Assembly (NCBI GenBank): GCA_018433765.1
Contig: JAHDQO010000002.1
Location: forward strand, 1-64,000
DNA: 64,000 nucleotides
From: Tissierellales bacterium
GTDB taxonomy: Bacteria; Bacillota; Clostridia; Tissierellales; Sedimentibacteraceae
Direction of reading: 5' to 3'
Below, in pieces: positions 1 through 64,000 of the stretch (positions are counted from its first letter, which is position 1; each line of letters begins with the position of its first letter). The position numbers were made by a program, and so were the translations under genes. The notes under the pieces were generated by a model, which did not search any database, was not told the origin of the DNA, and worked only from the letters and a program-made list of their open reading frames with translations.

Positions 1-1
1 A

Positions 2-238
2 TTAGTACAGTTCTTGTTAGAAGCTTTTTATATAAGTATATTAGGATGTATTGTAGGTGTGTTGTTAGGAGTGTGGGCTGTAAGATTAGTAAGTTCATAT
101 GGACTTGATGCAGTTGTAAGCGTACAGTCAATTAAGATAGCTGGAGTAGTAGCACTATCGTCAGGACTACTATTTGGAGTATATCCAGCAATACATGCAT
201 CATCACTACCTCCTGTAGAGGCATTAAGAAGACAATAA
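2..238 (+). CDS. ABC transporter permease, C-terminal end (MacB/FtsX family), cut by the window edge
   Basis: Only the last 78 codons are present; the frame is open to base 2, so the gene starts to the left of the window. The fragment has two hydrophobic stretches and ends with the typical permease tail in which a P-A-x-x-A-S segment is followed by P-V-E-A-L-R-R-Q. This tail is characteristic of MacB/FtsX-like permeases of peptide or lipoprotein-type ABC exporters. A strong hairpin terminator follows at 13 bases. Substrate cannot be inferred because the ATPase and the extracellular domain are outside the window. Confidence 0.8.
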   Translation, partial: LVQFLLEAFYISILGCIVGVLLGVWAVRLVSSYGLDAVVSVQSIKIAGVVALSSGLLFGVYPAIHASSLPPVEALRRQ

Positions 239-251
239 ATTATAAATACAT

Positions 252-289
252 AAAAAATGAGTAACTTAAAATTTAGTTACTCATTTTTT
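252..289. terminator. Bidirectional intrinsic terminator
   Basis: A 15-bp perfect stem (AAAAAATGAGTAACT with its complement) with an 8-base loop has A-runs on one side and T-runs on the other. It can end both the permease transcript on the plus strand and the convergent alaX transcript on the minus strand. The last codons and the stop of alaX lie inside it. Confidence 0.85.
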
Positions 290-1469
290 TAATTAATTCT
301 ATTCCTTCACTTATACAATCTTTAGCCTTAGATACATCATTACCGCCACCTTGCATTATTAGGTCATTACCGCCGCCTTTTGCATTGATTATTGGAGAAC
401 ATTTGCTAAAAATTGCTTTAATATTTAGGCTAATATCTTTTGATTTTCCAACTATTAAGTTACACTTATCATTTGACACTAATACAATTACGGCTGCTGT
501 ATTTTTATTTTCAAGCAGTTTAGAAATTAGAAATCTAAAATTTTTAGGGTTTTCGGCATGTAGTATTTTTGAAATAACATTAATATTATTTATATTCACA
601 GATGAATTTTTTAATTCTTCAAGTTTATAACTATTAATAGATTCATTTAAAGATTTGATTGATTTAAGTAAATTCTTGTTTTCATTATATAATTTAATAA
701 CTGAGTCAGATAATTTTTCTTCATGACATGATAAAAAATTAGATAAATCGTGTACAGTATTGCTTTTAAAAGTATAATCTTTTAATGCTCTGTATCCGCA
801 CACAAATTCTACTCTAGTTCCTCCTTTGTGATGCTCATATCTCCTGATTTTTATAGTACCGACTTCACCGGTTGTAGATGTATGTGTGCCGCCACAAGCA
901 TTCACATCAAAATCTGATATTTTAACAATTCTTATAATATCTTTTTTAGGAGGGTTTTTCCTCAAATTCATTTTTGAAGCTTCATCATAGGGGATATTAA
1001 AAACATCAATTTTACTGTTAGTATAAACTACTTTATTTGCATATATTTCAACAGATTGCAGTATATCATCCGTTAAATTATCAGTATTTATATCTATAGT
1101 AGAATACTTTTCTCCTAGATGGAAACTTAAAGTTTTTATATCAAATAAATTATCAAAAGAACAAGTTAATATGTGCTGACCTGTATGTTGCTGCATATAA
1201 TCAAATCTTTTTATCCAATCAATTTTAAGAACCGCGGGGTTATTTATTGGTTTACTGGTAATATGAACAATTTCTTCATCTTTTTCATAGACATCAATAA
1301 CTTTAATATCATTTATAGTACCTATGTCACGGGGCTGTCCTCCTGAAAGATGAGGGTAGAAAATAGTTTTATCAAGGATTACTTCAAATTTTTCATTTAT
1401 TTTATTGCAGGTTATAACTTGAGATTGTAATTCTGTTAAATAAGAATTATCTTGAAACATTTTTTTCAT
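273..1469 (-). CDS. alaX: Alanyl-tRNA editing protein, long AlaX type (AlaX-L)
   Basis: Free-standing relative of the AlaRS editing domain that hydrolyses Ser- or Gly-tRNA(Ala). Visible motifs: an H-L-S-G-G-Q-P-R-D segment near residues 40-48, the zinc ligands H95 and H99 in QHTGQHIL, and the CGGTH motif with C192 and H196. The C-terminal third contains a long helix and a glycine-rich GGGND repeat that corresponds to the DHHA1 domain, which makes this the long AlaX form (398 aa). There is no aminoacylation domain, so it is not AlaRS. It is transcribed alone, with a lipoprotein gene upstream on the same strand. Confidence 0.9.
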   Translation of the reverse strand: MKKMFQDNSYLTELQSQVITCNKINEKFEVILDKTIFYPHLSGGQPRDIGTINDIKVIDVYEKDEEIVHITSKPINNPAVLKIDWIKRFDYMQQHTGQHILTCSFDNLFDIKTLSFHLGEKYSTIDINTDNLTDDILQSVEIYANKVVYTNSKIDVFNIPYDEASKMNLRKNPPKKDIIRIVKISDFDVNACGGTHTSTTGEVGTIKIRRYEHHKGGTRVEFVCGYRALKDYTFKSNTVHDLSNFLSCHEEKLSDSVIKLYNENKNLLKSIKSLNESINSYKLEELKNSSVNINNINVISKILHAENPKNFRFLISKLLENKNTAAVIVLVSNDKCNLIVGKSKDISLNIKAIFSKCSPIINAKGGGNDLIMQGGGNDVSKAKDCISEGIELIKKMSN

Positions 1470-1538
1470 TATACATCACCTATATTCTTATAAATTTTAA
1501 TATTTATTATTTCTATTAACAATTAAAACTTGTACTAA

Positions 1539-2039
1539 TTATGGAGTCATAGTGTATTCAATTTTATATTTTTCTGCAATACTTATTAATTCATTTTTGT
1601 GCATTTTTAGATATTCTTTAGATGAATTAATTAATAAATTTACATTTTTGATTTTTTCATAATCAAATTGTTTTAGACCTTCTAGGTAAGCATTAAATGC
1701 ATCTAATTGATATTTAGTAGCTGTTTCATAATAGGTATGTGCAGTTAAAATTTCTTTGTTAGTAGGATTAATGGTAGTTAGTTTATTGTAAAAATCTTGA
1801 TATTGTGGTATAAGTTCGTTTTCTAAAAAATTAATTAATTCTGTTGAAGTTTTATTTTCATCGGAAACAAAAGTATTAAATGATGTAATTGAATTTTTTT
1901 CTATGTATTCTATTGACGTGATATCTTGCTCTAGATATTTAGTAAGTTCTTTTTTTATTAAATCATTCTCTTTAATACTATTTTTACTGCATCCCGTAAA
2001 TAATAAAAAAAGTATTAATATAATAAAACTTATTTTTTT
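1539..2039 (-). CDS. Putative lipoprotein of unknown function
   Basis: The N-terminus is a lipoprotein signal: KK, a hydrophobic run, then the lipobox L-F-T-G-C. After lipidation at that cysteine the mature part is hydrophilic, mostly helical and about 145 aa. I place the start at 2039 because AAAGGA lies 12 bases upstream; two further in-frame ATGs (2063 and 2054) are possible, but the first has no ribosome site and the second is only a few bases from it. I do not recognise the family. It lies upstream of alaX on the same strand, with a 69-bp gap. Confidence 0.7.
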   Translation of the reverse strand, partial: KKISFIILILFLLFTGCSKNSIKENDLIKKELTKYLEQDITSIEYIEKNSITSFNTFVSDENKTSTELINFLENELIPQYQDFYNKLTTINPTNKEILTAHTYYETATKYQLDAFNAYLEGLKQFDYEKIKNVNLLINSSKEYLKMHKNELISIAEKYKIEYTMTP

Positions 2040-2258
2040 CATAATAATATTCATTCCTTTCATCTTTTTAAATACTACACAATATCATATTACATTCAAA
2101 TTTTACAATTATATTTTGATATTTCTTCATTAATTTTAAGAAATAATATTATGTATATAATATAATGTATGTTTCATATTATTTCAACCTTGATCTGTAT
2201 ATTATTAAGTTTATGTTATTAATTAAATTTGAGTAAAACCTATAGAGAAGAATAAAAC

Positions 2259-2286
2259 AGCAGAATACATTTTCTAGTATTCTGCT
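2259..2286 (-). terminator. Hairpin downstream of the L7/L12-like pseudogene
   Basis: A 10-bp perfect stem (AGCAGAATAC with its complement) and an 8-base loop. On the minus strand it is followed by GTTTTATT, a weak U-tract, so it probably ends the minus-strand transcript of the small broken gene. Confidence 0.55.
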
Positions 2287-2329
2287 ATAAAAACTAATTT
2301 AATGTACGATTCATTATAATGCTAATGCT

Positions 2330-2600
2330 TTACATTAGATTATCAATATAATCGCTAGCATCTTTTAATGCCAGTGCAAGTAATCCTTCTGTATCTTTTA
2401 ATTGCTTCTACCTTTTTACCTTCTGCAATTAATGTTTTTAATTTAGTGTCATCAAATGGTTCTGGAATACCAATTATTTTGCTAACGTTATTTAAAATAA
2501 AATTAGTTCTTTTAATATCATTTTTCAACTTATTAATAGTTATAAATATAATTAACAATAGTGCAATACATATAATATTTAAGATTATTTCAACATACAT
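2330..2600 (-). pseudogene. Membrane-anchored ribosomal L7/L12 C-terminal-domain-like protein, frameshifted
   Basis: The intact frame starts at 2600 and reads one N-terminal membrane helix followed by L-I-A-E-G-K-K-V-E-A-I-K-R-Y-R, the start of an L7/L12 C-terminal-like fold. It then runs out of register and stops at about residue 81. In the neighbouring frame the expected end of the fold continues as L-A-L-A-L-K-D-A-S-D-Y-I-D-N-L and stops at 2330. One surplus base between 2385 and 2399 explains this: 271 nt minus one is 90 codons. Small L7/L12-CTD-like membrane proteins of this length occur in Clostridia; their role is not known to me. A sequencing error remains possible. Confidence 0.7.
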
Positions 2601-2653
2601 TTTTTTACATCCTTTTATTAGTATTTAAACAAATCAAATGTGAATTAAGAGGA

Positions 2654-2688
2654 AAATAATACTATGCTAGTGTAGCATAGTATTATTT
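2654..2688. repeat. Long perfect hairpin in intergenic DNA
   Basis: A 16-bp perfect inverted repeat (AAATAATACTATGCTA and its complement) with a 3-base loop lies 54 bp upstream of the L7/L12-like pseudogene and 246 bp before the aminomutase. No gene ends here on either strand within 50 bp, so it is not an obvious terminator. The rest of the 333-bp gap from 2601 to 2933 holds only AT-rich sequence and the promoter at 2804. Confidence 0.6.
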
Positions 2689-2803
2689 AGAAATCAACGT
2701 AAGAATAAAATTATTCATAAATAGCATTATTATAGTTTTAAATATACATAAATAATCATAATATGTTCAATATAATAATGTAACAAAAATTTTTGACGTT
2801 TAT

Positions 2804-2832
2804 TTGACATGAAGTTAATTTTATTATAAAAT
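2804..2832 (+). promoter_or_regulatory. Sigma-A-type promoter of the aminomutase gene
   Basis: TTGACA at 2804-2809, a 17-base spacer and TAAAAT at 2827-2832. The start codon lies 102 bases downstream, leaving a leader of about 95 nt in which I see no known riboswitch. Confidence 0.55.
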
Positions 2833-2933
2833 AATTATACTTCCTAAATAATATCTTATCGTTTTGGTTTTTTATAATTCGTATTAAGTGTTTTATAATT
2901 CCATAACAAAAAATTGAATAGAGGTGATAAAAA

Positions 2934-4181
2934 TTGGATTATCGTCAGACGTCTTTAGATAGAGCTGAGGAATTAAAAGGCAGAATATCTGATTATTTAA
3001 GTGCTACAAAAAAAATTCCTAAAGGTTTAGAGCTCCAAGAAGAGTATGATAAATCGAAATCTAAAATTTTGAAATTACTTGGAGCAAGTGAATCAGATTG
3101 GAATGATTATAAATGGCAGCTCTCTAATAGAATCACAGATGTTAAAGTTTTATCAAAAATAATAAATTTAACAGATCAAGAAATTAAAAGCATTATGAAA
3201 ATACAAGAAGAATACCGCTGGGCAATTTCACCATATTATTTAAGTTTGATAGATCCAAATGATAGGTATGACCCAATAAAGCTGATGTCTGTACCTTTGA
3301 ATTTAGAAATTAGCATACTTGATGGCAAGGACGACCCAATGAATGAAAAAGGTACTAATCCAGCAGGCAGTATAACAAGAAGATATCCTGATAGACTTAT
3401 AATAAATACGACTAATGAATGTGCTATGTATTGTAGGTTTTGCCAAAGACGCAGAAATATTGGAGAAGTAGATAAACATAGATCTAAAAAAGTAATACAA
3501 GAGTCAATTGATTATATACGAAGTAATAAGGAGATTAGAGATGTACTTATTACAGGTGGAGATCCCTTAACAATACCAGATGATTTACTCGAATGGATAG
3601 TTTCACAATTACATGAAATAAAACATTTAGATTATATTAGAATTGGTACAAGAACTCCAGTAACAATGCCTCAAAGAATAACTGATAAACTTGTAAATAT
3701 GTTAAAAAAATACCATCCTATTTATATAAACACTCATTTTAACCATCCAAAAGAAATAACTCAACAGTCAAAAGAAGCATGTGAACGAATTGCAAATGCA
3801 GGTATACCTATTGGAAATCAAGCAGTTTTATTAAATGGTGTAAATAATGATAAACATGTCATGAAATGTCTAAATCAACAACTGTTAAAAATAAGAGTAA
3901 GACCATATTATATTTTTCAAGCGAAGCATGTAAAAGGAACAGAACATTTCGTCACTTCAATAGATGACGGATTGGATATTATGGAACATTTACGTGGATA
4001 TACTTCAGGAATGGCTGTACCAACTTATATTGTTAATGCACCTGGAGGATTAGGAAAAACTCCTATACTTCCTCAATATTTAATTTCAAGAGGAAAGAAT
4101 ACAGTAAAAATAAGAACATGGGAAGGTAAAGTGTTAAATATTAAAAATAAACCGACGGAAGATATTAAGAAAAATTTATAA
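2934..4181 (+). CDS. eam: Glutamate 2,3-aminomutase (KamA-family radical SAM/PLP enzyme)
   Basis: Radical SAM enzyme that moves the amino group of L-glutamate to make beta-glutamate, a compatible solute. The cluster-binding cysteines are C163, C167 and C170, and the PLP lysine is K375 in GGLGKTP. In lysine 2,3-aminomutase two aspartates 37 residues apart bind the substrate side-chain amine; here the equivalent positions are K331 (after YYIFQA) and N368 (in YIVNAPGG). Lys and Asn at these places are the reported signature of glutamate 2,3-aminomutase. Length 415 aa fits. The start is TTG, chosen because GAGGTGAT stands 5 bases before it. Monocistronic, with its own promoter and terminator. No lysine-fermentation genes are adjacent, which also argues against a catabolic KamA. 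Confidence 0.85.
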   Translation: MDYRQTSLDRAEELKGRISDYLSATKKIPKGLELQEEYDKSKSKILKLLGASESDWNDYKWQLSNRITDVKVLSKIINLTDQEIKSIMKIQEEYRWAISPYYLSLIDPNDRYDPIKLMSVPLNLEISILDGKDDPMNEKGTNPAGSITRRYPDRLIINTTNECAMYCRFCQRRRNIGEVDKHRSKKVIQESIDYIRSNKEIRDVLITGGDPLTIPDDLLEWIVSQLHEIKHLDYIRIGTRTPVTMPQRITDKLVNMLKKYHPIYINTHFNHPKEITQQSKEACERIANAGIPIGNQAVLLNGVNNDKHVMKCLNQQLLKIRVRPYYIFQAKHVKGTEHFVTSIDDGLDIMEHLRGYTSGMAVPTYIVNAPGGLGKTPILPQYLISRGKNTVKIRTWEGKVLNIKNKPTEDIKKNL

Positions 4182-4215
4182 AAAGAATTTTGTGCTTTTA
4201 CAAAATTCTTTTTTT
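4182..4215 (+). terminator. Intrinsic terminator after eam
   Basis: An 11-bp stem (AAGAATTTTGT with its complement), a 6-base loop and a run of seven T. Confidence 0.85.
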
Positions 4216-4253
4216 ATCTTATAATAAATATAAATAATTAAATGAGGTTTATT

Positions 4254-6158
4254 TTGGACAGAAAATTTATTAAAGATATAAAAAAACTTGTAAATAATTA
4301 TAAGGAAGACAAATCATATTTAGATATAATTAGATATATTATTTATGCTAGTTGTCAATTATTATTTTATAGTAAAATATCTGATAATAATTTAAACTTG
4401 GAAACTGTGGAATTATTATCAGAAGACAAATTATATAAAAGAGAAATGCAGATATTTAAAGAATACTGCTGTTTTGATATGCAAAATGATAAAATAAAAG
4501 ACCAATTAACAACTATACTGATAAAACATAAAAATGAATTTATTAATTTATATAATTTTATTCCTGGTGAACTATATGAAAAAATGCTAACAGTTAGGGA
4601 AAAAAATTATTTAGGCCAAGTTTATACACCAAATTATATAATTAAATTAATGCTTAATAAAACTTTTACAATGAAACCTATAAATAAGAGAATTAAATTA
4701 CTAGATCCAGCATGTGGTGGAGGGTATTTTCTTATTGAGGCATTTAAAGAAATACGTGATGTGTTTATAGAACAACAACCTAAAAAACCAATAGAAGAAA
4801 TAGATAAATACATATTAGAAAACATCATATATGGTAATGATATGGATAAATTTTCGGTATTTTTAAGTAAAATGGGTTTATTATTTAACAGTAATTGCAA
4901 TAATGTTTCTTTAAACATTTATAACTTTGATTTTTTATTAGAAGAGTTTAATTCTCTTGAAAACAAGTTTGACATAATAATAGGTAATCCACCCTATATA
5001 GGGCACAAAAAAACAGATAAAAATTATAAAAGAAAACTTCTTACAGAATATAGTGAGGTTTATCATGATAAATCAGATATATCTTATTGCTTTTTAAAGA
5101 AAGGTAGAGATATTTTAAAGCATGAAGGATGTCTATCGTACATTACATCAAGATATTTCTTAGAAGCACAATATGCTGATAGATTGAGAGAGTTCGTTAA
5201 AAATAAATTTAAAATAGATTCTATGATAGATTTTAATGGCTTAAGAGTTTTTAAAAATGTCAACATAAGTCCAATCATAATTAATTTAATAAATAAAAAT
5301 AGTTTCAATAATAAATTTAATTTTAAAATATATAATGACAACTTTGAAAATTTTAAAGATTATGAATATAAGCAAAGCAATTTAAAAAATAAATATTGGA
5401 AAATTCTTACCAGTGAGGAAGAGAAGCTATTCAATAAAATTGATAGTAAGTGTAATTATAAATTAAAAGATAAATGTAAAATAAGGCAGGGAATTATCAC
5501 AGGTTATGATAAAGCTTTTATTGTTAGTGACAAAGAAATTGAAACTTTTAATCTAGAAATACGTCTATTAAGAAAGTGGATAAAAAATAGCAATATTAGT
5601 AAGGAAGGGATTGAATATGCAAATAAATATGTAATCTATACAAATTTGATTAACGATGTAAATAATTATCCAAACACTATAAATTATCTTAACAACTTTA
5701 AAAATAGGTTAAGTCAGAGAAGAGAATGTAAGCTTGGTATAAGGAAATGGTATGAGTTACAATGGGGTAGAGATATAGAAAAGTTTGAACAAGCCAAAAT
5801 AGTATTTCCATATAAAGCCAAAAATAATATTTTCTATTATGATAAAGAAAAGTATTTTTGTAGTGCCGATGTTTATTTTATTACAAATTTAACTTTGGAT
5901 ATATCATATGAATATTTGACAGCTTATTTAAATTCTAAGATATTTGAGTTTTACTTTAAATGTATTGGCAAAAAAGTTGGGGAGAAATTGTATGAATATT
6001 ATCCTAATAAAATACTTGATTTAGGAATATATATACCTAATCTTGATAAAATCAAAAAAATAACAAATAATGCAAATCATTATATTGACATGTGGCTTAC
6101 TGAGGTATTTAATATAGATAAGACAGATAAAGAGATTATATATGAATATATAAAATGA
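4254..6158 (+). CDS. Solitary Eco57I-type N6-adenine DNA methyltransferase
   Basis: DNA adenine methyltransferase of the gamma (TaqI/Eco57I) class. The SAM-binding motif I reads L-D-P-A-C-G-G-G-Y-F near residue 150 and the catalytic motif IV is N-P-P-Y near residue 245. The C-terminal half resembles a TaqI-like target-recognition domain. At 634 aa there is no room for an Eco57I endonuclease domain, and no restriction gene lies nearby, so it looks like an orphan methylase. I prefer the TTG start at 4254 because TGAGGT lies 5 bases upstream; the ATG at 4242 overlaps that site and has none of its own. An SLH protein gene follows after 13 bases, probably co-transcribed. It could be an equivalent of the sporulation-linked orphan methylase CamA of Clostridioides difficile, but this is inference. 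Confidence 0.85.
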   Translation: MDRKFIKDIKKLVNNYKEDKSYLDIIRYIIYASCQLLFYSKISDNNLNLETVELLSEDKLYKREMQIFKEYCCFDMQNDKIKDQLTTILIKHKNEFINLYNFIPGELYEKMLTVREKNYLGQVYTPNYIIKLMLNKTFTMKPINKRIKLLDPACGGGYFLIEAFKEIRDVFIEQQPKKPIEEIDKYILENIIYGNDMDKFSVFLSKMGLLFNSNCNNVSLNIYNFDFLLEEFNSLENKFDIIIGNPPYIGHKKTDKNYKRKLLTEYSEVYHDKSDISYCFLKKGRDILKHEGCLSYITSRYFLEAQYADRLREFVKNKFKIDSMIDFNGLRVFKNVNISPIIINLINKNSFNNKFNFKIYNDNFENFKDYEYKQSNLKNKYWKILTSEEEKLFNKIDSKCNYKLKDKCKIRQGIITGYDKAFIVSDKEIETFNLEIRLLRKWIKNSNISKEGIEYANKYVIYTNLINDVNNYPNTINYLNNFKNRLSQRRECKLGIRKWYELQWGRDIEKFEQAKIVFPYKAKNNIFYYDKEKYFCSADVYFITNLTLDISYEYLTAYLNSKIFEFYFKCIGKKVGEKLYEYYPNKILDLGIYIPNLDKIKKITNNANHYIDMWLTEVFNIDKTDKEIIYEYIK

Positions 6159-6171
6159 GGAGGTGTCATAA

Positions 6172-7779
6172 ATGAAAAAGAGATTTATTGCATGTTTACT
6201 GATAATAGTTTTTTTATTTAGTCAAAATATATTTGCAAGTATGTTTTATTTTGATGTATATAATCATTGGGCTGAAAACTATATTTATTGGGCTAGTAAT
6301 GATGTTAAAATATATAAAGGATACTTAGATGGGTCATTTAGACCAGAAAACAGTATAACTAAAGCAGAATATATAGCTATTTTATTTAGAGCAGCAGATA
6401 ATCAAAAATTAATTAACGAAATATATGAATCTGATATGTCTTATAAGGATTTTTCTATTAAGCATTGGGCTTATACATATGCAATTTCTATTAGAGAATT
6501 AATAAATAATAAGTCATTAGGATATTTATTTGAAGATATTTTTCCTAAAGAAGAATTAATGCCGGATGAACCAATAACAAGAGAAGAAGCAGCTGCTTTA
6601 ACTGTAGCTTTTTCTGCACCTGCGTTAACAAATAAAATACCTCCTTTTGAGGATGTAAATAGTTCATCTACATATTATGATGTAATTAAGAAATTATACA
6701 ATAATGGAATAATAGAAGGTTATGACGACAATACTTTCAGGGCAAATGAATATATAACTAGAGCTGAATCTGCTACAATTATTAATAGAATCTTTAATGA
6801 TATGAAATATAGTAAAGATATATACTTAAAAGGATTAAAATTTTTACCTCTTAATGGAGAAGATGTTTTTTCACTTTTTGGAAATTACGATTATCAGAAT
6901 TTAAGCGAAATGGATAAAGAATATATAAAAGTTAAAAACACTTTAGAATATACTTCTTTTGGAGGATTTATTTTTCCGGAAGATCAGCATTTATATGATA
7001 GTAAACCTATTAAGACATTGCTAAAATTAAGAAGTAAAGGCTATCATAATAAAGTGGGTGTTAATTTCTATTTATTAAAATATGGTAATCTTGCTGAAAA
7101 TGAAAATAATCAATTAGCGCAAGAACTTTTAGTTGAAATAGCAGACAATAATGATTTAAAAGATTCTGATATTATGCAAATGTTTTATGAAATCATTAAA
7201 TGCTCAACTCAAGAGAATTTTTATAATTCTGCTCTTAGTAATTGGAGTAGTAGAAGTGATGATGATAAAGTTAAAGCAAATATAGTATTCCTAAAATTTG
7301 CATATTACATTGATACAAATAATAAAGATATGCTGAGTAGTTTAATGCAGGATGAAAATAATCATTTGAGCTTAGAATATTCTGATAAATTAGTTACTAA
7401 TAGTACACAATCAGCAATAGATGTTCAGCAACCAAATTCTGATAATACTGAAAATAAAGTTGATGATGAAAATGAAATTAATGATGAAAATAATGTTCAT
7501 GTAGAAGACAGTAATGATGGGTTAATCATGGATCATGAAGAAACAAATGAAGATATTGAAAAGGAAACATATGAAGAAATTATGCTGACAGATATATTAA
7601 ATAGGACATATGTTTTATATTATCTAGAATTATATGAAAAGGCTTTTAATGATTTAGTAGATGAATATAAGCTGATTAAGAAAACTAAAATTTATGATAA
7701 GAACAAATTAGAAATTGAAGATGAAATTAAAGGAACTTTAAAGAAAATAAAGTCAGGGCTGTTAATTAAACAGCCCTAA
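6172..7779 (+). CDS. Surface protein with three N-terminal SLH domains
   Basis: Secreted protein: the first 22 residues are a signal peptide (KKR, hydrophobic core, FAS). Three S-layer homology repeats follow within residues 25-215, recognisable by H-W-A-x-x-Y-I, G-Y-x-D-G-S-F-R-P and I-T-R-A/E-E segments. SLH domains bind pyruvylated wall polymer, which fits csaB at 22.3 kb. The remaining 300 residues have no family I know; residues 410-465 are very acidic and rich in Asn and Glu, like a linker. The GAGGAGGTG site overlaps the stop of the methylase gene, so the two are probably translated from one mRNA. The terminator stem overlaps the last codons. Confidence 0.9.
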   Translation: MKKRFIACLLIIVFLFSQNIFASMFYFDVYNHWAENYIYWASNDVKIYKGYLDGSFRPENSITKAEYIAILFRAADNQKLINEIYESDMSYKDFSIKHWAYTYAISIRELINNKSLGYLFEDIFPKEELMPDEPITREEAAALTVAFSAPALTNKIPPFEDVNSSSTYYDVIKKLYNNGIIEGYDDNTFRANEYITRAESATIINRIFNDMKYSKDIYLKGLKFLPLNGEDVFSLFGNYDYQNLSEMDKEYIKVKNTLEYTSFGGFIFPEDQHLYDSKPIKTLLKLRSKGYHNKVGVNFYLLKYGNLAENENNQLAQELLVEIADNNDLKDSDIMQMFYEIIKCSTQENFYNSALSNWSSRSDDDKVKANIVFLKFAYYIDTNNKDMLSSLMQDENNHLSLEYSDKLVTNSTQSAIDVQQPNSDNTENKVDDENEINDENNVHVEDSNDGLIMDHEETNEDIEKETYEEIMLTDILNRTYVLYYLELYEKAFNDLVDEYKLIKKTKIYDKNKLEIEDEIKGTLKKIKSGLLIKQP

Positions 7780-7787
7780 ATTTATTC
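7755..7787. terminator. Terminator overlapping the end of the SLH gene
   Basis: A 9-bp GC-rich stem (AGGGCTGTT with its complement) with a 5-base loop, followed by AAATTTATT. It lies between two convergent gene ends, and so could also end the minus-strand split gene once that gene is rejoined. Confidence 0.7.
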
Positions 7788-7928
7788 GTTAGTATCTTGT
7801 GCTTCTACACAGTCGCATCCGTGACAATTACAATTATCATCTATCTGCTTAGGAAAAAGTCTAGGGAATGTAGAACATATCTGAGCAGCATCTGGAGCTA
7901 ATACAGGATATCCTGTCGATAGTACACA
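7782..7928 (-). pseudogene. Separated 3' part of the gene interrupted by the recombinase element
   Basis: Minus-strand coding sequence with no start of its own: the frame runs into a stop 17 codons upstream of the att core, inside the element. From the core it reads C-V-L-S-T-G-Y-P-V-L-A-P-D-A-A-Q and ends in a cysteine-rich tail (C-N-C-H-G-C-D-C) before the stop at 7782. The 5' part is at 12559-13356. Joining the two across one copy of GATAGTACACA gives a continuous 314-residue protein, of which this piece supplies the last 44 residues beyond the core. It is an unexpressed 3' exon-like fragment unless the element is excised. Confidence 0.9.
7918..7928. repeat. Left attachment site core (attL)
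   Basis: GATAGTACACA, identical to the copy at 12548-12558. The host-side arm to the left carries CCTGT (7912-7916) and the element-side arm to the right carries ACAAAAT (7933-7939). Read on the minus strand the core supplies codons Cys-Val-Leu and the first two bases of Ser of the split gene. Confidence 0.88.
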
Positions 7929-7964
7929 CAATACAAAATCACAAATTTTGATTATGATTAGATT

Positions 7965-9458
7965 TTAATATTTCCAATCAATACTTATTTCCTTATCTTT
8001 TATATAAATCATATTGATAATCTTACTAGCAGTATCTTTTTTTTCTTGAATGCTTAAATCGTGCCATTTTTCTAATGCTCTTTCTACGTTTAGCACTTGG
8101 GGTATAGGAAACATATTATCATGTGATTCTTTTAATAAGTAATTTTGTAAATCCTGTTTTTCTGCTTCAAGTTTGTTTATTCTTTTGTTTATATATTTTG
8201 TAGTAATATTTTCTGCTTCTAACAAGCTGTCTATTAACTTATTAATTTTATTATCTATTTGTAATAGCTTTAACTTTATATTATTATCATAATTAGTTTG
8301 AATATTATTTTTATGCTTCTCGCTGCTTAATTCTTTTAATTTTAATAAAAAAACTGTTTCTACTGAATTTTCTATATCATTAACTCGCTTAGATTTAGCA
8401 TCACATACTTTTAACAGCGAATTTCCTATGCATCTGAAGTAAGAAATATCACCTGCTGTATTTATACTCATAGAATAATTACAGTATCCGCATTTAACTA
8501 AACCAGACAGCCATGTTTTTTTACTCTTACCGGTATTCTTTATTTGTTTGTTACTAGACAGCTTATTTTGACATACAATCCACGTTTTACTATCAATTAT
8601 ACCCATATGTGGTGCAAGTGAAATATGATAACCAGAGAGGCTTTTAAGCTTGTTACCTTGCGTTTGATTATCACCAAATGAGAATAAACCTTGTTTACCA
8701 TTGAATTCATTTATATCATTAACCATAATGCAGTTTTTTGATTGAAGAAAGCTGTATATATCTGCATCAGCTTTAACATAAACAGGATTTTTTAAAGTTC
8801 TGCTTATTTTATGAGAATCCCAGTTTTTATTTGAATGTGATTTTATGTTCTTGTCGTTCAGAAAAGTAGATATTTGTCTTAAAGACATATTTTCTTGAGA
8901 GTACATACGATACATTTCCTTTACTGTATCAGCATATTTATTAGGTACCAGCATGGCACTTTTTTTATTATCAATTATTGCTTCTTTTTTATCAAAACCA
9001 TAGGGCAAATTACCACCTAAAAACATACCCTTTTTACCTCTTGCATAATAAGCATCTTTAATTCTCTGCTGTATAGTTTCTCTTTCAAGTTGAGCAAAAA
9101 CAGCTGTAATATTTAGCATGGCTCTACCCATAGGTGTAGAGGTGTCAAATTTTTCTGTAACTGATACAAACTGAACGTTATGATTATTGAATACTTTCAT
9201 TATATTTGAAAAATCTAATAATGATCTGCTGATACGGTCTAGCTTATAAACTATGACTTTATGTATGATGCCTTTTTCTATATTTTGTATCATTTCTTCA
9301 AAAGCAGGACGTTTTATGTTACTGCCAGAAAAGCCTTTGTCAGTAAAAACTTTATAATTATTTTTTTTAGATACTTCTTTTTTACAAAATTCTATTTGAT
9401 ATTCTATTGAAATACTATCTTTTTTATCTATTGATTGTCTAGTATATATTGCTTCCAA
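7965..9458 (-). CDS. Large serine recombinase (site-specific integrase/excisionase)
   Basis: Enzyme that cuts and rejoins the att sites of the element. The catalytic domain (residues 1-150) has the nucleophile S9 in Y-T-R-Q-S and the active-site Arg segment D-R-I-S-R-S. A recombinase domain follows at about 155-265. A zinc ribbon (C-G-Y-C about residue 315, with two more cysteines some 25 and 32 residues later) and a coiled coil at about 385-430 complete the large-serine-recombinase plan; 497 aa is normal. The start is TTG at 9458, with only a weak AAAGAG site 10 bases upstream. The gene ends 37 bp from attL, as is usual for such elements. It is the same enzyme class as SpoIVCA of the skin element. 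No clear sigma-E or sigma-A promoter was visible. Confidence 0.95.
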   Translation of the reverse strand: MEAIYTRQSIDKKDSISIEYQIEFCKKEVSKKNNYKVFTDKGFSGSNIKRPAFEEMIQNIEKGIIHKVIVYKLDRISRSLLDFSNIMKVFNNHNVQFVSVTEKFDTSTPMGRAMLNITAVFAQLERETIQQRIKDAYYARGKKGMFLGGNLPYGFDKKEAIIDNKKSAMLVPNKYADTVKEMYRMYSQENMSLRQISTFLNDKNIKSHSNKNWDSHKISRTLKNPVYVKADADIYSFLQSKNCIMVNDINEFNGKQGLFSFGDNQTQGNKLKSLSGYHISLAPHMGIIDSKTWIVCQNKLSSNKQIKNTGKSKKTWLSGLVKCGYCNYSMSINTAGDISYFRCIGNSLLKVCDAKSKRVNDIENSVETVFLLKLKELSSEKHKNNIQTNYDNNIKLKLLQIDNKINKLIDSLLEAENITTKYINKRINKLEAEKQDLQNYLLKESHDNMFPIPQVLNVERALEKWHDLSIQEKKDTASKIINMIYIKDKEISIDWKY

Positions 9459-9655
9459 TATTTATCAACTCTTTAAATTTTTATTTTTTACTATATTATT
9501 CAAGTATCATACATAAAATAATAAAAAATTTAAGCTAAGCCATTTTAAATTTTACTTACATTAATTAAAATTAAGTTAGAAATCTTATTATTGGGGTATA
9601 ATACTTTCATATATTCATATAACAATTTTTAGCTAATCATCTAAGGGAGAATTTT

Positions 9656-10852
9656 ATGAAAACAAAAAAGTATAAAAATAGCAAATTTTATGTAAAGAAC
9701 AAGTATTTAGTTTTAGCTGGAGTATTACTTGCTCAAGTTACTATAGCAGGTCTTTATGCTTGGAGTATTTTTGGAACTGCTATTCAAGATGAAAGAGGAT
9801 GGGGAGCAGATGAAATTTTATTTACTTATGCACTTGCACAATTTGTATTTGCATTCAGTACTCTTTTCTCAGGAAGATTAGTAGACAAAAAAGGACCTAG
9901 ACCAGCACTTGTTATTGGAGGATTATTATATGGCGGCGGATTAATCTTATCTTCATTCACAACTTCTCCATTTATGCTATATATAACTTACGGAGTATTA
10001 ACTGGAGCTGGAGTTGGATTTGTATATGTATGTCCTCTTTCTACTTTAATCAAATGGTTTCCAAATAACAAAGGTATGATTACTGGATTATCAGTAGGTA
10101 TCTTTGGTGGAGGAAGTATCATTTTTAAAGAAGTTATTTCTAAATTTTTAGTAGGTTCAGATGTGTCTGGTGCATTCTTATATCTTGGTTTGATTTCTGT
10201 TATTTTAATATTAATTGGAGCAGTGCTAACAAATAACCCAGAAGGGTTTGTAAAGAAATCAACTGAAAAAAATGAAGAAGATTACACTACTGGTGAAATG
10301 ATAAAAACTCCTAAATTCTTCAAAACTTGGTTCATGTATTGGCTAGCAGTAATACCAGGATTACTAGTTTTAGGTGCTGCTAAAAACATAGGAATTGAAG
10401 TAGCGGGTTTAGATGCAACTTCTGCGGCAGAAATTATTTCTATACTTGCAATTTCAAATGCTGGAAGTCGTCTAGTTTCTGGAACTTTATCTGATAAGTT
10501 TGGTGTATTAAATGTATTAAAAGCAGTATTTGTAATTACAGTTGTTTCATTATTATCATTAAGCTTCTTAGCTGATATTAAACCAATGTTTTATTTTGGA
10601 TTAATTGGTGTTGCAGTTGGATATGGTGGATTTTTAGCATTATTCCCAACATTTATAAATCAAGAATTCGGCTCATTTAGATATGCATCTAACTATGGTG
10701 TAATATATCAAGCATATGGATTAGCTGCATTATCCGGTATCTTTATTAAAACAGCAGTAGGAAGTTTTACAAACACATTCATTATTTCTGCTATGGCTTC
10801 AGCGATTGGTCTAATATTATCATTCTGTATTAAAGAAAGAAAATCTGTATAA
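9656..10852 (+). CDS. OFA-family MFS transporter (oxalate/formate antiporter-like)
   Basis: Twelve-helix major facilitator protein of 398 aa. The first helix reads A-Q-V-T-I-A-G-L-Y-A-W-S-I-F-G and is followed by G-R-L-V-D-K-K-G-P-R, the MFS loop 2-3 motif; both are typical of the OFA branch. The substrate could be oxalate, formate or another small monocarboxylate; family membership does not decide it. AAGGGAG precedes the ATG by 7 bases, and TATAAT lies at 9597-9602 with a poor -35. It is cargo of the recombinase element, divergent from the recombinase gene, and has its own terminator. Confidence 0.85.
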   Translation: MKTKKYKNSKFYVKNKYLVLAGVLLAQVTIAGLYAWSIFGTAIQDERGWGADEILFTYALAQFVFAFSTLFSGRLVDKKGPRPALVIGGLLYGGGLILSSFTTSPFMLYITYGVLTGAGVGFVYVCPLSTLIKWFPNNKGMITGLSVGIFGGGSIIFKEVISKFLVGSDVSGAFLYLGLISVILILIGAVLTNNPEGFVKKSTEKNEEDYTTGEMIKTPKFFKTWFMYWLAVIPGLLVLGAAKNIGIEVAGLDATSAAEIISILAISNAGSRLVSGTLSDKFGVLNVLKAVFVITVVSLLSLSFLADIKPMFYFGLIGVAVGYGGFLALFPTFINQEFGSFRYASNYGVIYQAYGLAALSGIFIKTAVGSFTNTFIISAMASAIGLILSFCIKERKSV

Positions 10853-10981
10853 TTTGTTTATATTAGTAAAAGAGAATTCTTAAACTATTAATAATCTAAG
10901 AAAACTGAATAAAAAAATTATGAGAAATAAGTATAAAAATATTTAATTTTAATAAATAATTAGTGTTTGCTAGATAGATTT

Positions 10982-11028
10982 AAGTGGTTAATAATTAGTC
11001 AATTTGACAGTTATTAGCCACTTTTTTA
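10982..11028 (+). terminator. Intrinsic terminator after the OFA transporter
   Basis: A 13-base stem (AAGTGGTTAATAA pairing with TTATTAGCCACTT, one G-U pair) with a 16-base loop and a run of seven T. Confidence 0.8.
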
Positions 11029-11134
11029 ATATTCTTTAAAATACTATATGAAAACAATTACTATGAAATATAGTAATTTAAGTAATTATGTACAAGAGGT
11101 TATACATAAATTTAAACAAGAGAGGGTGATTAGA

Positions 11135-11287
11135 GTGCCTAAAAAGCAAAAAGCAAAATATAAAATAATAAATATTGTTCCTGAATTAACACAAGAAGAA
11201 CGGAGTGCAAGAAAACAGGAAGTGTTAAAGACACTCTATAAAATACGTCCTGACTTATTTGAAAATGTTAAAATTAATAATGAATAA
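11135..11287 (+). CDS. Small basic protein of unknown function in the recombinase element
   Basis: A 50-residue protein, Lys/Arg/Glu-rich, with P-E-L-T-Q-E-E-R in the middle and K-T-L-Y-K-I-R-P-D-L near the end. I choose the GTG at 11135 because AGAGG lies 9 bases upstream; a longer frame back to the ATG at 11048 exists without a ribosome site, giving 79 aa. I recognise no domain. Size and charge would fit a DNA-binding accessory factor of the recombinase, such as a directionality factor, but nothing in the sequence proves it. Confidence 0.5.
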   Translation: MPKKQKAKYKIINIVPELTQEERSARKQEVLKTLYKIRPDLFENVKINNE

Positions 11288-11416
11288 AATAATGAAATGT
11301 GTAGAAGTTAATAAGCATATAAAAAATGAGGACATGCGTATATTTGTAAATACTATAATAATTTAGGTTTATGGAATTAAAGATTAACTGATATTTTTAT
11401 AATCTAAAATAATTTC

Positions 11417-11445
11417 TTGTAAACACAAGTAATAAATGGTATAAT
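11417..11445 (+). promoter_or_regulatory. Promoter of the GNAT gene with a dyad over the -35
   Basis: TTGTAA at 11417-11422, a 17-base spacer and TATAAT at 11440-11445 with an extended TGG. The -35 region overlaps a small dyad, CTTGT-AAAC-ACAAG at 11416-11429, which could be an operator. Confidence 0.55.
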
Positions 11446-11525
11446 TTAACAATTAAAATGAATATATCGTACAATTAAATAAATATTGAATTTAATTTAT
11501 GTAATAATAATGAAAGGAGTAGTAT

Positions 11526-12149
11526 ATGTATAATCTCAATAATTTAAAGGTTAGAAACATTAAAAAAGAAGATGAAAAAGGTAGTGCAAAAGTTTTTTTA
11601 GAAGGGTTTAACAATAAAATTAAAAATTTATCACATATACCTGAAGAACGTACATATGATTTTTTAATTGATTTTGGAATTGTGAAAAATTATTATAAAG
11701 AAGGCTATTTTGTTGCTGAAGTAGATGGTGAGATTTTAGGTTTAATGCTCCTTAGATGGAAGGGGCAAGAAAAACAAGAAGATAAAGTGTTAGATTTTTC
11801 TGTATTAGTTAAAAAATATGGACTTCCGTTAGTTGTAAGAACTATGATTAAGGTAAATATAGTCAACTATAATCCTAAAAAAGGAGAAATGTATATAGAG
11901 CATATCGCAGTACTAGAAAAAGCTAGAGGACTTGGAATAGGAAGCATATTACTAGAGAGGGCTTTTAATATGGCTAAATCTAGAAATGATATAAATAAAG
12001 TAACGTTATCAGTTATAGAAGAAAATCATAGAGCTCATAAATTGTATAATAAGTTAGGATTTGAGGATACTCATGATACAACTAGCCTTTTAGGAAAATG
12101 GGCAGTTGGTGTGTATAAATTTACCAAAATGGAAAAGTGTATTGTATGA
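11526..12149 (+). CDS. GNAT-family N-acetyltransferase
   Basis: Acetyl-CoA-dependent acetyltransferase of 207 aa. The acetyl-CoA binding motif A is visible as A-R-G-L-G-I-G-S near residues 138-145, preceded by a beta strand I-E-H-I-A-V, and the late N-x-x-A-x-x-L-Y-x-x-x-G-F segment (H-R-A-H-K-L-Y-N-K-L-G-F) is present. The substrate cannot be read from sequence. AAAGGAG precedes the ATG. It is cargo of the recombinase element with its own promoter. Confidence 0.85.
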   Translation: MYNLNNLKVRNIKKEDEKGSAKVFLEGFNNKIKNLSHIPEERTYDFLIDFGIVKNYYKEGYFVAEVDGEILGLMLLRWKGQEKQEDKVLDFSVLVKKYGLPLVVRTMIKVNIVNYNPKKGEMYIEHIAVLEKARGLGIGSILLERAFNMAKSRNDINKVTLSVIEENHRAHKLYNKLGFEDTHDTTSLLGKWAVGVYKFTKMEKCIV

Positions 12150-12220
12150 TAAATTTTACTTTTGCTAAATAAAGATGCGAATAGGGTTTTTGCTTTGGAT
12201 AAATTACCATTATATAGTAC

Positions 12221-12249
12221 TTGAAATCAGCATATAATTACATTATAAT
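12221..12249 (+). promoter_or_regulatory. Promoter of the 79-aa gene at the right end of the element
   Basis: TTGAAA at 12221-12226, 17 bases, then a perfect TATAAT at 12244-12249; the start codon is 34 bases further on. Confidence 0.6.
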
Positions 12250-12282
12250 CGAACATAAGTTCTATATAAAGGAGTGAAAGCT

Positions 12283-12522
12283 ATGAAAGTTTTAAATCAT
12301 CCAATTGATGTTATAGCTGTATTTGATAAAGAGGGGAATATAAATCCTTATAAATTCAAGCATAAAAATATACCTATTGTCGTTCAAAAGGTGAAAAAAT
12401 ATTATGAAGAAAAGCTTGCAGGAAATAAGCGTATAGTTTTTATATGTGAGCATAATGAAGGGGATTTTTATGAACTTAAATATGAAATAGATAGTCATAA
12501 ATGGTATTTATTTAAGAGATAA
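12283..12522 (+). CDS. Small conserved-looking protein next to attR, function unknown
   Basis: A 79-residue protein starting M-K-V-L-N-H-P-I-D-V-I-A-V-F and ending L-K-Y-E-I-D-S-H-K-W-Y-L-F-K-R, with an alternating beta pattern. The ATG at 12283 is preceded by AAAGGAG at 8 bases; an in-frame GTG at 12274 overlaps that site and is rejected. The gene ends 25 bp before the right att core and overlaps the short out-of-place tail of the split gene by 15 bp. I know no function. Position and size make it a second candidate for a recombination directionality factor, but the fold could equally be that of a general small protein. Confidence 0.7.
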   Translation: MKVLNHPIDVIAVFDKEGNINPYKFKHKNIPIVVQKVKKYYEEKLAGNKRIVFICEHNEGDFYELKYEIDSHKWYLFKR

Positions 12523-13356
12523 TGAATATTGTGTTTTTATATTTTGTGATAGTACACATAGCTGCACAGGTACTACTATTTTCTTCTCACAAGTGATACA
12601 AAGTGAAATTATTAGATTAATTCTTACTGCTCCTGTAAACGGATCAATGTCTATGTCTCTTGTAATACTGTTTGTTGCAAGTCTTGCTTCACAGCTTATG
12701 TTACAGAATTCTGCAAAACGAGGTAAAAATGCTGTTTCAAATACTGATGGTATGCATAATTCAAAAAAGTTTGTTAAAACAAGTGGCTGACATGTTGGAG
12801 CTATTTCAACTTTTGAAGTTAAAGTTATTAAATTTTCTTTACATTTACGATCTATATAAACTACGTCTATTTCTACAATAATGTATCCTGTTATTTCTAT
12901 ATTTTGTGTACCAAATACAGGTGTACCTTCTTCAAATTCGTCGCAATATTCAGTATTAGCATAAATTAACTTTTCGCTAAATGTACCATCAGGACCTACT
13001 ACTTTGTAGTCACCTTTACAATTTTGAACAAATTCTGCTCCTGATAAAGTAGTAATTGGTTTGAGTTTCAAATTTTCTGGATCATCAATGTTTTTTGGAT
13101 TAAAGAATTTTCTGCATCGTATGTCTTCTATTCTGACAATATTTACATTTGGGCCTATAGATGGTTCAAAAAGCTGATCTGATACAGTTTTTAAACCCTG
13201 CAAATTAAAAAGTGCTGCATCAAATACTTTTTGTACATATATAGGTTCTGTTACAACATCACATAAAGAACCGTTCCATTTGCAACCTGTTTCTGCTGTA
13301 CAACATTTGTCTGATAAACCTAAACTTGCAGATTTTTTTCTATTTGAATTTTTCAT
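12508..13356 (-). pseudogene. 5' part of the interrupted gene, with a 12-residue tail read from the element
   Basis: The present frame gives 282 aa. Residues 1-270, up to V-Q-L-C-V-L-S, belong to the original gene; the last 12 residues (Q-N-I-K-T-Q-Y-S-L-S-L-K) are read from element DNA beyond the att core. The original end lies at 7782-7917. There is no signal peptide or membrane helix; the protein has about 15 cysteines, including a K-C-C-T-A-E-T-G-C start region and C-I-T-C near the end. AAAGGAGG precedes the ATG at normal distance. I do not know the family. A cysteine-rich cytoplasm-made protein in a spore former may be a spore coat or exosporium component, but this is inference. The shortened form may or may not be functional. 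Confidence 0.88.
12548..12558. repeat. Right attachment site core (attR)
   Basis: GATAGTACACA, identical to 7918-7928. The element-side arm carries ATTTTGT (12541-12547) and the host-side arm carries ACAGG (12566-12570). Together with attL this predicts attP arms ATTTTGT/ACAAAAT and attB arms CCTGT/ACAGG. Confidence 0.88.
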
Positions 13357-13562
13357 ACTAAACCTCCTTTAAATATACTTACTTACAATATATTCTTTTA
13401 TATTCTTCTTGTTACAAGTTAAAAAATAAAAACAAATATGGAAAAGTTGTTTAATTTATAATAAAATAGATATACAATTTAATAAATAGACGATTGCTTG
13501 TAAAAAATAAAGCTAGCAAAAGCTAAGTCAATATTAACTAATATAATTAAGGAGGAAACAAT

Positions 13563-14081
13563 ATGAGCAACCCAATAATTACAATAGAAATGGAAAGTGG
13601 AGATATAATTAAAGCCGAATTATATCCTGAAATAGCTCCGAATACTGTGAATAATTTTATATACCTAATAAAACAGGGATTTTATGATGGACTTATTTTT
13701 CACAGAGTAATTGAAAATTTCATGATACAAGGTGGATGTCCTCAAGGCAAAGGTATTGGAGGTCCAGGATATACAATTAAAGGTGAATTTAGCAGTAATG
13801 GAATAGAAAACAATTTAAAGCATACAGAAGGTGTTTTATCTATGGCAAGAGCACAGCATCCTGATTCAGCAGGTTCACAATTCTTTATAATGCACAAGAC
13901 AGCACCAAGCTTAGATAGGCAGTATGCAGGATTTGGTAAAGTTATAGAAGGTTTAAATGTAGTAAATAAAATAGCAAAAACAGAAACAGATTTTAGAGAT
14001 AAGCCAATTAATGAACAAAAAATAAAAAATGTAACTGTAGATACTTTTGGATCAGAATACAGCGAACCTGAAAAAATGTAA
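13563..14081 (+). CDS. ppiB: Cyclophilin-type peptidyl-prolyl cis-trans isomerase
   Basis: Cytoplasmic prolyl isomerase of 172 aa. The cyclophilin core is intact: F-H-R-V-I-E-N-F-M-I-Q-G-G (catalytic Arg in FHRV, Gln in the QGG segment), M-A-R-A, and S-Q-F-F-I. There is no signal peptide, so it acts in the cytoplasm. AAGGAGG precedes the ATG by 8 bases. It is divergent from the split gene and stands alone. Confidence 0.95.
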   Translation: MSNPIITIEMESGDIIKAELYPEIAPNTVNNFIYLIKQGFYDGLIFHRVIENFMIQGGCPQGKGIGGPGYTIKGEFSSNGIENNLKHTEGVLSMARAQHPDSAGSQFFIMHKTAPSLDRQYAGFGKVIEGLNVVNKIAKTETDFRDKPINEQKIKNVTVDTFGSEYSEPEKM

Positions 14082-14130
14082 AACAATATAACAAAATTAA
14101 TAAATGCTTTGAAAAATTACAATAGTTAGA

Positions 14131-14324
14131 CCACCTGGTTATCAGGTTGTCAGATTGTTGACAAAGTCAACAAGATGACAGGCTTTTGAGAAACTTGAAG
14201 TTCGAGGCGTGCCGAAAGCGAGTAAGCGGAGCGTATATAAAAATACGTGAGCATTCTCGATTGAGGCAACAACGATGAAATTCGGGTTTGTCAATAGCCT
14301 AACCACCTGGTTATCAGGTGGTCA
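14131..14324. repeat. Structured intergenic repeat flanked by 22-bp direct copies
   Basis: A 194-bp unit, more GC-rich than its surroundings, begins and ends with CCACCTGGTTATCAGG (14131 and 14303; the full 22 bases differ at one position). Each end copy is itself a dyad (ACCTG-GTTAT-CAGGT). Inside are TTGTTGAC-AAA-GTCAACAA and further short inverted segments around CGTATA and TACG. No open frame of useful length crosses it. From memory, similar segments recur between genes in clostridial genomes, so I call it a dispersed repeat; copy number cannot be checked here. Confidence 0.65.
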
Positions 14325-14332
14325 TAATTATG

Positions 14333-14626
14333 TTACAAGGATTTCAAGAATTCAGTTAGCAAAGTGCGCTGCTCTGGTGTTAATTTATAAAGAACCTTAA
14401 GACTTTCATCGTCTTTGAAACTTGTTAGAGCATCATCATCAAAAAAATCTTTCAAGCTTATATCTAATGCATGACAAATATGAGAAAGTGTTTCAATAGT
14501 TGGGTTTTTATTTCCTAACTCGATTTCTCTTAAGTAACTTTGTGATATACCTGCTTGATTTGCTAATTTATTTACTGTTACACCTTTTAATTCTCTTAAA
14601 TATTTAATTTTATCTTTTAATTTCAA
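14333..14626 (-). CDS. XRE-family helix-turn-helix regulator
   Basis: A 97-residue single-domain repressor type. The helix-turn-helix occupies about residues 8-62: K-L-A-N-Q-A-G-I-S-Q-S-Y-L-R-E-I-E-L-G-N-K-N-P-T, the classic Cro/CI layout, followed by a short acidic tail. The start is TTG at 14626 because GAGG lies 8 bases upstream; the longer frame from 14665 has no ribosome site. It is divergent from the SLH gene at 14760, whose promoter lies in the shared 133-bp gap, so it may regulate that gene or itself. Confidence 0.88.
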   Translation of the reverse strand: MKLKDKIKYLRELKGVTVNKLANQAGISQSYLREIELGNKNPTIETLSHICHALDISLKDFFDDDALTSFKDDESLKVLYKLTPEQRTLLTEFLKSL

Positions 14627-14694
14627 TAGATAAACCTCATTTTCATTATAAATATAGTTTAGCAATTTTTATATATATTATTACATTTATAGAG

Positions 14695-14723
14695 TTGACC
14701 TATTAATTTTATAATGGTATACT
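14695..14723 (+). promoter_or_regulatory. Strong promoter of the second SLH gene
   Basis: TTGACC at 14695-14700, a 17-base spacer and TATACT at 14718-14723 with an extended TGG. Confidence 0.65.
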
Positions 14724-14759
14724 TTCAAAGTAAAAAAATCAATCAAAAGGAGTAGAACA

Positions 14760-15998
14760 ATGAAAAAGACTAGAAGTATTTTATTACTAACTGTATTGTT
14801 GCTTATGCTTATGACTACAGCAGCATTTGCAGATGCATCAGATTATGCAACAGCTAAGTGGGCATCAATAGAACTGGAAAACATTTTTGGGCAGCCTACA
14901 AAGATTGAGGTAACATTTACAGGTGTAGTTGGTCAGCAAATAAGTGATTGTACATGCAATACACCTGATATTGATGTGTTATATTACCCTGAAGCATGGG
15001 ATGTATGTTATGATAATGAATCAGATGCATATACTATGCTCGTAGGTGAAGAAGAAAAATCATTCACATTTGATGAGCTTAAAAAATATTTAAGCGAGAA
15101 TTATAAAACAGAACCGTTGGATGTAATAGCTATGGTAGATGATGGAACTATGACTACAAAATTGTTAGAAGGTTCTTCATATGATTCATTTCCAGGGGCT
15201 TATACTATTTTAGATGGTAAAACTACTGGAGATACACTTATTGTTGTTCCTAGTATGGGACAAGCTTATAGTACTAGTGTTTCTGAAGTAGGTAATTCTA
15301 GCGTAGAAAGTTTCGACGATCTTCCTGAAGGTCAAGAGTCTTTAGATTATATATATGAATTTATGAAATTAAATGATAAAGAGATAGGAATATGGATAGT
15401 ATCTGAAAATAAAGCTTCTGAACTTTTAAAACAACTAGAAACAGGAGTAAATGAAGAAGAAACTAATCCATTAGATACAGCAGATGAGTGGGCTAAATCA
15501 GAGTTAACAGCTGCAATAGAAGCTGGAATATCTACAGAAAGAATGACTAACTCAAATTATAAAGACAATGCAACTAGAGAAGAATTTTGTGAAATAGTAA
15601 TGAAAATGTATGATGGTTTAGGTGGACAAGAAGTAGTAGTTGAAGAAAATCCATTTACAGATACTACTGATGCTGAAACATTAAGAGCTAATAAAGCAGG
15701 TATTGTTAATGGCAGTGATGGTAAGTTTAATCCTAATGATAAGCTTACAAGACAAGAGCTTTGTACTATGATAATTAGAGCGTTAGGAAATGCAAGTGTA
15801 GAACTTGACAATACAAAAGAGTTTCAAAAAGAATATGCAGACATTGATAAAATAGATGATTGGGCTGTTGACAGTATGAAGATTTTAAATGGATACGATA
15901 TATATAAAGGTGACGGAACAAATCTTATTCCTACTGAAACAGTAGATAAACAAACAGCTGTAATATTACTTTATAGAACATTTAATATGTTTAAATAA
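14760..15998 (+). CDS. Secreted protein with C-terminal SLH domains
   Basis: Signal peptide of about 24 residues (KKTRS, hydrophobic core, A-F-A). Residues 25-225 are a domain I do not recognise; it has a C-T-C pair and is acidic. Residues about 232-412 carry three S-layer homology repeats (W-A-K-S-E-L-T-A-A-I-E-A-G, I-V-N-G-S-D-G-K-F-N-P-N-D-K-L-T-R-Q-E, and a degenerate third). Unlike the SLH protein at 6.2 kb, the anchor is at the C-terminus. AAAGGAG precedes the ATG. It is monocistronic, with its own promoter and a terminator shared with upp. Confidence 0.9.
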   Translation: MKKTRSILLLTVLLLMLMTTAAFADASDYATAKWASIELENIFGQPTKIEVTFTGVVGQQISDCTCNTPDIDVLYYPEAWDVCYDNESDAYTMLVGEEEKSFTFDELKKYLSENYKTEPLDVIAMVDDGTMTTKLLEGSSYDSFPGAYTILDGKTTGDTLIVVPSMGQAYSTSVSEVGNSSVESFDDLPEGQESLDYIYEFMKLNDKEIGIWIVSENKASELLKQLETGVNEEETNPLDTADEWAKSELTAAIEAGISTERMTNSNYKDNATREEFCEIVMKMYDGLGGQEVVVEENPFTDTTDAETLRANKAGIVNGSDGKFNPNDKLTRQELCTMIIRALGNASVELDNTKEFQKEYADIDKIDDWAVDSMKILNGYDIYKGDGTNLIPTETVDKQTAVILLYRTFNMFK

Positions 15999-16028
15999 TT
16001 ATTAAATTAAATATTATGTTATATAAAA

Positions 16029-16066
16029 AATTAACTGTCATAGTTTTTAACTAGACAGTTAATTTT
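16029..16066. terminator. Terminator between the SLH gene and upp
   Basis: An 11-bp stem (AATTAACTGTC with its complement) with a 14-base loop, T-run on the plus side and A-run before the stem. It serves the convergent pair. Confidence 0.75.
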
Positions 16067-16078
16067 TTAATTAAAAGT

Positions 16079-16708
16079 TTATTTTGTACCAAACAATCTA
16101 TCTCCTGCATCGCCTAAACCCGGATAGATATAACCTGTTTCATCAAATCCTTCATCAATAGCGGGAGTATATATTTCTACATCTGGATGTGCTTTTGTAA
16201 CTCTTTCAATTCCCTCAGGTGTGCATACAAGGTTCATTGATTTAATATTTCTTGCTCCATACTTCTTTAGTAACGATATAGCTCCTAGCATTGAACCTCC
16301 AGTTGATAACATTGGTTCAGTTATTATAACTATTCTGTTTTGTATATCACTAGGAAGTTTACAATAATACTCTACTGGTTCTAGAGTTTCTTCATTTCTA
16401 TAAATTCCTATATGGCCTACTTTTGCAGTAGGAATAAGATTTAACATTCCATCTACCATACCTAAACCAGCTCTTAGGACTGGAACTATAGCAACATCTT
16501 TCCCAGAAAGCATTTTACCTGTTGTTTTAGTTAATGGAGTTTCAACTGGAACATCTTCTAATGGAAAACTCCTAGTAACTTCATAAGCCATTAGCATAGC
16601 TATTTCACTAACTAATTCTCTAAAATCTTTTGAAGATGTATTTTTATCACGAAGCATTGTCAATTTGTGTTGAATTAATGGATGATCTAATAAAGTAACT
16701 TTTGACAT
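16079..16708 (-). CDS. upp: Uracil phosphoribosyltransferase
   Basis: Makes UMP from uracil and PRPP in pyrimidine salvage. 209 aa is the family length. The PRPP-binding segment is at about residues 127-140 ([12 protein letters not shown]; most relatives have D-P-M-L-A-T-G), and the uracil-binding C-terminus reads [24 protein letters not shown] precedes the ATG. There is Glu where the PRPP loop usually has Asp, a mild oddity. It stands alone, divergent from acpS. Confidence 0.95.
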
Positions 16709-16878
16709 AATATTCCTCCTTGGTTAAACTTTGTGCCTGTGAAAATTTATATTGACAATAACATTATTATACATGACAATAATAATGTCAAATTAAATAT
16801 TAAAAAATATTGATAAAGCTTATTAAAATTAGTTAAAATATAAATTACTTGTTATTATTAAAATCTTAGGGTGATAGT

Positions 16879-18168
16879 ATGATTATTGGTACTGGAATTG
16901 ATATTATTGAAGTTAATAGAATAGAAAAAAATTTGAGCAATGAACGGTTTCTAAATAAAATATACACAAAACAAGAAATACAATATATAAAAAATAAGAA
17001 GATGAATGCACAGACAGCAGCAGGTATTTTTGCAGCAAAGGAAGCTGTATCAAAATGTTTAGGTACTGGAATTTCTAGTTTTTCTTGGACAGATATAGAA
17101 ATCAAAAAAAGCAGTAATGAAAAACCTTATATAGCTTTATATAATAATGCTTATAATATAGCAAATAGCAAAGGAATATATAAAATACATGTTTCAATTT
17201 CTCATATTAAAGAGACAGCGGTTGCTTGTGCTGTTTCAGAAGGAATATCAAAAGAGTTTAAAGAAATTAATACGATTAAAGAAAATCTCTTTACTTTCAG
17301 CAATGCTAATAAATATATACGAAAAAGAGAAAATGAAACACATAAAGGTACATATGGAAGAGTAGCTGTAATTGCAGGTAGCATAGGGATGTCTGGTGCT
17401 CCATATTTATCAAGTATGGCTGCTTTAAGAACAGGAAGTGGCTTAGTTTATACTATTGTGCCTCAAAGATTAGAGACAATATTATCTATTAAGCTTACTG
17501 AAGCCATAGTAAAACCAATTAAAGACGATAATTGTGGTTTTCTTACAAAAGAAAACATAAAAGATATTTATGATATTATAGAAAAATGCGATGTAGTGGT
17601 ATTAGGACCTGGAATAGGTACTAATAATCAAACCGCGGAGTTAGTTACTAACATAATTAAAGATACCGCTAAACCATTAATTATAGATGCTGATGGTCTA
17701 AATTGTATAATAGAGTGTGTTGATATACTAAAAAAACGACCGGGAAAAACTATAATAACGCCTCATCCTGGTGAAATGAGCAGACTACTGCATAAAAAAA
17801 ATATTAATTCAAAAAATAAAGTAATACTGGCAAGAGATTTTTCATATAAGTATAATGTAGTGACTGTTTTAAAAGGTCATAATACGGTTACTGCTTCACC
17901 AGATGGCAGTTATTTTATTAATAAAACTGGTAATGCAGGAATGGCTACAGCGGGAAGTGGAGATGTTTTAACAGGTATTATTGCATCATTAGTAGGACAG
18001 GGAATTGACTGTTTTGATGCTGCATCGTGCGGAGTCTTTATACATGGATTATCTGGTGATATAGGATCTTGCAAAATAGGTGAATATGGATTAATAGCTA
18101 GAGATATTATTGAACATATACCTTATGCAATAAAAAATATAATACAATTCGAGGGATTAGTTGAATAG
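16879..18168 (+). CDS. acpS-nnrD: Fusion of holo-ACP synthase and ADP-dependent NAD(P)H-hydrate dehydratase
   Basis: One 429-residue frame holds two enzymes. Residues 1-122 are a complete AcpS: G-T-G-I-D-I-I-E near the start and F-A-A-K-E-A near residue 55, with the metal and CoA residues in place; it puts phosphopantetheine on acyl carrier protein. Residues about 150-429 are NnrD (YjeF C-terminal domain), repairing hydrated NAD(P)H: A-G-S-x-G-M-S-G-A, G-P-G-I-G, T-P-H-P-G-E and N-x-G-N-A-G-M-A-T-A-G-S-G-D-V-L-T-G. The YjeF N-terminal epimerase normally fused to NnrD is absent. In many Clostridia acpS and nnr genes are separate neighbours. GGTGAT precedes the ATG. Confidence 0.92.
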   Translation: MIIGTGIDIIEVNRIEKNLSNERFLNKIYTKQEIQYIKNKKMNAQTAAGIFAAKEAVSKCLGTGISSFSWTDIEIKKSSNEKPYIALYNNAYNIANSKGIYKIHVSISHIKETAVACAVSEGISKEFKEINTIKENLFTFSNANKYIRKRENETHKGTYGRVAVIAGSIGMSGAPYLSSMAALRTGSGLVYTIVPQRLETILSIKLTEAIVKPIKDDNCGFLTKENIKDIYDIIEKCDVVVLGPGIGTNNQTAELVTNIIKDTAKPLIIDADGLNCIIECVDILKKRPGKTIITPHPGEMSRLLHKKNINSKNKVILARDFSYKYNVVTVLKGHNTVTASPDGSYFINKTGNAGMATAGSGDVLTGIIASLVGQGIDCFDAASCGVFIHGLSGDIGSCKIGEYGLIARDIIEHIPYAIKNIIQFEGLVE

Positions 18169-18706
18169 AGTAATTTTTTTATTAATTAGTGTAATAATTA
18201 TTATGGCTGGATGCAGTAGTAAAAATAATTCACAATTTATTTCTCCTCAGAATTATTATTCTGAAGCTGAGCTAAATGTATTGAGTGAAAATTCTCAGAA
18301 TAAATATAATCTGAAAATGTATCATAGTTTAGATAAATATAAAATTATTATAAACAATGGTACAGCACAATGGGATATAACTTATGATGGTGTGAATTGT
18401 AAAATGTCTAATACCAAATTTGAGAATAGCCCTATTTTATTGAGAAATATGAAGTTATTAGATGAATTAATATGTGAAGTAGACTTATCTAAATTTGATG
18501 GATTAACTTATAAAAATTGTAAAGATATAAGATATTGTGTTAATGATTTAAGATACGTTTTGCAATTGGATGAAGAAAGTTATTATCCTAAAGTTATATC
18601 TGTCTATAGAGATAATCAATTAATTAAAAAAATAAATTATACACTTTTTGATACGGATAATTATGATGCTATTTATAACATAACAGATGATATTGTAGTT
18701 TATTGA
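18161..18706 (+). CDS. Putative lipoprotein, unknown function
   Basis: The 181-residue product starts with a lipoprotein signal ending M-A-G-C, followed by a Ser/Asn-rich stretch. The rest alternates beta strands, as in LolA-like or germination-type lipoproteins, but I see no firm match. The start is TTG, overlapping the stop of the acpS-nnrD gene by 8 bases, with GAGGG just upstream, so translation is coupled. The EndoAI/EndoA pair follows after 136 bp. Confidence 0.75.
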   Translation: MNRVIFLLISVIIIMAGCSSKNNSQFISPQNYYSEAELNVLSENSQNKYNLKMYHSLDKYKIIINNGTAQWDITYDGVNCKMSNTKFENSPILLRNMKLLDELICEVDLSKFDGLTYKNCKDIRYCVNDLRYVLQLDEESYYPKVISVYRDNQLIKKINYTLFDTDNYDAIYNITDDIVVY

Positions 18707-18842
18707 AATATTAGGGAAATATATTGTATAATTGAATATTTTACCATGAATAATCAGACTTAAATATGATAAAATCAAATGTATATATTTTTTGTTGATA
18801 AATATAATAATATTATACCTATTACTATTCGAGGTGAAGATT

Positions 18843-19112
18843 TTGAATAAAAAAATATTAGTTTCTATTCCAGAGCATCTTTTGAAAGATTTAGATTTAG
18901 CAGTAAAATATGAAAAAACGAATAGAAGTGATTTTATAAGAAAGGCTGTAAAACTATACTTAAAGGAAAAAAGAAAAATGGAAATTAGAGAGAAAATGGA
19001 AATAGGATATTTAGAAATGAGCGGCATTTATAATAGCATATCAGAAGAGGATTCTCAAGGTGAATATGAGGATTTTCTAAGCTATGAAACTCAATTATTG
19101 GGAAGTGAATAA
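18843..19112 (+). CDS. Ribbon-helix-helix antitoxin, EndoAI type
   Basis: The antitoxin partner of EndoA/MazF. Residues 1-45 form a CopG/MetJ ribbon-helix-helix DNA-binding domain ([15 protein letters not shown], then R-S-D-F-I-R-K-A-V); the acidic C-terminal part should wrap the toxin. The TTG at 18843 is chosen because GAGGTG precedes it at a normal distance; the frame extends upstream to 18792 without a ribosome site. It ends one base before the toxin start, so the two are translated together. Confidence 0.88.
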
Positions 19113-19113
19113 T

Positions 19114-19464
19114 TTGATAGTAAAAAGGGGAGATGTATATTACGCAGATTTGAGTCCTGTTATTGGCTCAGAACAGGGGGGAGTAAGGCCGGTTTTAATC
19201 GTTCAAAACGATTTAGGAAACAAATACAGTCCTACAGTTGTTGTTTCTGCAATTACATCACAAATTAATAAAGCAAAATTACCTACACATATTGAAATTA
19301 GTGCTAAAGACTTTGGATTGCCAAGAGATTCAGTTGTACTATTAGAACAAATAAGGACTATAGATAAAAAAAGGTTAAAAGAAAAGATAGGAAAATTCAA
19401 CAACACACTTATGACAGAAGTTGATGAATGTTTAAAAATAAGCCTTGGATTAATAGAATTTTAA
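19114..19464 (+). CDS. ndoA: EndoA/MazF-type endoribonuclease toxin
   Basis: Sequence-specific mRNA interferase of 116 aa, the same length as Bacillus EndoA and very close to it by eye: [15 protein letters not shown], then S-E-Q-G-G-V-R-P-V with the catalytic arginine, V-V-S-A-I-T-S-Q, and L-L-E-Q-I-R-T-I-D. The start is TTG at 19114, one base after the antitoxin stop, with GGGAAGTGA upstream; the ATG at 19084 lies inside the antitoxin gene. Chromosomal EndoA modules commonly lie near acpS in Firmicutes, as here, although alr is missing. Confidence 0.95.
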
Positions 19465-19503
19465 AAAAGCAGAATGTTATTTTATAGTAACATTCTGCTT
19501 TTT
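19465..19503. terminator. Bidirectional terminator after ndoA
   Basis: A 15-bp stem (AAAAGCAGAATGTTA with its complement) with an 8-base loop, A-run before and T-run after. Shared by the convergent gene on the minus strand. Confidence 0.88.
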
Positions 19504-19505
19504 GA

Positions 19506-20018
19506 TTATTCAATTATAGTATAGCTACCTCTTATCATTAAAAACACATTACTTTCTACATATATTCCTCTGCCATCACTTCGCGGCACAATTATCAAAT
19601 GATTTAAAGGCACAGGAGTTCCTTGTGTTAGGTCTTTAGCATCTGTTATATCTGATAAACCATCAACCCCATTATCAATTGCAAAGGCTTCACCACTACG
19701 TATTATAATTTCTGCTCCTGCATCAGCTATTATTTTTTGACCAACATTAATTTCTACAACTTCAAATACACTTCCACCAGATTGGTTTACAGTTTCTAAT
19801 TTTTTATTGAGATTTTCTATTTGTATTGCTTGTTGGCTAGTTGTTTCATTTTGCTTAGTTATGGCTCTATCAACATAATTAACTAAATCGTTTAATCTAT
19901 ACTCTAAATAGCTTAAAACAACTATAGGATCATCATTATCACCGGGTTCAGCAGTTATTGTTAACGATGAGAATAAAACAACTGCAATTAGTAATAATAT
20001 TAGAAAAACTTTTTTCAA
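19506..20018 (-). CDS. Secreted or membrane-anchored protein, unknown function
   Basis: A 170-residue protein with an N-terminal signal sequence (L-K-K-V-F followed by about 17 hydrophobic residues and S-S-L-T-I-T-A-E). Residues 30-85 are likely helical and coiled (E-N-L-N-K-K-L-E-T-V), then a compact Gly- and Ile-rich beta domain (V-G-Q-K-I-I-A-D-A-G-A-E-I-I-I-R-S-G-E-A). I do not know the function. The start is TTG at 20018, with GGAG 8 bases upstream. It is divergent from the DUF5693-csaB-tagA group, which suggests an envelope role. Confidence 0.75.
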   Translation of the reverse strand: MKKVFLILLLIAVVLFSSLTITAEPGDNDDPIVVLSYLEYRLNDLVNYVDRAITKQNETTSQQAIQIENLNKKLETVNQSGGSVFEVVEINVGQKIIADAGAEIIIRSGEAFAIDNGVDGLSDITDAKDLTQGTPVPLNHLIIVPRSDGRGIYVESNVFLMIRGSYTIIE

Positions 20019-20193
20019 AACATCAACTCCATTCGACAAATTATACTTTTTATTTTAAATGAAAAATAGTAAATATTCAATAAATAAATTAAAGGTATTT
20101 TTTAATAATTTTTAATGGTAACTGAGTTGAAAGTTTGATATAATTATTAACTGGCAAAATAAATTATAGCAAAATAAATAAAAGGAGTTAAGT

Positions 20194-22329
20194 ATGAAAC
20201 AAAATAAGATAGTAATAATAGTCATTTGTTTTAGTATATTAATTGCATTCTTTACAGCTTTTCAAAGAGTTCAAATAGAAAAAGATTACAAGGTAGCTGA
20301 AATTACAATTGATTACAATGAAATTGAAAATCTTGCAGAAAATTCAAATGAATCTATTGAATGGTGGTTAACTAATTTCAATGATATGGGTGCTGCTTCT
20401 ACTGCTATTCAAGAAGAAACAGTTAACACAATTGTTAAAAAAGGAGAATCAATAAGGGCTGAAACCGTTATTGAAGCAATCAAAAGATACAATTGGGAAG
20501 AAGAATACAGCAATGATGTAGTTGAAGCTATAAAGAATGATGAAATAGATAAATATGATGGATTATTGACCATTAATAAAAAAAATCTATATGAATTTAT
20601 TGTACAAGGTTTAAAAGATAGGTATACAACTGAATTTTATAAAACCTATGAATCTGATAATGCTTTTTATATAGTTTTAGATGGAACAGCTGATGATTTA
20701 TTTTATGGAAATATAAGTAAAGCATATGATAGCTTAGGTGATGGTGTATACGAAGAACAGAAAGTTGTAGATTCAAGATTATTTAACATCGGAATAGGAT
20801 ATGATTCTACCAAGATAGATTTAGCTAAAAAAGTTGGATTAGATGTTATTTTAAGACCTATTAATTATAAAAATAATAATGAATATGCTGTTGATACATA
20901 TATAAAAGAAAATGAGAGATATAATATTACACCTAGATTGTATATTCCACATGGTAAAGAAGTTTTAGGATATCCTGATAATAATGATGAACTTGTTAAA
21001 TACATCAATGATAAAAATATTATTCCTGCAATGATAGAAACATCAAACCAAAGGGGAAATAATGAGCAGGATGGTCTTTATGAACTAGTTGAAAATTCAA
21101 ATTATGAAGCAGTTAGAGCTTTTACTATGTGGGACTGGATTAGAGTAAGATATAAGTTTTATAATTATGATGGTGCAGAAGAAATTGAGAATTCTATGTA
21201 TCGTGCAATAACAGAAAGAAATATTAGATTAATATATTTTAAACCATTTCTTGAAGGAGATAATAAATATTTAACTGATATAGATGAATATGGAAAAACT
21301 TTTGATAATTTAGCTGATAGGTTATCAGTACATAATATTGAAATTGGTAAGCTAAAACCTATAAAAGAATACCATATTGGAAATTTTAGAATTTTCTTAT
21401 TATGCATAGGTATTGCTTTGGCTGGAGCATATTTATTTAATAAGTTGTTTAATGTTAAAAAAATTGGTAATATTATTTATATATTAGCTATACTTGCTTC
21501 TTTTGTACCATTTGTTATGAGAGGTATTGCAGAAAAAGGTTTTTCATTGGGTGCAGCAGTTATTTTCTCAGGTTTAGCAGTATATTATTTAGCTGTAAAA
21601 ATAAAAGAAATATATGATTCAAAAGAAGAAATAAGTACAACTAAAAATATTACTAAATCTATTAAAATATTATTAATTACTAGTGCGATATCACTTATTG
21701 GAGCACTATATGTAGTTTCTATACTTAGTGATGTTAAATATATGCTTGAAATGGACATTTTTAGGGGGGTAAAATTAGCTCAACTTGTGCCATTTGCAAT
21801 ATTTATAATTGCTTACATTATACTATTTTTAAATCCTAGGGATGAAAAAAATGCAGGTGGATTAGTTAAAACATCTGTGAAAATACTTAACAAAGATGTA
21901 AAAGTATATTATGTAGTGGTGCTTATTATAATAGCAGCTGTAGGATATATTTATATATCTAGAACTGGTCACGAAACTAGTGTCCAACCATCTGATTTAG
22001 AAATGATTTTTAGAAACTTTATGGAAAACACTCTTATAGCACGACCTAGATTAAAAGAATTTTTATTAGCTTTCCCAGCAATATTTGCTGCAGTTTTTGT
22101 TGCTAATAAAAAAATGCCAACACTTACATTTATATTTATGCTAATTGCTGTAATGGGAACTTCATCAATTATAAATTCATTTTGTCATATAAGAACCCCT
22201 ATATATTTATCATCTGTTAGAACTGCTATATCTGTAGGATTTGGAATAATTATAGGATGTGTAGTAGTATTTGTATTAAAGTTACTATATAAATTATATA
22301 TTAAACTAATGGAGTATATAAGTGAATAA
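20194..22329 (+). CDS. DUF5693-family polytopic membrane protein
   Basis: 711 residues: one N-terminal membrane helix, an extracellular domain of about 370 residues, and then some eight or nine membrane helices to the C-terminus. Proteins of this layout sit directly before csaB in many Firmicutes and carry the label DUF5693; I infer a role with wall polymer or S-layer anchoring from that context only. AAAGGAG precedes the ATG. The stop overlaps the csaB start by 8 bases, so the genes are coupled. Confidence 0.82.
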   Translation: MKQNKIVIIVICFSILIAFFTAFQRVQIEKDYKVAEITIDYNEIENLAENSNESIEWWLTNFNDMGAASTAIQEETVNTIVKKGESIRAETVIEAIKRYNWEEEYSNDVVEAIKNDEIDKYDGLLTINKKNLYEFIVQGLKDRYTTEFYKTYESDNAFYIVLDGTADDLFYGNISKAYDSLGDGVYEEQKVVDSRLFNIGIGYDSTKIDLAKKVGLDVILRPINYKNNNEYAVDTYIKENERYNITPRLYIPHGKEVLGYPDNNDELVKYINDKNIIPAMIETSNQRGNNEQDGLYELVENSNYEAVRAFTMWDWIRVRYKFYNYDGAEEIENSMYRAITERNIRLIYFKPFLEGDNKYLTDIDEYGKTFDNLADRLSVHNIEIGKLKPIKEYHIGNFRIFLLCIGIALAGAYLFNKLFNVKKIGNIIYILAILASFVPFVMRGIAEKGFSLGAAVIFSGLAVYYLAVKIKEIYDSKEEISTTKNITKSIKILLITSAISLIGALYVVSILSDVKYMLEMDIFRGVKLAQLVPFAIFIIAYIILFLNPRDEKNAGGLVKTSVKILNKDVKVYYVVVLIIIAAVGYIYISRTGHETSVQPSDLEMIFRNFMENTLIARPRLKEFLLAFPAIFAAVFVANKKMPTLTFIFMLIAVMGTSSIINSFCHIRTPIYLSSVRTAISVGFGIIIGCVVVFVLKLLYKLYIKLMEYISE

Positions 22330-23377
22330 AATTTTATTAGCAGGTTATTATGGTTACGGTAATATAGGGGATGAAGCTATACTTGAAATGGTTTTAAAGC
22401 AGTTATGTGAAATAACCAGTATTAATAATATAACAGTTTTGTCAGGCAATCCTGGAGTTACTTCTGAAAAATATAAAATTAAATCAATATATAGGTATAA
22501 TTTGCTTAAGCTTATAAAAGAATTAGTTAAGAGTGATATACTTGTTGTAGGTGGAGGAAGTTTACTACAGGATGTTACAAGCAAGAGGAGTATTCATTAT
22601 TATCTATTTATTGTTAAAGCTGCACAGTTATTTAAAAAGAAAGTTGTTATGCTCAGTCAAGGAATAGGACCAATAAATAATAAGTTTAATAATAAGATTA
22701 CTGCTTCTATTTTAAAAAAGGTAGATTATATAACAGTAAGAGATAATAATTCTAAAACAATTATTGAAAATATGGGTGTTAATAAAAATAAAATATTTTT
22801 TTCAGCAGATCCTGTTATAAATTTCAAGTATAATTTAGAGAAATTAAGAACTAAAGCAGATGATATTAAGGTATGTTTTTCATTACGTGAATGGGGAGAT
22901 AGTATTATTGTAAATGAAATATGTGATTTAATAAATAAATATGAAGATAGTAATATATCTTTTTATTTCATACCTTTTCATTATAGTGAGGATATAGAGT
23001 TAATAAATAAATTTGAAAAAAAATTAGGAAAAAGATGTTTTTATATTAAAGAGAAATTGTCAGCTGAAGATGTTTATAAATTAATAGGAGGAATGGATTT
23101 ACTAATAGGTGTTAGGCTGCATTCTTTAATTTTTGCAGCTTCAGCAGGTATTCCGTTCATTTCAATATCATATGATCCTAAAATTGATTATTTCATGGAA
23201 AATTTAGGTATGGATGTATTTTGCAATATAAAGGATTTGAAATGCAATAATTTATATGAAGAAGTAAATCATAAATTAAGTAATTTAGAAAGTGAAAAAT
23301 TGATATTAAGAGAAAGAGTTAAAGAATTAGAAAAAACAACATCTGTAAATAAAGATATATTAAAAAAAATAATGTAA
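22322..23377 (+). CDS. csaB: Polysaccharide pyruvyl transferase CsaB
   Basis: Adds ketal pyruvate to the secondary wall polymer, creating the binding site for SLH domains. The 351-residue frame has the family start L-A-G-Y-Y-G-Y-G-N-I-G-D-E-A, then V-V-G-G-G-S-L-L-Q-D, S-Q-G-I-G-P, and G-V-R-L-H-S-L-I-F-A-A near residue 260. The start is GTG with GGAG 8 bases upstream. The two SLH proteins at 6.2 and 14.8 kb are the obvious clients. Confidence 0.93.
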   Translation: MNKILLAGYYGYGNIGDEAILEMVLKQLCEITSINNITVLSGNPGVTSEKYKIKSIYRYNLLKLIKELVKSDILVVGGGSLLQDVTSKRSIHYYLFIVKAAQLFKKKVVMLSQGIGPINNKFNNKITASILKKVDYITVRDNNSKTIIENMGVNKNKIFFSADPVINFKYNLEKLRTKADDIKVCFSLREWGDSIIVNEICDLINKYEDSNISFYFIPFHYSEDIELINKFEKKLGKRCFYIKEKLSAEDVYKLIGGMDLLIGVRLHSLIFAASAGIPFISISYDPKIDYFMENLGMDVFCNIKDLKCNNLYEEVNHKLSNLESEKLILRERVKELEKTTSVNKDILKKIM

Positions 23378-23391
23378 GTTATGGTGAACAA

Positions 23392-24168
23392 ATGGATAAA
23401 ATTTATATAATGAATGTAAAAATAAATAATGTAACTCTTCAAGAAGCAGTAGAAAAAATTGAAAATCAAATTAAAATAGGTAGTAAATATAGTATATATA
23501 CACCTAATACTGAAATTGTAATGATGTGTCAAAAGGATAAAGAATTTTTAAAATATATTAATAATGGTGATATGGTTATCCCTGATGGTATAGGATTGGT
23601 GTATGCTTCTAAAATAAAAAAATTGCCTTTGAAAGAAAGAACAGCTGGATATGATCTATCAATAAAGTTATTAGAAATTGCAAATAACAATAAATTGAAA
23701 TTGTATATGATTGGTGGAAAACCAGGAGTAACAGATAAGGCTGCTAAGAATATAAAACTAAAATTTCCTGACATAAATATTTGCGGCTATAAACATGGTT
23801 ATTTTAAAGGTACTCATTTAGATATGAATGGTCACGAGGAAGAACTTGAAGTAATTAATGATATTAATGAAAAATCACCTGATATTTTATTTGTAGGATT
23901 TGGAGCGAAAAAACAAGAAAAATGGATAGAATATAACAAAAATAAAATTAATGCAACAATAATTATAGGCAATGGTGGTACAATAGATGGTATTGCTGGA
24001 AATGTGAAAAGAGCTCCTGATATATTTATAAAACTTGGTTTAGAGTGGTTTTACAGATTAATTAAAGATCCTAAACGTATAAAAAGACAAATAGTTCTAC
24101 CAATTTTCATGTTAAAAATAATATTTGGAGATAAAAATATTGTTAGGAAAGCAGAGCAAAAAGTATAA
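23392..24168 (+). CDS. tagA: WecG/TagA/CpsF-family glycosyltransferase
   Basis: Transfers ManNAc (or a related sugar) to undecaprenyl-PP-GlcNAc, an early step in making a wall polymer linkage unit. 258 aa with the family pattern: Y-T-P-N-T-E-I-V, V-I-P-D-G-I-G-L-V, R-T-A-G-Y-D-L, I-G-G-K-P-G-V, P-D-I-L-F-V-G-F-G-A-K-K-Q-E-K-W-I and G-N-G-G-T-I-D-G-I-A-G. Next to csaB it probably makes the polymer that CsaB pyruvylates. GGTGA lies 5 bases before the ATG. Confidence 0.9.
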   Translation: MDKIYIMNVKINNVTLQEAVEKIENQIKIGSKYSIYTPNTEIVMMCQKDKEFLKYINNGDMVIPDGIGLVYASKIKKLPLKERTAGYDLSIKLLEIANNNKLKLYMIGGKPGVTDKAAKNIKLKFPDINICGYKHGYFKGTHLDMNGHEEELEVINDINEKSPDILFVGFGAKKQEKWIEYNKNKINATIIIGNGGTIDGIAGNVKRAPDIFIKLGLEWFYRLIKDPKRIKRQIVLPIFMLKIIFGDKNIVRKAEQKV

Positions 24169-24181
24169 GGAGGAGGAAAAA

Positions 24182-25000
24182 ATGCAAAAACAAAAAATGG
24201 CTAGTATAGCTAGAAAAATAAGACATAATATAGTTGAAATGATTTATGAAGCCCAATCAGGTCATCCAGGTGGCTCACTTTCAGCTGTTGAAATTTTAAC
24301 TTATTTATATTTTTCTGAAATGAACATAGCTTCAAATGATGCTAAGAATGAGGATAGAGATAGATTTATATTATCTAAAGGTCATGCAGCTCCTGTATTG
24401 TATTCTGTGTTAGCAGAAAAAGATTTTTTTAGTAAAAATGAATTAAAAACTTTAAGAAAAATTAATTCAAAGTTACAGGGTCATCCTGATATGAAAAAAG
24501 TACCTGGAATAGAAGCTTCAACAGGTTCTTTGGGTCAAGGATTATCTATTAGCAGCGGTATTGCTTTAGCTGGAAAATTAGACAATAAAAATTATAATGT
24601 TTATGTATTGTTAGGTGATGGAGAAACTCAAGAAGGTATGGTTTGGGAAGCAGCTATGTTTGCTTCACATAATAAACTTGATAATCTTACAGCTATCTTA
24701 GATCATAATGGATTGCAAATAGACGGCAAAAACGAAGAAGTAGTAAATATTGAACCTATTGATAAAAAATGGGAAGCTTTTGGCTGGCATGTTATTAAAA
24801 TAAATGGGCATGATTATGATGAAATAGAAAAAGCTTTTAATGAAAGAAAGTTAGTAAAAAATAAACCAGTTATAATAATAGCTGACACTATAAAAGGTAA
24901 AGGTGTTTCATACATGGAAAATCAAGCAGGTTGGCATGGAAAAGCACCTAGTGATGAAGAAAAAAATATTGCAATAAAAGAGATAGGAGGAGAGCTGTAA
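24182..25000 (+). CDS. Transketolase, N-terminal subunit
   Basis: First half of a split transketolase (272 aa) carrying the thiamine-diphosphate pyrophosphate side: S-G-H-P-G-G-S-L-S, S-K-G-H-A-A, G-S-L-G-Q-G-L and the metal-binding G-D-G-E-x-x-E-G. The ATG at 24182 follows AGGAGGA; an upstream in-frame ATG lies inside tagA and is not used. It interconverts sugar phosphates in the non-oxidative pentose phosphate route together with the next gene. Confidence 0.95.
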   Translation: MQKQKMASIARKIRHNIVEMIYEAQSGHPGGSLSAVEILTYLYFSEMNIASNDAKNEDRDRFILSKGHAAPVLYSVLAEKDFFSKNELKTLRKINSKLQGHPDMKKVPGIEASTGSLGQGLSISSGIALAGKLDNKNYNVYVLLGDGETQEGMVWEAAMFASHNKLDNLTAILDHNGLQIDGKNEEVVNIEPIDKKWEAFGWHVIKINGHDYDEIEKAFNERKLVKNKPVIIIADTIKGKGVSYMENQAGWHGKAPSDEEKNIAIKEIGGEL

Positions 25001-25935
25001 TGACTGAAAAAAAAGCAACTAGAGAAGCTTATGGTGAGGCACTAAAAGAGTTAGCAGTTATAAACAAGGATGTAGTAGTATTAGATGCAGATCTTTCTAA
25101 ATCAACTAAGACTGCCGAATTTAAAAGTGTATGTCCTGAAAGGTTTATTAATGTAGGCATAGCTGAACAAAATCTTATAGGTGTTGCTGCTGGATTATCT
25201 TTAACAGGTAAGATTCCATTTGCAAGTTCTTTTGCAATGTTTGCTTCTGGAAGAGCATTTGAAATAATCAGAAATACAGTTGCATATCCTAAATTAAACG
25301 TAAAAATTGCAGCTACACATGCAGGACTTACTGTTGGAGAAGATGGTGCGTCACATCAAGCGTTAGAAGATATTAGTTTGATGAGATCAATACCAAATAT
25401 GGTTGTTATAAATCCTGCTGATGCTGTAGAAGCTAAAAAAGCTATATTAAAAATAGCAGAATACAATGGACCTGTATATATTAGATTAGGAAGAGCTAAA
25501 GTGCCGGTTATATATGATGAAGACTATAATTTTGAAATAGGTAAAGGAGTAGAATTGTGTGGTGGCAATGATGCTTCTATAATAGCTACTGGTATAATGG
25601 TTGAGAAAGCATTAAAGGCAAGAGACATGCTTGAATCTCAAGGGATAAAAGCTAGAGTAATTAATATACATACAATAAAGCCTATAGACGAGGAAATTAT
25701 TATAAAGGCAGCTAAGGAAACAAAAGCAATAGTGACAGCAGAAGAACACAATATAATAGGTGGTTTAGGAAGTGCAGTAGCTGAAGTAATATCAGAAAAT
25801 TGTCCTGTACCTTTAAAGAGAATAGGTGTAAAAGATACATTTGGTGAATCAGGCAAACCAGATGAATTATTAATTAAATATAATCTAACAGAAAATGATA
25901 TAATTAACGCTGTTAAAGCTATTAAATTAAAGTAG
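25000..25935 (+). CDS. Transketolase, C-terminal subunit
   Basis: Second half (311 aa), with the pyrimidine-binding and C-terminal domains: D-A-D-L-S-K-S-T, the catalytic glutamate region G-I-A-E-Q-N-L, H-A-G-L-T-V-G-E-D-G-A-S-H-Q and A-E-E-H-N-I-I-G-G-L-G. Its ATG shares one base with the stop of the N-terminal subunit (TAATG), so the two subunits are made in step. Split transketolases are common in Clostridia. Confidence 0.95.
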   Translation: MTEKKATREAYGEALKELAVINKDVVVLDADLSKSTKTAEFKSVCPERFINVGIAEQNLIGVAAGLSLTGKIPFASSFAMFASGRAFEIIRNTVAYPKLNVKIAATHAGLTVGEDGASHQALEDISLMRSIPNMVVINPADAVEAKKAILKIAEYNGPVYIRLGRAKVPVIYDEDYNFEIGKGVELCGGNDASIIATGIMVEKALKARDMLESQGIKARVINIHTIKPIDEEIIIKAAKETKAIVTAEEHNIIGGLGSAVAEVISENCPVPLKRIGVKDTFGESGKPDELLIKYNLTENDIINAVKAIKLK

Positions 25936-25998
25936 TTTTTTTCATAAGGGGGCTTATACTGAATATAATGTAATAATGGAAATTTTGGGGGGATAATT

Positions 25999-26439
25999 AT
26001 GAAAAAGATAGTATCTTTAATTATTGTTTTGCTTGTTATTATAGCAGCAGTTATTTATATACCAAAATATGTTAATATGGAGGGGGCTAAGGATGTGGAA
26101 TTTAATGTCGTAGAGCCAGATAATATTCCTGTACAGATAGCAGAAGTGCTTCCTAATTATAGAATGAAAGAAAAGGCTTTGGTATGTAAAATTAATAATG
26201 AAATATATGTAGTAGTTACTAGAGGTGAAAAGAAAACATCAGGGTATGAGGTTGATATAAAAGAAATCAAATTATCAAATGAAAATGGTGAAGATGTCTT
26301 AACTGTGTATGCAGAATTTGAAGATCCTAAACCGGGAGAAATAACAACTCAAATATTAACATATCCATACATAGTAGTTAAAACAGAGTTGAAAGAACTT
26401 CCGGATAAAGTTATATTAGAAAAGGAATATAAAAATTAA
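25999..26439 (+). CDS. PrcB-domain membrane-anchored or secreted protein
   Basis: 146 residues: N-terminal hydrophobic helix (residues 4-22), then a beta-rich domain with the PrcB C-terminal signature V-V-V-T-R-G-E-K-K-T-S-G-Y-E-V at about residue 75 and D-P-x-P-G-E about 30 residues later. PrcB was described as a subunit of a protease complex in Treponema; the role in Firmicutes is unclear. GGGGGGA precedes the ATG. Two terminators follow. Confidence 0.75.
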   Translation: MKKIVSLIIVLLVIIAAVIYIPKYVNMEGAKDVEFNVVEPDNIPVQIAEVLPNYRMKEKALVCKINNEIYVVVTRGEKKTSGYEVDIKEIKLSNENGEDVLTVYAEFEDPKPGEITTQILTYPYIVVKTELKELPDKVILEKEYKN

Positions 26440-26467
26440 AAGGAGCTATTATCAGGCTCTTTTTTTT
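26438..26467 (+). terminator. Intrinsic terminator after the PrcB-domain gene
   Basis: AAAAGGAGC pairs with GCTCTTTTT (one G-U pair), 9-base loop, T-run at the 3' side. Confidence 0.6.
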
Positions 26468-26478
26468 ATAAAATTATG

Positions 26479-26502
26479 TGGACAAGTATTGTCCATTTTT
26501 TT
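26479..26502 (+). terminator. Second, tandem intrinsic terminator
   Basis: TGGACAA, 3-base loop, TTGTCCA and seven T. It stands 11 bases after the first terminator, before the ftsE promoter region; a possible ftsE promoter is TTGTCA at 26526, 18 bases, TATACA at 26550. Confidence 0.7.
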
Positions 26503-26624
26503 ATAATAAAATATGGGTACTAATATTGTCAAAAAATAAAATATTATAATATACAATAGTTATCATTGTCTAATTTAATAGAAAATGGTATTATATATAA
26601 AAAGAGTGCATTAGAGGTGAGCAG

Positions 26625-27308
26625 ATGTTAGAATTTATGGAAGTATCAAAGTTTTACAAAAAACAACAAGTTGCTGTAAAAAATATTTCTATGAAAATTA
26701 AAAAAGGTGAATTTGTTTTTTTAGTTGGTAAGAGTGGAGCAGGTAAAACGACTTTAATCAAACTTTTATTGAAAGAAATAAACCCTACTTCAGGGAAAAT
26801 TTATTATGATGGTAATGATATTACAAAATTGAAAAATAGAAGAGTTCCCGAATTACGAAGACGTATAGGTGTTGTCTTTCAAGATTTTAGGCTATTACCC
26901 AAAATGACAGTATATGAGAATATAGCATTTGCTATGGAAATAGTAGGAAGTTCAGCTAAAAATATTAGGAGAGAAGTACCAACCGTATTAAGTATGGTAG
27001 GATTAAGCAGTAAAGCAAATAACTATCCAGATGAACTTGCTGGTGGAGAAAAACAAAGGGTAGCTATAGCTAGATCAGTTATTAATAAACCTCAAATTAT
27101 CATAGCTGATGAGCCAACTGGAAACTTGGATCCGGAGACTTCACATGAAATAATGAAAATTTTTACAGAGATTAACAAAAGAGGGACAACCTTAATTATG
27201 GCTACACATGATAGAGCCATTGTAGATCAAATGAAAAAAAGAGTTATTGAACTCAAAAAAGGCAGTATTATTAGGGATTCAGAGGGAGGATATTACAATG
27301 GGCTTTAA
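26625..27308 (+). CDS. ftsE: Cell-division ATP-binding protein FtsE
   Basis: ATPase of the FtsEX complex, which transmits a signal from the septum to wall hydrolases. Walker A G-K-S-G-A-G-K-T at about residue 36, the signature L-A-G-G-E-K-Q-R and Walker B I-I-I-A-D-E-P-T-G-N-L-D are intact; 227 aa is normal. GAGGTGA precedes the ATG. The stop overlaps ftsX by 11 bases. Confidence 0.96.
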   Translation: MLEFMEVSKFYKKQQVAVKNISMKIKKGEFVFLVGKSGAGKTTLIKLLLKEINPTSGKIYYDGNDITKLKNRRVPELRRRIGVVFQDFRLLPKMTVYENIAFAMEIVGSSAKNIRREVPTVLSMVGLSSKANNYPDELAGGEKQRVAIARSVINKPQIIIADEPTGNLDPETSHEIMKIFTEINKRGTTLIMATHDRAIVDQMKKRVIELKKGSIIRDSEGGYYNGL

Positions 27309-28194
27309 GAAAGCAAAATATATTTTGAAGCAAGCGTTTCAAGGTATATGGCGAAACAGAATGATGAGTGTAGCATCAATAGGCTCAGTGGCGGCTGTTT
27401 TAGTAATATTAGGGCTAATATTATTAATTGTTTTAAATATAAGTAATATAACTCTAATTACAAAAGAAAAATTTGATGAAATTTATGTTTTTCTTGAAGA
27501 AGATTTAGAAGAAGAAGTAATTTCGCACATTGGAAAAGAAATTAGATCATTAGATGGAGTTTTTTCAGTAGCTTATGAAACAAAAGAATATGCACTAGAA
27601 AAAATGAAAGAAGAGTGGGGAGAAGATGCAGATCTTCTAGAAGGTATTGACAACAATCCTCTTCCAAATTCGTATATTATTAGACTTAAAAGTGTTGATA
27701 ATGCTGAAGAAGTAATTGTAAAAGTTGAAAATTATACTGGTGTAGAAGAGGTAAGATACTATAAAGATGTTATTGAAAAGCTGGTTTCCACTTCGGATTT
27801 TATGAGAACAGCAGGTTCAGTAATTATAATAATATTACTGTTGATAAGTATTTTTATAATTTCAAATACAATAAAATTAACAGTAGCTTCAAGAAAAACA
27901 GAAATTGAGCTTATGCAATATGTTGGAGCATCTAATGGTTTTGTAAGAGGACCTTTTATGATTGAAGGACTTGTCTTAGGATTAATAGGTTCATTTATAG
28001 CAATACTAATAGTTTTAAATACATATGATCAAGCGGCAGTATATATTAATGATAAATTTTCTGTAATGCTTTCAGTTTATATTGTTAAGCCTACGGTTAT
28101 AGTGAAAGATATTGTAATTATTTTTATTACTATAGGAGTAGGTATAGGAAGTTTAGGCAGTCTGGTTTCAATAAAAAAATTCTTGAGTATATAG
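27298..28194 (+). CDS. ftsX: Cell-division permease-like protein FtsX
   Basis: Membrane partner of FtsE, 298 aa with four helices: one after residue 20, an extracellular domain (residues 50-165) that in relatives contacts a hydrolase activator, and three helices near the C-terminus. The ATG at 27298 follows GGAGGATA; the frame extends upstream inside ftsE but that is not used. The next two genes encode coiled-coil M23 proteins, the natural partners of FtsX. Confidence 0.95.
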   Translation: MGFKKAKYILKQAFQGIWRNRMMSVASIGSVAAVLVILGLILLIVLNISNITLITKEKFDEIYVFLEEDLEEEVISHIGKEIRSLDGVFSVAYETKEYALEKMKEEWGEDADLLEGIDNNPLPNSYIIRLKSVDNAEEVIVKVENYTGVEEVRYYKDVIEKLVSTSDFMRTAGSVIIIILLLISIFIISNTIKLTVASRKTEIELMQYVGASNGFVRGPFMIEGLVLGLIGSFIAILIVLNTYDQAAVYINDKFSVMLSVYIVKPTVIVKDIVIIFITIGVGIGSLGSLVSIKKFLSI

Positions 28195-28204
28195 GAGTGA
28201 TTCA

Positions 28205-29362
28205 ATGAAAAAGAAGAGTATAGTAGTTTTAATTATTGTATCATTATTAATTTCATTCACTTTAATACAAAGTGAAGCTACAGACGAAATGAAACAGTTA
28301 CAAGATCAATTAAAAAACAACGAAAATAAAATTAAAGACATTAATAGTGAAATTTCAAAAAGCACAACCGAAAAAAAGAGTGTAGAAAATGATATTAAAA
28401 AGCTTGATTTAGAATTGGAAAAGCTACAGCTTGAAATAGACAATCTTGAATTGAAAATAAGTGAATATAATTTAAATATTGAAAAGCAGCAAAATAAGAT
28501 AGACAAGCTTAATGAAGAAATTGAATTAAAGAATAAGTTATTAGAAGAAAGACTAAGAGTTATGTATAAAAAAGGAATGGTTGGCTATGCCGAAGTATTA
28601 CTTAATTCTGAAGATATCGGCGATTTTTTAACACGACTAGATATGGTACAAAAAATAGTTGATAATGATGTTGAGGTTTTAAAAGGTATTGAAGAAAGTA
28701 AAGAAGAAGTATATCTACTGCAAATTCAGCTTCAAAATGAAAAGAATGAAGTTCTTGTAGCTAAAGAAGGTATACAATCAAATAAAAATCAGATACAAAC
28801 TGTTAGTAGAGCAAAAGAAACTCGTATGAGTCAATTACAACAAGATATAAATGAACTGAAACGACAAGAAGACAAGTTTTTAGCTGATTCTGAAAAACTA
28901 GAGGATAAAATTAGACAAATACAGATTGAGATGGATTATGCAGGTGGAGAAATGGCATGGCCTGCACCAGGTGTGTATAGAATAACATCTCCATATGGTA
29001 TGAGAATGCATCCTATATATAAATATTGGAAGATGCACTCAGGTATAGATATTGGTATCAGGTATTCTGACTTAGTGGCTGCTAATGACGGTATTGTAAC
29101 TTATGCTGGATATTATGGTGCATATGGATATCTGGTTATAATTGACCATGGTAGCGGTATATCAACAGTATATGGTCATAATTCTAAGATTTATGTAACA
29201 CAAGGTCAAAAAGTTAAAAAAGGTGAAGCTATATCATTGAGTGGAATGACTGGCACAGCTACTGGACCACATCTGCATTTTGAAGTTAGAGAAAATGGTG
29301 TGCGTGTTGATCCTCTTAATTATTATAAGCATTTAACTGACTTAATATATTATGACATTTAA
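28205..29362 (+). CDS. Coiled-coil M23 peptidoglycan hydrolase, EnvC/PcsB-like (copy 1)
   Basis: Secreted 385-residue protein: signal peptide (residues 1-25), long coiled coil (about 26-250) and a C-terminal M23 endopeptidase domain. The zinc ligands are visible: H in R-M-H-P, D in H-S-G-I-D, and the H-x-H of G-P-H-L-H-F-E. By position after ftsEX it is the likely septal hydrolase controlled by FtsX. GGAGTGA precedes the ATG. It is near-identical to the next gene. Confidence 0.92.
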   Translation: MKKKSIVVLIIVSLLISFTLIQSEATDEMKQLQDQLKNNENKIKDINSEISKSTTEKKSVENDIKKLDLELEKLQLEIDNLELKISEYNLNIEKQQNKIDKLNEEIELKNKLLEERLRVMYKKGMVGYAEVLLNSEDIGDFLTRLDMVQKIVDNDVEVLKGIEESKEEVYLLQIQLQNEKNEVLVAKEGIQSNKNQIQTVSRAKETRMSQLQQDINELKRQEDKFLADSEKLEDKIRQIQIEMDYAGGEMAWPAPGVYRITSPYGMRMHPIYKYWKMHSGIDIGIRYSDLVAANDGIVTYAGYYGAYGYLVIIDHGSGISTVYGHNSKIYVTQGQKVKKGEAISLSGMTGTATGPHLHFEVRENGVRVDPLNYYKHLTDLIYYDI

Positions 29363-29391
29363 AGAAATCTTACATATATAGAGGTCATTCT

Positions 29392-30549
29392 ATGAAGAAA
29401 AAGAGTATAGGAGTTTTAATTATTGTATCATTATTAATTTCATTAACTTTGATACAAATTGAAGCAACAGAAGGAATTAAACAATTACAAGATCAATTGA
29501 AAAACAACGAAAATAAAATTAAAGATATTAATAGTATAATTAAAAAAAGTGAAAATGAAAAAGATAGTGTAGAAAATGATATTAAAAAGCTTGATTTAGA
29601 ATTAGAAAAATTACAGCTTGAAATTGACAATCTTGAATTGAAAATAAGTGAATATAATTTAAATATTGAAAAGCAGCAAAATAAAATAGATAAGCTTAAT
29701 GAAGAAATTGACTTAAAAAATCAATTATTAGAAGATAGACTAAGAGTTATGTATAAAAAAGGAATGGTTGGCTATGCTGAAGTTCTTCTAAATTCAGAAG
29801 ATATCGGAGATTTTTTAACACGTTTGGATATGGTACAAAAAATAGTTGATAATGACGTTGACGTTTTAAAGGATATTGAAGAAAGTAAAGAAGAAGTATC
29901 TCTACTACAATTAAAACTTCAAAATGAAAAGAATGAAGTTCTTGTAGCTAAAGAAGGTATAGAATCAAACAAAACTCAGATACAAACTGTTAGCAGAGCA
30001 AAAGAAACTCGTATGAGTCAATTGGAACAAGATATAAATGAACTTCAAATACAAGAAGATAAGTTTTTAGCGGATTTAGAAAAACTATCAGATAAAATAA
30101 AACAAATGCAGATTGAAATGGAATATGCAGGTGGAGAAATGGCATGGCCTGCACCTAATGTATATAGAATTACATCTCCATATGGCATGAGGATGCATCC
30201 AGTATATAAATATTGGAAAATGCACTCAGGTATAGATATTGGTATTAGGTATTCTGATTTAGTAGCTGCTAATGATGGTGTCGTTATTTATGCCGGATAT
30301 AATAATTCATATGGATATCTGGTTATAATTGACCATGGTAGTGGAATATCAACTGCATATGGTCATAATTCTAAAATATATGTGACTGAAGGTCAAAAAG
30401 TCAAAAAAGGTGAAGTGATATCATTAAGTGGAACGACAGGCATATCAACTGGACCACATCTACATTTTGAAGTTAGAGAAAATGGCGATCGTGTAGATCC
30501 TCTCAATTACTATCAGCATTTAATTGACTTAATATATTATGATATTTAA
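29392..30549 (+). CDS. Coiled-coil M23 peptidoglycan hydrolase, EnvC/PcsB-like (copy 2)
   Basis: Paralogue of the preceding gene with the same plan: signal peptide, coiled coil, M23 domain with R-M-H-P, H-S-G-I-D and G-P-H-L-H-F-E all kept, so both copies look catalytically able. Differences cluster in the coiled coil, the part that meets FtsX in relatives, which could give the two different partners. GAGGTCA precedes the ATG. The stop overlaps the convergent FtsH-like gene by 4 bases. Confidence 0.92.
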   Translation: MKKKSIGVLIIVSLLISLTLIQIEATEGIKQLQDQLKNNENKIKDINSIIKKSENEKDSVENDIKKLDLELEKLQLEIDNLELKISEYNLNIEKQQNKIDKLNEEIDLKNQLLEDRLRVMYKKGMVGYAEVLLNSEDIGDFLTRLDMVQKIVDNDVDVLKDIEESKEEVSLLQLKLQNEKNEVLVAKEGIESNKTQIQTVSRAKETRMSQLEQDINELQIQEDKFLADLEKLSDKIKQMQIEMEYAGGEMAWPAPNVYRITSPYGMRMHPVYKYWKMHSGIDIGIRYSDLVAANDGVVIYAGYNNSYGYLVIIDHGSGISTAYGHNSKIYVTEGQKVKKGEVISLSGTTGISTGPHLHFEVRENGDRVDPLNYYQHLIDLIYYDI

Positions 30550-32087
30550 TTAGGAACAGGTTCCAATAAATATTCACTAAATATTTTATCTAACTTAATT
30601 GAATCAATGCATTCATTCTCAATAAGATGATTAGCGATTGTTGTTGTTAAATCAATATTAGTACGTATCAAGTGAAGTGAGTTTTTATAAGATAAGTTTA
30701 TAATTTTACTCGCTTCATTTTTTATTGATCTTGCATAATACTTAAAAGTAACTTCATTAATATAAAAATTTTCCATATTGCTTCCCATTCCATATTTACA
30801 AATTAACTCATAAGCTATATTAGTAGCTTCTTTTAAATCATTAGAAGCACCCGTTGATATTTCATTAAAAAATATTTCTTCAGCTGCACGTCCTGATAAA
30901 AGTACACAAATCCTATTTAAAAGTTCCTGCTTAGTATATATATATCTATCTTCATCCGGAAATTTTAAAACATAACCTAAAGCTTGATCTCTAGGTATAA
31001 TTGATATTTTTTGTATTTTATCAATGTTGAGAATTTTTGCTGCAACTGCGTGACCTGATTCATGAAATGCAACAATTTTCTTTTCTTTGTCTGATATATT
31101 TGGATTCTTAACTTCTAGTCCAGCTGCAACTTTTTCTATTGCAAAATTAAAATTATCTTGTGTAATTTTCTTAGTGTTTAGTTTAATAGCTCTTAACGCT
31201 GCTTCATTAGCTATATTTGCTAATTGAGCACCAGAAAAGCCGTGAGTTTTTTTAGCTATTTCTGTTACATTAACATTTTTTTCTAAAGGTTTGTCTTTCG
31301 TATGAACTTTAAGTATTTTAACTCTAGAGATATAATTAGGATTACCAACATATATCTTTCTATCGAATCTTCCGGGTCTAAGCATAGCTTCATCTAGGAG
31401 ATCAAGCCTATTCGTTGCACCTATAACTATAACGGTATTAGAGTCTTTAAAACCATCTAGTTCTACTAAAAATTGATTTAAAGTTTGGTCTTTTTCATTG
31501 TTGCTTTCACTATTTCTTTTGCTTCCTAATGCATCTACTTCATCTATGAAGATGATACAAGGTGCTTCTTTACGAGCACGCTCAAATAAAGTACGTATAC
31601 GTTTTGCGCCTACTCCAACATACTTTTCAACAAATTCTGAACCGCTTGAATATATAAAAGAAGAATTTGATTCTCCAGCTACAGCTTTAGCCATAAGAGT
31701 TTTTCCTGTTCCGGGAGGACCATAAAGTAATATGCCTTTTGGTACTTTTGCTCCCATTTTTTTATATTTATCTCTATCGTTTATGTAATCTATAATATCA
31801 AATAATTCTTCCTTAATTTCTTCAAGACCAGCTACATCTTTAAATGATATTTCTGGCTTATCTAGTTCGCTCTTCTTTTTCTCAAATAAGTTTGTTGATG
31901 ATGCTAATTGATTTGATTTTTTCTTATTAATAAATCTATAAGTTAGCCAATATAATAAAGCTATAACAAAATATAAAGCTATGCAAATATATAATAAAGT
32001 TGACATAGAATTTTTCTTTGCTAAAATAACTATTATTGTATTATAAATAAAGAAAAAAAGTATTAAAAAATGGAATCGTTTTTTCAT
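30546..32087 (-). CDS. FtsH-like AAA+ zinc metalloprotease lacking the extracytoplasmic domain
   Basis: Membrane protease of 513 aa. Two N-terminal helices (about residues 5-23 and 29-48) are separated by only a few residues, whereas classic FtsH has about 75 extracytoplasmic residues there. The AAA core is complete: Walker A G-P-P-G-T-G-K-T (123-130), Walker B I-I-F-I-D-E-V-D, R-P-G-R-F-D-R; the zinc site is H-E-S-G-H (342-346), with a downstream glutamate or aspartate ligand region E-A-T-N. The ATG at 32087 follows AAAGGAG; an in-frame start at 32105 precedes that site. It is probably an accessory FtsH, not the housekeeping one. Confidence 0.88.
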   Translation of the reverse strand: MKKRFHFLILFFFIYNTIIVILAKKNSMSTLLYICIALYFVIALLYWLTYRFINKKKSNQLASSTNLFEKKKSELDKPEISFKDVAGLEEIKEELFDIIDYINDRDKYKKMGAKVPKGILLYGPPGTGKTLMAKAVAGESNSSFIYSSGSEFVEKYVGVGAKRIRTLFERARKEAPCIIFIDEVDALGSKRNSESNNEKDQTLNQFLVELDGFKDSNTVIVIGATNRLDLLDEAMLRPGRFDRKIYVGNPNYISRVKILKVHTKDKPLEKNVNVTEIAKKTHGFSGAQLANIANEAALRAIKLNTKKITQDNFNFAIEKVAAGLEVKNPNISDKEKKIVAFHESGHAVAAKILNIDKIQKISIIPRDQALGYVLKFPDEDRYIYTKQELLNRICVLLSGRAAEEIFFNEISTGASNDLKEATNIAYELICKYGMGSNMENFYINEVTFKYYARSIKNEASKIINLSYKNSLHLIRTNIDLTTTIANHLIENECIDSIKLDKIFSEYLLEPVPN

Positions 32088-32255
32088 TAAAATACTCCTT
32101 TGCAAATTAATTATTTAAATATATAGAAAATATTTATTTATAAAAAGTTCTGATTTATGCTATAAATATTTTTACCAAATTCTCAAAAGTTATTAATAAA
32201 AAATATAATTTTTATCAAAATTAAAATTAAAACAATAGTATTAACTAAAAAAATA

Positions 32256-32284
32256 TTGACATTTTTTAATTGATAGTTTATAAT
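32256..32284 (+). promoter_or_regulatory. Consensus sigma-A promoter of infC-rpmI-rplT
   Basis: TTGACA at 32256-32261, 17 bases, TATAAT at 32279-32284: both elements match consensus perfectly. The AT-rich 32088-32255 before it holds nothing else that I can see. Confidence 0.8.
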
Positions 32285-32290
32285 TACAAA

Positions 32291-32415
32291 GTATTAAAGA
32301 AGAAGTAACCGCTTCTCACCTTACAACGCAAAAAGCTGTTAGTATGGTTAAGTTAAATACACATAATTTATGAATGTAAATTGGAGATAGCGGTGTTACT
32401 GCTATCTTTTTAATT
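32291..32415 (+). promoter_or_regulatory. infC/L20-type mRNA leader with terminator (attenuator)
   Basis: The 5' untranslated RNA contains G-T-A-A-C-C-G-C-T-T-C-T-C-A-C-C, the hallmark of infC operon leaders in Firmicutes, and ends in a terminator hairpin (AGATAGC at 32385-32391 with GCTATC at 32401-32406, then T-run). In related bacteria L20 protein binds such a leader and causes early termination, giving autoregulation; binding here is inferred. Confidence 0.75.
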
Positions 32416-32433
32416 TTCAGGAGGTGTATGTAT

Positions 32434-32940
32434 ATCAAAGAACTTCAAATAAACGAACAAATTCGTGAAAGGGAAGTTAGAGTTATTGACTCAGACGGAA
32501 GTCAATTAGGAGTTTTAAATGTTAGGGAAGCATTAAAAATTGCTGAAGAAAAAAAATTAGATCTAGTTAATGTAGCACCAAACGCAAAACCACCGGTGTG
32601 TAAAATTATAGATTATGGCAAGTATAAATATGCTTTAGCAAAAAAAGAAAAAGAATCAAAGAAAAAACAAAAAATAATAAAGATTAAAGAAATAAGATTT
32701 ACTCCTAAAATAGAAAAACACGATTTGGAAGTTAAAGCTAAAAACGCAACAAAATTTTTGCAAAAGGGTGACAGAGTAAAAGTTGTGGTTCGTTTTAGAG
32801 GTAGAGAGTTAGGTCATACTAGAAGAGGATATGATGTATTAATGCAGTTTGCTGAATTAACGGCAGATTTTTCAGAAATAGATAAAAAGCCGAAGATGGA
32901 AGGCAGAAACATGATTATGGTATTAAATCCTAAAAACTAA
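32434..32940 (+). CDS. infC: Translation initiation factor IF-3, probable AUC start
   Basis: Keeps ribosomal subunits apart and checks the initiator codon. Family pattern intact ([13 protein letters not shown], then [12 protein letters not shown] and V-V-R-F-R-G-R-E). AGGAGG at 32419-32424 stands only 3 bases before the ATG at 32428 but 9 bases before the in-frame ATC at 32434. IF-3 genes often use AUU or AUC because IF-3 itself rejects such starts, which gives feedback control; I therefore place the start at ATC. If ATG is used, two residues are added. Confidence 0.9.
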
Positions 32941-32962
32941 TTATTCGGAAGGAGGAAATGTT

Positions 32963-33157
32963 ATGCCAAAAATTAAAACAAATAGATCTGCTGCAAAAAG
33001 ATTTAAAAAAACAGGAAGTGGAAAAATAAAGCGATCAAAGGCATATAAAAATCACTTTACTGGAAAAAAATCGCCAAAAAGAATTAGAAGTTTACGAAAA
33101 GGTACTTTAGTTTCTGATGGAGATTATAAAAGAATTAGTAAAATAATACCTTACTAA
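32963..33157 (+). CDS. rpmI: Ribosomal protein L35
   Basis: Basic 64-residue large-subunit protein: [14 protein letters not shown], then a Lys/Arg-rich core with K-S-P-K-R and the end L-V-S-D-G-D. GGAAGGAGG precedes the ATG. Second gene of the infC-rpmI-rplT operon. Confidence 0.97.
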
Positions 33158-33188
33158 AGTTAATACTATAAGAAGGAGGTAACTTAAG

Positions 33189-33539
33189 ATGGCAAGAGTT
33201 AAAAAGTCAGTTAATGCAAAGAAAAAACATAAGAAAATATTAAAACTTGCTAAAGGATACTATGGTGCCAAGAGCAAGCAATATAGAACAGCTAATCAAG
33301 CAGTAATGAAATCACTATCATATGCATATGTGGGAAGAAAGTTAAGAAAAAGAGAATTCAGAAGACTATGGATTACAAGAATTAATGCTGCTGCTAGATT
33401 AAATGGAATGTCATATAGTAAATTTATTAATGGTTTAAAAACAGCAGGTATTGAAGTAAATAGAAAAATGCTTGCAGATATGGCTATAAATGACGTAGAA
33501 GGTTTTAAAAACCTTGTAGAAATGGTGAAAAGCAATTAA
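33189..33539 (+). CDS. rplT: Ribosomal protein L20
   Basis: 116-residue large-subunit protein that nucleates 23S folding and represses its own operon in relatives. Typical start [15 protein letters not shown], then [10 protein letters not shown] and [18 protein letters not shown] precedes the ATG. Followed by a strong terminator. Confidence 0.97.
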
Positions 33540-33567
33540 AGACTGCAAATTTAGCAGTCTTTTTTTA
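33540..33567 (+). terminator. Intrinsic terminator of the infC operon
   Basis: AGACTGC, 7-base loop, GCAGTCT and a run of seven T. Confidence 0.88.
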
Positions 33568-33676
33568 AATGTTATAGATAATTTATTTATTAGTTAGTAT
33601 AAATCCTATTATTAGCACTTTAAAAATATGGAATATAGTGCTATAATTATATAAAATTAAGCAGGAGAAACAATAG

Positions 33677-35038
33677 ATGAATTTTAATATAGATAATAGC
33701 TTTGATTCAATAAAAATGAGACCATCACAATTTTTAATTTTGTGGTTCGCTATACTAATATTTGTTGGCGCAACGTTATTAAATTTACCCTTTGCTTCTA
33801 CAGGAGGTAAAAGTATTGGATTTATAGATGCACTTTTTACATCTGCATCGTCTGTATGTGTCACAGGTCTTGTAGTTGTTAATACAGCAGCTCACTGGAC
33901 TTTATTTGGAAAGATAGTTATTCTTTTATTAATTCAAGTCGGTGGGTTAGGAATAATGACAATGGCTACATTAATAGCAATGTTGTTAGGAAAGAGAATA
34001 ACTTTGAAAGATAGATTACTTATGAGAGAAGAATTGAACACTAATGCACTTCAAGGAATAGTTAAGTTAACAAAGCACATAATCTTAATGACTATATCTA
34101 TAGAAGCTATTGGTGCATTATTTTTATCAATTGTATTTATTAGAGATTTTGGCGTTACAAAAGGGATATGGTTTTCTATTTTCCACGCAGTATCAGCTTT
34201 TTGTAATGCTGGATTTGATATTATAGGAAATAGTATGGTTAATTATGTGGATAATCCTATAGTAAATATAGTAATTATATCGTTGGTAATAATAGGTGGA
34301 ATTGGTTTCTATGTTTTGTGGGATTTAATTCAAAATAAGAAATTTAAAAAACTATCATTACATTCAAAACTAGTTCTAGCTATAACTGGAATATTGCTAG
34401 CTTTAGGTTTTGTACTAGTTTTTATTCTAGAATATACAAATCTTAAAACTCTAGGAAATTTAAATTTTGGCGGTAAAATATTAGCTTCATTATTTCAGTC
34501 TATGACTCCAAGAACAGCGGGATTTAATACTATTGATATGGCTTCACTTAGAATGTCTACTGCTTTTATATTAATTGTATTAATGTTTATAGGTGGGTCG
34601 TCCGGTTCAACAGCAGGAGGGGTTAAGACATCTACTATAGGCATAATTTTTATTTGCATATATTCAGTAATAAAAGGTAAAAAAGATATCGAAATAGATA
34701 TGCATCGAATTCCATATTTCCTTGTGTTTAGAGCTATTGCAGTAGTAGGAATAGCTATGCTTCTTATTATGTCTGTTACAGTAGTTCTAACAATTACAGA
34801 AGCAAATGTAGGATTTAATTTTATTGATATTTTATTTGAAGTTATGTCTGCTTTTGGTACTGTAGGGCTTAGCAGAGGAGTAACTCCGAGCCTTAGCATC
34901 ATAGGAAGGCTAATTATAACATTTACTATGTTTATAGGACGTATTGGACCGTTAACTATAGCTTTTGCTATTGCTCAAAGGCAAAAAGAAAATAAAGGAT
35001 ACTATAGGTATCCAGAGGGTAAAATACTTGTTGGATAG
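33677..35038 (+). CDS. ktrB: Ktr/Trk potassium uptake channel subunit
   Basis: Four-fold M-P-M membrane protein of 453 aa that conducts K+ (with Na+ in Ktr types). The selectivity-filter glycines are visible in S-S-V-C-V-T-G-L-V, S-A-F-C-N-A-G-F-D, T-P-R-T-A-G-F-N-T and S-A-F-G-T-V-G-L-S-R. Length and lack of an extra N-terminal helix pair point to KtrB rather than TrkH. CAGGAGA precedes the ATG. The RCK regulator follows 12 bases later. Confidence 0.93.
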   Translation: MNFNIDNSFDSIKMRPSQFLILWFAILIFVGATLLNLPFASTGGKSIGFIDALFTSASSVCVTGLVVVNTAAHWTLFGKIVILLLIQVGGLGIMTMATLIAMLLGKRITLKDRLLMREELNTNALQGIVKLTKHIILMTISIEAIGALFLSIVFIRDFGVTKGIWFSIFHAVSAFCNAGFDIIGNSMVNYVDNPIVNIVIISLVIIGGIGFYVLWDLIQNKKFKKLSLHSKLVLAITGILLALGFVLVFILEYTNLKTLGNLNFGGKILASLFQSMTPRTAGFNTIDMASLRMSTAFILIVLMFIGGSSGSTAGGVKTSTIGIIFICIYSVIKGKKDIEIDMHRIPYFLVFRAIAVVGIAMLLIMSVTVVLTITEANVGFNFIDILFEVMSAFGTVGLSRGVTPSLSIIGRLIITFTMFIGRIGPLTIAFAIAQRQKENKGYYRYPEGKILVG

Positions 35039-35050
35039 GATGGTGTAATC

Positions 35051-35701
35051 ATGAAACAATTTGTGGTAATAGGATGTGGAAGATTTGGTGCTAGTGTTGC
35101 AAAGACTTTGTGTAAGTTAGGATATGATGTATTAGTTGTAGATAAAGATCCTGAAAAAATACAAGAGTTAGCAGAATTTGTTACACATGCTGTACAAGCA
35201 GATGCAATAGACGAGAATGCTTTAAGGACTATAGGAGTAAGAAATTTTGATGTAGCTATTGTTACTATAGGTTCAGATATACAAGCGTCTATTATGGGAA
35301 CTTTAATAGCTAAAGATCTTGGAGTTAAGAAAGTTATTGCAAAAGCACAAAATGAACTACATGGAAAAGTACTATATAAAATAGGTGCAGATAAAGTTAT
35401 TTTTCCAGAAAGGGACATGGGAGTAAGAGTTGCACATAATTTGGTTTCTTCTAACATACTTGATGTAATAGAGTTTGCACCTGATTATAGCATAATAGAA
35501 GTTGTTGCAATGGAAGAGTGGGAAGAAAAGACTCTTAAAGAACTAAAACTTCCAAATAAATATGGTGTAAGTGTTATGGCTATTAAAACAGGTGATAAAA
35601 TAAACATTTCACCATACGCTGATGATGTTGTTAAAAAGGGCGATATTTTAATTATTATCGGTCATAATGATAGTTTGAAGTTGCTTGAAGAGAAGAAATA
35701 G
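35051..35701 (+). CDS. ktrA: Ktr/Trk potassium uptake regulatory subunit (RCK)
   Basis: Cytoplasmic gating ring subunit of 216 aa. RCK_N at 1-125 with the dinucleotide motif G-C-G-R-F-G and acidic D-K-D at the end of the second strand; RCK_C at about 135-216. Relatives bind ATP/ADP, and often c-di-AMP in the RCK_C domain. GGATGGTGTAATC precedes the ATG. Pairs with ktrB. Confidence 0.94.
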   Translation: MKQFVVIGCGRFGASVAKTLCKLGYDVLVVDKDPEKIQELAEFVTHAVQADAIDENALRTIGVRNFDVAIVTIGSDIQASIMGTLIAKDLGVKKVIAKAQNELHGKVLYKIGADKVIFPERDMGVRVAHNLVSSNILDVIEFAPDYSIIEVVAMEEWEEKTLKELKLPNKYGVSVMAIKTGDKINISPYADDVVKKGDILIIIGHNDSLKLLEEKK

Positions 35702-35705
35702 ATAT

Positions 35706-36497
35706 ATGATTGAAAGTAAAGAAAATAAGAAGATTAAATATATAAGAGCATTAAATCTAAAAAAACATAGACAGCACAATAAACAGTATTATATTGAAGG
35801 TATTAAGTTAATAAATGAAGCATTAAGAATAAAAGCAAAAATTCAATACATACTAATAAATGAGATTGCTACAGCCAATAAAGACATATGTAATATAGTT
35901 AGCATATGTGATAATGATAATATTGAGTATTTTATAGTTAAACATAATATTTTTAAAGAACTCAGCAGTACTATTAATTCACAAGGAATTATAGCTGTAG
36001 TGAAAATGAATCAATATAATGTTGAAGAAATAATAAAAAACAATAATATGATTGTTTATTGTGACAGAATACAAGATCCCGGTAATTTAGGAACAATTAT
36101 AAGGACAACAGAAGCTTTTGGACCTGGAGCTGTTTTATTATCTTCAGGATGTGTAGATCCATATAATCCTAAAGTTGTGAGGGCTACAGCAGGATCTCTA
36201 CTAAGAATACCTGTATTAGATTGTTCCGAACAATTTTTATTATCACTAAAACAAAATGGTTTTCAGGTTATATCAACGGTTGTTAATGCAAACAAGTCAT
36301 TTGGTGATATAGAGAAGTTAAATAAAGTATGCCTTATCATTGGAAATGAAGGTCAAGGTGTGTCTAAAAGTATTAGAGAATTGTCTGATTTATGTATTAA
36401 AATTAATATGACTGGTAATACAGAATCTTTAAATGCATCTATTGCTGCTGGTATTTGTATATATGAAATAAGTAAAACATTGAGAAAAATGTTGTAA
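35706..36497 (+). CDS. TrmH/SpoU-family rRNA/tRNA 2'-O-methyltransferase
   Basis: SPOUT methylase of 263 aa. N-terminal substrate-binding domain (Y-I-E-G-I-K-L-I-N-E-A near residue 28), then the knotted SAM domain: D-R-I-Q-D-P-G-N-L-G-T-I-I-R-T, L-I-I-G-N-E-G-Q-G-V and N-M-T-G-N-T-E-S-L-N-A-S. It lies just before pheST, a common place for this gene in Firmicutes. The ATG at 35706 lies just after the ktrA stop; an earlier TTG inside ktrA has no ribosome site. Confidence 0.9.
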   Translation: MIESKENKKIKYIRALNLKKHRQHNKQYYIEGIKLINEALRIKAKIQYILINEIATANKDICNIVSICDNDNIEYFIVKHNIFKELSSTINSQGIIAVVKMNQYNVEEIIKNNNMIVYCDRIQDPGNLGTIIRTTEAFGPGAVLLSSGCVDPYNPKVVRATAGSLLRIPVLDCSEQFLLSLKQNGFQVISTVVNANKSFGDIEKLNKVCLIIGNEGQGVSKSIRELSDLCIKINMTGNTESLNASIAAGICIYEISKTLRKML

Positions 36498-36520
36498 ATA
36501 TTGTATTCTTTTGATATAAT
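36492..36520 (+). promoter_or_regulatory. Promoter of the T-box-pheST unit
   Basis: TTGTAA at 36492-36497 (overlapping the stop of the preceding gene), 17 bases, TATAAT at 36515-36520 with an extended TGA. Confidence 0.65.
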
Positions 36521-36539
36521 CATTTAAAAATGAATAATT

Positions 36540-36779
36540 AAATGCTATGAAGGAGATAAGTAAGCAAACTATGCTGTATTTAGGGAAGAAGTGCCATGGA
36601 CTGAAAGCATTTCTATATAGAGGTATGCTGAATTTTCGCTCTGGAGCTTGTAGATTGAATTTAGTAGGTCTGCACGGGTGTCCGTTATTTTGTAATAAGA
36701 CTTTTAATTAATTTTATTAGTTAAAAGTGAAGAAGAGTGGTACCGCGAACTTCGCCTCTTTAGGTGAAGTTCTTTTTTT
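36540..36779 (+). promoter_or_regulatory. T-box riboswitch controlling pheST
   Basis: Leader RNA that reads the charging state of tRNA(Phe). The T-box itself is the GTGGTACCGCG segment at 36737-36747. It is followed by the terminator GAACTTCGCCT/AGGTGAAGTTC and a T-run ending at 36779. Stem I lies from about 36545, and T-T-T-T-C-G before C-T-C-T-G-G-A-G-C at about 36635-36655 contains a TTC that fits a Phe specifier; the exact codon position is inferred. This fills the 312-bp gap before pheS. Confidence 0.9.
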
Positions 36780-36809
36780 ATTTTATTTTATTGGAAAGGA
36801 GTAAGAATA

Positions 36810-37832
36810 ATGAAAAACAAACTTTTAAACATTAAAAATTTAGCATTAGAACAATTAAATCAAAGTAAAAATATAGACGAATTGGAGCGAATTAGAGTAA
36901 ATTTTCTTGGTAAAAAGGGAGAACTTACTCAAGTATTAAGAGCTATGGGAGGGTTATCAAAAGAAGAGAGACCAATAGTAGGTAAATTAGCAAATGAAAT
37001 AAGAAAAGAACTTGAAGAAAACATAAAGAATGCAAAGTTAGCAATTGAAAAAAGCTTAAAAGATATAAAATTAAAAGAAGAAACAATAGATGTAACTATA
37101 CCCGGTAAATTTAACTCAATAGGAAGAAGACATCCATTGATGCAGGTAAAAGAAGAACTTGAAAATTTATTTCTAAGCATGGGTTATGATGTTGTTGAAG
37201 GTCCTGAAATAGATACTGTTGAAAACAACTTTGATGCTTTAAATGCACCTGAAGACCATCCTTCAAGAGACATGTCGGATACATTTTATTTATCAGATAA
37301 CATTTTATTAAGGACACAAACATCTCCTGTACAAATTAGAATCATGAAAACACAGGAACCTCCAATTAGGATGGTATCAGCAGGCAGAACTTTTAGATTT
37401 GATGATGTAGATGATACTCATTCTCCAATGTTCCATCAAATGGAGTGCCTTGTTATAGATAAAGGCGTTACAATGGCAAATCTAAAAGATTCTATCGATA
37501 AATTTGTAAAACAATTGTTTGGAGATGAAATGAAGACAAGATTTAGACCGCATAATTTTCCGTTTACAGAACCAAGTGCAGAAGTAGATGTATCTTGTTT
37601 GAAATGTATGGGAAAAGGGTGCGAATTTTGTCATGGTACGGGATGGAGTATGGAGCTTCTTGGTTGCGGTATGGTTCATCCAAATGTGCTTAGAAATTGT
37701 GGAATAGATCCTGAAATATACAGCGGTTATGCGTTTGGAATGGGAGTAGATAGAGTTACAATGGTAAAATACGGAATAAACAATATTAGACTATTATTTG
37801 AAAATGATGCAAGATTTTTAAAACAATTTTAA
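36810..37832 (+). CDS. pheS: Phenylalanyl-tRNA synthetase alpha subunit
   Basis: Catalytic class II subunit, 340 aa. N-terminal coiled coil for tRNA (residues 1-85), then the class II core: motif 1 P-L-M-Q-V, motif 2 R-T-F-R-F-D-D-V-D-D-T-H-S-P-M-F-H-Q, and motif 3 G-M-G-V-D-R-V-T-M. The V-S-C-L-K-C-M-G-K-G-C-E-F-C-H-G-T-G-W insert is normal for the family. GGAAAGGAG precedes the ATG. Confidence 0.97.
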   Translation: MKNKLLNIKNLALEQLNQSKNIDELERIRVNFLGKKGELTQVLRAMGGLSKEERPIVGKLANEIRKELEENIKNAKLAIEKSLKDIKLKEETIDVTIPGKFNSIGRRHPLMQVKEELENLFLSMGYDVVEGPEIDTVENNFDALNAPEDHPSRDMSDTFYLSDNILLRTQTSPVQIRIMKTQEPPIRMVSAGRTFRFDDVDDTHSPMFHQMECLVIDKGVTMANLKDSIDKFVKQLFGDEMKTRFRPHNFPFTEPSAEVDVSCLKCMGKGCEFCHGTGWSMELLGCGMVHPNVLRNCGIDPEIYSGYAFGMGVDRVTMVKYGINNIRLLFENDARFLKQF

Positions 37833-37850
37833 TTAAGGAGGAAGAAAATT

Positions 37851-40244
37851 ATGTTAGTACCAATAAAATGGTTAAAAAAATATGTTGATATAAATGTTGA
37901 TGATAAAGAATTAGCTGAAAAATTGACTATGTCAGGTTCACATGTTGATTCTATAATAAATTTAAAAAAAGATATAAAGAATATTGTAGTAGGTAAAATT
38001 ATTAGTGTAGAAAAACATCCACATGCTGATAAATTACAAGTAACTAAAGTTGATATTGGTAATAAGGACTTATTGCAAATAATTACAGCTGCAAAAAACA
38101 TAAAGGTAGGAGATTTAATACCTATAGCCTTAGATGGTGCGGTACTTGCAGATGAAACTAAAATAAAAGATACTATTTTTAGAGATTTACTTTCACAAGG
38201 TATGATGTGTTCATATCAAGAATTAGGTTTTGATGACAAACTAATTCCTAAAGAATTTAAAGATGGAATTTTGATACTTGGGAATGAAGCTGAAATAGGT
38301 CAAGATATTAGCAAAGCACTAGATATGTATGGCAACATATTAGATATAGAAATAACTTTTAATAGACCTGATTGTTTAAGTATTATGGGGATTGCAAGAG
38401 AAGCTGCAGCAACTTTAAACACTAAATTTAAATACCCTGAAATAAAAATAAAAGAAGAATGTAACAACATAAAAGACTATTTTAATGCTGTAGAGATACA
38501 ATCAGAAGATTTGTGTGATAGATTTTATACAAGGGTTGTTAAGGATGTAAAAGTTGGTCCATCACCACAATGGCTTCAAAGACAACTCATGGATTCAGGT
38601 ATGAGACCTATAAACAATATCGTTGATATAACAAATTATGTAATGCTAGAGTTAGGGCAACCTCTTCACGCTTATGATTTAGATAAATTAGAAGGAAGAA
38701 AATTAGTTGCACGCAGACCTATTAAGGGAGAAACACTTATTACATTAGATAAAGTAGAAAGAAAGCTAGATGAAGATATGCTTATTATAGCAGATGCTAA
38801 CAGACCTGTAGGAATAGCTGGTGTTATGGGCGGTTATGATTCTGAAATAAATGAAGATACTAAAACAATGCTTATTGAAAGTGCAAGTTTCAACTCTAAA
38901 TCTGTTAGGAGCACATCTAAGAAACTAGGACTTAGATCAGAGGCTTCTGCTAGAAATGAGAAAGGGCTAAACTATAGTTATGTAAGAGATGCATGTGAAA
39001 GAGTATGTCAATTAATAGAACTATTAGGAGTTGGAAAAGTTGTCAAAGGTAATTTTGATGTAGGTAAAACATCATATGAAAAACCTGTAGTTAAATTAAG
39101 ACCGCATAGAGTAGAGATGCTTTTAGGTGTAAAAATTGAAATAAATAAAATGCTTGAAATTTTAAATAAACTTGAAATAGAAAGTATCTATGAAAATGAT
39201 GTTATTGTTTCTAAAATACCATACTTTAGACAGGATATTAAGCAAGAAGCTGATTTAATAGAAGAAGTAGGTAGAATTTATGGATTTCATAATATCGAGT
39301 CTAAACCATTACAAGGGATAATTTTAAAAGGAAGGAAGTCTGAAAAAAGAGAAACCGAAGATTATATAAAGGACTTACTTACTGGATTAGGACTTATGGA
39401 AATCACAACATATTCATTTATAAGTCCTAAAGCTTATAATAATATTTGTGCATCCGAAAATGATGAATTAAGGAAATACATTAAGCTATTAAATCCTTTA
39501 GGTGAGGATTACAGTATAATGAGAACAACATTAATTCCAAATATGCTGGATGTCATATGTAGAAATAATAATCGAGGAGTATCTAAAGCATATCTTTATG
39601 AAATAGGTAATATATTTATTCCAAAACAAATACCTGTTAATGAATTACCAGAAGAAAGAAGCACCTTATGCATAGGAATGTATGGTGAATGTGACTTTTT
39701 TAGTTTGAAGGGTATAGTAGAACAAATAATGGATAGATTGGGAATAAAATTTAATGTTAAGCCAATAAAAGACAATACAACATTTCACAGCGGTAGAACA
39801 GCTGGTTTGTATGTTGGAGATGATTTAGTAGGAATATTTGGTGAAATACATCCTGATGTATTAGAAAAATACGATATAAATTATAAGGTTAATGTAGCAG
39901 AATTAAGCATTGAGCAAATTCTAAAATATAAGTGTATGGAAAGAAAATTAAAAGCGCTACCTAAATATCCAGCTGTTTTAAGAGACATTGCGATAATTGT
40001 TAAAGATAATATATTAATAGGTGATATGCAAAAAATAATTAAATTAACTGATGATAATAAAATAGAAGAAGTAAAGCTGTTTGATATATATAAAGGTGAT
40101 AAAATAGATGAAGGCTATAAAAGTGTAGCTTTCTCAATAAAATATAGAAATAATGAAAAGACATTAACTGATGAAGAAGTAAACAAAATTCATCAACAAG
40201 TACTTAATAATTTACAAAAAGAATTTGGAGCTGCTTTAAGATAG
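37851..40244 (+). CDS. pheT: Phenylalanyl-tRNA synthetase beta subunit
   Basis: 797 aa, normal length. In order: EMAP-type tRNA-binding domain (about 40-150), B3/B4 editing domain (210-380), B5 domain (400-475), inactive class II-like core (480-680) and the C-terminal anticodon-binding FDX-ACB domain (from about 705). Works as the beta half of the tetramer with PheS and edits Tyr-tRNA(Phe). AAGGAGGA precedes the ATG, 18 bases after pheS. Confidence 0.97.
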   Translation: MLVPIKWLKKYVDINVDDKELAEKLTMSGSHVDSIINLKKDIKNIVVGKIISVEKHPHADKLQVTKVDIGNKDLLQIITAAKNIKVGDLIPIALDGAVLADETKIKDTIFRDLLSQGMMCSYQELGFDDKLIPKEFKDGILILGNEAEIGQDISKALDMYGNILDIEITFNRPDCLSIMGIAREAAATLNTKFKYPEIKIKEECNNIKDYFNAVEIQSEDLCDRFYTRVVKDVKVGPSPQWLQRQLMDSGMRPINNIVDITNYVMLELGQPLHAYDLDKLEGRKLVARRPIKGETLITLDKVERKLDEDMLIIADANRPVGIAGVMGGYDSEINEDTKTMLIESASFNSKSVRSTSKKLGLRSEASARNEKGLNYSYVRDACERVCQLIELLGVGKVVKGNFDVGKTSYEKPVVKLRPHRVEMLLGVKIEINKMLEILNKLEIESIYENDVIVSKIPYFRQDIKQEADLIEEVGRIYGFHNIESKPLQGIILKGRKSEKRETEDYIKDLLTGLGLMEITTYSFISPKAYNNICASENDELRKYIKLLNPLGEDYSIMRTTLIPNMLDVICRNNNRGVSKAYLYEIGNIFIPKQIPVNELPEERSTLCIGMYGECDFFSLKGIVEQIMDRLGIKFNVKPIKDNTTFHSGRTAGLYVGDDLVGIFGEIHPDVLEKYDINYKVNVAELSIEQILKYKCMERKLKALPKYPAVLRDIAIIVKDNILIGDMQKIIKLTDDNKIEEVKLFDIYKGDKIDEGYKSVAFSIKYRNNEKTLTDEEVNKIHQQVLNNLQKEFGAALR

Positions 40245-40266
40245 TCATATAAGGGTTATATTTTAT

Positions 40267-40295
40267 TTGACTTAATTACTTAATAATTTTATAAT
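40267..40295 (+). promoter_or_regulatory. Promoter of lgt
   Basis: TTGACT at 40267-40272, 17 bases, TATAAT at 40290-40295. Confidence 0.7.
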
Positions 40296-40323
40296 TATTA
40301 TTGTTAAAGAAAGGAGATGAATT

Positions 40324-41055
40324 ATGAATCCTGTAGCTTTTAGCATATTTGGAATTGAAATTATGTGGTATGGAATATTAATTGCATCTGCTGTTCTCAT
40401 AGGAACATTACTTGCTTTGAGAGAATGCAGAAGAATAGGATTTAAAGAAGAAAATTTAATTGATTTACTTATTTTTATAATTCCTATTGCAATTATAGGT
40501 GCGAGAGCTTATTATGTTATTTTTTCTTGGGATTATTATAGCAAAAATCCTGAACAAATAATTAATATAAGAAGTGGTGGATTAGCAATCCATGGAGCTA
40601 TATTTGCCGCAATAATAACAGCTATTATATTCTGTAAAATAAGGAAGATTAATTTTTGGCAGGTTGCAGATATTGTTGTTCCAAGTTTAGCTCTTGGTCA
40701 GGCAATTGGAAGATGGGGAAATTTCATTAACCAAGAAGCATATGGAACACCTACAGATTTACCTTGGGGAATCATTGTTAAAGGTCAGAAAGTGCATCCA
40801 ACTTTTTTATACGAATCTTTAGCTGACTTTGCTATTTTCATATTTTTAGTGTGGTATAGAAGGAAAAAAAGAAAAGTAGACGGCGAAATTCTTATTTTAT
40901 ATTTCATACTTTATTCAGCCGGAAGATTTTTTATTGAAGGTTTAAGAACGGACAGTCTTATGATAGGTTCATTAAGAGTAGCACAGTTAACTAGTATAGC
41001 ATTAATAATAATTGGTGTGATAATATTCTATATAAAAAGAAAAAAGAATAAATAA
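40324..41055 (+). CDS. lgt: Prolipoprotein diacylglyceryl transferase
   Basis: First enzyme of lipoprotein maturation; moves diacylglycerol from phosphatidylglycerol to the lipobox cysteine. 243 aa, about seven helices. The signature G-R-W-G-N-F-I-N-Q-E-A-Y-G is at residues 136-148, and R-S-G-G-L-A-I-H-G and H-P-T-F-L-Y-E-S are present. It serves the lipoproteins at 1.5 and 18.2 kb among others. AAAGGAGATG precedes the ATG. Confidence 0.96.
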   Translation: MNPVAFSIFGIEIMWYGILIASAVLIGTLLALRECRRIGFKEENLIDLLIFIIPIAIIGARAYYVIFSWDYYSKNPEQIINIRSGGLAIHGAIFAAIITAIIFCKIRKINFWQVADIVVPSLALGQAIGRWGNFINQEAYGTPTDLPWGIIVKGQKVHPTFLYESLADFAIFIFLVWYRRKKRKVDGEILILYFILYSAGRFFIEGLRTDSLMIGSLRVAQLTSIALIIIGVIIFYIKRKKNK

Positions 41056-41067
41056 AAAATATAATGG

Positions 41068-41100
41068 AAAAAATTCAAGTACATAACTTGAATTTTTTTT
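41068..41100 (+). terminator. Intrinsic terminator after lgt
   Basis: AAAAAATTCAAGT with its complement, short loop, long T-run; it separates lgt from the dcw cluster. Confidence 0.85.
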
Positions 41101-41116
41101 TATGTTTTTTAAAAAA

Positions 41117-41165
41117 AAGTGGTAAATAAAACCCATGTTGTGGTATAATATACCCAGAAGGTGGT
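41117..41165 (+). promoter_or_regulatory. dcw cluster promoter with GTGGT repeats (possible MraZ boxes)
   Basis: TATAAT at 41144-41149 has an extended TGG; the -35 is poor. GTGGT occurs at about 41119, 41140 and 41162. MraZ represses its own cluster by binding short G-rich direct repeats before mraZ, so these are candidates; spacing of about 21 bases is wider than published boxes. Confidence 0.4.
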
Positions 41166-41170
41166 GGACA

Positions 41171-41608
41171 ATGTTTACCGGTGAATATTCACATTCATTT
41201 GATAAAAAAGGACGCGTAATTATTCCAGCAAAATTTAGAAATGAATTAGGAGAGAGATTTTATATTGGAAGAGGGTTAGATAAATGTCTTTTTGTCTATC
41301 CTATAGATACATGGAACGAATTTTCTCAAAAGCTAAGAAAGCTATCTGTGTTTAGTAAAGAACACAGATATTTCTCTAGAAAATTTGTATCTGGCTTTTC
41401 TGAATGTAATTTCGATAAACAAGGTAGAATTCTTGTGCCAACACCACTTAGAGAGTACAGCGATTTGAATGATGAAGCAGTAATTATAGGAGTGCTAGAT
41501 AGAATAGAAATATGGAGCAAGGGGATTTGGGAGCAATATACTAATGCTGATGATTTGGATTTTAATGATATTGCTGAAAAAATGGTCGAATTAGGCATTG
41601 ATATGTAA
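41171..41608 (+). CDS. mraZ: Transcriptional regulator MraZ
   Basis: 145 aa, two AbrB-like halves: F-T-G-E-Y-S-H-S-F-D-K-K-G-R-V-I-I-P-A-K-F-R at the start and F-S-E-C-N-F-D-K-Q-G-R-I-L-V-P in the middle. DNA-binding regulator of the division cluster it heads. The ATG at 41171 follows GGTGGTGG; the frame reaches back to 41135 through the promoter, so that start is rejected. Confidence 0.95.
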   Translation: MFTGEYSHSFDKKGRVIIPAKFRNELGERFYIGRGLDKCLFVYPIDTWNEFSQKLRKLSVFSKEHRYFSRKFVSGFSECNFDKQGRILVPTPLREYSDLNDEAVIIGVLDRIEIWSKGIWEQYTNADDLDFNDIAEKMVELGIDM

Positions 41609-41623
41609 AATGGGAGGAATTTT

Positions 41624-42562
41624 ATGGATTACAAACATGAATCTGTTTTATTGAAAGAATCAATAGATGGATTAAACATTAAGAAAGACGGAATTTATAT
41701 TGACGGTACATTAGGTGGAGGGGGACATACCTATAAAATACTTAATAAAGCAGTAGAAGGAAAAGTAATTGGTATTGATCAAGATGAATATGCAATAAAA
41801 AGGGCTGAAAAAAAGCTTGTAGAATTTAATAATTTCATACCAATACATGATAACTTTAAAAATATACCTTTAATATTAGATAAGTTAAAAATTGAAAAAG
41901 TTGATGGAATTTTACTAGATCTTGGTGTTTCTTCATTTCAACTTGATATTCCAGAGAGAGGCTTTAGCTATAAAAGCAATGCACCTTTAGATATGAGAAT
42001 GAACAAAGAACAAAACATTAGTGCTAGACATGTTGTAAATGGATATGAAGAACAGGAATTAGCAAGAGTTATAAAAGAATATGGTGAAGAAAAATGGGCG
42101 GCACGTATAGCTAAGTTTATAGTAAAAGAAAGAGAAGAAGAATTTATAGAAACAACAGGTAGATTAGTAGAAATAATAAAGAAAGCAATTCCTAAACAAG
42201 CTAGGATAAATGGTCCTCATCCTGCTAAAAGAACTTTTCAAGCTATAAGAATAGAAGTAAATAAAGAAATAGATATTTTGGAAAATACAATTAAGAATGC
42301 TGTTGAAAGATTGAATGAAAATGGCAGAATATGCATAATAACTTTTCATTCATTAGAGGATAGAATAGTTAAACAAACATTTAACTACTTAAATAAAGAT
42401 TGTATATGTCCTCCACAAATACCTAAATGTGTTTGCAACAAAGTAAGTGAATTGAAAATTATAACAAAAAAACCTATAGTACCATCAAAAGAAGAGTTAG
42501 AAAAGAATCCTAGATCTCGAAGTGCGAAGTTGAGAATAGGTGAAAAAAATAAGGTGGTGTAG
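41624..42562 (+). CDS. rsmH: 16S rRNA m4C1402 methyltransferase RsmH
   Basis: SAM-dependent methylase (MraW), 312 aa. Start [12 protein letters not shown] site [10 protein letters not shown], then [10 protein letters not shown] and [10 protein letters not shown]. The C-terminal half has [10 protein letters not shown] and a C-x-C-P-P cluster. GGGAGGA precedes the ATG, 15 bases after mraZ. Confidence 0.97.
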
Positions 42563-42564
42563 AA

Positions 42565-43038
42565 ATGTCTGCTTTAAGAGATAATTATAATTATTCATAT
42601 GATAGTGATAAACGAAATACTATTAATAGTAGAGAGAAGATTAATAATAGAAATAAAAAGAAGAAAAAAAAGAAAATTGTTGCAGAACCTATTAAAAATT
42701 TAATGATGATTTCAATTGTATTTGTACTTGGTTTAGTAATAATATCAAATTATGCATTAATAACAGATAAAAAAATGAAAATTAGTACAATAGATGAAGA
42801 AATTGAACTATTGAATAAAGAAAAAGAAGAGGCTATAATAGCACTTGAAAGTTTAAAAAATACTAATGAGATAGAAGATAAAGCAAAGAATTATTTAGGC
42901 ATGAATTATCCTACAAGGATACAAACTGAATTTTTAGAAGTAGCATATAACCAAAACATAAATACAAATAGTTATGCTACAGAAAAAAGTAATGACTTAT
43001 TTTCATTTATAAATAAAGCAACTGACTTATTTAATTAA
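42565..43038 (+). CDS. ftsL: FtsL-like septum protein
   Basis: 157 aa. Very basic cytoplasmic start with a run of seven lysines, one membrane helix (about residues 47-67) and an extracellular leucine-zipper-like coil (about 75-110), which is the FtsL/DivIC plan. Position between rsmH and the transpeptidase gene is the classic ftsL place. In relatives it joins DivIB and DivIC in the divisome. The start lies 2 bases after the rsmH stop. Confidence 0.8.
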   Translation: MSALRDNYNYSYDSDKRNTINSREKINNRNKKKKKKKIVAEPIKNLMMISIVFVLGLVIISNYALITDKKMKISTIDEEIELLNKEKEEAIIALESLKNTNEIEDKAKNYLGMNYPTRIQTEFLEVAYNQNINTNSYATEKSNDLFSFINKATDLFN

Positions 43039-43050
43039 AGGGGGATATAT

Positions 43051-45189
43051 ATGAAAAAACGTAACAATAAAAAAGCTCCTAACGTAAAGAATAAAAAAAG
43101 AATGTTATTTCTTTTACTTGGGTTTTGTATTGTTACTATAGGCTTAATAATAAGGTTAGGATACATACAGATATTACAAGGAAATGATTTAAAAAAGCAA
43201 GCTCTTGAGCAATGGGCAAGGGACATAACCATAAATGCTAAAAGAGGAACAATTTATGATGCTAAAGGTAAGAAATTAGCTGTTAGTATAAATACGGATA
43301 CTGTAATATGTTTTCCACAAGATGTAATGAAAGCTAGTACTAAAAAAGGAACTGCAATTAATGATAATATCCAAACAGATAGCAAAATATTACAAATTAT
43401 AAACAGTATATCAAATATAATTAGAAATAAGAAACCTATAAAGCAACAATCTGAAGAAAATAAAATAGATGTTAAGACTCCAGAAGAGATTGCTGAAACA
43501 TTATCAAATATTTTAGAAATGGATTATGAAGAGCTTTACGAAAAGATAACAAAAAATAGCAAGTATGTAATAGTAAAAAAATGGATAACTAGAGAACAAG
43601 TTGAACAAATACGAGAAGCTGATTTGAGTGGAATTAACATAATAGATGATACTAAAAGAGTATATCCATATGAAAATTTTGCATCGTACATATTAGGATT
43701 TACAAGTGTTGATCAAGAAGGATTATATGGAATAGAAAGTACATATAATAAGTATTTAACAGGAGTCTCAGGTAGATGGGTTGTTAATACAGATGGAAAT
43801 GGTAGAGAACTTCCATATGGGTTTGATGAGTATTACGAACCTCAAAATGGTTTAAGTGTTGTCCTTACATTGGACGAAACTATACAGCATTTTGCAGAAA
43901 AAGCAGCTGAAAGAGCATATGTAGATAATAATGCTTTGAAAGCAACTGTTTTAGTTATGGATCCTAATAGTGGAGATATTTTAGCCATGTCTAGTAAGCC
44001 TGACTATGACCCAAATAATCCTAGAGAACCTTTAGATGAGACGAAAAAACAAGAATGGGAAAACTTATCATCACAAGAGTTACAAAAAGAGTGGTTTGAT
44101 ATGTGGAGAAATCCTATTGTTAATGATATATATGAACCAGGATCAACTTTTAAACTCGTAACAACAGCAATAGCACTTGAAGAAAATAAGACATCCATGG
44201 ACCACACATATTACTGTGATGGTTATGTTAGAGAAGTAAAAAGTTATAAACCTATAAAGTGCTGGCGTTATTATAATCCTCATGGAAGTCAGACATTAGC
44301 AGAGGCTTTGCAGAATTCTTGTAACGATGCATTGGCTAGAATAGGTCTTGATATAGGTAAAGACTTATTTTATAAATATCTTAAAGCATTAGGGTTTGGA
44401 GAAAAAACAGGTATAGATTTAAATGGAGAAGCAAGTGGAATTGTAAATCATCCATCTTATATGAAAGATGTAAATGTAGTTACACAATCTTTTGGTCAAG
44501 GAATATCTGTAACACCACTTCAGCTGGTAAATGCTGTTTCTGCAATAGTTAATGGTGGTAACTTAATGGAGCCAAGGATTGTTAAGGAACTGATAGACGA
44601 AGAAGGTAATGTAATAGAAGAATTTGAACCAGTTATAAAGAGAAAAGTTTTTTCTGTAGAAACAACAAAAGATATGCTTGATATTATGGAATCAGTAGTA
44701 ACTGAAGGTTCAGGTAAAAATGCTTATATTCCTGGTTATAGTGTAGGAGGAAAAACTGGTACAGCCCAAAAAGTTATTGATGGAAAATATGCTGAAGGTA
44801 AATATGTAACATCTTTTATTGCAGCAGCACCTACATATGATCCTAAGCTTGTTGTATTAATGACTATAGATGAACCAACCGGAGGCTCATATTATGGAAG
44901 TATAATTGCTGCACCACTTGTAGGAGAAATTATAAATGAAACTCTAAAATATATGGATGTAGAACCGCAATATACAGAACAGGAATTAGGATTAATTGAG
45001 AAGTCATATGTTGAAGTTCCTGAAGTTCGCGGTAAAACAATAGAAGAAGCAAGTAAATTATTAAGCAAAATAGGTCTTGATCATAATATAACATTGGATA
45101 TTGATTCTGATACTATTGTAAAAGATCAATTTCCACAACCTGGTACTGAAGTACTAAAAGATTCACTTATTACATTAATGATGAACTAA
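43051..45189 (+). CDS. spoVD: SpoVD/FtsI-type penicillin-binding protein with PASTA domain
   Basis: Class B transpeptidase, 712 aa. One N-terminal helix (residues 15-37), dimerisation domain, then the catalytic domain with S-T-F-K (G-S-T-F-K-L-V-T), S-C-N (N-S-C-N-D-A-L) and K-T-G (G-K-T-G-T-A-Q-K). The last 70 residues (V-P-E-V-R-G-K-T-I-E-E-A) are a PASTA domain, typical of SpoVD and some FtsI. As the only such gene in this cluster it may serve both division and spore cortex, or only one of them; this cannot be told here. Confidence 0.92.
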   Translation: MKKRNNKKAPNVKNKKRMLFLLLGFCIVTIGLIIRLGYIQILQGNDLKKQALEQWARDITINAKRGTIYDAKGKKLAVSINTDTVICFPQDVMKASTKKGTAINDNIQTDSKILQIINSISNIIRNKKPIKQQSEENKIDVKTPEEIAETLSNILEMDYEELYEKITKNSKYVIVKKWITREQVEQIREADLSGINIIDDTKRVYPYENFASYILGFTSVDQEGLYGIESTYNKYLTGVSGRWVVNTDGNGRELPYGFDEYYEPQNGLSVVLTLDETIQHFAEKAAERAYVDNNALKATVLVMDPNSGDILAMSSKPDYDPNNPREPLDETKKQEWENLSSQELQKEWFDMWRNPIVNDIYEPGSTFKLVTTAIALEENKTSMDHTYYCDGYVREVKSYKPIKCWRYYNPHGSQTLAEALQNSCNDALARIGLDIGKDLFYKYLKALGFGEKTGIDLNGEASGIVNHPSYMKDVNVVTQSFGQGISVTPLQLVNAVSAIVNGGNLMEPRIVKELIDEEGNVIEEFEPVIKRKVFSVETTKDMLDIMESVVTEGSGKNAYIPGYSVGGKTGTAQKVIDGKYAEGKYVTSFIAAAPTYDPKLVVLMTIDEPTGGSYYGSIIAAPLVGEIINETLKYMDVEPQYTEQELGLIEKSYVEVPEVRGKTIEEASKLLSKIGLDHNITLDIDSDTIVKDQFPQPGTEVLKDSLITLMMN

Positions 45190-45195
45190 ATAAAT

Positions 45196-45230
45196 AGCAA
45201 CTTCAGATACAATAATTGAAGTTGCTTTTT
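45196..45230 (+). terminator. Intrinsic terminator after the transpeptidase gene
   Basis: AGCAACTTCA, 11-base loop, complement and T-run. It splits the dcw cluster into two transcription units. TATAAT at 45348 may start the next one, but its -35 is weak. Confidence 0.8.
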
Positions 45231-45388
45231 AAATATGTTACTATAAAACATGTGTAAATAAAAATAATATATATTAATTATTACTAAAAGCTTTATAAGG
45301 CGAACTAAAAAAGAGTAACTATAAAGTTTCTAATTTTTAATTTTCTTTATAATAATTACTAAAAATATAAAAAGGAATGGAAACGGTT

Positions 45389-46867
45389 ATGATAATAAAG
45401 AAACTTTTAAAAGAAATTAATTGTTTAAATTATATAGGAAAAGAAGATATAGATATAGATAGTATAACTTATGATTCTAGAAAAGTTAAAACTGGATGTA
45501 TCTTTGCAGCTATAACAGGTTTTAAAATTGATGGACATGATTTTATTAAGGACGCAGTAGAAAATGGAGCTTCTGCTGTGATTTGTGAATATATACCAGA
45601 CAGTATGATTGGAAAATCTAATTTTATTTTAGTTAATTCATCAAGAAAATCTATGTCCGAAATTTCGAACATAATATATAATAAGCCTTCTGAGAAAATA
45701 AAAATCATTGGTGTAACTGGAACAAATGGCAAAACTAGTATAACTTATCTATTGAAATCCATATTTGAATATAATAATAATAAAACTGGTGTTATTGGAA
45801 CTATGGGAGCTTTAGTATATGATAAAAAGATTAAGTTGAATAATACAACACCTGAATCTGCTGATATTCAAAAAATTCTTAGCGATATGAATCAAGAAAA
45901 TATTAAATATGCTTTTATGGAAGTTTCATCACATGCACTTGAACTTAATAGAGTAGATGATGTTTCTATAGATGTAGGTATATTTACTAATCTTACTAGA
46001 GATCATTTAAATTTTCATGGTAGTATGGATAATTATTACGAAGCTAAGAAAAAGTTGTTTTTAAAAGCAAATATGAATAATATCATTAATATTGATGATA
46101 AATATGGCGATAAGTTATATAAGGAATTAAAATTAAGCAATATTAATGCCGTTAGTTACAGTATAGATAAAGATGCTGACTATAGAGCAGAAAATCTGTG
46201 TACAGAAGTAGGGGGTACTAGTTTTAATTTAATATTTAAAGGTAATAATAGAAAAGTAAAAATTAAAACACCAGGAAGATTTAGCGTACATAATAGTCTT
46301 GCGGCTATTGCTGCAGCACATAACTTTGGTATATCCATAGATGATATAATAGAAGCATTAGATAATTGTGAAGGTGTTTCTGGTCGCTTCGAAGTATTAA
46401 AAACTGAGTTAGATTGTACTATCATACTTGATTTTGCACATACACCTGATGGCTTAGAAAAAGTAATGCAAACTATCAAGGAATTTGCAAAAGGACGTAA
46501 AATTGTTCTTTTTGGTGCAGGCGGTGAAAGAGATGTATCAAGGAGATCTTTAATGGGAGAAGTAGCTGGAAAATATTGTGATACTTGTGTGTTAACTTCA
46601 GATAATCCGAGATTCGAAGATCCATACAAAATATGTGAAGAAATTGCAAAAGGGGTAGAACTATATCATAATAATTATAAAATAATTATAGAAAGAGAAA
46701 AAGCTATAGAATATGTAATAGAAAACTATAAAAGTGGGGATGTTATTTTATTAGCAGGTAAAAGTACTGAACCTTATCAAGTAATTGGTAGCGAAAAGGT
46801 TCCGTACGACGAAAAAACAATAGCTAAAAGAATTATAAGGATAAAAGAGAAAAAAATAGAATTATAA
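45389..46867 (+). CDS. murE: UDP-MurNAc-tripeptide synthetase MurE
   Basis: Adds the third residue to the peptidoglycan stem peptide. About 492 aa: ATP site G-V-T-G-T-N-G-K-T, then N-L-T-R-D-H-L-N-F-H-G and S-D-N-P-R-F-E-D-P. D-N-P-R is the motif linked to meso-diaminopimelate use. I favour the ATG at 45389 (AAGGA 12 bases upstream); the ATG at 45377 is only 2 bases from that site. Confidence 0.93.
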   Translation: MIIKKLLKEINCLNYIGKEDIDIDSITYDSRKVKTGCIFAAITGFKIDGHDFIKDAVENGASAVICEYIPDSMIGKSNFILVNSSRKSMSEISNIIYNKPSEKIKIIGVTGTNGKTSITYLLKSIFEYNNNKTGVIGTMGALVYDKKIKLNNTTPESADIQKILSDMNQENIKYAFMEVSSHALELNRVDDVSIDVGIFTNLTRDHLNFHGSMDNYYEAKKKLFLKANMNNIINIDDKYGDKLYKELKLSNINAVSYSIDKDADYRAENLCTEVGGTSFNLIFKGNNRKVKIKTPGRFSVHNSLAAIAAAHNFGISIDDIIEALDNCEGVSGRFEVLKTELDCTIILDFAHTPDGLEKVMQTIKEFAKGRKIVLFGAGGERDVSRRSLMGEVAGKYCDTCVLTSDNPRFEDPYKICEEIAKGVELYHNNYKIIIEREKAIEYVIENYKSGDVILLAGKSTEPYQVIGSEKVPYDEKTIAKRIIRIKEKKIEL

Positions 46868-46876
46868 GGTGGAGAC

Positions 46877-47851
46877 ATGCAGTTAAATATTAATATTATT
46901 AGAGTTATTATTGTTTCATTTATTATATCTTTAGGGTTAGGACCTATAGTAATCCCAATATTAAAAAGGTTAAAAGTAGGACAAAGCATTAGAGAAGAGG
47001 GACCAAAATCTCATATTTCAAAGAGTGGAACGCCAACAATGGGAGGAATAATGATTATAATAGCAATAGCTATTGCTGTTATAACTAGTAGTTATTATAC
47101 TAAAGAAATATGGGCAATTCTCTTTTTTACTACAGGATTTGGACTTGTTGGGTTTGTAGATGATTATATTAAAGTAATTTTAAGAAGAAATTTAGGTTTA
47201 AAAGCATACCAAAAAATACTTGGACAGACGTTTTTTGCATTGTTACTTGCTATATATGGAGCAAACTACAGTATTGGAGGAACAAAACTTTTAATACCTT
47301 TTGTAAATATGTATATAGATTTAGGACCTTTCTATATACCTTTTACGGTATTTGTAGTTTTAGGGACTGTTAATAGTGTTAATTTAACAGATGGACTTGA
47401 TGGGTTGGCTTCTGGCATTACACTTATAGTTATGGCTACTTTCAGTTTGATAGCAAGCAATTTTGGTAAAATTAACAGTGACTATTATGCAGTGTCCATT
47501 ATCTCAGCATCAGTCTCTGGAGCATGCTTAGGATTTTTAAAGTACAATGCACATCCAGCTAAAGTTTTTATGGGAGATACAGGTTCTTTAGCTTTAGGTG
47601 GTGCGGTTGCTTCTGTAGCAATAGTAATGAATTTTACTTTGTTTATACCTATAATTGGAGGTATATACTTTATTGAAGCTGTATCTGTAATAATGCAAGT
47701 TGTTTATTTTAAGGCAACAGGTAAAAGAATTTTTAGGATGAGTCCATTACATCATCATTTTGAAGAAGGTGGATGGAAAGAAACAAAAGTTGTTGCAGTT
47801 TTTTGGATTGTCACTGTTATATTGGCATTTATTGGAATATACGCTGCATGA
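46877..47851 (+). CDS. mraY: Phospho-MurNAc-pentapeptide transferase MraY
   Basis: Makes lipid I on the membrane. 324 aa with ten helices; G-T-P-T-M-G-G at about residue 49, F-V-D-D-Y-I-K, N-L-T-D-G-L-D-G-L-A, M-G-D-T-G-S and P-L-H-H-H-F-E are all in place. AAGGTGGA precedes the ATG. Confidence 0.97.
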   Translation: MQLNINIIRVIIVSFIISLGLGPIVIPILKRLKVGQSIREEGPKSHISKSGTPTMGGIMIIIAIAIAVITSSYYTKEIWAILFFTTGFGLVGFVDDYIKVILRRNLGLKAYQKILGQTFFALLLAIYGANYSIGGTKLLIPFVNMYIDLGPFYIPFTVFVVLGTVNSVNLTDGLDGLASGITLIVMATFSLIASNFGKINSDYYAVSIISASVSGACLGFLKYNAHPAKVFMGDTGSLALGGAVASVAIVMNFTLFIPIIGGIYFIEAVSVIMQVVYFKATGKRIFRMSPLHHHFEEGGWKETKVVAVFWIVTVILAFIGIYAA

Positions 47852-47877
47852 TTACATAATAATTAGTAGGTGAGATA

Positions 47878-49242
47878 ATGAAAAATAAAAATGTGTTAGT
47901 AATAGGATTAGGTGTTTCAGGAATAGCATCAGTAAAGGCTTTAAGCAAATTAGGTTCGAATATTTTTGTTTATGATGATAAAACAAAAGAAGAACTAAAA
48001 GAAAAATTGATTACTTTAAAAAATTATAATATTAAATACTATTTTAAAAACTATGATTTTGATTTAAGAGATATAGACTTTGCAATAAAGAGTCCAGGTA
48101 TAAAATTAAATAATCCTTTGATAAAAAGATTACAAAATGAAAATATTTCAGTTATAGGCGATGTTGAAGCTGCTTATAAATATACTAACAAAAAAATAGT
48201 TGCTATTACTGGAACGAATGGTAAAACAACTACGACTACATTAATTGGTGAATTATTAAAATATAGCAATATAGATTGTAAAGTAACTGGAAATATTGGT
48301 TCAGGAATATTACTAGATGCTGTAGAATCAGACAAAGATGAAATTCTTGTCGCAGAAGTAAGTAGTTTTCAATTGGAAAGTACAGAAACTTTTAAACCTT
48401 ATATAAGTGTTATCACTAATATTACTCCAGATCATATAGATTGGCATAACGGTTATGAAAACTACATAAAATCTAAGTTTAAAGTTTTGAAAAATCAAGA
48501 TAAAAATGATTACTGTATTTTAAATTATGATGATTCTACTCTTAGAAAGAATGTAGATAAAATCAAGTCAGATATTATTTTTTTTAGTGCTAAATCAAAA
48601 TTAGATGAAGGTATATACATTAATAATAATAAAATTGTGTATGCAAAGAATAAAATTATAAATAACATAATTAATATTAACGAAATTTTCATTCCGGGTA
48701 AGCATAATCTTGAGAATGCAATGGCAGCAGCAGCAGCAGCTATTGTACTTAATGTACCTATCAAAATAATAAATAAAGTATTAAAAGAATTTAAAGGAAT
48801 AGAGCACAGACTTGAATTTGTTGGTGAATTTAGAGGAATTAAATATTATAATGATTCTAAAGGTACTAATGTAGAATCTTCAGTAAAGGCAGTAGAAGCA
48901 ATAGAAAAGCCTATAATATTAATTGCCGGTGGCTACGATAAATCATCAGATTTTGATGATTTTATTAGTTCTTTTGGTAGTAAGGTTAAGCATATGATAT
49001 TATTAGGAGATACTGCTGATAAGATAAGTTTATGTGCTAAAAAGCATGGATATAATGAATTTACTAAAGTTAAAGATATGGATGAAGCTGTAAAGCTATC
49101 ATTTGAAATAGGAAGTGTTGGAGATAATGTAGTTTTATCACCTGCTTGTGCTAGCTGGGATATGTACACCAGTTATGAAGTGAGGGGAAGAGATTTTAAA
49201 GAAAGGGTATTTAATTATGGGGGTGCAATCCACAACGAATAA
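47878..49242 (+). CDS. murD: UDP-MurNAc-L-Ala:D-Glu ligase MurD
   Basis: Adds D-glutamate. 454 aa: Rossmann start V-L-V-I-G-L-G-V-S-G, ATP site I-T-G-T-N-G-K-T-T-T, N-I-T-P-D-H-I-D-W-H and Y-N-D-S-K-G-T-N. TAGGTGA precedes the ATG. The 3' end overlaps ftsW by 26 bases, so translation of the two is linked. Confidence 0.96.
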   Translation: MKNKNVLVIGLGVSGIASVKALSKLGSNIFVYDDKTKEELKEKLITLKNYNIKYYFKNYDFDLRDIDFAIKSPGIKLNNPLIKRLQNENISVIGDVEAAYKYTNKKIVAITGTNGKTTTTTLIGELLKYSNIDCKVTGNIGSGILLDAVESDKDEILVAEVSSFQLESTETFKPYISVITNITPDHIDWHNGYENYIKSKFKVLKNQDKNDYCILNYDDSTLRKNVDKIKSDIIFFSAKSKLDEGIYINNNKIVYAKNKIINNIININEIFIPGKHNLENAMAAAAAAIVLNVPIKIINKVLKEFKGIEHRLEFVGEFRGIKYYNDSKGTNVESSVKAVEAIEKPIILIAGGYDKSSDFDDFISSFGSKVKHMILLGDTADKISLCAKKHGYNEFTKVKDMDEAVKLSFEIGSVGDNVVLSPACASWDMYTSYEVRGRDFKERVFNYGGAIHNE

Positions 49243-50338
49243 AAAGACATGTGATTGGGTGTTAGTATTTACTGTAATTATACTTGTACTTATTGGCTTT
49301 ATCATGGTTTATAGTGCAAGTTATCCAGATGGTTACTATAAATTTGGAGGAAATGGGTTCTATTTCTTGAAGAAGCAGTTAATTGCTGGTGCAGTAGGTA
49401 TAGTAGCAATGTTAATAGCTATGAATATTAATTATAGAATCTATAAAAAACTTAATAAAGTCATTTTTTTAGTTTGTATAGTAGCAGGAGTATCATTGTT
49501 TACAGCACATGGAACAGAAGCAAATGGTGCTCAAAGGTGGATAGATATAGCGGGAAATAGTGTACAGCCATCTGAGATAATAAAAATTGCTGGTGTTCTT
49601 TACATGGCTTATTTTCTCGAAAGCAAAAGTGCTGTAATATCTAAATTTAAAGCAGGTTTTATACCATCTATATTACTCATTGGACTTTTCAGCGGGTTAA
49701 TTGCTATACAAAAAGACCTTAGTACAAGTGCTGTATTAGCTTTAAGTTTAAGTATAATGTTTTTCGCTGCCGGAGCTAACATTTTATATTTTTTAGGGTT
49801 AGGCGCAGTTGGTACTTTAGGGGCAATATTTTTAATTGCTAAAGAACAATACAGAATAAATAGGGTGTTATCATTTTTAGACCCATTCAAGTATAAAATG
49901 ACTGTTGGGTGGCAAGTTGTTCAGTCATTATATGCTCTAGGTTCTGGTGGACTGTTTGGAATGGGTTTAGGAAAAAGCAGACAAAAGTTTTTCTATATAC
50001 CTGAACCATATAATGATTTTATATTTTCAATAATTGGTGAAGAAATGGGATTCATAGGATGTATATTAATCATACTACTTTTTGTAGTTGTAATTTGGAG
50101 AGGTATTAGGATTGCAATGAATGCACCTGATATGTTTGGTTCTTTTGTAGCTATAGGTATTACTTCAATTATTGGCATTCAGGCTTTAATACATATTGCT
50201 GTAGTTACTTCTTCTATGCCTCCAACTGGTATAGCACTTCCATTTATAAGTGCAGGAGGTACATCACTATTTGTTATGTTAGCATCAGTAGGAATTCTAT
50301 TAAATATTTCTAAATATTCAGATACGTATAGGAGTTAA
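49217..50338 (+). CDS. FtsW/SpoVE-type lipid II polymerase (SEDS)
   Basis: Glycan-polymerising membrane protein, 373 aa, ten helices. Typical: V-Y-S-A-S-Y-P near residue 30, K-K-Q-L, G-A-Q-R-W-I-D, Q-P-S-E-I-I-K, Q-K-D-L-S-T, and the end G-I-A-L-P-F-I-S-A-G-G-T-S-L. Between murD and murG, as in the spoVE/ftsW place of Firmicutes. GAAAGGG lies 9 bases before the ATG. Confidence 0.93.
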   Translation: MGVQSTTNKKTCDWVLVFTVIILVLIGFIMVYSASYPDGYYKFGGNGFYFLKKQLIAGAVGIVAMLIAMNINYRIYKKLNKVIFLVCIVAGVSLFTAHGTEANGAQRWIDIAGNSVQPSEIIKIAGVLYMAYFLESKSAVISKFKAGFIPSILLIGLFSGLIAIQKDLSTSAVLALSLSIMFFAAGANILYFLGLGAVGTLGAIFLIAKEQYRINRVLSFLDPFKYKMTVGWQVVQSLYALGSGGLFGMGLGKSRQKFFYIPEPYNDFIFSIIGEEMGFIGCILIILLFVVVIWRGIRIAMNAPDMFGSFVAIGITSIIGIQALIHIAVVTSSMPPTGIALPFISAGGTSLFVMLASVGILLNISKYSDTYRS

Positions 50339-50341
50339 AAT

Positions 50342-51469
50342 ATGAAAGTATTAATAACTGGTGGAGGAACCGGTGGGCATATTATGCCAGCGTTAGCTAT
50401 TGCACAAAAAATAATTGAAAAAAATTACAAAAATGATATATTATATGTAGGTACAAAAAATGGTCTTGAAAGCGAGCTTGTACCAAAAGAAGGTTTTAAG
50501 TTTAAAACTGTTAAAGCGACATACTTAGAGAGAAAAATTTCTTTAAAAAATGTAAAGACTATGTTCATTACTATAGAAGGTATACTCCAGTCGCTAAAAA
50601 TAATAAATAAATATAAACCTGATATAGTTATTGGAACAGGAGGCTATGTATGTGGTCCAGTTGTTTTAGCCGCATGTTTGAAGGGAATACCATCATTAAT
50701 TCATGAACAAAATGTTTTTCCTGGTATAACTAATAAAATATTATCTAAATTTATCACTAAAATTGCTATTAGTTTTTCAGATTCAGAGAAGTATTTTAAA
50801 TATAAAGATAAATTGGTTTTAACAGGTAACCCTGTTCGTAATGAAATTATAAATTATAATAGAAAAAAATCTCGTGAGAAATTTGGCATACGAAATAATG
50901 AAATCTTCATATACTCTTTTGGTGGTAGTGGTGGACAAAAAAGCTTAAATGATGCTATGATAGAGGTAATAAAAAACAATAAAAACAATAAAAAAATAAA
51001 AATTCTACATGTAACAGGAAAAAGGTTATATAATGAATTTTTATCAGACTTAAAAAATTCTAATATTATTACCTTACCACCAAATATTGAAATATTAGAA
51101 TATATGTATGATGCTCCGTCGGCATTAGCAGCTAGTGACTTAGTTATAGGTAGTTCTGGTGCTATAACAATTGCTGAAATAACAGCAATAGGTATACCTT
51201 CAATACTTATTCCTAAGGCATATACTGCTGAAAATCATCAAGAATATAACGCAAGAGCATTAGAAAAAAAAGGTGCCGCAAAAGTATTGCTTGAGAAAGA
51301 GATAACTGGCGAAAAGTTAGAATCCACTATAAATAGTATTATTAATGATAATGAGGTATTAAAAAAAATGTCTATAAATTCTAAAAAATTAGGTAAAGTA
51401 AATGCAAAAGATAAAATATATAACACAATTGTTGAATTATCTAGCATTAGCTCTCGTAGTAACAAGTAA
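50342..51469 (+). CDS. murG: Undecaprenyldiphospho-MurNAc-pentapeptide GlcNAc transferase MurG
   Basis: Makes lipid II. 375 aa: T-G-G-G-T-G-G-H-I-M-P-A near the start, G-T-G-G-Y-V-C-G-P, E-Q-N-V-F-P-G, S-F-G-G-S-G-G-Q and S-S-G-A-I-T-I-A-E. TAGGAG precedes the ATG, 3 bases after the ftsW stop. Confidence 0.96.
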   Translation: MKVLITGGGTGGHIMPALAIAQKIIEKNYKNDILYVGTKNGLESELVPKEGFKFKTVKATYLERKISLKNVKTMFITIEGILQSLKIINKYKPDIVIGTGGYVCGPVVLAACLKGIPSLIHEQNVFPGITNKILSKFITKIAISFSDSEKYFKYKDKLVLTGNPVRNEIINYNRKKSREKFGIRNNEIFIYSFGGSGGQKSLNDAMIEVIKNNKNNKKIKILHVTGKRLYNEFLSDLKNSNIITLPPNIEILEYMYDAPSALAASDLVIGSSGAITIAEITAIGIPSILIPKAYTAENHQEYNARALEKKGAAKVLLEKEITGEKLESTINSIINDNEVLKKMSINSKKLGKVNAKDKIYNTIVELSSISSRSNK

Positions 51470-51523
51470 AAATGTATTGCATAACATGAACTATATATGT
51501 TTGCTTGTAACTGGAGGGGTAAA

Positions 51524-52786
51524 ATGAGCAGTTTTATTATAGAAGGCACAAATGAGCTTTGCGGTGAAGTTGAAATAAGTGGTTCTAAAAATTCAGCACT
51601 CCCTATATTAGCAAGTACTGTACTTGATGGTAGAGAGTACATAATAAAAAATATTCCAGATATAAGAGATGTTAGGATGATGCTTGACATTCTTAAAAAA
51701 CTTGGATGTGCAGTTGATTATGATTGTGGAGTAGTTAGAATAAATACTACTAATTTAAATTCTTATGTAGTACCTGAATTGTTAGTTAAAGAAATTAGAT
51801 CATCAATTATTTTAATGGGTGCAATGTTAGGTAGAATGGGAAAAGTAGAAATATGCTATCCGGGTGGTTGCGAGATAGGGTTAAGACCTATAGACTTACA
51901 TTTAAAAGGTTTAAAAAAATTAGGAATCAGCATAAATGAGAAAAATGGAATGTTGGATTGTAATGCTAATAATATGAAAGGGTGCGACATACATTTAGAT
52001 TATCCTAGTGTTGGTGCTACTGAAAATATTATACTTGCAGCAGTTAAATGTAAGGGATTTACCACAATTCAAAATGCAGCAAAAGAACCTGAAATAGTTG
52101 ATTTGCAAAACTTTTTGAATTTGTGTGGTTATAGGGTTAATGGTGCAGGAACTAGTACAATTACAATAATAGGTAAAAAAATTAATGATAAAACTAGTTT
52201 AGATTATAAAATTATATCAGATAGAATAGAAGCAGGTACATTTTTAGCTGTAGCAGCTATGGCAAAGAGTGATTTATTAATTAAGAATGCAGATAGAAAG
52301 CATTTTAATTCAGTAACATCTATTCTTGAAGATGCAGGATGTAATTTGATTGAAGACAATAACGAATTGAGAATTAAGTGCAGCAGGAGAATCAAGGCGG
52401 CTGAAATTATAAGAACACAGCCATATCCAGGATTTCCTACTGATATGCAGGCTCAGATTATGGCGGCTTTTTCCATTGCAGACGGAACAACTATAATTAA
52501 AGAAACTGTATTTGAAAACAGATTTAAGCATGTTCCGGAGCTAATTAAAATGGGTGCAGATATTAAGATAATAGGAAAAGCGGCTGTAATAAATGGTACT
52601 GAGAAGTTATATGGAGCTGATGTCGATGCTAAAGATTTAAGAGGTGGAGCAGGACTAGTGATAGCAGCTCTTGCAGCAGAAGGAAAAACTAAAATTAATA
52701 ATGTATATCACATTGATAGAGGATATGAAAATTTCATCAATAAATTATGTAAACTTGGAGTAAAAATAGAAAAAACGAGTGGCTGA
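51524..52786 (+). CDS. murA: UDP-GlcNAc 1-carboxyvinyltransferase MurA
   Basis: First committed step of peptidoglycan synthesis. 420 aa: I-S-G-S-K-N-S-A-L-P, then I-C-Y-P-G-G-C-E-I-G-L-R-P with the fosfomycin-reactive cysteine, and Q-P-Y-P-G-F-P-T-D-M-Q-A. The ATG at 51524 follows GGAGGGG; the frame upstream to 51497 lies before that site. Confidence 0.96.
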   Translation: MSSFIIEGTNELCGEVEISGSKNSALPILASTVLDGREYIIKNIPDIRDVRMMLDILKKLGCAVDYDCGVVRINTTNLNSYVVPELLVKEIRSSIILMGAMLGRMGKVEICYPGGCEIGLRPIDLHLKGLKKLGISINEKNGMLDCNANNMKGCDIHLDYPSVGATENIILAAVKCKGFTTIQNAAKEPEIVDLQNFLNLCGYRVNGAGTSTITIIGKKINDKTSLDYKIISDRIEAGTFLAVAAMAKSDLLIKNADRKHFNSVTSILEDAGCNLIEDNNELRIKCSRRIKAAEIIRTQPYPGFPTDMQAQIMAAFSIADGTTIIKETVFENRFKHVPELIKMGADIKIIGKAAVINGTEKLYGADVDAKDLRGGAGLVIAALAAEGKTKINNVYHIDRGYENFINKLCKLGVKIEKTSG

Positions 52787-52787
52787 T

Positions 52788-53609
52788 ATGAGTAATAGAA
52801 AAAACATTAAAACAAAAAAGAAGAAAAAGAAAAAGAAAAATAGTAATATAAAAAAAAGAAAACTTACCAGTGCAGCAGCTATTTTAAGTGCTGCTGTTGT
52901 GGTAATAATTATACTGTTTATTCTTATATTTAAGACAAGCATCTTTGAAATAAAAAAAATATATGTAAAAGGAAATGTTAAATATAATAATAATTATATA
53001 ATAGAAAAATCTGGAGTTAAAATAGGAGAAAAGATATATGATGTAAGAAAGAAGAATATTATACAGAATATTACAGATGATCCATATGTAAAAAGTGTAT
53101 TAGTATCATATAGTCTTCCAGATAAATTAAACATAGCTATAATAGAACGTACAGAACAAATAATAATTGTGAATAATGGTAAATATATAATATCAGACAT
53201 AGATGGTTATGCTTTAAGAGAAGAGACTTATTTAGATAGTAATTTAATTACTATTGAAAGTTTCATAAATGTGATATACAATATAGGGAAATCTATAAAA
53301 TTTGAGGATGCGGACTATAGTAATAAAGTTTTTAATCTTATTAATTATGTGATTGAAAATTATGGCAGTGATACAATAAAAAATATTATAATTTATGATT
53401 TACAAACTGTCAAATTAGAAACAAAGTATGGAACTGCAATAAAATTTGATATAAATGAAGACTTTAATTATCAATTAGAATTTAGTTTGCAAATAATAAA
53501 TAGTAGGATGGAAAATGGTAAAACTATACAAGGTGAAATAGATTTTAAAAAAGGAGAAAATCCAATATATACAGATAATAATAATCTGGGGGTAGATAGT
53601 AATGAATAA
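52788..53609 (+). CDS. divIB: Cell division protein DivIB/FtsQ
   Basis: 273 aa. A lysine-rich cytoplasmic start (nine Lys in a row near residue 10), one helix (about 33-53), then a POTRA domain (F-E-I-K-K-I-Y-V-K-G-N-V, then V-R-K-K-N-I-I) and a beta domain. Links FtsL/DivIC to the transpeptidase in the septum. The start is 1 base after the murA stop; a GTG at 52779 is rejected because it lies inside murA. Confidence 0.88.
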   Translation: MSNRKNIKTKKKKKKKKNSNIKKRKLTSAAAILSAAVVVIIILFILIFKTSIFEIKKIYVKGNVKYNNNYIIEKSGVKIGEKIYDVRKKNIIQNITDDPYVKSVLVSYSLPDKLNIAIIERTEQIIIVNNGKYIISDIDGYALREETYLDSNLITIESFINVIYNIGKSIKFEDADYSNKVFNLINYVIENYGSDTIKNIIIYDLQTVKLETKYGTAIKFDINEDFNYQLEFSLQIINSRMENGKTIQGEIDFKKGENPIYTDNNNLGVDSNE

Positions 53610-54327
53610 AAAACAAAACAATATTATTTTGTTTATAGTTAGTATAGTATTAGGTTTTATTATTATGCTTCAGTATCAAACAGCAAAAAATACTGTTGGA
53701 GATTTTTTGCCTAGTCAAAAAGTGCAGGAAATTAGTGCTGAATTAAATAAGGCAAATGAAGAAAAAGAAATCTTACAAGAAGATTTATCAGAACTAGAAA
53801 GTAAATTAAAAGAATATGAGCAAAATGCTTCTAAAGAGAATGTGTATGTAAAAAAATTAGCAGAAGACCTTGAGAAATATACGTTAATGGCAGGACATAG
53901 TGATGTTAAAGGAACAGGAGTTGTTATAACTATTGATGATCCACCATTAGATGTTCAGCTGAGTGATTATACAAGCAATTTAATATTTAATTACGAATTC
54001 TTACTATTAATTGTCAGTAATTTGAATGCGGCTGGAGCAGAAGCTATTTCAATCAATGATCAAAGATATACTACTTATACTGAAATAGTACCAGTTGGAT
54101 CTCATATTAATATTAATGGTGTATCATTTACTCCTCCTTTTGAAATAAAAGCTATAGGAAATAAGCAAACCTTAAAAGCTGTTCTTGATTTCAAGGGTGG
54201 TGTTGTTTGGGATATGAAAAGATTTGGCTATCAAGTAGATATTGAAATTAAAGATGAAGTTATTATAAAAAGACATATAAAACCTAAAGAATTTAAATAT
54301 GCAGAGCCTTATGAAGTAATTGAGTAG
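53602..54327 (+). CDS. DUF881-family membrane protein (first copy)
   Basis: 241 aa: one N-terminal helix, a coiled coil (about 40-85) and a DUF881 domain with G-T-G-V-V-I-T-I-D-D, then L-N-A-A-G-A-E-A-I-S-I-N and G-V-V-W-D-M-K. Genes of this family flank divIB and sbp in many Firmicutes; the exact role in division or cortex is unknown. Overlaps divIB by 8 bases. Confidence 0.88.
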   Translation: MNKKQNNIILFIVSIVLGFIIMLQYQTAKNTVGDFLPSQKVQEISAELNKANEEKEILQEDLSELESKLKEYEQNASKENVYVKKLAEDLEKYTLMAGHSDVKGTGVVITIDDPPLDVQLSDYTSNLIFNYEFLLLIVSNLNAAGAEAISINDQRYTTYTEIVPVGSHININGVSFTPPFEIKAIGNKQTLKAVLDFKGGVVWDMKRFGYQVDIEIKDEVIIKRHIKPKEFKYAEPYEVIE

Positions 54328-54337
54328 GTGATTAAAG

Positions 54338-55060
54338 ATGAAAAATATAGATAGTAACAAGATAATATTACCTGTACTCATAATTATTGCTTTAATATTT
54401 TTATTAAATCCTTCAGGGTATAAGATAAATGAAAATGAAGTATTTACTTTATCAAATATTCAAATATTAACAAATGAATACTGCAATGCTAAAGATGAAA
54501 TCGAAAATCTAAAAATATTAATAGAGCAGAAAAAAAATGCATTAGTAGAATACGAAAATGCCCTCAGCAATGATAATGGTATAAAAGATATATTAGAAAA
54601 AGATATTAATTATACAAAGATGTATTGTGGTCTTACTGATGTAAGAGGTCAAGGTATTATGATTAAAATATCAGATAATTTAGCAAATACTGGACGTAGT
54701 TTTAATAATGATATAGTACATGCTAGTGATATTTCAATTATAATTAATGAATTAAGAAACGCAGGAGCAGAAGCAATTTCAATAAATGGAAAAAGAATAA
54801 TTAATAGCACTGAAATAGTTTGTGTAGGACCGTTAATTAAAATTAACGGCGAAGGTGTCGCAGCTCCTTTTGTAATTAGTGTTATAGGTGATCAAGATTT
54901 ACTATCAGCAGCAATTAATGCTCCTAATACTTATGCATATGAGCTAAAAGAAGAATATGGAATTGATATAGAAACAAGAATAAGTAATGATATTTCAATT
55001 CCTAAACATCCCAACATAATAAAAATTGATTATTTAGAAAGTATAGAGAAAGGTCGGTGA
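54338..55060 (+). CDS. DUF881-family membrane protein (second copy)
   Basis: 240 aa with the same plan as the previous gene (helix, short coil, DUF881 with G-Q-G-I-M-I-K-I-S-D and L-R-N-A-G-A-E-A-I-S-I-N-G). The two are only moderately alike, so this is an old duplication. Starts 10 bases after the first copy, with TAGGTGA upstream. Confidence 0.87.
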   Translation: MKNIDSNKIILPVLIIIALIFLLNPSGYKINENEVFTLSNIQILTNEYCNAKDEIENLKILIEQKKNALVEYENALSNDNGIKDILEKDINYTKMYCGLTDVRGQGIMIKISDNLANTGRSFNNDIVHASDISIIINELRNAGAEAISINGKRIINSTEIVCVGPLIKINGEGVAAPFVISVIGDQDLLSAAINAPNTYAYELKEEYGIDIETRISNDISIPKHPNIIKIDYLESIEKGR

Positions 55061-55064
55061 TAAT

Positions 55065-55403
55065 TTGATTTACGTAGTAGTGGGTATATTATTAGGAATA
55101 GTAGTTGGCATAAAAACGAATGTTACATATAATCCTGTTTATACAATATATGTATCCTTAATTGTGTTAGCAATTATTAATACTATATTTAATATCTTAG
55201 TTGAAAATTTTAAGAAGGAAATTAGTAATAAGAATTGTTTAATTATGTTGTGTGCAGATATATTGATAGCATTGTTACTAGGCTTTATTGGAGAACAGCT
55301 TGGTCTACCTCTATATTTAGCTGCAATTTTTGCTTTTGGTAACAATATATATACAAATTTGAAAACAATTTTACAAAATTATTTATATAAAAAAAATATA
55401 TAA
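55065..55403 (+). CDS. sbp: Small basic membrane protein (Sbp, DUF1290)
   Basis: 112 aa, three membrane helices: G-I-L-L-G-I-V-V-G-I near the start, a middle helix and a last one with F-A-F-G-N-N-I-Y-T-N-L. Sits between the DUF881 genes and ftsZ, as in Bacillus. Function unknown. The start is TTG, with GGTCGGTGA upstream. Confidence 0.88.
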   Translation: MIYVVVGILLGIVVGIKTNVTYNPVYTIYVSLIVLAIINTIFNILVENFKKEISNKNCLIMLCADILIALLLGFIGEQLGLPLYLAAIFAFGNNIYTNLKTILQNYLYKKNI

Positions 55404-55481
55404 ATGTTTGAATAATTATGATATACTAATATAAGAAAAAGTAAGGAATTTATACTCTTTGACTATTTAGGAGGTTTATAT

Positions 55482-56597
55482 ATGTTCGAATTTGACGTAG
55501 ATAATGAAGGATTTGCTAACATTAAAGTTATTGGAATTGGCGGTGGGGGCAATAATGCTGTTAATAGAATGATAGAGGCAGGCGTAAAAGGAGTAACCTT
55601 TGTAGCAGTTAATACAGACAAGCAGGCTTTATACAAGTCTAAAGCTGAAGTAAAAGTACAAATAGGAGAAAAATTAACTAATGGATTAGGCGCTGGTTCT
55701 AACCCTGAAATTGGTGAAAAAGCAGCGGAAGAAAATAAAAGTGAGTTAGCTGAAATAATAGAAGGATCAGATATGATCTTTATAACAGCAGGTATGGGCG
55801 GTGGAACAGGTACTGGTGCTGCACCTTATATTGCAAAACTTGCAAAATCTCAGGATATACTAACAGTTGCTGTTGTTACTAAACCTTTTACTTTTGAAGG
55901 TAAGAAAAGAATGAAAAATGCAGAGCAAGGTACAGTTAAATTAAAGGATTCTGTAGATACATTGGTAATAATTCCAAACGATAAGCTTTTGCATATAACT
56001 GATAAGAAAGCAACTTTACTTGAAGCATTTGATTTAGCAGATGATGTATTAAGACAAGGAATCCAAGGTATTTCTGATTTAATTGCCATACCAGCTATGA
56101 TAAATCTTGATTTTGCAGATGTTAGAACTATTATGCTTGGACAAGGTCTTGCACATATGGGTATAGGCTTCGCGAATGGTGATAATAGAGCAGTTAATGC
56201 ATCTAAGCAGGCGATACAGAGTCCACTTTTAGAGACAACTATAAATGGTGCAAGAGGTGTGTTACTTAATATAACTGGCGGAACGAACATGGGTATACAT
56301 GAAGTAAATGAAGCTGCTGGATTAATAAGTGAAGCAGCAGATCCAGAAGCCAATATTATATTTGGTGCTAATATAGATGAGACTTTAGGTGATTCTATAA
56401 AAGTTACTGTGATAGCAACAGGTTTTGAAGAAAAGGCAAATGTGTTTAATAATAAGAAACAAAATCTTTTTAGTAGTAATGTAATTGAAAAAAACACTCA
56501 TAACAATAAAGATTACGGAGATAATAATTTCTTTGATAAAAACAATAAAGAAGAAGAAGAACTGAAAATACCAGGATTTTTAAAAAAACATAATTAA
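55482..56597 (+). CDS. ftsZ: Cell division GTPase FtsZ
   Basis: Forms the Z ring. 371 aa: [12 protein letters not shown], the tubulin signature [10 protein letters not shown] at about residue 107, and the end I-P-G-F-L-K-K-H, the conserved C-terminal peptide that binds FtsA/SepF. Residues about 325-360 are a short Asn-rich linker. GGAGGTTT precedes the ATG. Confidence 0.97.
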
Positions 56598-56616
56598 ATT
56601 AAAATTGAGAATACAT

Positions 56617-56646
56617 AAACTCGGATGATTATCCGAGTTTTTTTAT
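56617..56646 (+). terminator. Intrinsic terminator after ftsZ
   Basis: AAACTCGGAT, 4-base loop, complement and a run of T. Confidence 0.88.
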
Positions 56647-56657
56647 TTGGAAGCATA

Positions 56658-56692
56658 TTGTGACAAATTATTTTATAGACATATCTTATAAT
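56658..56692 (+). promoter_or_regulatory. Candidate Spo0A-type promoter of spoIIGA-sigE
   Basis: TATAAT at 56687-56692; the best -35 is TTGTGA at 56658-56663, 23 bases upstream. In B. subtilis the spoIIG promoter also has an over-long spacer (22 bases) and needs Spo0A. TGTGACAAA overlapping the -35 reads TTTGTCACA on the minus strand, one base off a 0A box of the form TTTGTCAAA. Confidence 0.4.
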
Positions 56693-56713
56693 AAAAATAA
56701 AAAGAGGTAAAGC

Positions 56714-57589
56714 TTGACATATTATATTGAATACATATTTTTAGAAAATTTTATAATTGATTTTATTTTAATTTATGTAGCAGGTAGTTTACTTAAAAAA
56801 AATATAATAATAAGGAGGATAATGGTAGCTTCTTTGATAGGAGCAATATATGTACTTGCAATTGCTGTGTTTAATCAAATATTCATAAGTAACATTGTAG
56901 TAAAAATATCTGTTTCAATATTAATGTTGACTATAGCATATAATCCTAAAAATATTATAGACTATGTAAGGTTAGTACTATGCTTTTATATTATTTCTTT
57001 TGTTATAGTAGGTATTTTAATTGCAACAAACTATTTTTTTAATACAAATGAAATGACAATAAAGATAATATTTGAAGCTTCTTTTTTTGCAATAATAATT
57101 TTCAAAGCTGTTTTTGAAGAAATTAAAAGAAAAACAAATCTGCATAAATATATAAGAACAATTAATATTGAAATAAACAATAACGAAGTACAATTAAAGG
57201 GATTAGTAGATACAGGCAATGAATTAACGGATATTATAACTAATAAACCAGTAATAGTTGTTGAAATGGAAAGTGTATTTAAATTATTAGATAATGATAC
57301 CATATCAGTTATTAGAAAATTTTATAGTAATGGAAATAATAATTATTTAGACATATTTTTAACAATGCGTCCTGGTATTAATTTTAGATTAATCAAATAC
57401 AACACAATAAGCAGTAAAGAAGAAACTATGTTAGGTATTGTACCTGATAAGATATTTATTGAGGATAGTAATAAAAATAAGATTGTATCGAAAGCAATTG
57501 TAGGTATATATCCGGAAAAATTGAATAGAGAAAATGAATATAAAGCATTGCTACATAAAGAATTACTTCAATGGGAGAGTGAGATATGA
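56714..57589 (+). CDS. spoIIGA: Sporulation pro-sigma-E processing protease SpoIIGA
   Basis: Membrane aspartic protease of the mother cell, 291 aa. Five helices in residues 1-140, then a soluble domain with the catalytic L-V-D-T-G-N near residue 165. It cleaves the pro-sequence of the next gene product after a signal from the forespore. The start is TTG at 56714, with AGAGGTAAA upstream. It overlaps sigE by 4 bases. Confidence 0.95.
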
Positions 57590-58302
57590 TTATAGATGTA
57601 TTAAATTCATGGATTAATAAAGTAAGAATTTTTTTATTAAAATATAAAAAAGCAAATGATATTTTCTATATAGGAGGCAGCGATTCTTTACCGCCACCAT
57701 TACCTAAAGATGAAGAAAGAGAATTGCTAGAAAAGGCAGGAGAATCATTTGAAGCTAGAAGTGTATTAATAGAACATAATTTACGATTAGTTGTTTATAT
57801 AGCTAAAAAATTTGAATCATCAGGAATAGGAGTAGAAGATTTAATTTCAATTGGAACTATAGGTCTTATAAAGGCTGTAAATACATTCAAAACAGAGAAA
57901 AAAATAAAATTAGCTACTTATGCTTCTAAATGTATAGAAAATGAAATTTTAATGTACTTAAGGAGAATTAGCAAAATAAAGACAGAAATATCATTAGATG
58001 AACCTCTTAATATAGATTGGGATGGCAATGAATTACTACTTTCAGATATTCTAGGAACAGAAGAGGATGTAGTTTTTAAAAGATTAGAGAATGAAACGGA
58101 TTTATTTTTATTAAAAGAATCAATTAAAAAATTAAATAGTAGAGAATATCTTATTATGAAATTAAGATTTGGGCTAAATAACAGTAAGTGTTTTACACAA
58201 AAAGAAGTAGCAGATATGCTTGGAATTTCACAATCATATATTTCAAGATTAGAGAAGAAAATACTTGGCAGACTAAGAAAAGAAATAAGTAAAGTGGTAT
58301 AA
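57586..58302 (+). CDS. sigE: RNA polymerase pro-sigma-E
   Basis: Early mother-cell sigma factor, 238 aa. Residues 1-30 are the pro-sequence (amphipathic, basic), followed by [12 protein letters not shown], the region next to the SpoIIGA cut. Region 2 contains [11 protein letters not shown] and region 4 ends with [10 protein letters not shown]. Translationally coupled to spoIIGA. Confidence 0.97.
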
Positions 58303-58370
58303 AAAAGCAAAAAAATGGAGATAATCAAAATGAAGGGGGATAGAACACATAAAAAAAGGGGTTAAAAAAA

Positions 58371-59144
58371 ATGGCTATGAATAAAGTTGAAATATGCGGT
58401 GTTAATACTTCAGAGTTGCCAGTTATCAAGTCAGCAAATATGAGGGGAATGCTAGAAAAAATACAGTCGGGCGACACTGAATGTAGAGAAAAATTTATTA
58501 AAGGTAATTTAAGACTTGTTTTAAGTGTTATACAAAGATTTAATTCACGTAACGAACCAGTAGACGATTTATTTCAAATAGGATGTGTAGGATTAATAAA
58601 AGCGATAGATAATTTTGACTTATCTTTAAATGTTAAATTTTCAACTTATGCAGTTCCTATGATCATAGGAGAGATAAGAAGATATTTAAGAGATAATAAT
58701 TCTATTAGAGTTAGTCGTTCTATGAAAGACACTGCTTATAAAGCACTTCAAGCAAGAGAAAAATTGACGGCATTAAATGCTAAAGAACCTACTGTAAGCG
58801 AAATTGCAGGGGAAATAGGAGTAGATAAAGAAGATATTGTGTTCGCTTTAGAATCTATTCAAGAACCTGTTTCTTTGTTTGAGCCAGTATTTAATGATGG
58901 AGGAGATGCAATATACGTAGTTGATCAAATAAAAGATGAAAAAAACATAGATGAAAGATGGATTGAAAAAATAACTTTAGAAGAAAGTATTAAAAATCTG
59001 AGCAAAAGAGAACGTTTGATATTGGAAATGAGATTCTACAAAGGAAAAACTCAGATGGAAGTTGCAGAAGAAATAGGTATTTCTCAAGCACAAGTATCAA
59101 GGCTAGAGAAGTCTGCCTTATCACAAATAAAAAAAACATATTAA
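58371..59144 (+). CDS. sigG: Sporulation sigma factor sigma-G
   Basis: Late forespore sigma factor, 257 aa. The start M-N-K-V-E-I-C-G-V-N-T-S-E-L-P is typical of sigma-G, where it binds the anti-sigma factor Gin/CsfB. Region 2 has F-S-T-Y-A-V-P-M-I-I-G-E-I-R-R and region 4 ends in S-Q-A-Q-V-S-R-L-E-K. The 68-bp gap after sigE has several G-runs; no clear forespore promoter was identified. GGGG stands 8 bases before the ATG. Confidence 0.97.
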   Translation: MAMNKVEICGVNTSELPVIKSANMRGMLEKIQSGDTECREKFIKGNLRLVLSVIQRFNSRNEPVDDLFQIGCVGLIKAIDNFDLSLNVKFSTYAVPMIIGEIRRYLRDNNSIRVSRSMKDTAYKALQAREKLTALNAKEPTVSEIAGEIGVDKEDIVFALESIQEPVSLFEPVFNDGGDAIYVVDQIKDEKNIDERWIEKITLEESIKNLSKRERLILEMRFYKGKTQMEVAEEIGISQAQVSRLEKSALSQIKKTY

Positions 59145-59163
59145 TACTAAAATAAATTGATTT

Positions 59164-59243
59164 AATGTCATTTTTAAGATTTACTAAAGATTAAATACTT
59201 ATAAATAAGTTGTATTTTTAGTAATTGCTTAATAAATGACATT
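59164..59243. repeat. Distant inverted repeat between sigG and ylmC
   Basis: AATGTCATTT at 59164-59173 and its complement AAATGACATT at 59234-59243, 60 bases apart. The A/T-rich loop makes a terminator unlikely; a binding-site pair is possible. Confidence 0.35.
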
Positions 59244-59317
59244 TTGCATTTTATTTATTATTTATTATCATAAATATAAATATTTTTTATACTAATATAA
59301 AAAGGGGGATTAGCAAT

Positions 59318-59584
59318 ATGATAAACTATTCTGATTTAATTGAAAAAGATATAATTAGTTTACAACATGGAGAAAACATTGGGCAATTTGATGATGCAGA
59401 AATAGATGTTCAAAAAGGTAAAATAACAGCTTTATATATTGAAGAAGGAGGAAAAATATTAGGTGTTCTAGGCAAAAATAGAGTTAGGACTATAAGTTGG
59501 AAAGATATAGTAAAAATAGGTGTTGATGTAATAATTGTAAATATAGACTCTGATATTAGAAAAGAGAATAATAAAGATTTATAA
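59318..59584 (+). CDS. ylmC: YlmC/YmxH-family sporulation protein (PRC-barrel)
   Basis: 88 aa, all-beta PRC-barrel pattern: Y-S-D-L-I-E-K-D-I-I, G-Q-F-D-D-A-E-I-D, I-T-A-L-Y-I-E-E and V-R-T-I-S-W-K-D-I-V-K-I-G-V-D-V-I. Members are annotated as sporulation proteins because they sit beside sigG; the function is not clear. AAAGGGGGA precedes the ATG. Confidence 0.88.
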   Translation: MINYSDLIEKDIISLQHGENIGQFDDAEIDVQKGKITALYIEEGGKILGVLGKNRVRTISWKDIVKIGVDVIIVNIDSDIRKENNKDL

Positions 59585-59642
59585 TAAATATTTTACATTT
59601 GCAATTTAGTTTAGTAAAATTAAACTAAGGAGAGATGATAAA

Positions 59643-60104
59643 ATGAAATGTCCAATATGTAATTATTATGAAACAAAAGTAACTGATACAAGGCCTACTG
59701 ATGATGGATTCACAGTACGCAGAAGACGTGAATGTATGGCGTGTGGTAAAAGATTTACTACATATGAGAAGGTCGAAGAAATTCATTTAGTAGTTGTAAA
59801 AAAAGATGGGACAAGACAGAGTTTTAACAGAGACAAGATTATAAATGGCCTTATAAAAGCTTGTGAAAAAAGACCGGTTGCATTAAGTGTTATAGAGAAA
59901 ATTGCTGATACAGTTGAAAAACAATTATATAATTCTTTTGAAAAAGAAGTGACAGCAGAAAAAGTTGGTGAACTTGTTATGAATGAATTAAAAAATATAG
60001 ATGATGTAGCATATGTAAGATTTGCATCTGTTTATCGACAATTTAAAGATATTAATACTTTTATGGACGAATTAAAGAAAATTTTAGATGAAAATAAAAA
60101 TTAA
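59643..60104 (+). CDS. nrdR: Transcriptional repressor NrdR
   Basis: Nucleotide-sensing repressor of ribonucleotide reductase genes, 153 aa. Zinc ribbon C-P-I-C ... C-M-A-C in the first 35 residues, then an ATP-cone from about residue 47 ([15 protein letters not shown]). No nrd genes are in the window, so its targets lie elsewhere. AAGGAGAGATG precedes the ATG. Confidence 0.96.
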
Positions 60105-60166
60105 CATAAAAATTACAAAACATATACAAATGGCTAAATTTAAACGAAAACTCATGAAAAGGTTAT

Positions 60167-60195
60167 TTGACTCTTTGTTAAAGTTAATATATTAT
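60167..60195 (+). promoter_or_regulatory. Promoter of phoPR
   Basis: TTGACT at 60167-60172, 17 bases, TATTAT at 60190-60195. GTTAAAGTTAAT within it is loosely like a PhoP half-site pair. Confidence 0.55.
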
Positions 60196-60271
60196 AAATT
60201 AAATTACTTGCATAAGTATTGTTTTTAAATAGTTATTAATATGAAGCTAACAATTATGAGGGGAGGTTGAC

Positions 60272-60961
60272 ATGATACCTGTCAATATTTTGGTAGTAGA
60301 TGATGAAGTTCATATTGTCGAATTGATTCAATTCAATCTAGAGATAAATGGTTATAATGTGATAACTGCATATGATGGAATGAATGCATTAGATAAAATT
60401 AAAACCAATAGTTTTGATTTGATTATTTTAGATATAATGCTTCCCAGAATAGATGGATTGGAAATATGTAGGTTTTTAAGAAATGATAAAAGAAATAAAG
60501 ATGTTCCAATAATTATGCTAACAGCAAAAGCAGAGGAAACTGATAAAATATATGGTTTGGAAATTGGAGCAGATGATTATGTCACTAAACCTTTTAGTAT
60601 AAAAGAGCTTTTAGCAAGAGTAAAAGCTTTACTCAGGAGAGTAGAAAAGAAAAATACTGAGGGTGGAAGTATTGAATTAAAAAATATTGTAATTGATAAG
60701 AATAAGCATATAGTAACCGTTAAGGATAATGAACTTGATTTAACTTTAAAAGAATTTGAAGTTTTGAGAGTTTTAGCTGAAAATAGGGGAAAAGTCCTTA
60801 CTAGAGACTTTCTTCTTAATAATGTATGGGGTTATGATTATTTTGGTGAAACTAGAACTGTAGATGTACATATAAGGCACTTAAGAAAAAAAATAGAAAA
60901 ATATGATAAAAATAAAGAGTATATACAAACTATCAGAGGAGTAGGTTATAAGATTAGGTAG
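60272..60961 (+). CDS. phoP: OmpR/PhoP-family response regulator
   Basis: 229 aa. Receiver domain (1-120) with acidic pair D-D-E, phospho-acceptor in I-I-L-D-I-M-L-P and the K of V-T-K-P-F; winged-helix DNA-binding domain (135-229) with T-V-D-V-H-I-R-H-L-R-K-K and G-V-G-Y-K. Likely phosphate or wall-stress control with the next gene; PhoP against WalR cannot be separated with certainty. GGGGAGG precedes the ATG. Confidence 0.9.
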   Translation: MIPVNILVVDDEVHIVELIQFNLEINGYNVITAYDGMNALDKIKTNSFDLIILDIMLPRIDGLEICRFLRNDKRNKDVPIIMLTAKAEETDKIYGLEIGADDYVTKPFSIKELLARVKALLRRVEKKNTEGGSIELKNIVIDKNKHIVTVKDNELDLTLKEFEVLRVLAENRGKVLTRDFLLNNVWGYDYFGETRTVDVHIRHLRKKIEKYDKNKEYIQTIRGVGYKIR

Positions 60962-60963
60962 AT

Positions 60964-62685
60964 ATGAAAAAGAAATTATTGAAATATATAATATTAGTTA
61001 TAGTGATACTTAGTTTTGTAACTACTATGCTAAACGTTAAATATGTACGAGAAAATTATATTAATGAAAAGACTAAAGAGCTAGAAAGAGATGCAAAAAC
61101 AATTTCCATTTATTTAAATGATAGTTCAATTATCGAAGAAATAGGCAGTAATTTTGTTAAAGATGAAATTCGAATAACATTAGTAAACGGTATAGGAAAT
61201 GTAATATATGATACTGATAAAAGTTCATCAGAAATGTTTAATCATTCAAACAGACCTGAAATTCAAGAAGCGTATAATGGAAATATAGGAGTAGAAACTC
61301 GTTTCAGCAATACTTTAAAAAAAGAAATGCTATATGTTGCGTATCCTGTAAACGATAATGATTCTAATGTAAAAATAATACGTTTATCAATACCTATAAA
61401 CACTGTTAATTATTTTAGCAGTAATGCATTAAAAAACTTTTTAATAATTTCTATTATCGGTATTATTATTTCTGTAATATTCTTGTTAAAAGTTGTTTCT
61501 TTCTTTACAGAACCAATTTTAAGACTTTCCAATGCAACTGAACTTATTACAAGAGGTGCATATACTGGTAAATTATATCATAATTCAACAGATGAAATAG
61601 GACAGCTTTATAAAAATTTTAATGTAATGAGTGAGAAATTAGATAAAACAATAAAAGAATTGAAGAATTCAAATACTATGTTAAATTCAATTTTATCAAG
61701 CATGGTAAATGGAATAATAGCAATAGATAAACAAGAAAGAATATTATTTTTAAACAATAATGCAGCTAATATGTTAGAAATTGATAAACAGGACGTTCAA
61801 AGTAGAAAAATTATTGAGGTAATTAGAGATTATGAAATAGTAACATCTATAAGAGAACATCTAAAAGTAGAAAAAGAGTGTTTCATAGAAATTAAATATA
61901 AAGATAAGATATATAAAATATACATAAACTCTTTATTAAGAGAATTGACAGAAGTTAGTTATGGCGCTGTTATTTTGATTCAAGATATAACAGAGATGAG
62001 GAAACTTGAACATATGAGATCTGATTTTGTTGCAAATGTTTCTCATGAGTTAAAAACTCCTCTTACATCTATAAAAGGTTTTATTGAGACTTTAAAGAAT
62101 CATAATGTAAAAGATGAAAAAACGAGAGAAAGATTTATAGAAATTATGGACATAGAAGCAGATAGATTAAAAACATTGATTGATGATTTATTGTTATTAT
62201 CTAATATAGAAAATAATGATGGAAATAAAATTGAGTTTAATATAAACGATACAATTAATGAAGTGTTAGATTTAATGTCAAACATAGCTAAACAAAAGAA
62301 TGTTAGTCTAATGACAATAAGTGATAATGATTATTCAATATACGGCAATAAAAATAGATTTAAGCAAATGCTTATTAACTTAATAGACAATGGTATAAAA
62401 TACAATAAAGTAAATGGATATGTAAAAATAGAAATATCAAAAGTTTCTGAAAATTTAGAAATAATTATAGAAGATAACGGCATAGGTATAGAAAGTAAAC
62501 ATCTCGACAGATTATTTGAGAGATTTTATAGAATTGATAAATCAAGAAGCAGATCACAAGGTGGAACAGGATTAGGGCTTGCAATTGTTAAACATATTGT
62601 AAAAAATTTCAACGGTACAATAGAAGTACAAAGTGAATATGGAAAAGGAACAAAAATTATAATAATTTTACCTACAAAAAAATAA
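60964..62685 (+). CDS. phoR: PhoR-type sensor histidine kinase
   Basis: 573 aa. Two membrane helices (about 7-25 and 155-178) with an extracellular sensor domain between them, HAMP (about 180-232), PAS (about 240-335), HisKA with the phospho-acceptor H in V-S-H-E-L-K-T-P-L, and the ATPase domain with N-box L-I-D-N-G-I-K-Y-N, G-I-G-I and G-G-T-G-L-G-L. Starts 2 bases after phoP. Confidence 0.93.
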   Translation: MKKKLLKYIILVIVILSFVTTMLNVKYVRENYINEKTKELERDAKTISIYLNDSSIIEEIGSNFVKDEIRITLVNGIGNVIYDTDKSSSEMFNHSNRPEIQEAYNGNIGVETRFSNTLKKEMLYVAYPVNDNDSNVKIIRLSIPINTVNYFSSNALKNFLIISIIGIIISVIFLLKVVSFFTEPILRLSNATELITRGAYTGKLYHNSTDEIGQLYKNFNVMSEKLDKTIKELKNSNTMLNSILSSMVNGIIAIDKQERILFLNNNAANMLEIDKQDVQSRKIIEVIRDYEIVTSIREHLKVEKECFIEIKYKDKIYKIYINSLLRELTEVSYGAVILIQDITEMRKLEHMRSDFVANVSHELKTPLTSIKGFIETLKNHNVKDEKTRERFIEIMDIEADRLKTLIDDLLLLSNIENNDGNKIEFNINDTINEVLDLMSNIAKQKNVSLMTISDNDYSIYGNKNRFKQMLINLIDNGIKYNKVNGYVKIEISKVSENLEIIIEDNGIGIESKHLDRLFERFYRIDKSRSRSQGGTGLGLAIVKHIVKNFNGTIEVQSEYGKGTKIIIILPTKK

Positions 62686-62691
62686 AATCCA

Positions 62692-62727
62692 AAAGAACCT
62701 AACTTAATAGAGCAGGTTCTTTTTTTG
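62692..62727 (+). terminator. Intrinsic terminator after phoR
   Basis: AAAGAACCT, 13-base loop, AGGTTCT and seven T. Confidence 0.85.
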
Positions 62728-62757
62728 TTGAATTACAAATCATCTTTTTCATTTTAA

Positions 62758-62787
62758 TTGCAAGCTGTAGTTTTACTGTGGTATAAT
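62758..62787 (+). promoter_or_regulatory. Promoter of the DUF512 gene
   Basis: TTGCAA at 62758-62763, 18 bases, TATAAT at 62782-62787 with an extended TGG. Confidence 0.6.
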
Positions 62788-62815
62788 TAACAATACTTAA
62801 GAAAATGGTGATAAA

Positions 62816-64000
62816 GTGAAAGGACAAAATAATAAAAACATAATTACTCAAATAATAGAGGAAAGTATAGCAAAAGAATTAAATTTAATACCCGGAGATG
62901 AGCTTGTAAGTATAAATGATAATATAATTAAAGATTATATAGATTATAAGTTTCACATATCGAATGAATATATAATTCTAACTATTAAACACATAAATGG
63001 TGAAATTTGGGATTATGAAATTGAGAAAGAGTATGATGAAGATTTAGGTATTATTTTTGAAAATCCATTGATGGATTCTATAAAAACATGTAGAAATAAG
63101 TGCTTATTCTGTTTCATTGATCAACTGCCAAAAGGACTGAGAAAATCATTATATTTAAAAGACGATGATACAAGATTATCATTTCTTTATGGTAATTTTA
63201 TAACTCTAACAAATCTTTCAACAGAAGAAATAGATAGAATTATTAAGTATCATATTAGTCCTATTAAAGTTTCTGTACATACAACTAATGCAGAATTGAG
63301 AAAAAAAATGTTAGGTAATAATAAAGCAGGTAATATAATAGAAGTATTAAGGAAACTTTCAGATGCTAATATTACTATAGACTGTCAAATTGTACTCTGT
63401 AGAGGAATAAATGATAAGATTGAACTTGAGCGAACAATAGATGATTTATCAAAAATGTATCCTGCTGTTAGAAGTGTTGCGATAGTACCTGTAGGATTAA
63501 CAAAATATAGAGAAAATCTAGTTAAATTAGAGAAATTTGATAGCAAAAGTTCGTTAGAATTAATTGAACAGGTAACTAAAAAACAGCAAGAATTGTACAA
63601 GAAGATTGGAACAAGATTTGTATTTGCTTCAGATGAATTTTATGTATTATGCAAAAAAAAATTACCTCCTGTTAATGAATATGAAGGATTTAATCTTTTG
63701 GAAAATGGCGTAGGTATGTTCAGACTTTTTGAGCAAGAAATAAAAGAAGCTTTAAATAAAATTTCTTTAGATGATTTTTCAAAAGAAATTAAAGAATATA
63801 CTGTAGTTACAGGTGTTGCTGCTTATGATTTTATGAATCAAATAGCAAAAATTATTAGCAATAGAATTGGGATAATAATAAATGTAATAGCAATAAAAAA
63901 TAATTTCTTTGGGGAAGATATTACAGTCGCAGGATTAATAACTGGTAAAGATATAATAGATCAATTAAAAGATAGAAAATATAAGAATATTATTATACCT
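62816..64000 (+). CDS. DUF512-family radical SAM-like protein with PDZ domain, cut by the window edge
   Basis: The frame is open to the end of the window, 395 codons so far. The N-terminal 55 residues are a PDZ-like domain (E-L-N-L-I-P-G-D-E-L-V-S-I-N), followed by a radical SAM-type segment C-R-N-K-C-L-F-C-F-I-D-Q-L-P at about residue 92, then the DUF512 domain (V-F-A-S-D-E-F-Y near residue 268). The family usually sits next to der in Clostridia; its reaction is unknown. The GTG start follows GGTGA. The end is not visible. Confidence 0.9.
   Translation, partial: MKGQNNKNIITQIIEESIAKELNLIPGDELVSINDNIIKDYIDYKFHISNEYIILTIKHINGEIWDYEIEKEYDEDLGIIFENPLMDSIKTCRNKCLFCFIDQLPKGLRKSLYLKDDDTRLSFLYGNFITLTNLSTEEIDRIIKYHISPIKVSVHTTNAELRKKMLGNNKAGNIIEVLRKLSDANITIDCQIVLCRGINDKIELERTIDDLSKMYPAVRSVAIVPVGLTKYRENLVKLEKFDSKSSLELIEQVTKKQQELYKKIGTRFVFASDEFYVLCKKKLPPVNEYEGFNLLENGVGMFRLFEQEIKEALNKISLDDFSKEIKEYTVVTGVAAYDFMNQIAKIISNRIGIIINVIAIKNNFFGEDITVAGLITGKDIIDQLKDRKYKNIIIP

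Follow-up and report, generated by a model that had tools for sequence, protein, structure and literature searches.

A 4.6-kb serine-recombinase element splits a putative sporulation gene in Tissierellales and is probably excised in the mother cell

A gene in the genome of a Tissierellales bacterium is cut in two by a 4.6-kb element that encodes a large serine recombinase, and the reading that we consider probable, by roughly two chances in three, is that this is a skin-type mobile element with a new target gene, which would be excised in the mother cell so that the gene is rejoined. The window, that is, the whole stretch of 64,000 nucleotides that was analyzed, holds on its minus strand, in this order, the 5' part of the gene, a short core sequence, the element, a second copy of the core, and the 3' part of the gene; the core copies lie 4,630 bp apart, which is the size of the element. 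The features are as follows.

7782 to 7917, minus strand: 3' part of the interrupted gene, 136 nt with the stop codon, assigned by joining and by homologues, undecayed
7918 to 7928, minus strand: att core TGTGTACTATC at the boundary between the element and the 3' part, assigned by the repeat and by frame joining
7965 to 9458, minus strand: large serine recombinase, 497 aa, TTG start, with Resolvase, Recombinase and zinc-ribbon domains; PHROG integrase family
9656 to 10852, plus strand: MFS transporter of the L-lactate type, cargo (NF049980, 350.9 bits against a cut-off of 320)
11135 to 11287 (longer frame from 11048), plus strand: 50-aa protein, possible directionality or accessory factor, of a family encoded upstream of related recombinases
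11526 to 12149, plus strand: GNAT acetyltransferase, cargo (PF00583, E 4e-18)
12283 to 12522, plus strand: 79-aa protein encoded at the element's far end, with a relative in locus L066
12548 to 12558, minus strand: att core TGTGTACTATC at the boundary between the 5' part and the element, assigned by the repeat and by frame joining
12559 to 13356, minus strand: 5' part of the interrupted spore-former gene, 266 codons, single copy, with homologues
13386 to 13415, minus strand: sigma-K-like promoter GTAACA-N14-GAATATATT of the interrupted gene, conserved, labeled by resemblance to published boxes

A sequence-only reading of this DNA had noticed identical 11-bp cores at 7918 and 12548, and these are indeed the only exact pair in the window: the plus-strand core GATAGTACACA is matched exactly just twice, and four sites in total are found when up to one mismatch is allowed, compared to 0.9 expected. 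The repeat taken alone is modest evidence because, although the longest stretch that the two 50-bp junction pieces have in common measures 11 bp, against a mean of 5.5 over 2,000 shuffles, the shuffles also reach a maximum of 11. What settles the split gene is the restoration of the frame together with the homologues. Excision in silico joins 798, 11, and 136 nt into a 945-nt gene of 314 codons plus a stop, free of internal stops, and the truncated frame (12508-13356, minus strand, 282 residues) owes its final 12 residues to the element, both as that reading had it. Its account of the 3' end stood in part: the matching segment is where it had been placed, but the absence of a start codon did not hold, the program-called ORF at 7782-7931 being 49 aa long with a TTG start within the element. 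The reading had further suggested a search for intact homologues across residues 270/271; when this was run, all 29 fetched homologues (L002-L030, the best-scoring ones) proved continuous across the junction, aligning there as ...VPVQLCVLSTGF...FP.LFP.QI..., and the reading was not refuted. That the truncated protein works alone, with the 3' part dispensable, is accordingly very hard to credit: the frame does retain 270 of the 314 residues and the promoter, but the segment past the junction is conserved in every one of these homologues, and all 31 rows, including two joined by script, have an identical CVLST at the insertion point.

The interrupted gene, of which the 5' part is present in a single copy in its own genome, is sporulation-linked as judged from its co-occurrence with SpoIVA and from the resemblance of its promoter. 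Counting its own genome in each case, the gene occurs in 62 of 100 relatives, in 83 of the 249 genomes of the order, and in 7 of 391 genomes of a class-wide sample; its own genome is the sole representative of the genus among the 249. SpoIVA is found in 91 of the same 249 genomes; both genes are present in 81, the gene alone in 2, SpoIVA alone in 10, and neither in 156 (Fisher p 2e-51, a value that ignores shared ancestry). Upstream of the gene, GTAACA-N14/15-GAATATATT was identified in all 29 loci in a search anchored on GAATATA, with 25 exact matches, three with one mismatch, and one with two; the window was included in this set and L018, where the contig starts too close to the gene, was not. 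Since the -35 element of sigma-K is described as AC, versus ATA for sigma-E, and CATATAAT as the sigma-K -10 box of sigK (PMC3789822), the motif looks sigma-K-like, a resemblance rather than proof. A profile of 14 members yielded no usable family match in Pfam, NCBIfam, or PDB; two single-member Pfam matches, with E values of 0.03 and 0.49, were disregarded, and a single-sequence AlphaFold model of the 5' part, with a mean pLDDT of 38, was discarded. A coat or exosporium identity of the product would be a guess. On the far side of the element, the 3' part is almost abutted by the end of an SLH-domain protein gene (6172-7779), itself adjoining an Eco57I-like restriction-modification methylase gene (4242-6158).

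The gene is interrupted at the same core in a second genome. In G051, from a different family of the same order, the 5' part of the gene terminates in ...CVLSTNT*, and the 3' part lies on a separate contig, about 23 bp from a serine recombinase that is 49% identical to that of the window. Beyond this recombinase are a phage-type regulator, an SbcC-like protein, and RecT, and the register of the shared core, TGTGTATTATC, is that of TGTGTACTATC in the window. As read from the two contigs between which it is divided, a prophage in G051 is inserted in the same gene at the same core as the window element; across L049-L180 (132 loci), target-gene fragments were found in the window and in G051 only. 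The recombinase closest to that of G051 in the tree described below comes from an IMG/VR contig, L065, where a stretch resembling attP by eye, TTTGTTCTATCAAC, occurs about 30 bp after the phage recombinase (L065:6500-6560) and is perhaps an intact attP for the split-gene core. A viral scan with the L065 recombinase recovered itself and two 24% relatives, and nothing else.

Three further genomes of the order show irregular copies of the gene that we did not count as insertions. In G016, an incomplete relative (L033 = G016:C159), the gene falls into two frames with in-frame TGA, and the TGA codons could reflect genuine decay or sequencing error. In G061, there is a single continuous match that carries extra residues. 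In G247, the gene meets a contig break: two contigs, L046 (C51, ending at 7613) and L047 (C70, at its start), one bearing the 5' part and the other the 3' part, stop inside the same core (TGCGTTCT), so that a mixed population of integrated and excised forms or an assembly break are both possible; no related recombinase was found in G247, and the joined-site pattern had no match in G247 or G051.

The undecayed state of the 3' parts bears on the main competing explanation, already raised in the sequence-only reading, namely, that a mobile island simply inactivated the gene. In its present form, this explanation holds that a dispensable spore gene was permanently inactivated by an insertion too recent for the 3' part to have decayed, and we regard it as unlikely, at somewhat under one chance in five. 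In its favor, the source assembly represents the integrated state alone, with neither the excised form nor a circle among its contigs; 10 of the 91 SpoIVA genomes, some of them incomplete, have no detectable copy of the gene; and gene-disrupting insertions by large serine recombinases are reported as common (PMC10083194). Against it, insertions at the same core are found separately in two families, each with the two gene parts intact, the recombinase domains look intact by sequence, and related recombinases reside in a second sporulation gene. When the mean identity of the 3' segment was compared to that of the 5' segment over 31 rows, the window (z -0.92) and G051 (z -0.22) both fell within the spread of intact genes, which disfavors simple inactivation, with the qualification that a recent insertion would look alike: the preserved 3' parts fit either continued use or recent insertion.

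The second sporulation gene is pdaB. The window recombinase as a lone query recovered no relatives in genome or viral contigs, and the nearest phage and plasmid records, at 31.5% and 40%, are silent on targets. With an alignment of two recombinases, those of the window and G051, as the query, we obtained 36 viral loci and 80 genome loci, the latter being the best 80 of 378. In 12 of these 116 related loci (L067, L101, L102, L105-L112, and L157), the recombinase has half of a pdaB gene no more than 1.6 kb away, within 350 bp in 11 loci and at 1.5 kb in one, and 10 of the first 12 genome matches fall among these 12. Four of the halves were compared to NCBIfam and gave TIGR02764 (PdaB) as the top match each time, under the whole-protein cut-off, as expected for halves rather than whole proteins; the other eight were assigned by similarity to these four. 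In nine of the ten such genomes, the 3' half of pdaB is a frame of its own, 87-105 aa long; for four of these genomes, it is the half already beside the recombinase, and for the other five, both halves were located. Two of the five have the halves on one contig, which delimits elements of about 11.9 kb in Defluviitalea phaphyphila Alg1 and about 35.0 kb in Clostridia bacterium UC5.1-1D10. Exact repeats at the pdaB junctions are short or missing. The loci have the appearance of a set of pdaB-intervening elements.

In a quick tree of 62 of the 130 recombinases, those of the window, G051, L065, and L068 group together (SH-aLRT 97, without bootstrap), and the pdaB rows require 5 changes compared to 11.2 when shuffled, a contrast that is favored by the retention of near copies among these rows, such copies having been pruned from the others. 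Neither pdaB nor the window target is present in the other 104 of the 116 loci, and their sites are mostly unassigned, so that a preference for spore genes is not established for the clade as a whole. Given that a relative carries a prophage at the same point, and that relatives of the recombinase reside in a second split spore gene, the interrupted gene is probably rejoined in sporulation.

The sequence-only reading was right in recognizing a serine-recombinase element, as the domains of its single recombinase attest, and in calling it small; "minimal" was wrong because two of its five ORFs, the MFS transporter and the GNAT acetyltransferase, are cargo-like. The 3' end of the recombinase gene points to the core beside the 3' part of the interrupted gene. 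A PHROGs scan of four element proteins, with the MFS protein outside the scan, matched only integrase and general acetyltransferase families, that is, no phage genes besides the integrase. The 79-aa protein is 47% identical to a protein of the IMG/VR locus L066, encoded 1.6 kb past a related recombinase, its only relative outside the window genome among the loci compared.

The 50-aa protein is a possible directionality or accessory factor, by virtue of its family. Members of this family, first gathered at a loose threshold (E 0.05 in the first search round), are encoded upstream of the recombinase, on the same strand, in 86 of 131 related loci and comprise 42 distinct sequences; no matches were found among shuffled frames. 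A model built from the related-locus sequences, with the window protein excluded, ranked 11135-11287 first among the 676 frames of the window (E 4.8e-9, the next being 0.21). The window protein itself is encoded on the strand opposite to the recombinase, 1.7 kb from the start of the latter, and no member of the family is encoded upstream of the recombinase in G051, in L065, or in 11 of the 12 pdaB loci, L101 being the exception.

The scenario that we favor would run as follows. The gene would be needed late, in the mother cell, where the recombinase, assisted by a directionality factor, possibly the 50-aa protein, would excise the element from the chromosome and rejoin the gene exactly; the spore would retain the integrated copy, and the element would be inherited through it. 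The element would thus be of little cost to the host, and the transporter and the acetyltransferase would be inherited along with it. Probably, one integration module is common to the element and to phages that use the same site. In support of this scenario, we count site-specific insertion, frame restoration, and occupation of the same site by a prophage; against it, an assembly that represents the integrated state alone, the strand and distance of the 50-aa partner and the patchy occurrence of its family, the lack of an excess of promoters in the element, and the fact that serine recombinases interrupt genes of many kinds (PMC10083194). The promoter scan of the element, which used the motif of the target gene's own promoter, gave 12, 2, and 0 matches at three thresholds compared to 24, 4, and 0.3 in shuffled expectation. 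This result would also suit occasional excision in all growth phases, as in a prophage or island, with a fraction of cells carrying the whole gene and with developmental control absent. Such behavior has a counterpart in yin, for which the joined yabG gene is described as present at every time point and increasing later (PMC10747680), but related recombinases cluster at pdaB and at the gene studied here, which suggests that sporulation genes are favored sites, and we give this explanation little weight, about one chance in eight.

Split sporulation genes named in the literature include sigK, spsM, spoVFB, spoVR, gerE, and yabG (PMC4191935, PMC10747680), and the skin, spsM, gin, and yin cases are described as established by experiment (PMC5025042, PMC4191935, PMC5595907, PMC10747680). 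The initial claim of a new target gene was borne out to the extent that the gene is absent from those named in the literature examined; in titles and abstracts, neither split pdaB nor the interrupted gene appeared among the matches listed, a search that mostly lay outside subscription literature. The closest parallel is the skin element of Clostridioides difficile, likewise a serine-recombinase element in a mother-cell sporulation gene that is rejoined by excision; there, however, the target is sigK, and both excision and the role of CD1234 as directionality factor have been proven (PMC5025042), whereas the window element is known from sequence alone and sigK is unbroken in its genome. The SP-beta prophage and reduced SP-beta-like elements in spsM present full and reduced forms at one site, like the G051 prophage and the window element, in a different gene and a different host group (PMC4191935). 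As in the window element, phage structural genes are absent from gin, in gerE of Bacillus cereus ATCC10987, but gin is 28.6 kb long and has three recombinases (PMC5595907). The yin element, in yabG of Clostridium botulinum, is also a clostridial element in a late sporulation gene, with a 14-bp repeat, but is prophage-like and has a different target (PMC10747680). Alicyclobacillus phage MMB025, a phage that matches a prophage within a sporulation gene, offers a further parallel, differing in its size of 105 kb and its target, sigK (PMC13141910). The pdaB loci share related recombinases in a sporulation gene and differ in the target and in the size of the two measured elements.

A broader possibility, which we put forward tentatively and at slightly less than even chances, is that a clostridial lineage of serine recombinases has specialized for genes whose use is confined to the doomed mother cell, with at least two targets, the CVLST gene and pdaB, reached via prophages, mid-size elements, and the 4.6-kb cargo element, all of which would be excised in sporulation. 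The present case extends the list of target genes by one whose family has no name that we could find in Pfam or NCBIfam, and the setting is unusually clear: the same codons are occupied by a compact element in one family and by a prophage in another, with related recombinases at pdaB. The split pdaB genes of Defluviitalea phaphyphila Alg1 and Clostridia bacterium UC5.1-1D10 make the idea testable in culture. The observations also point to a spore-former-linked, probably mother-cell, protein family that deserves study and, if the specialization of the lineage is real, mobile DNA that lives by splitting spore genes would be widespread in Clostridia.
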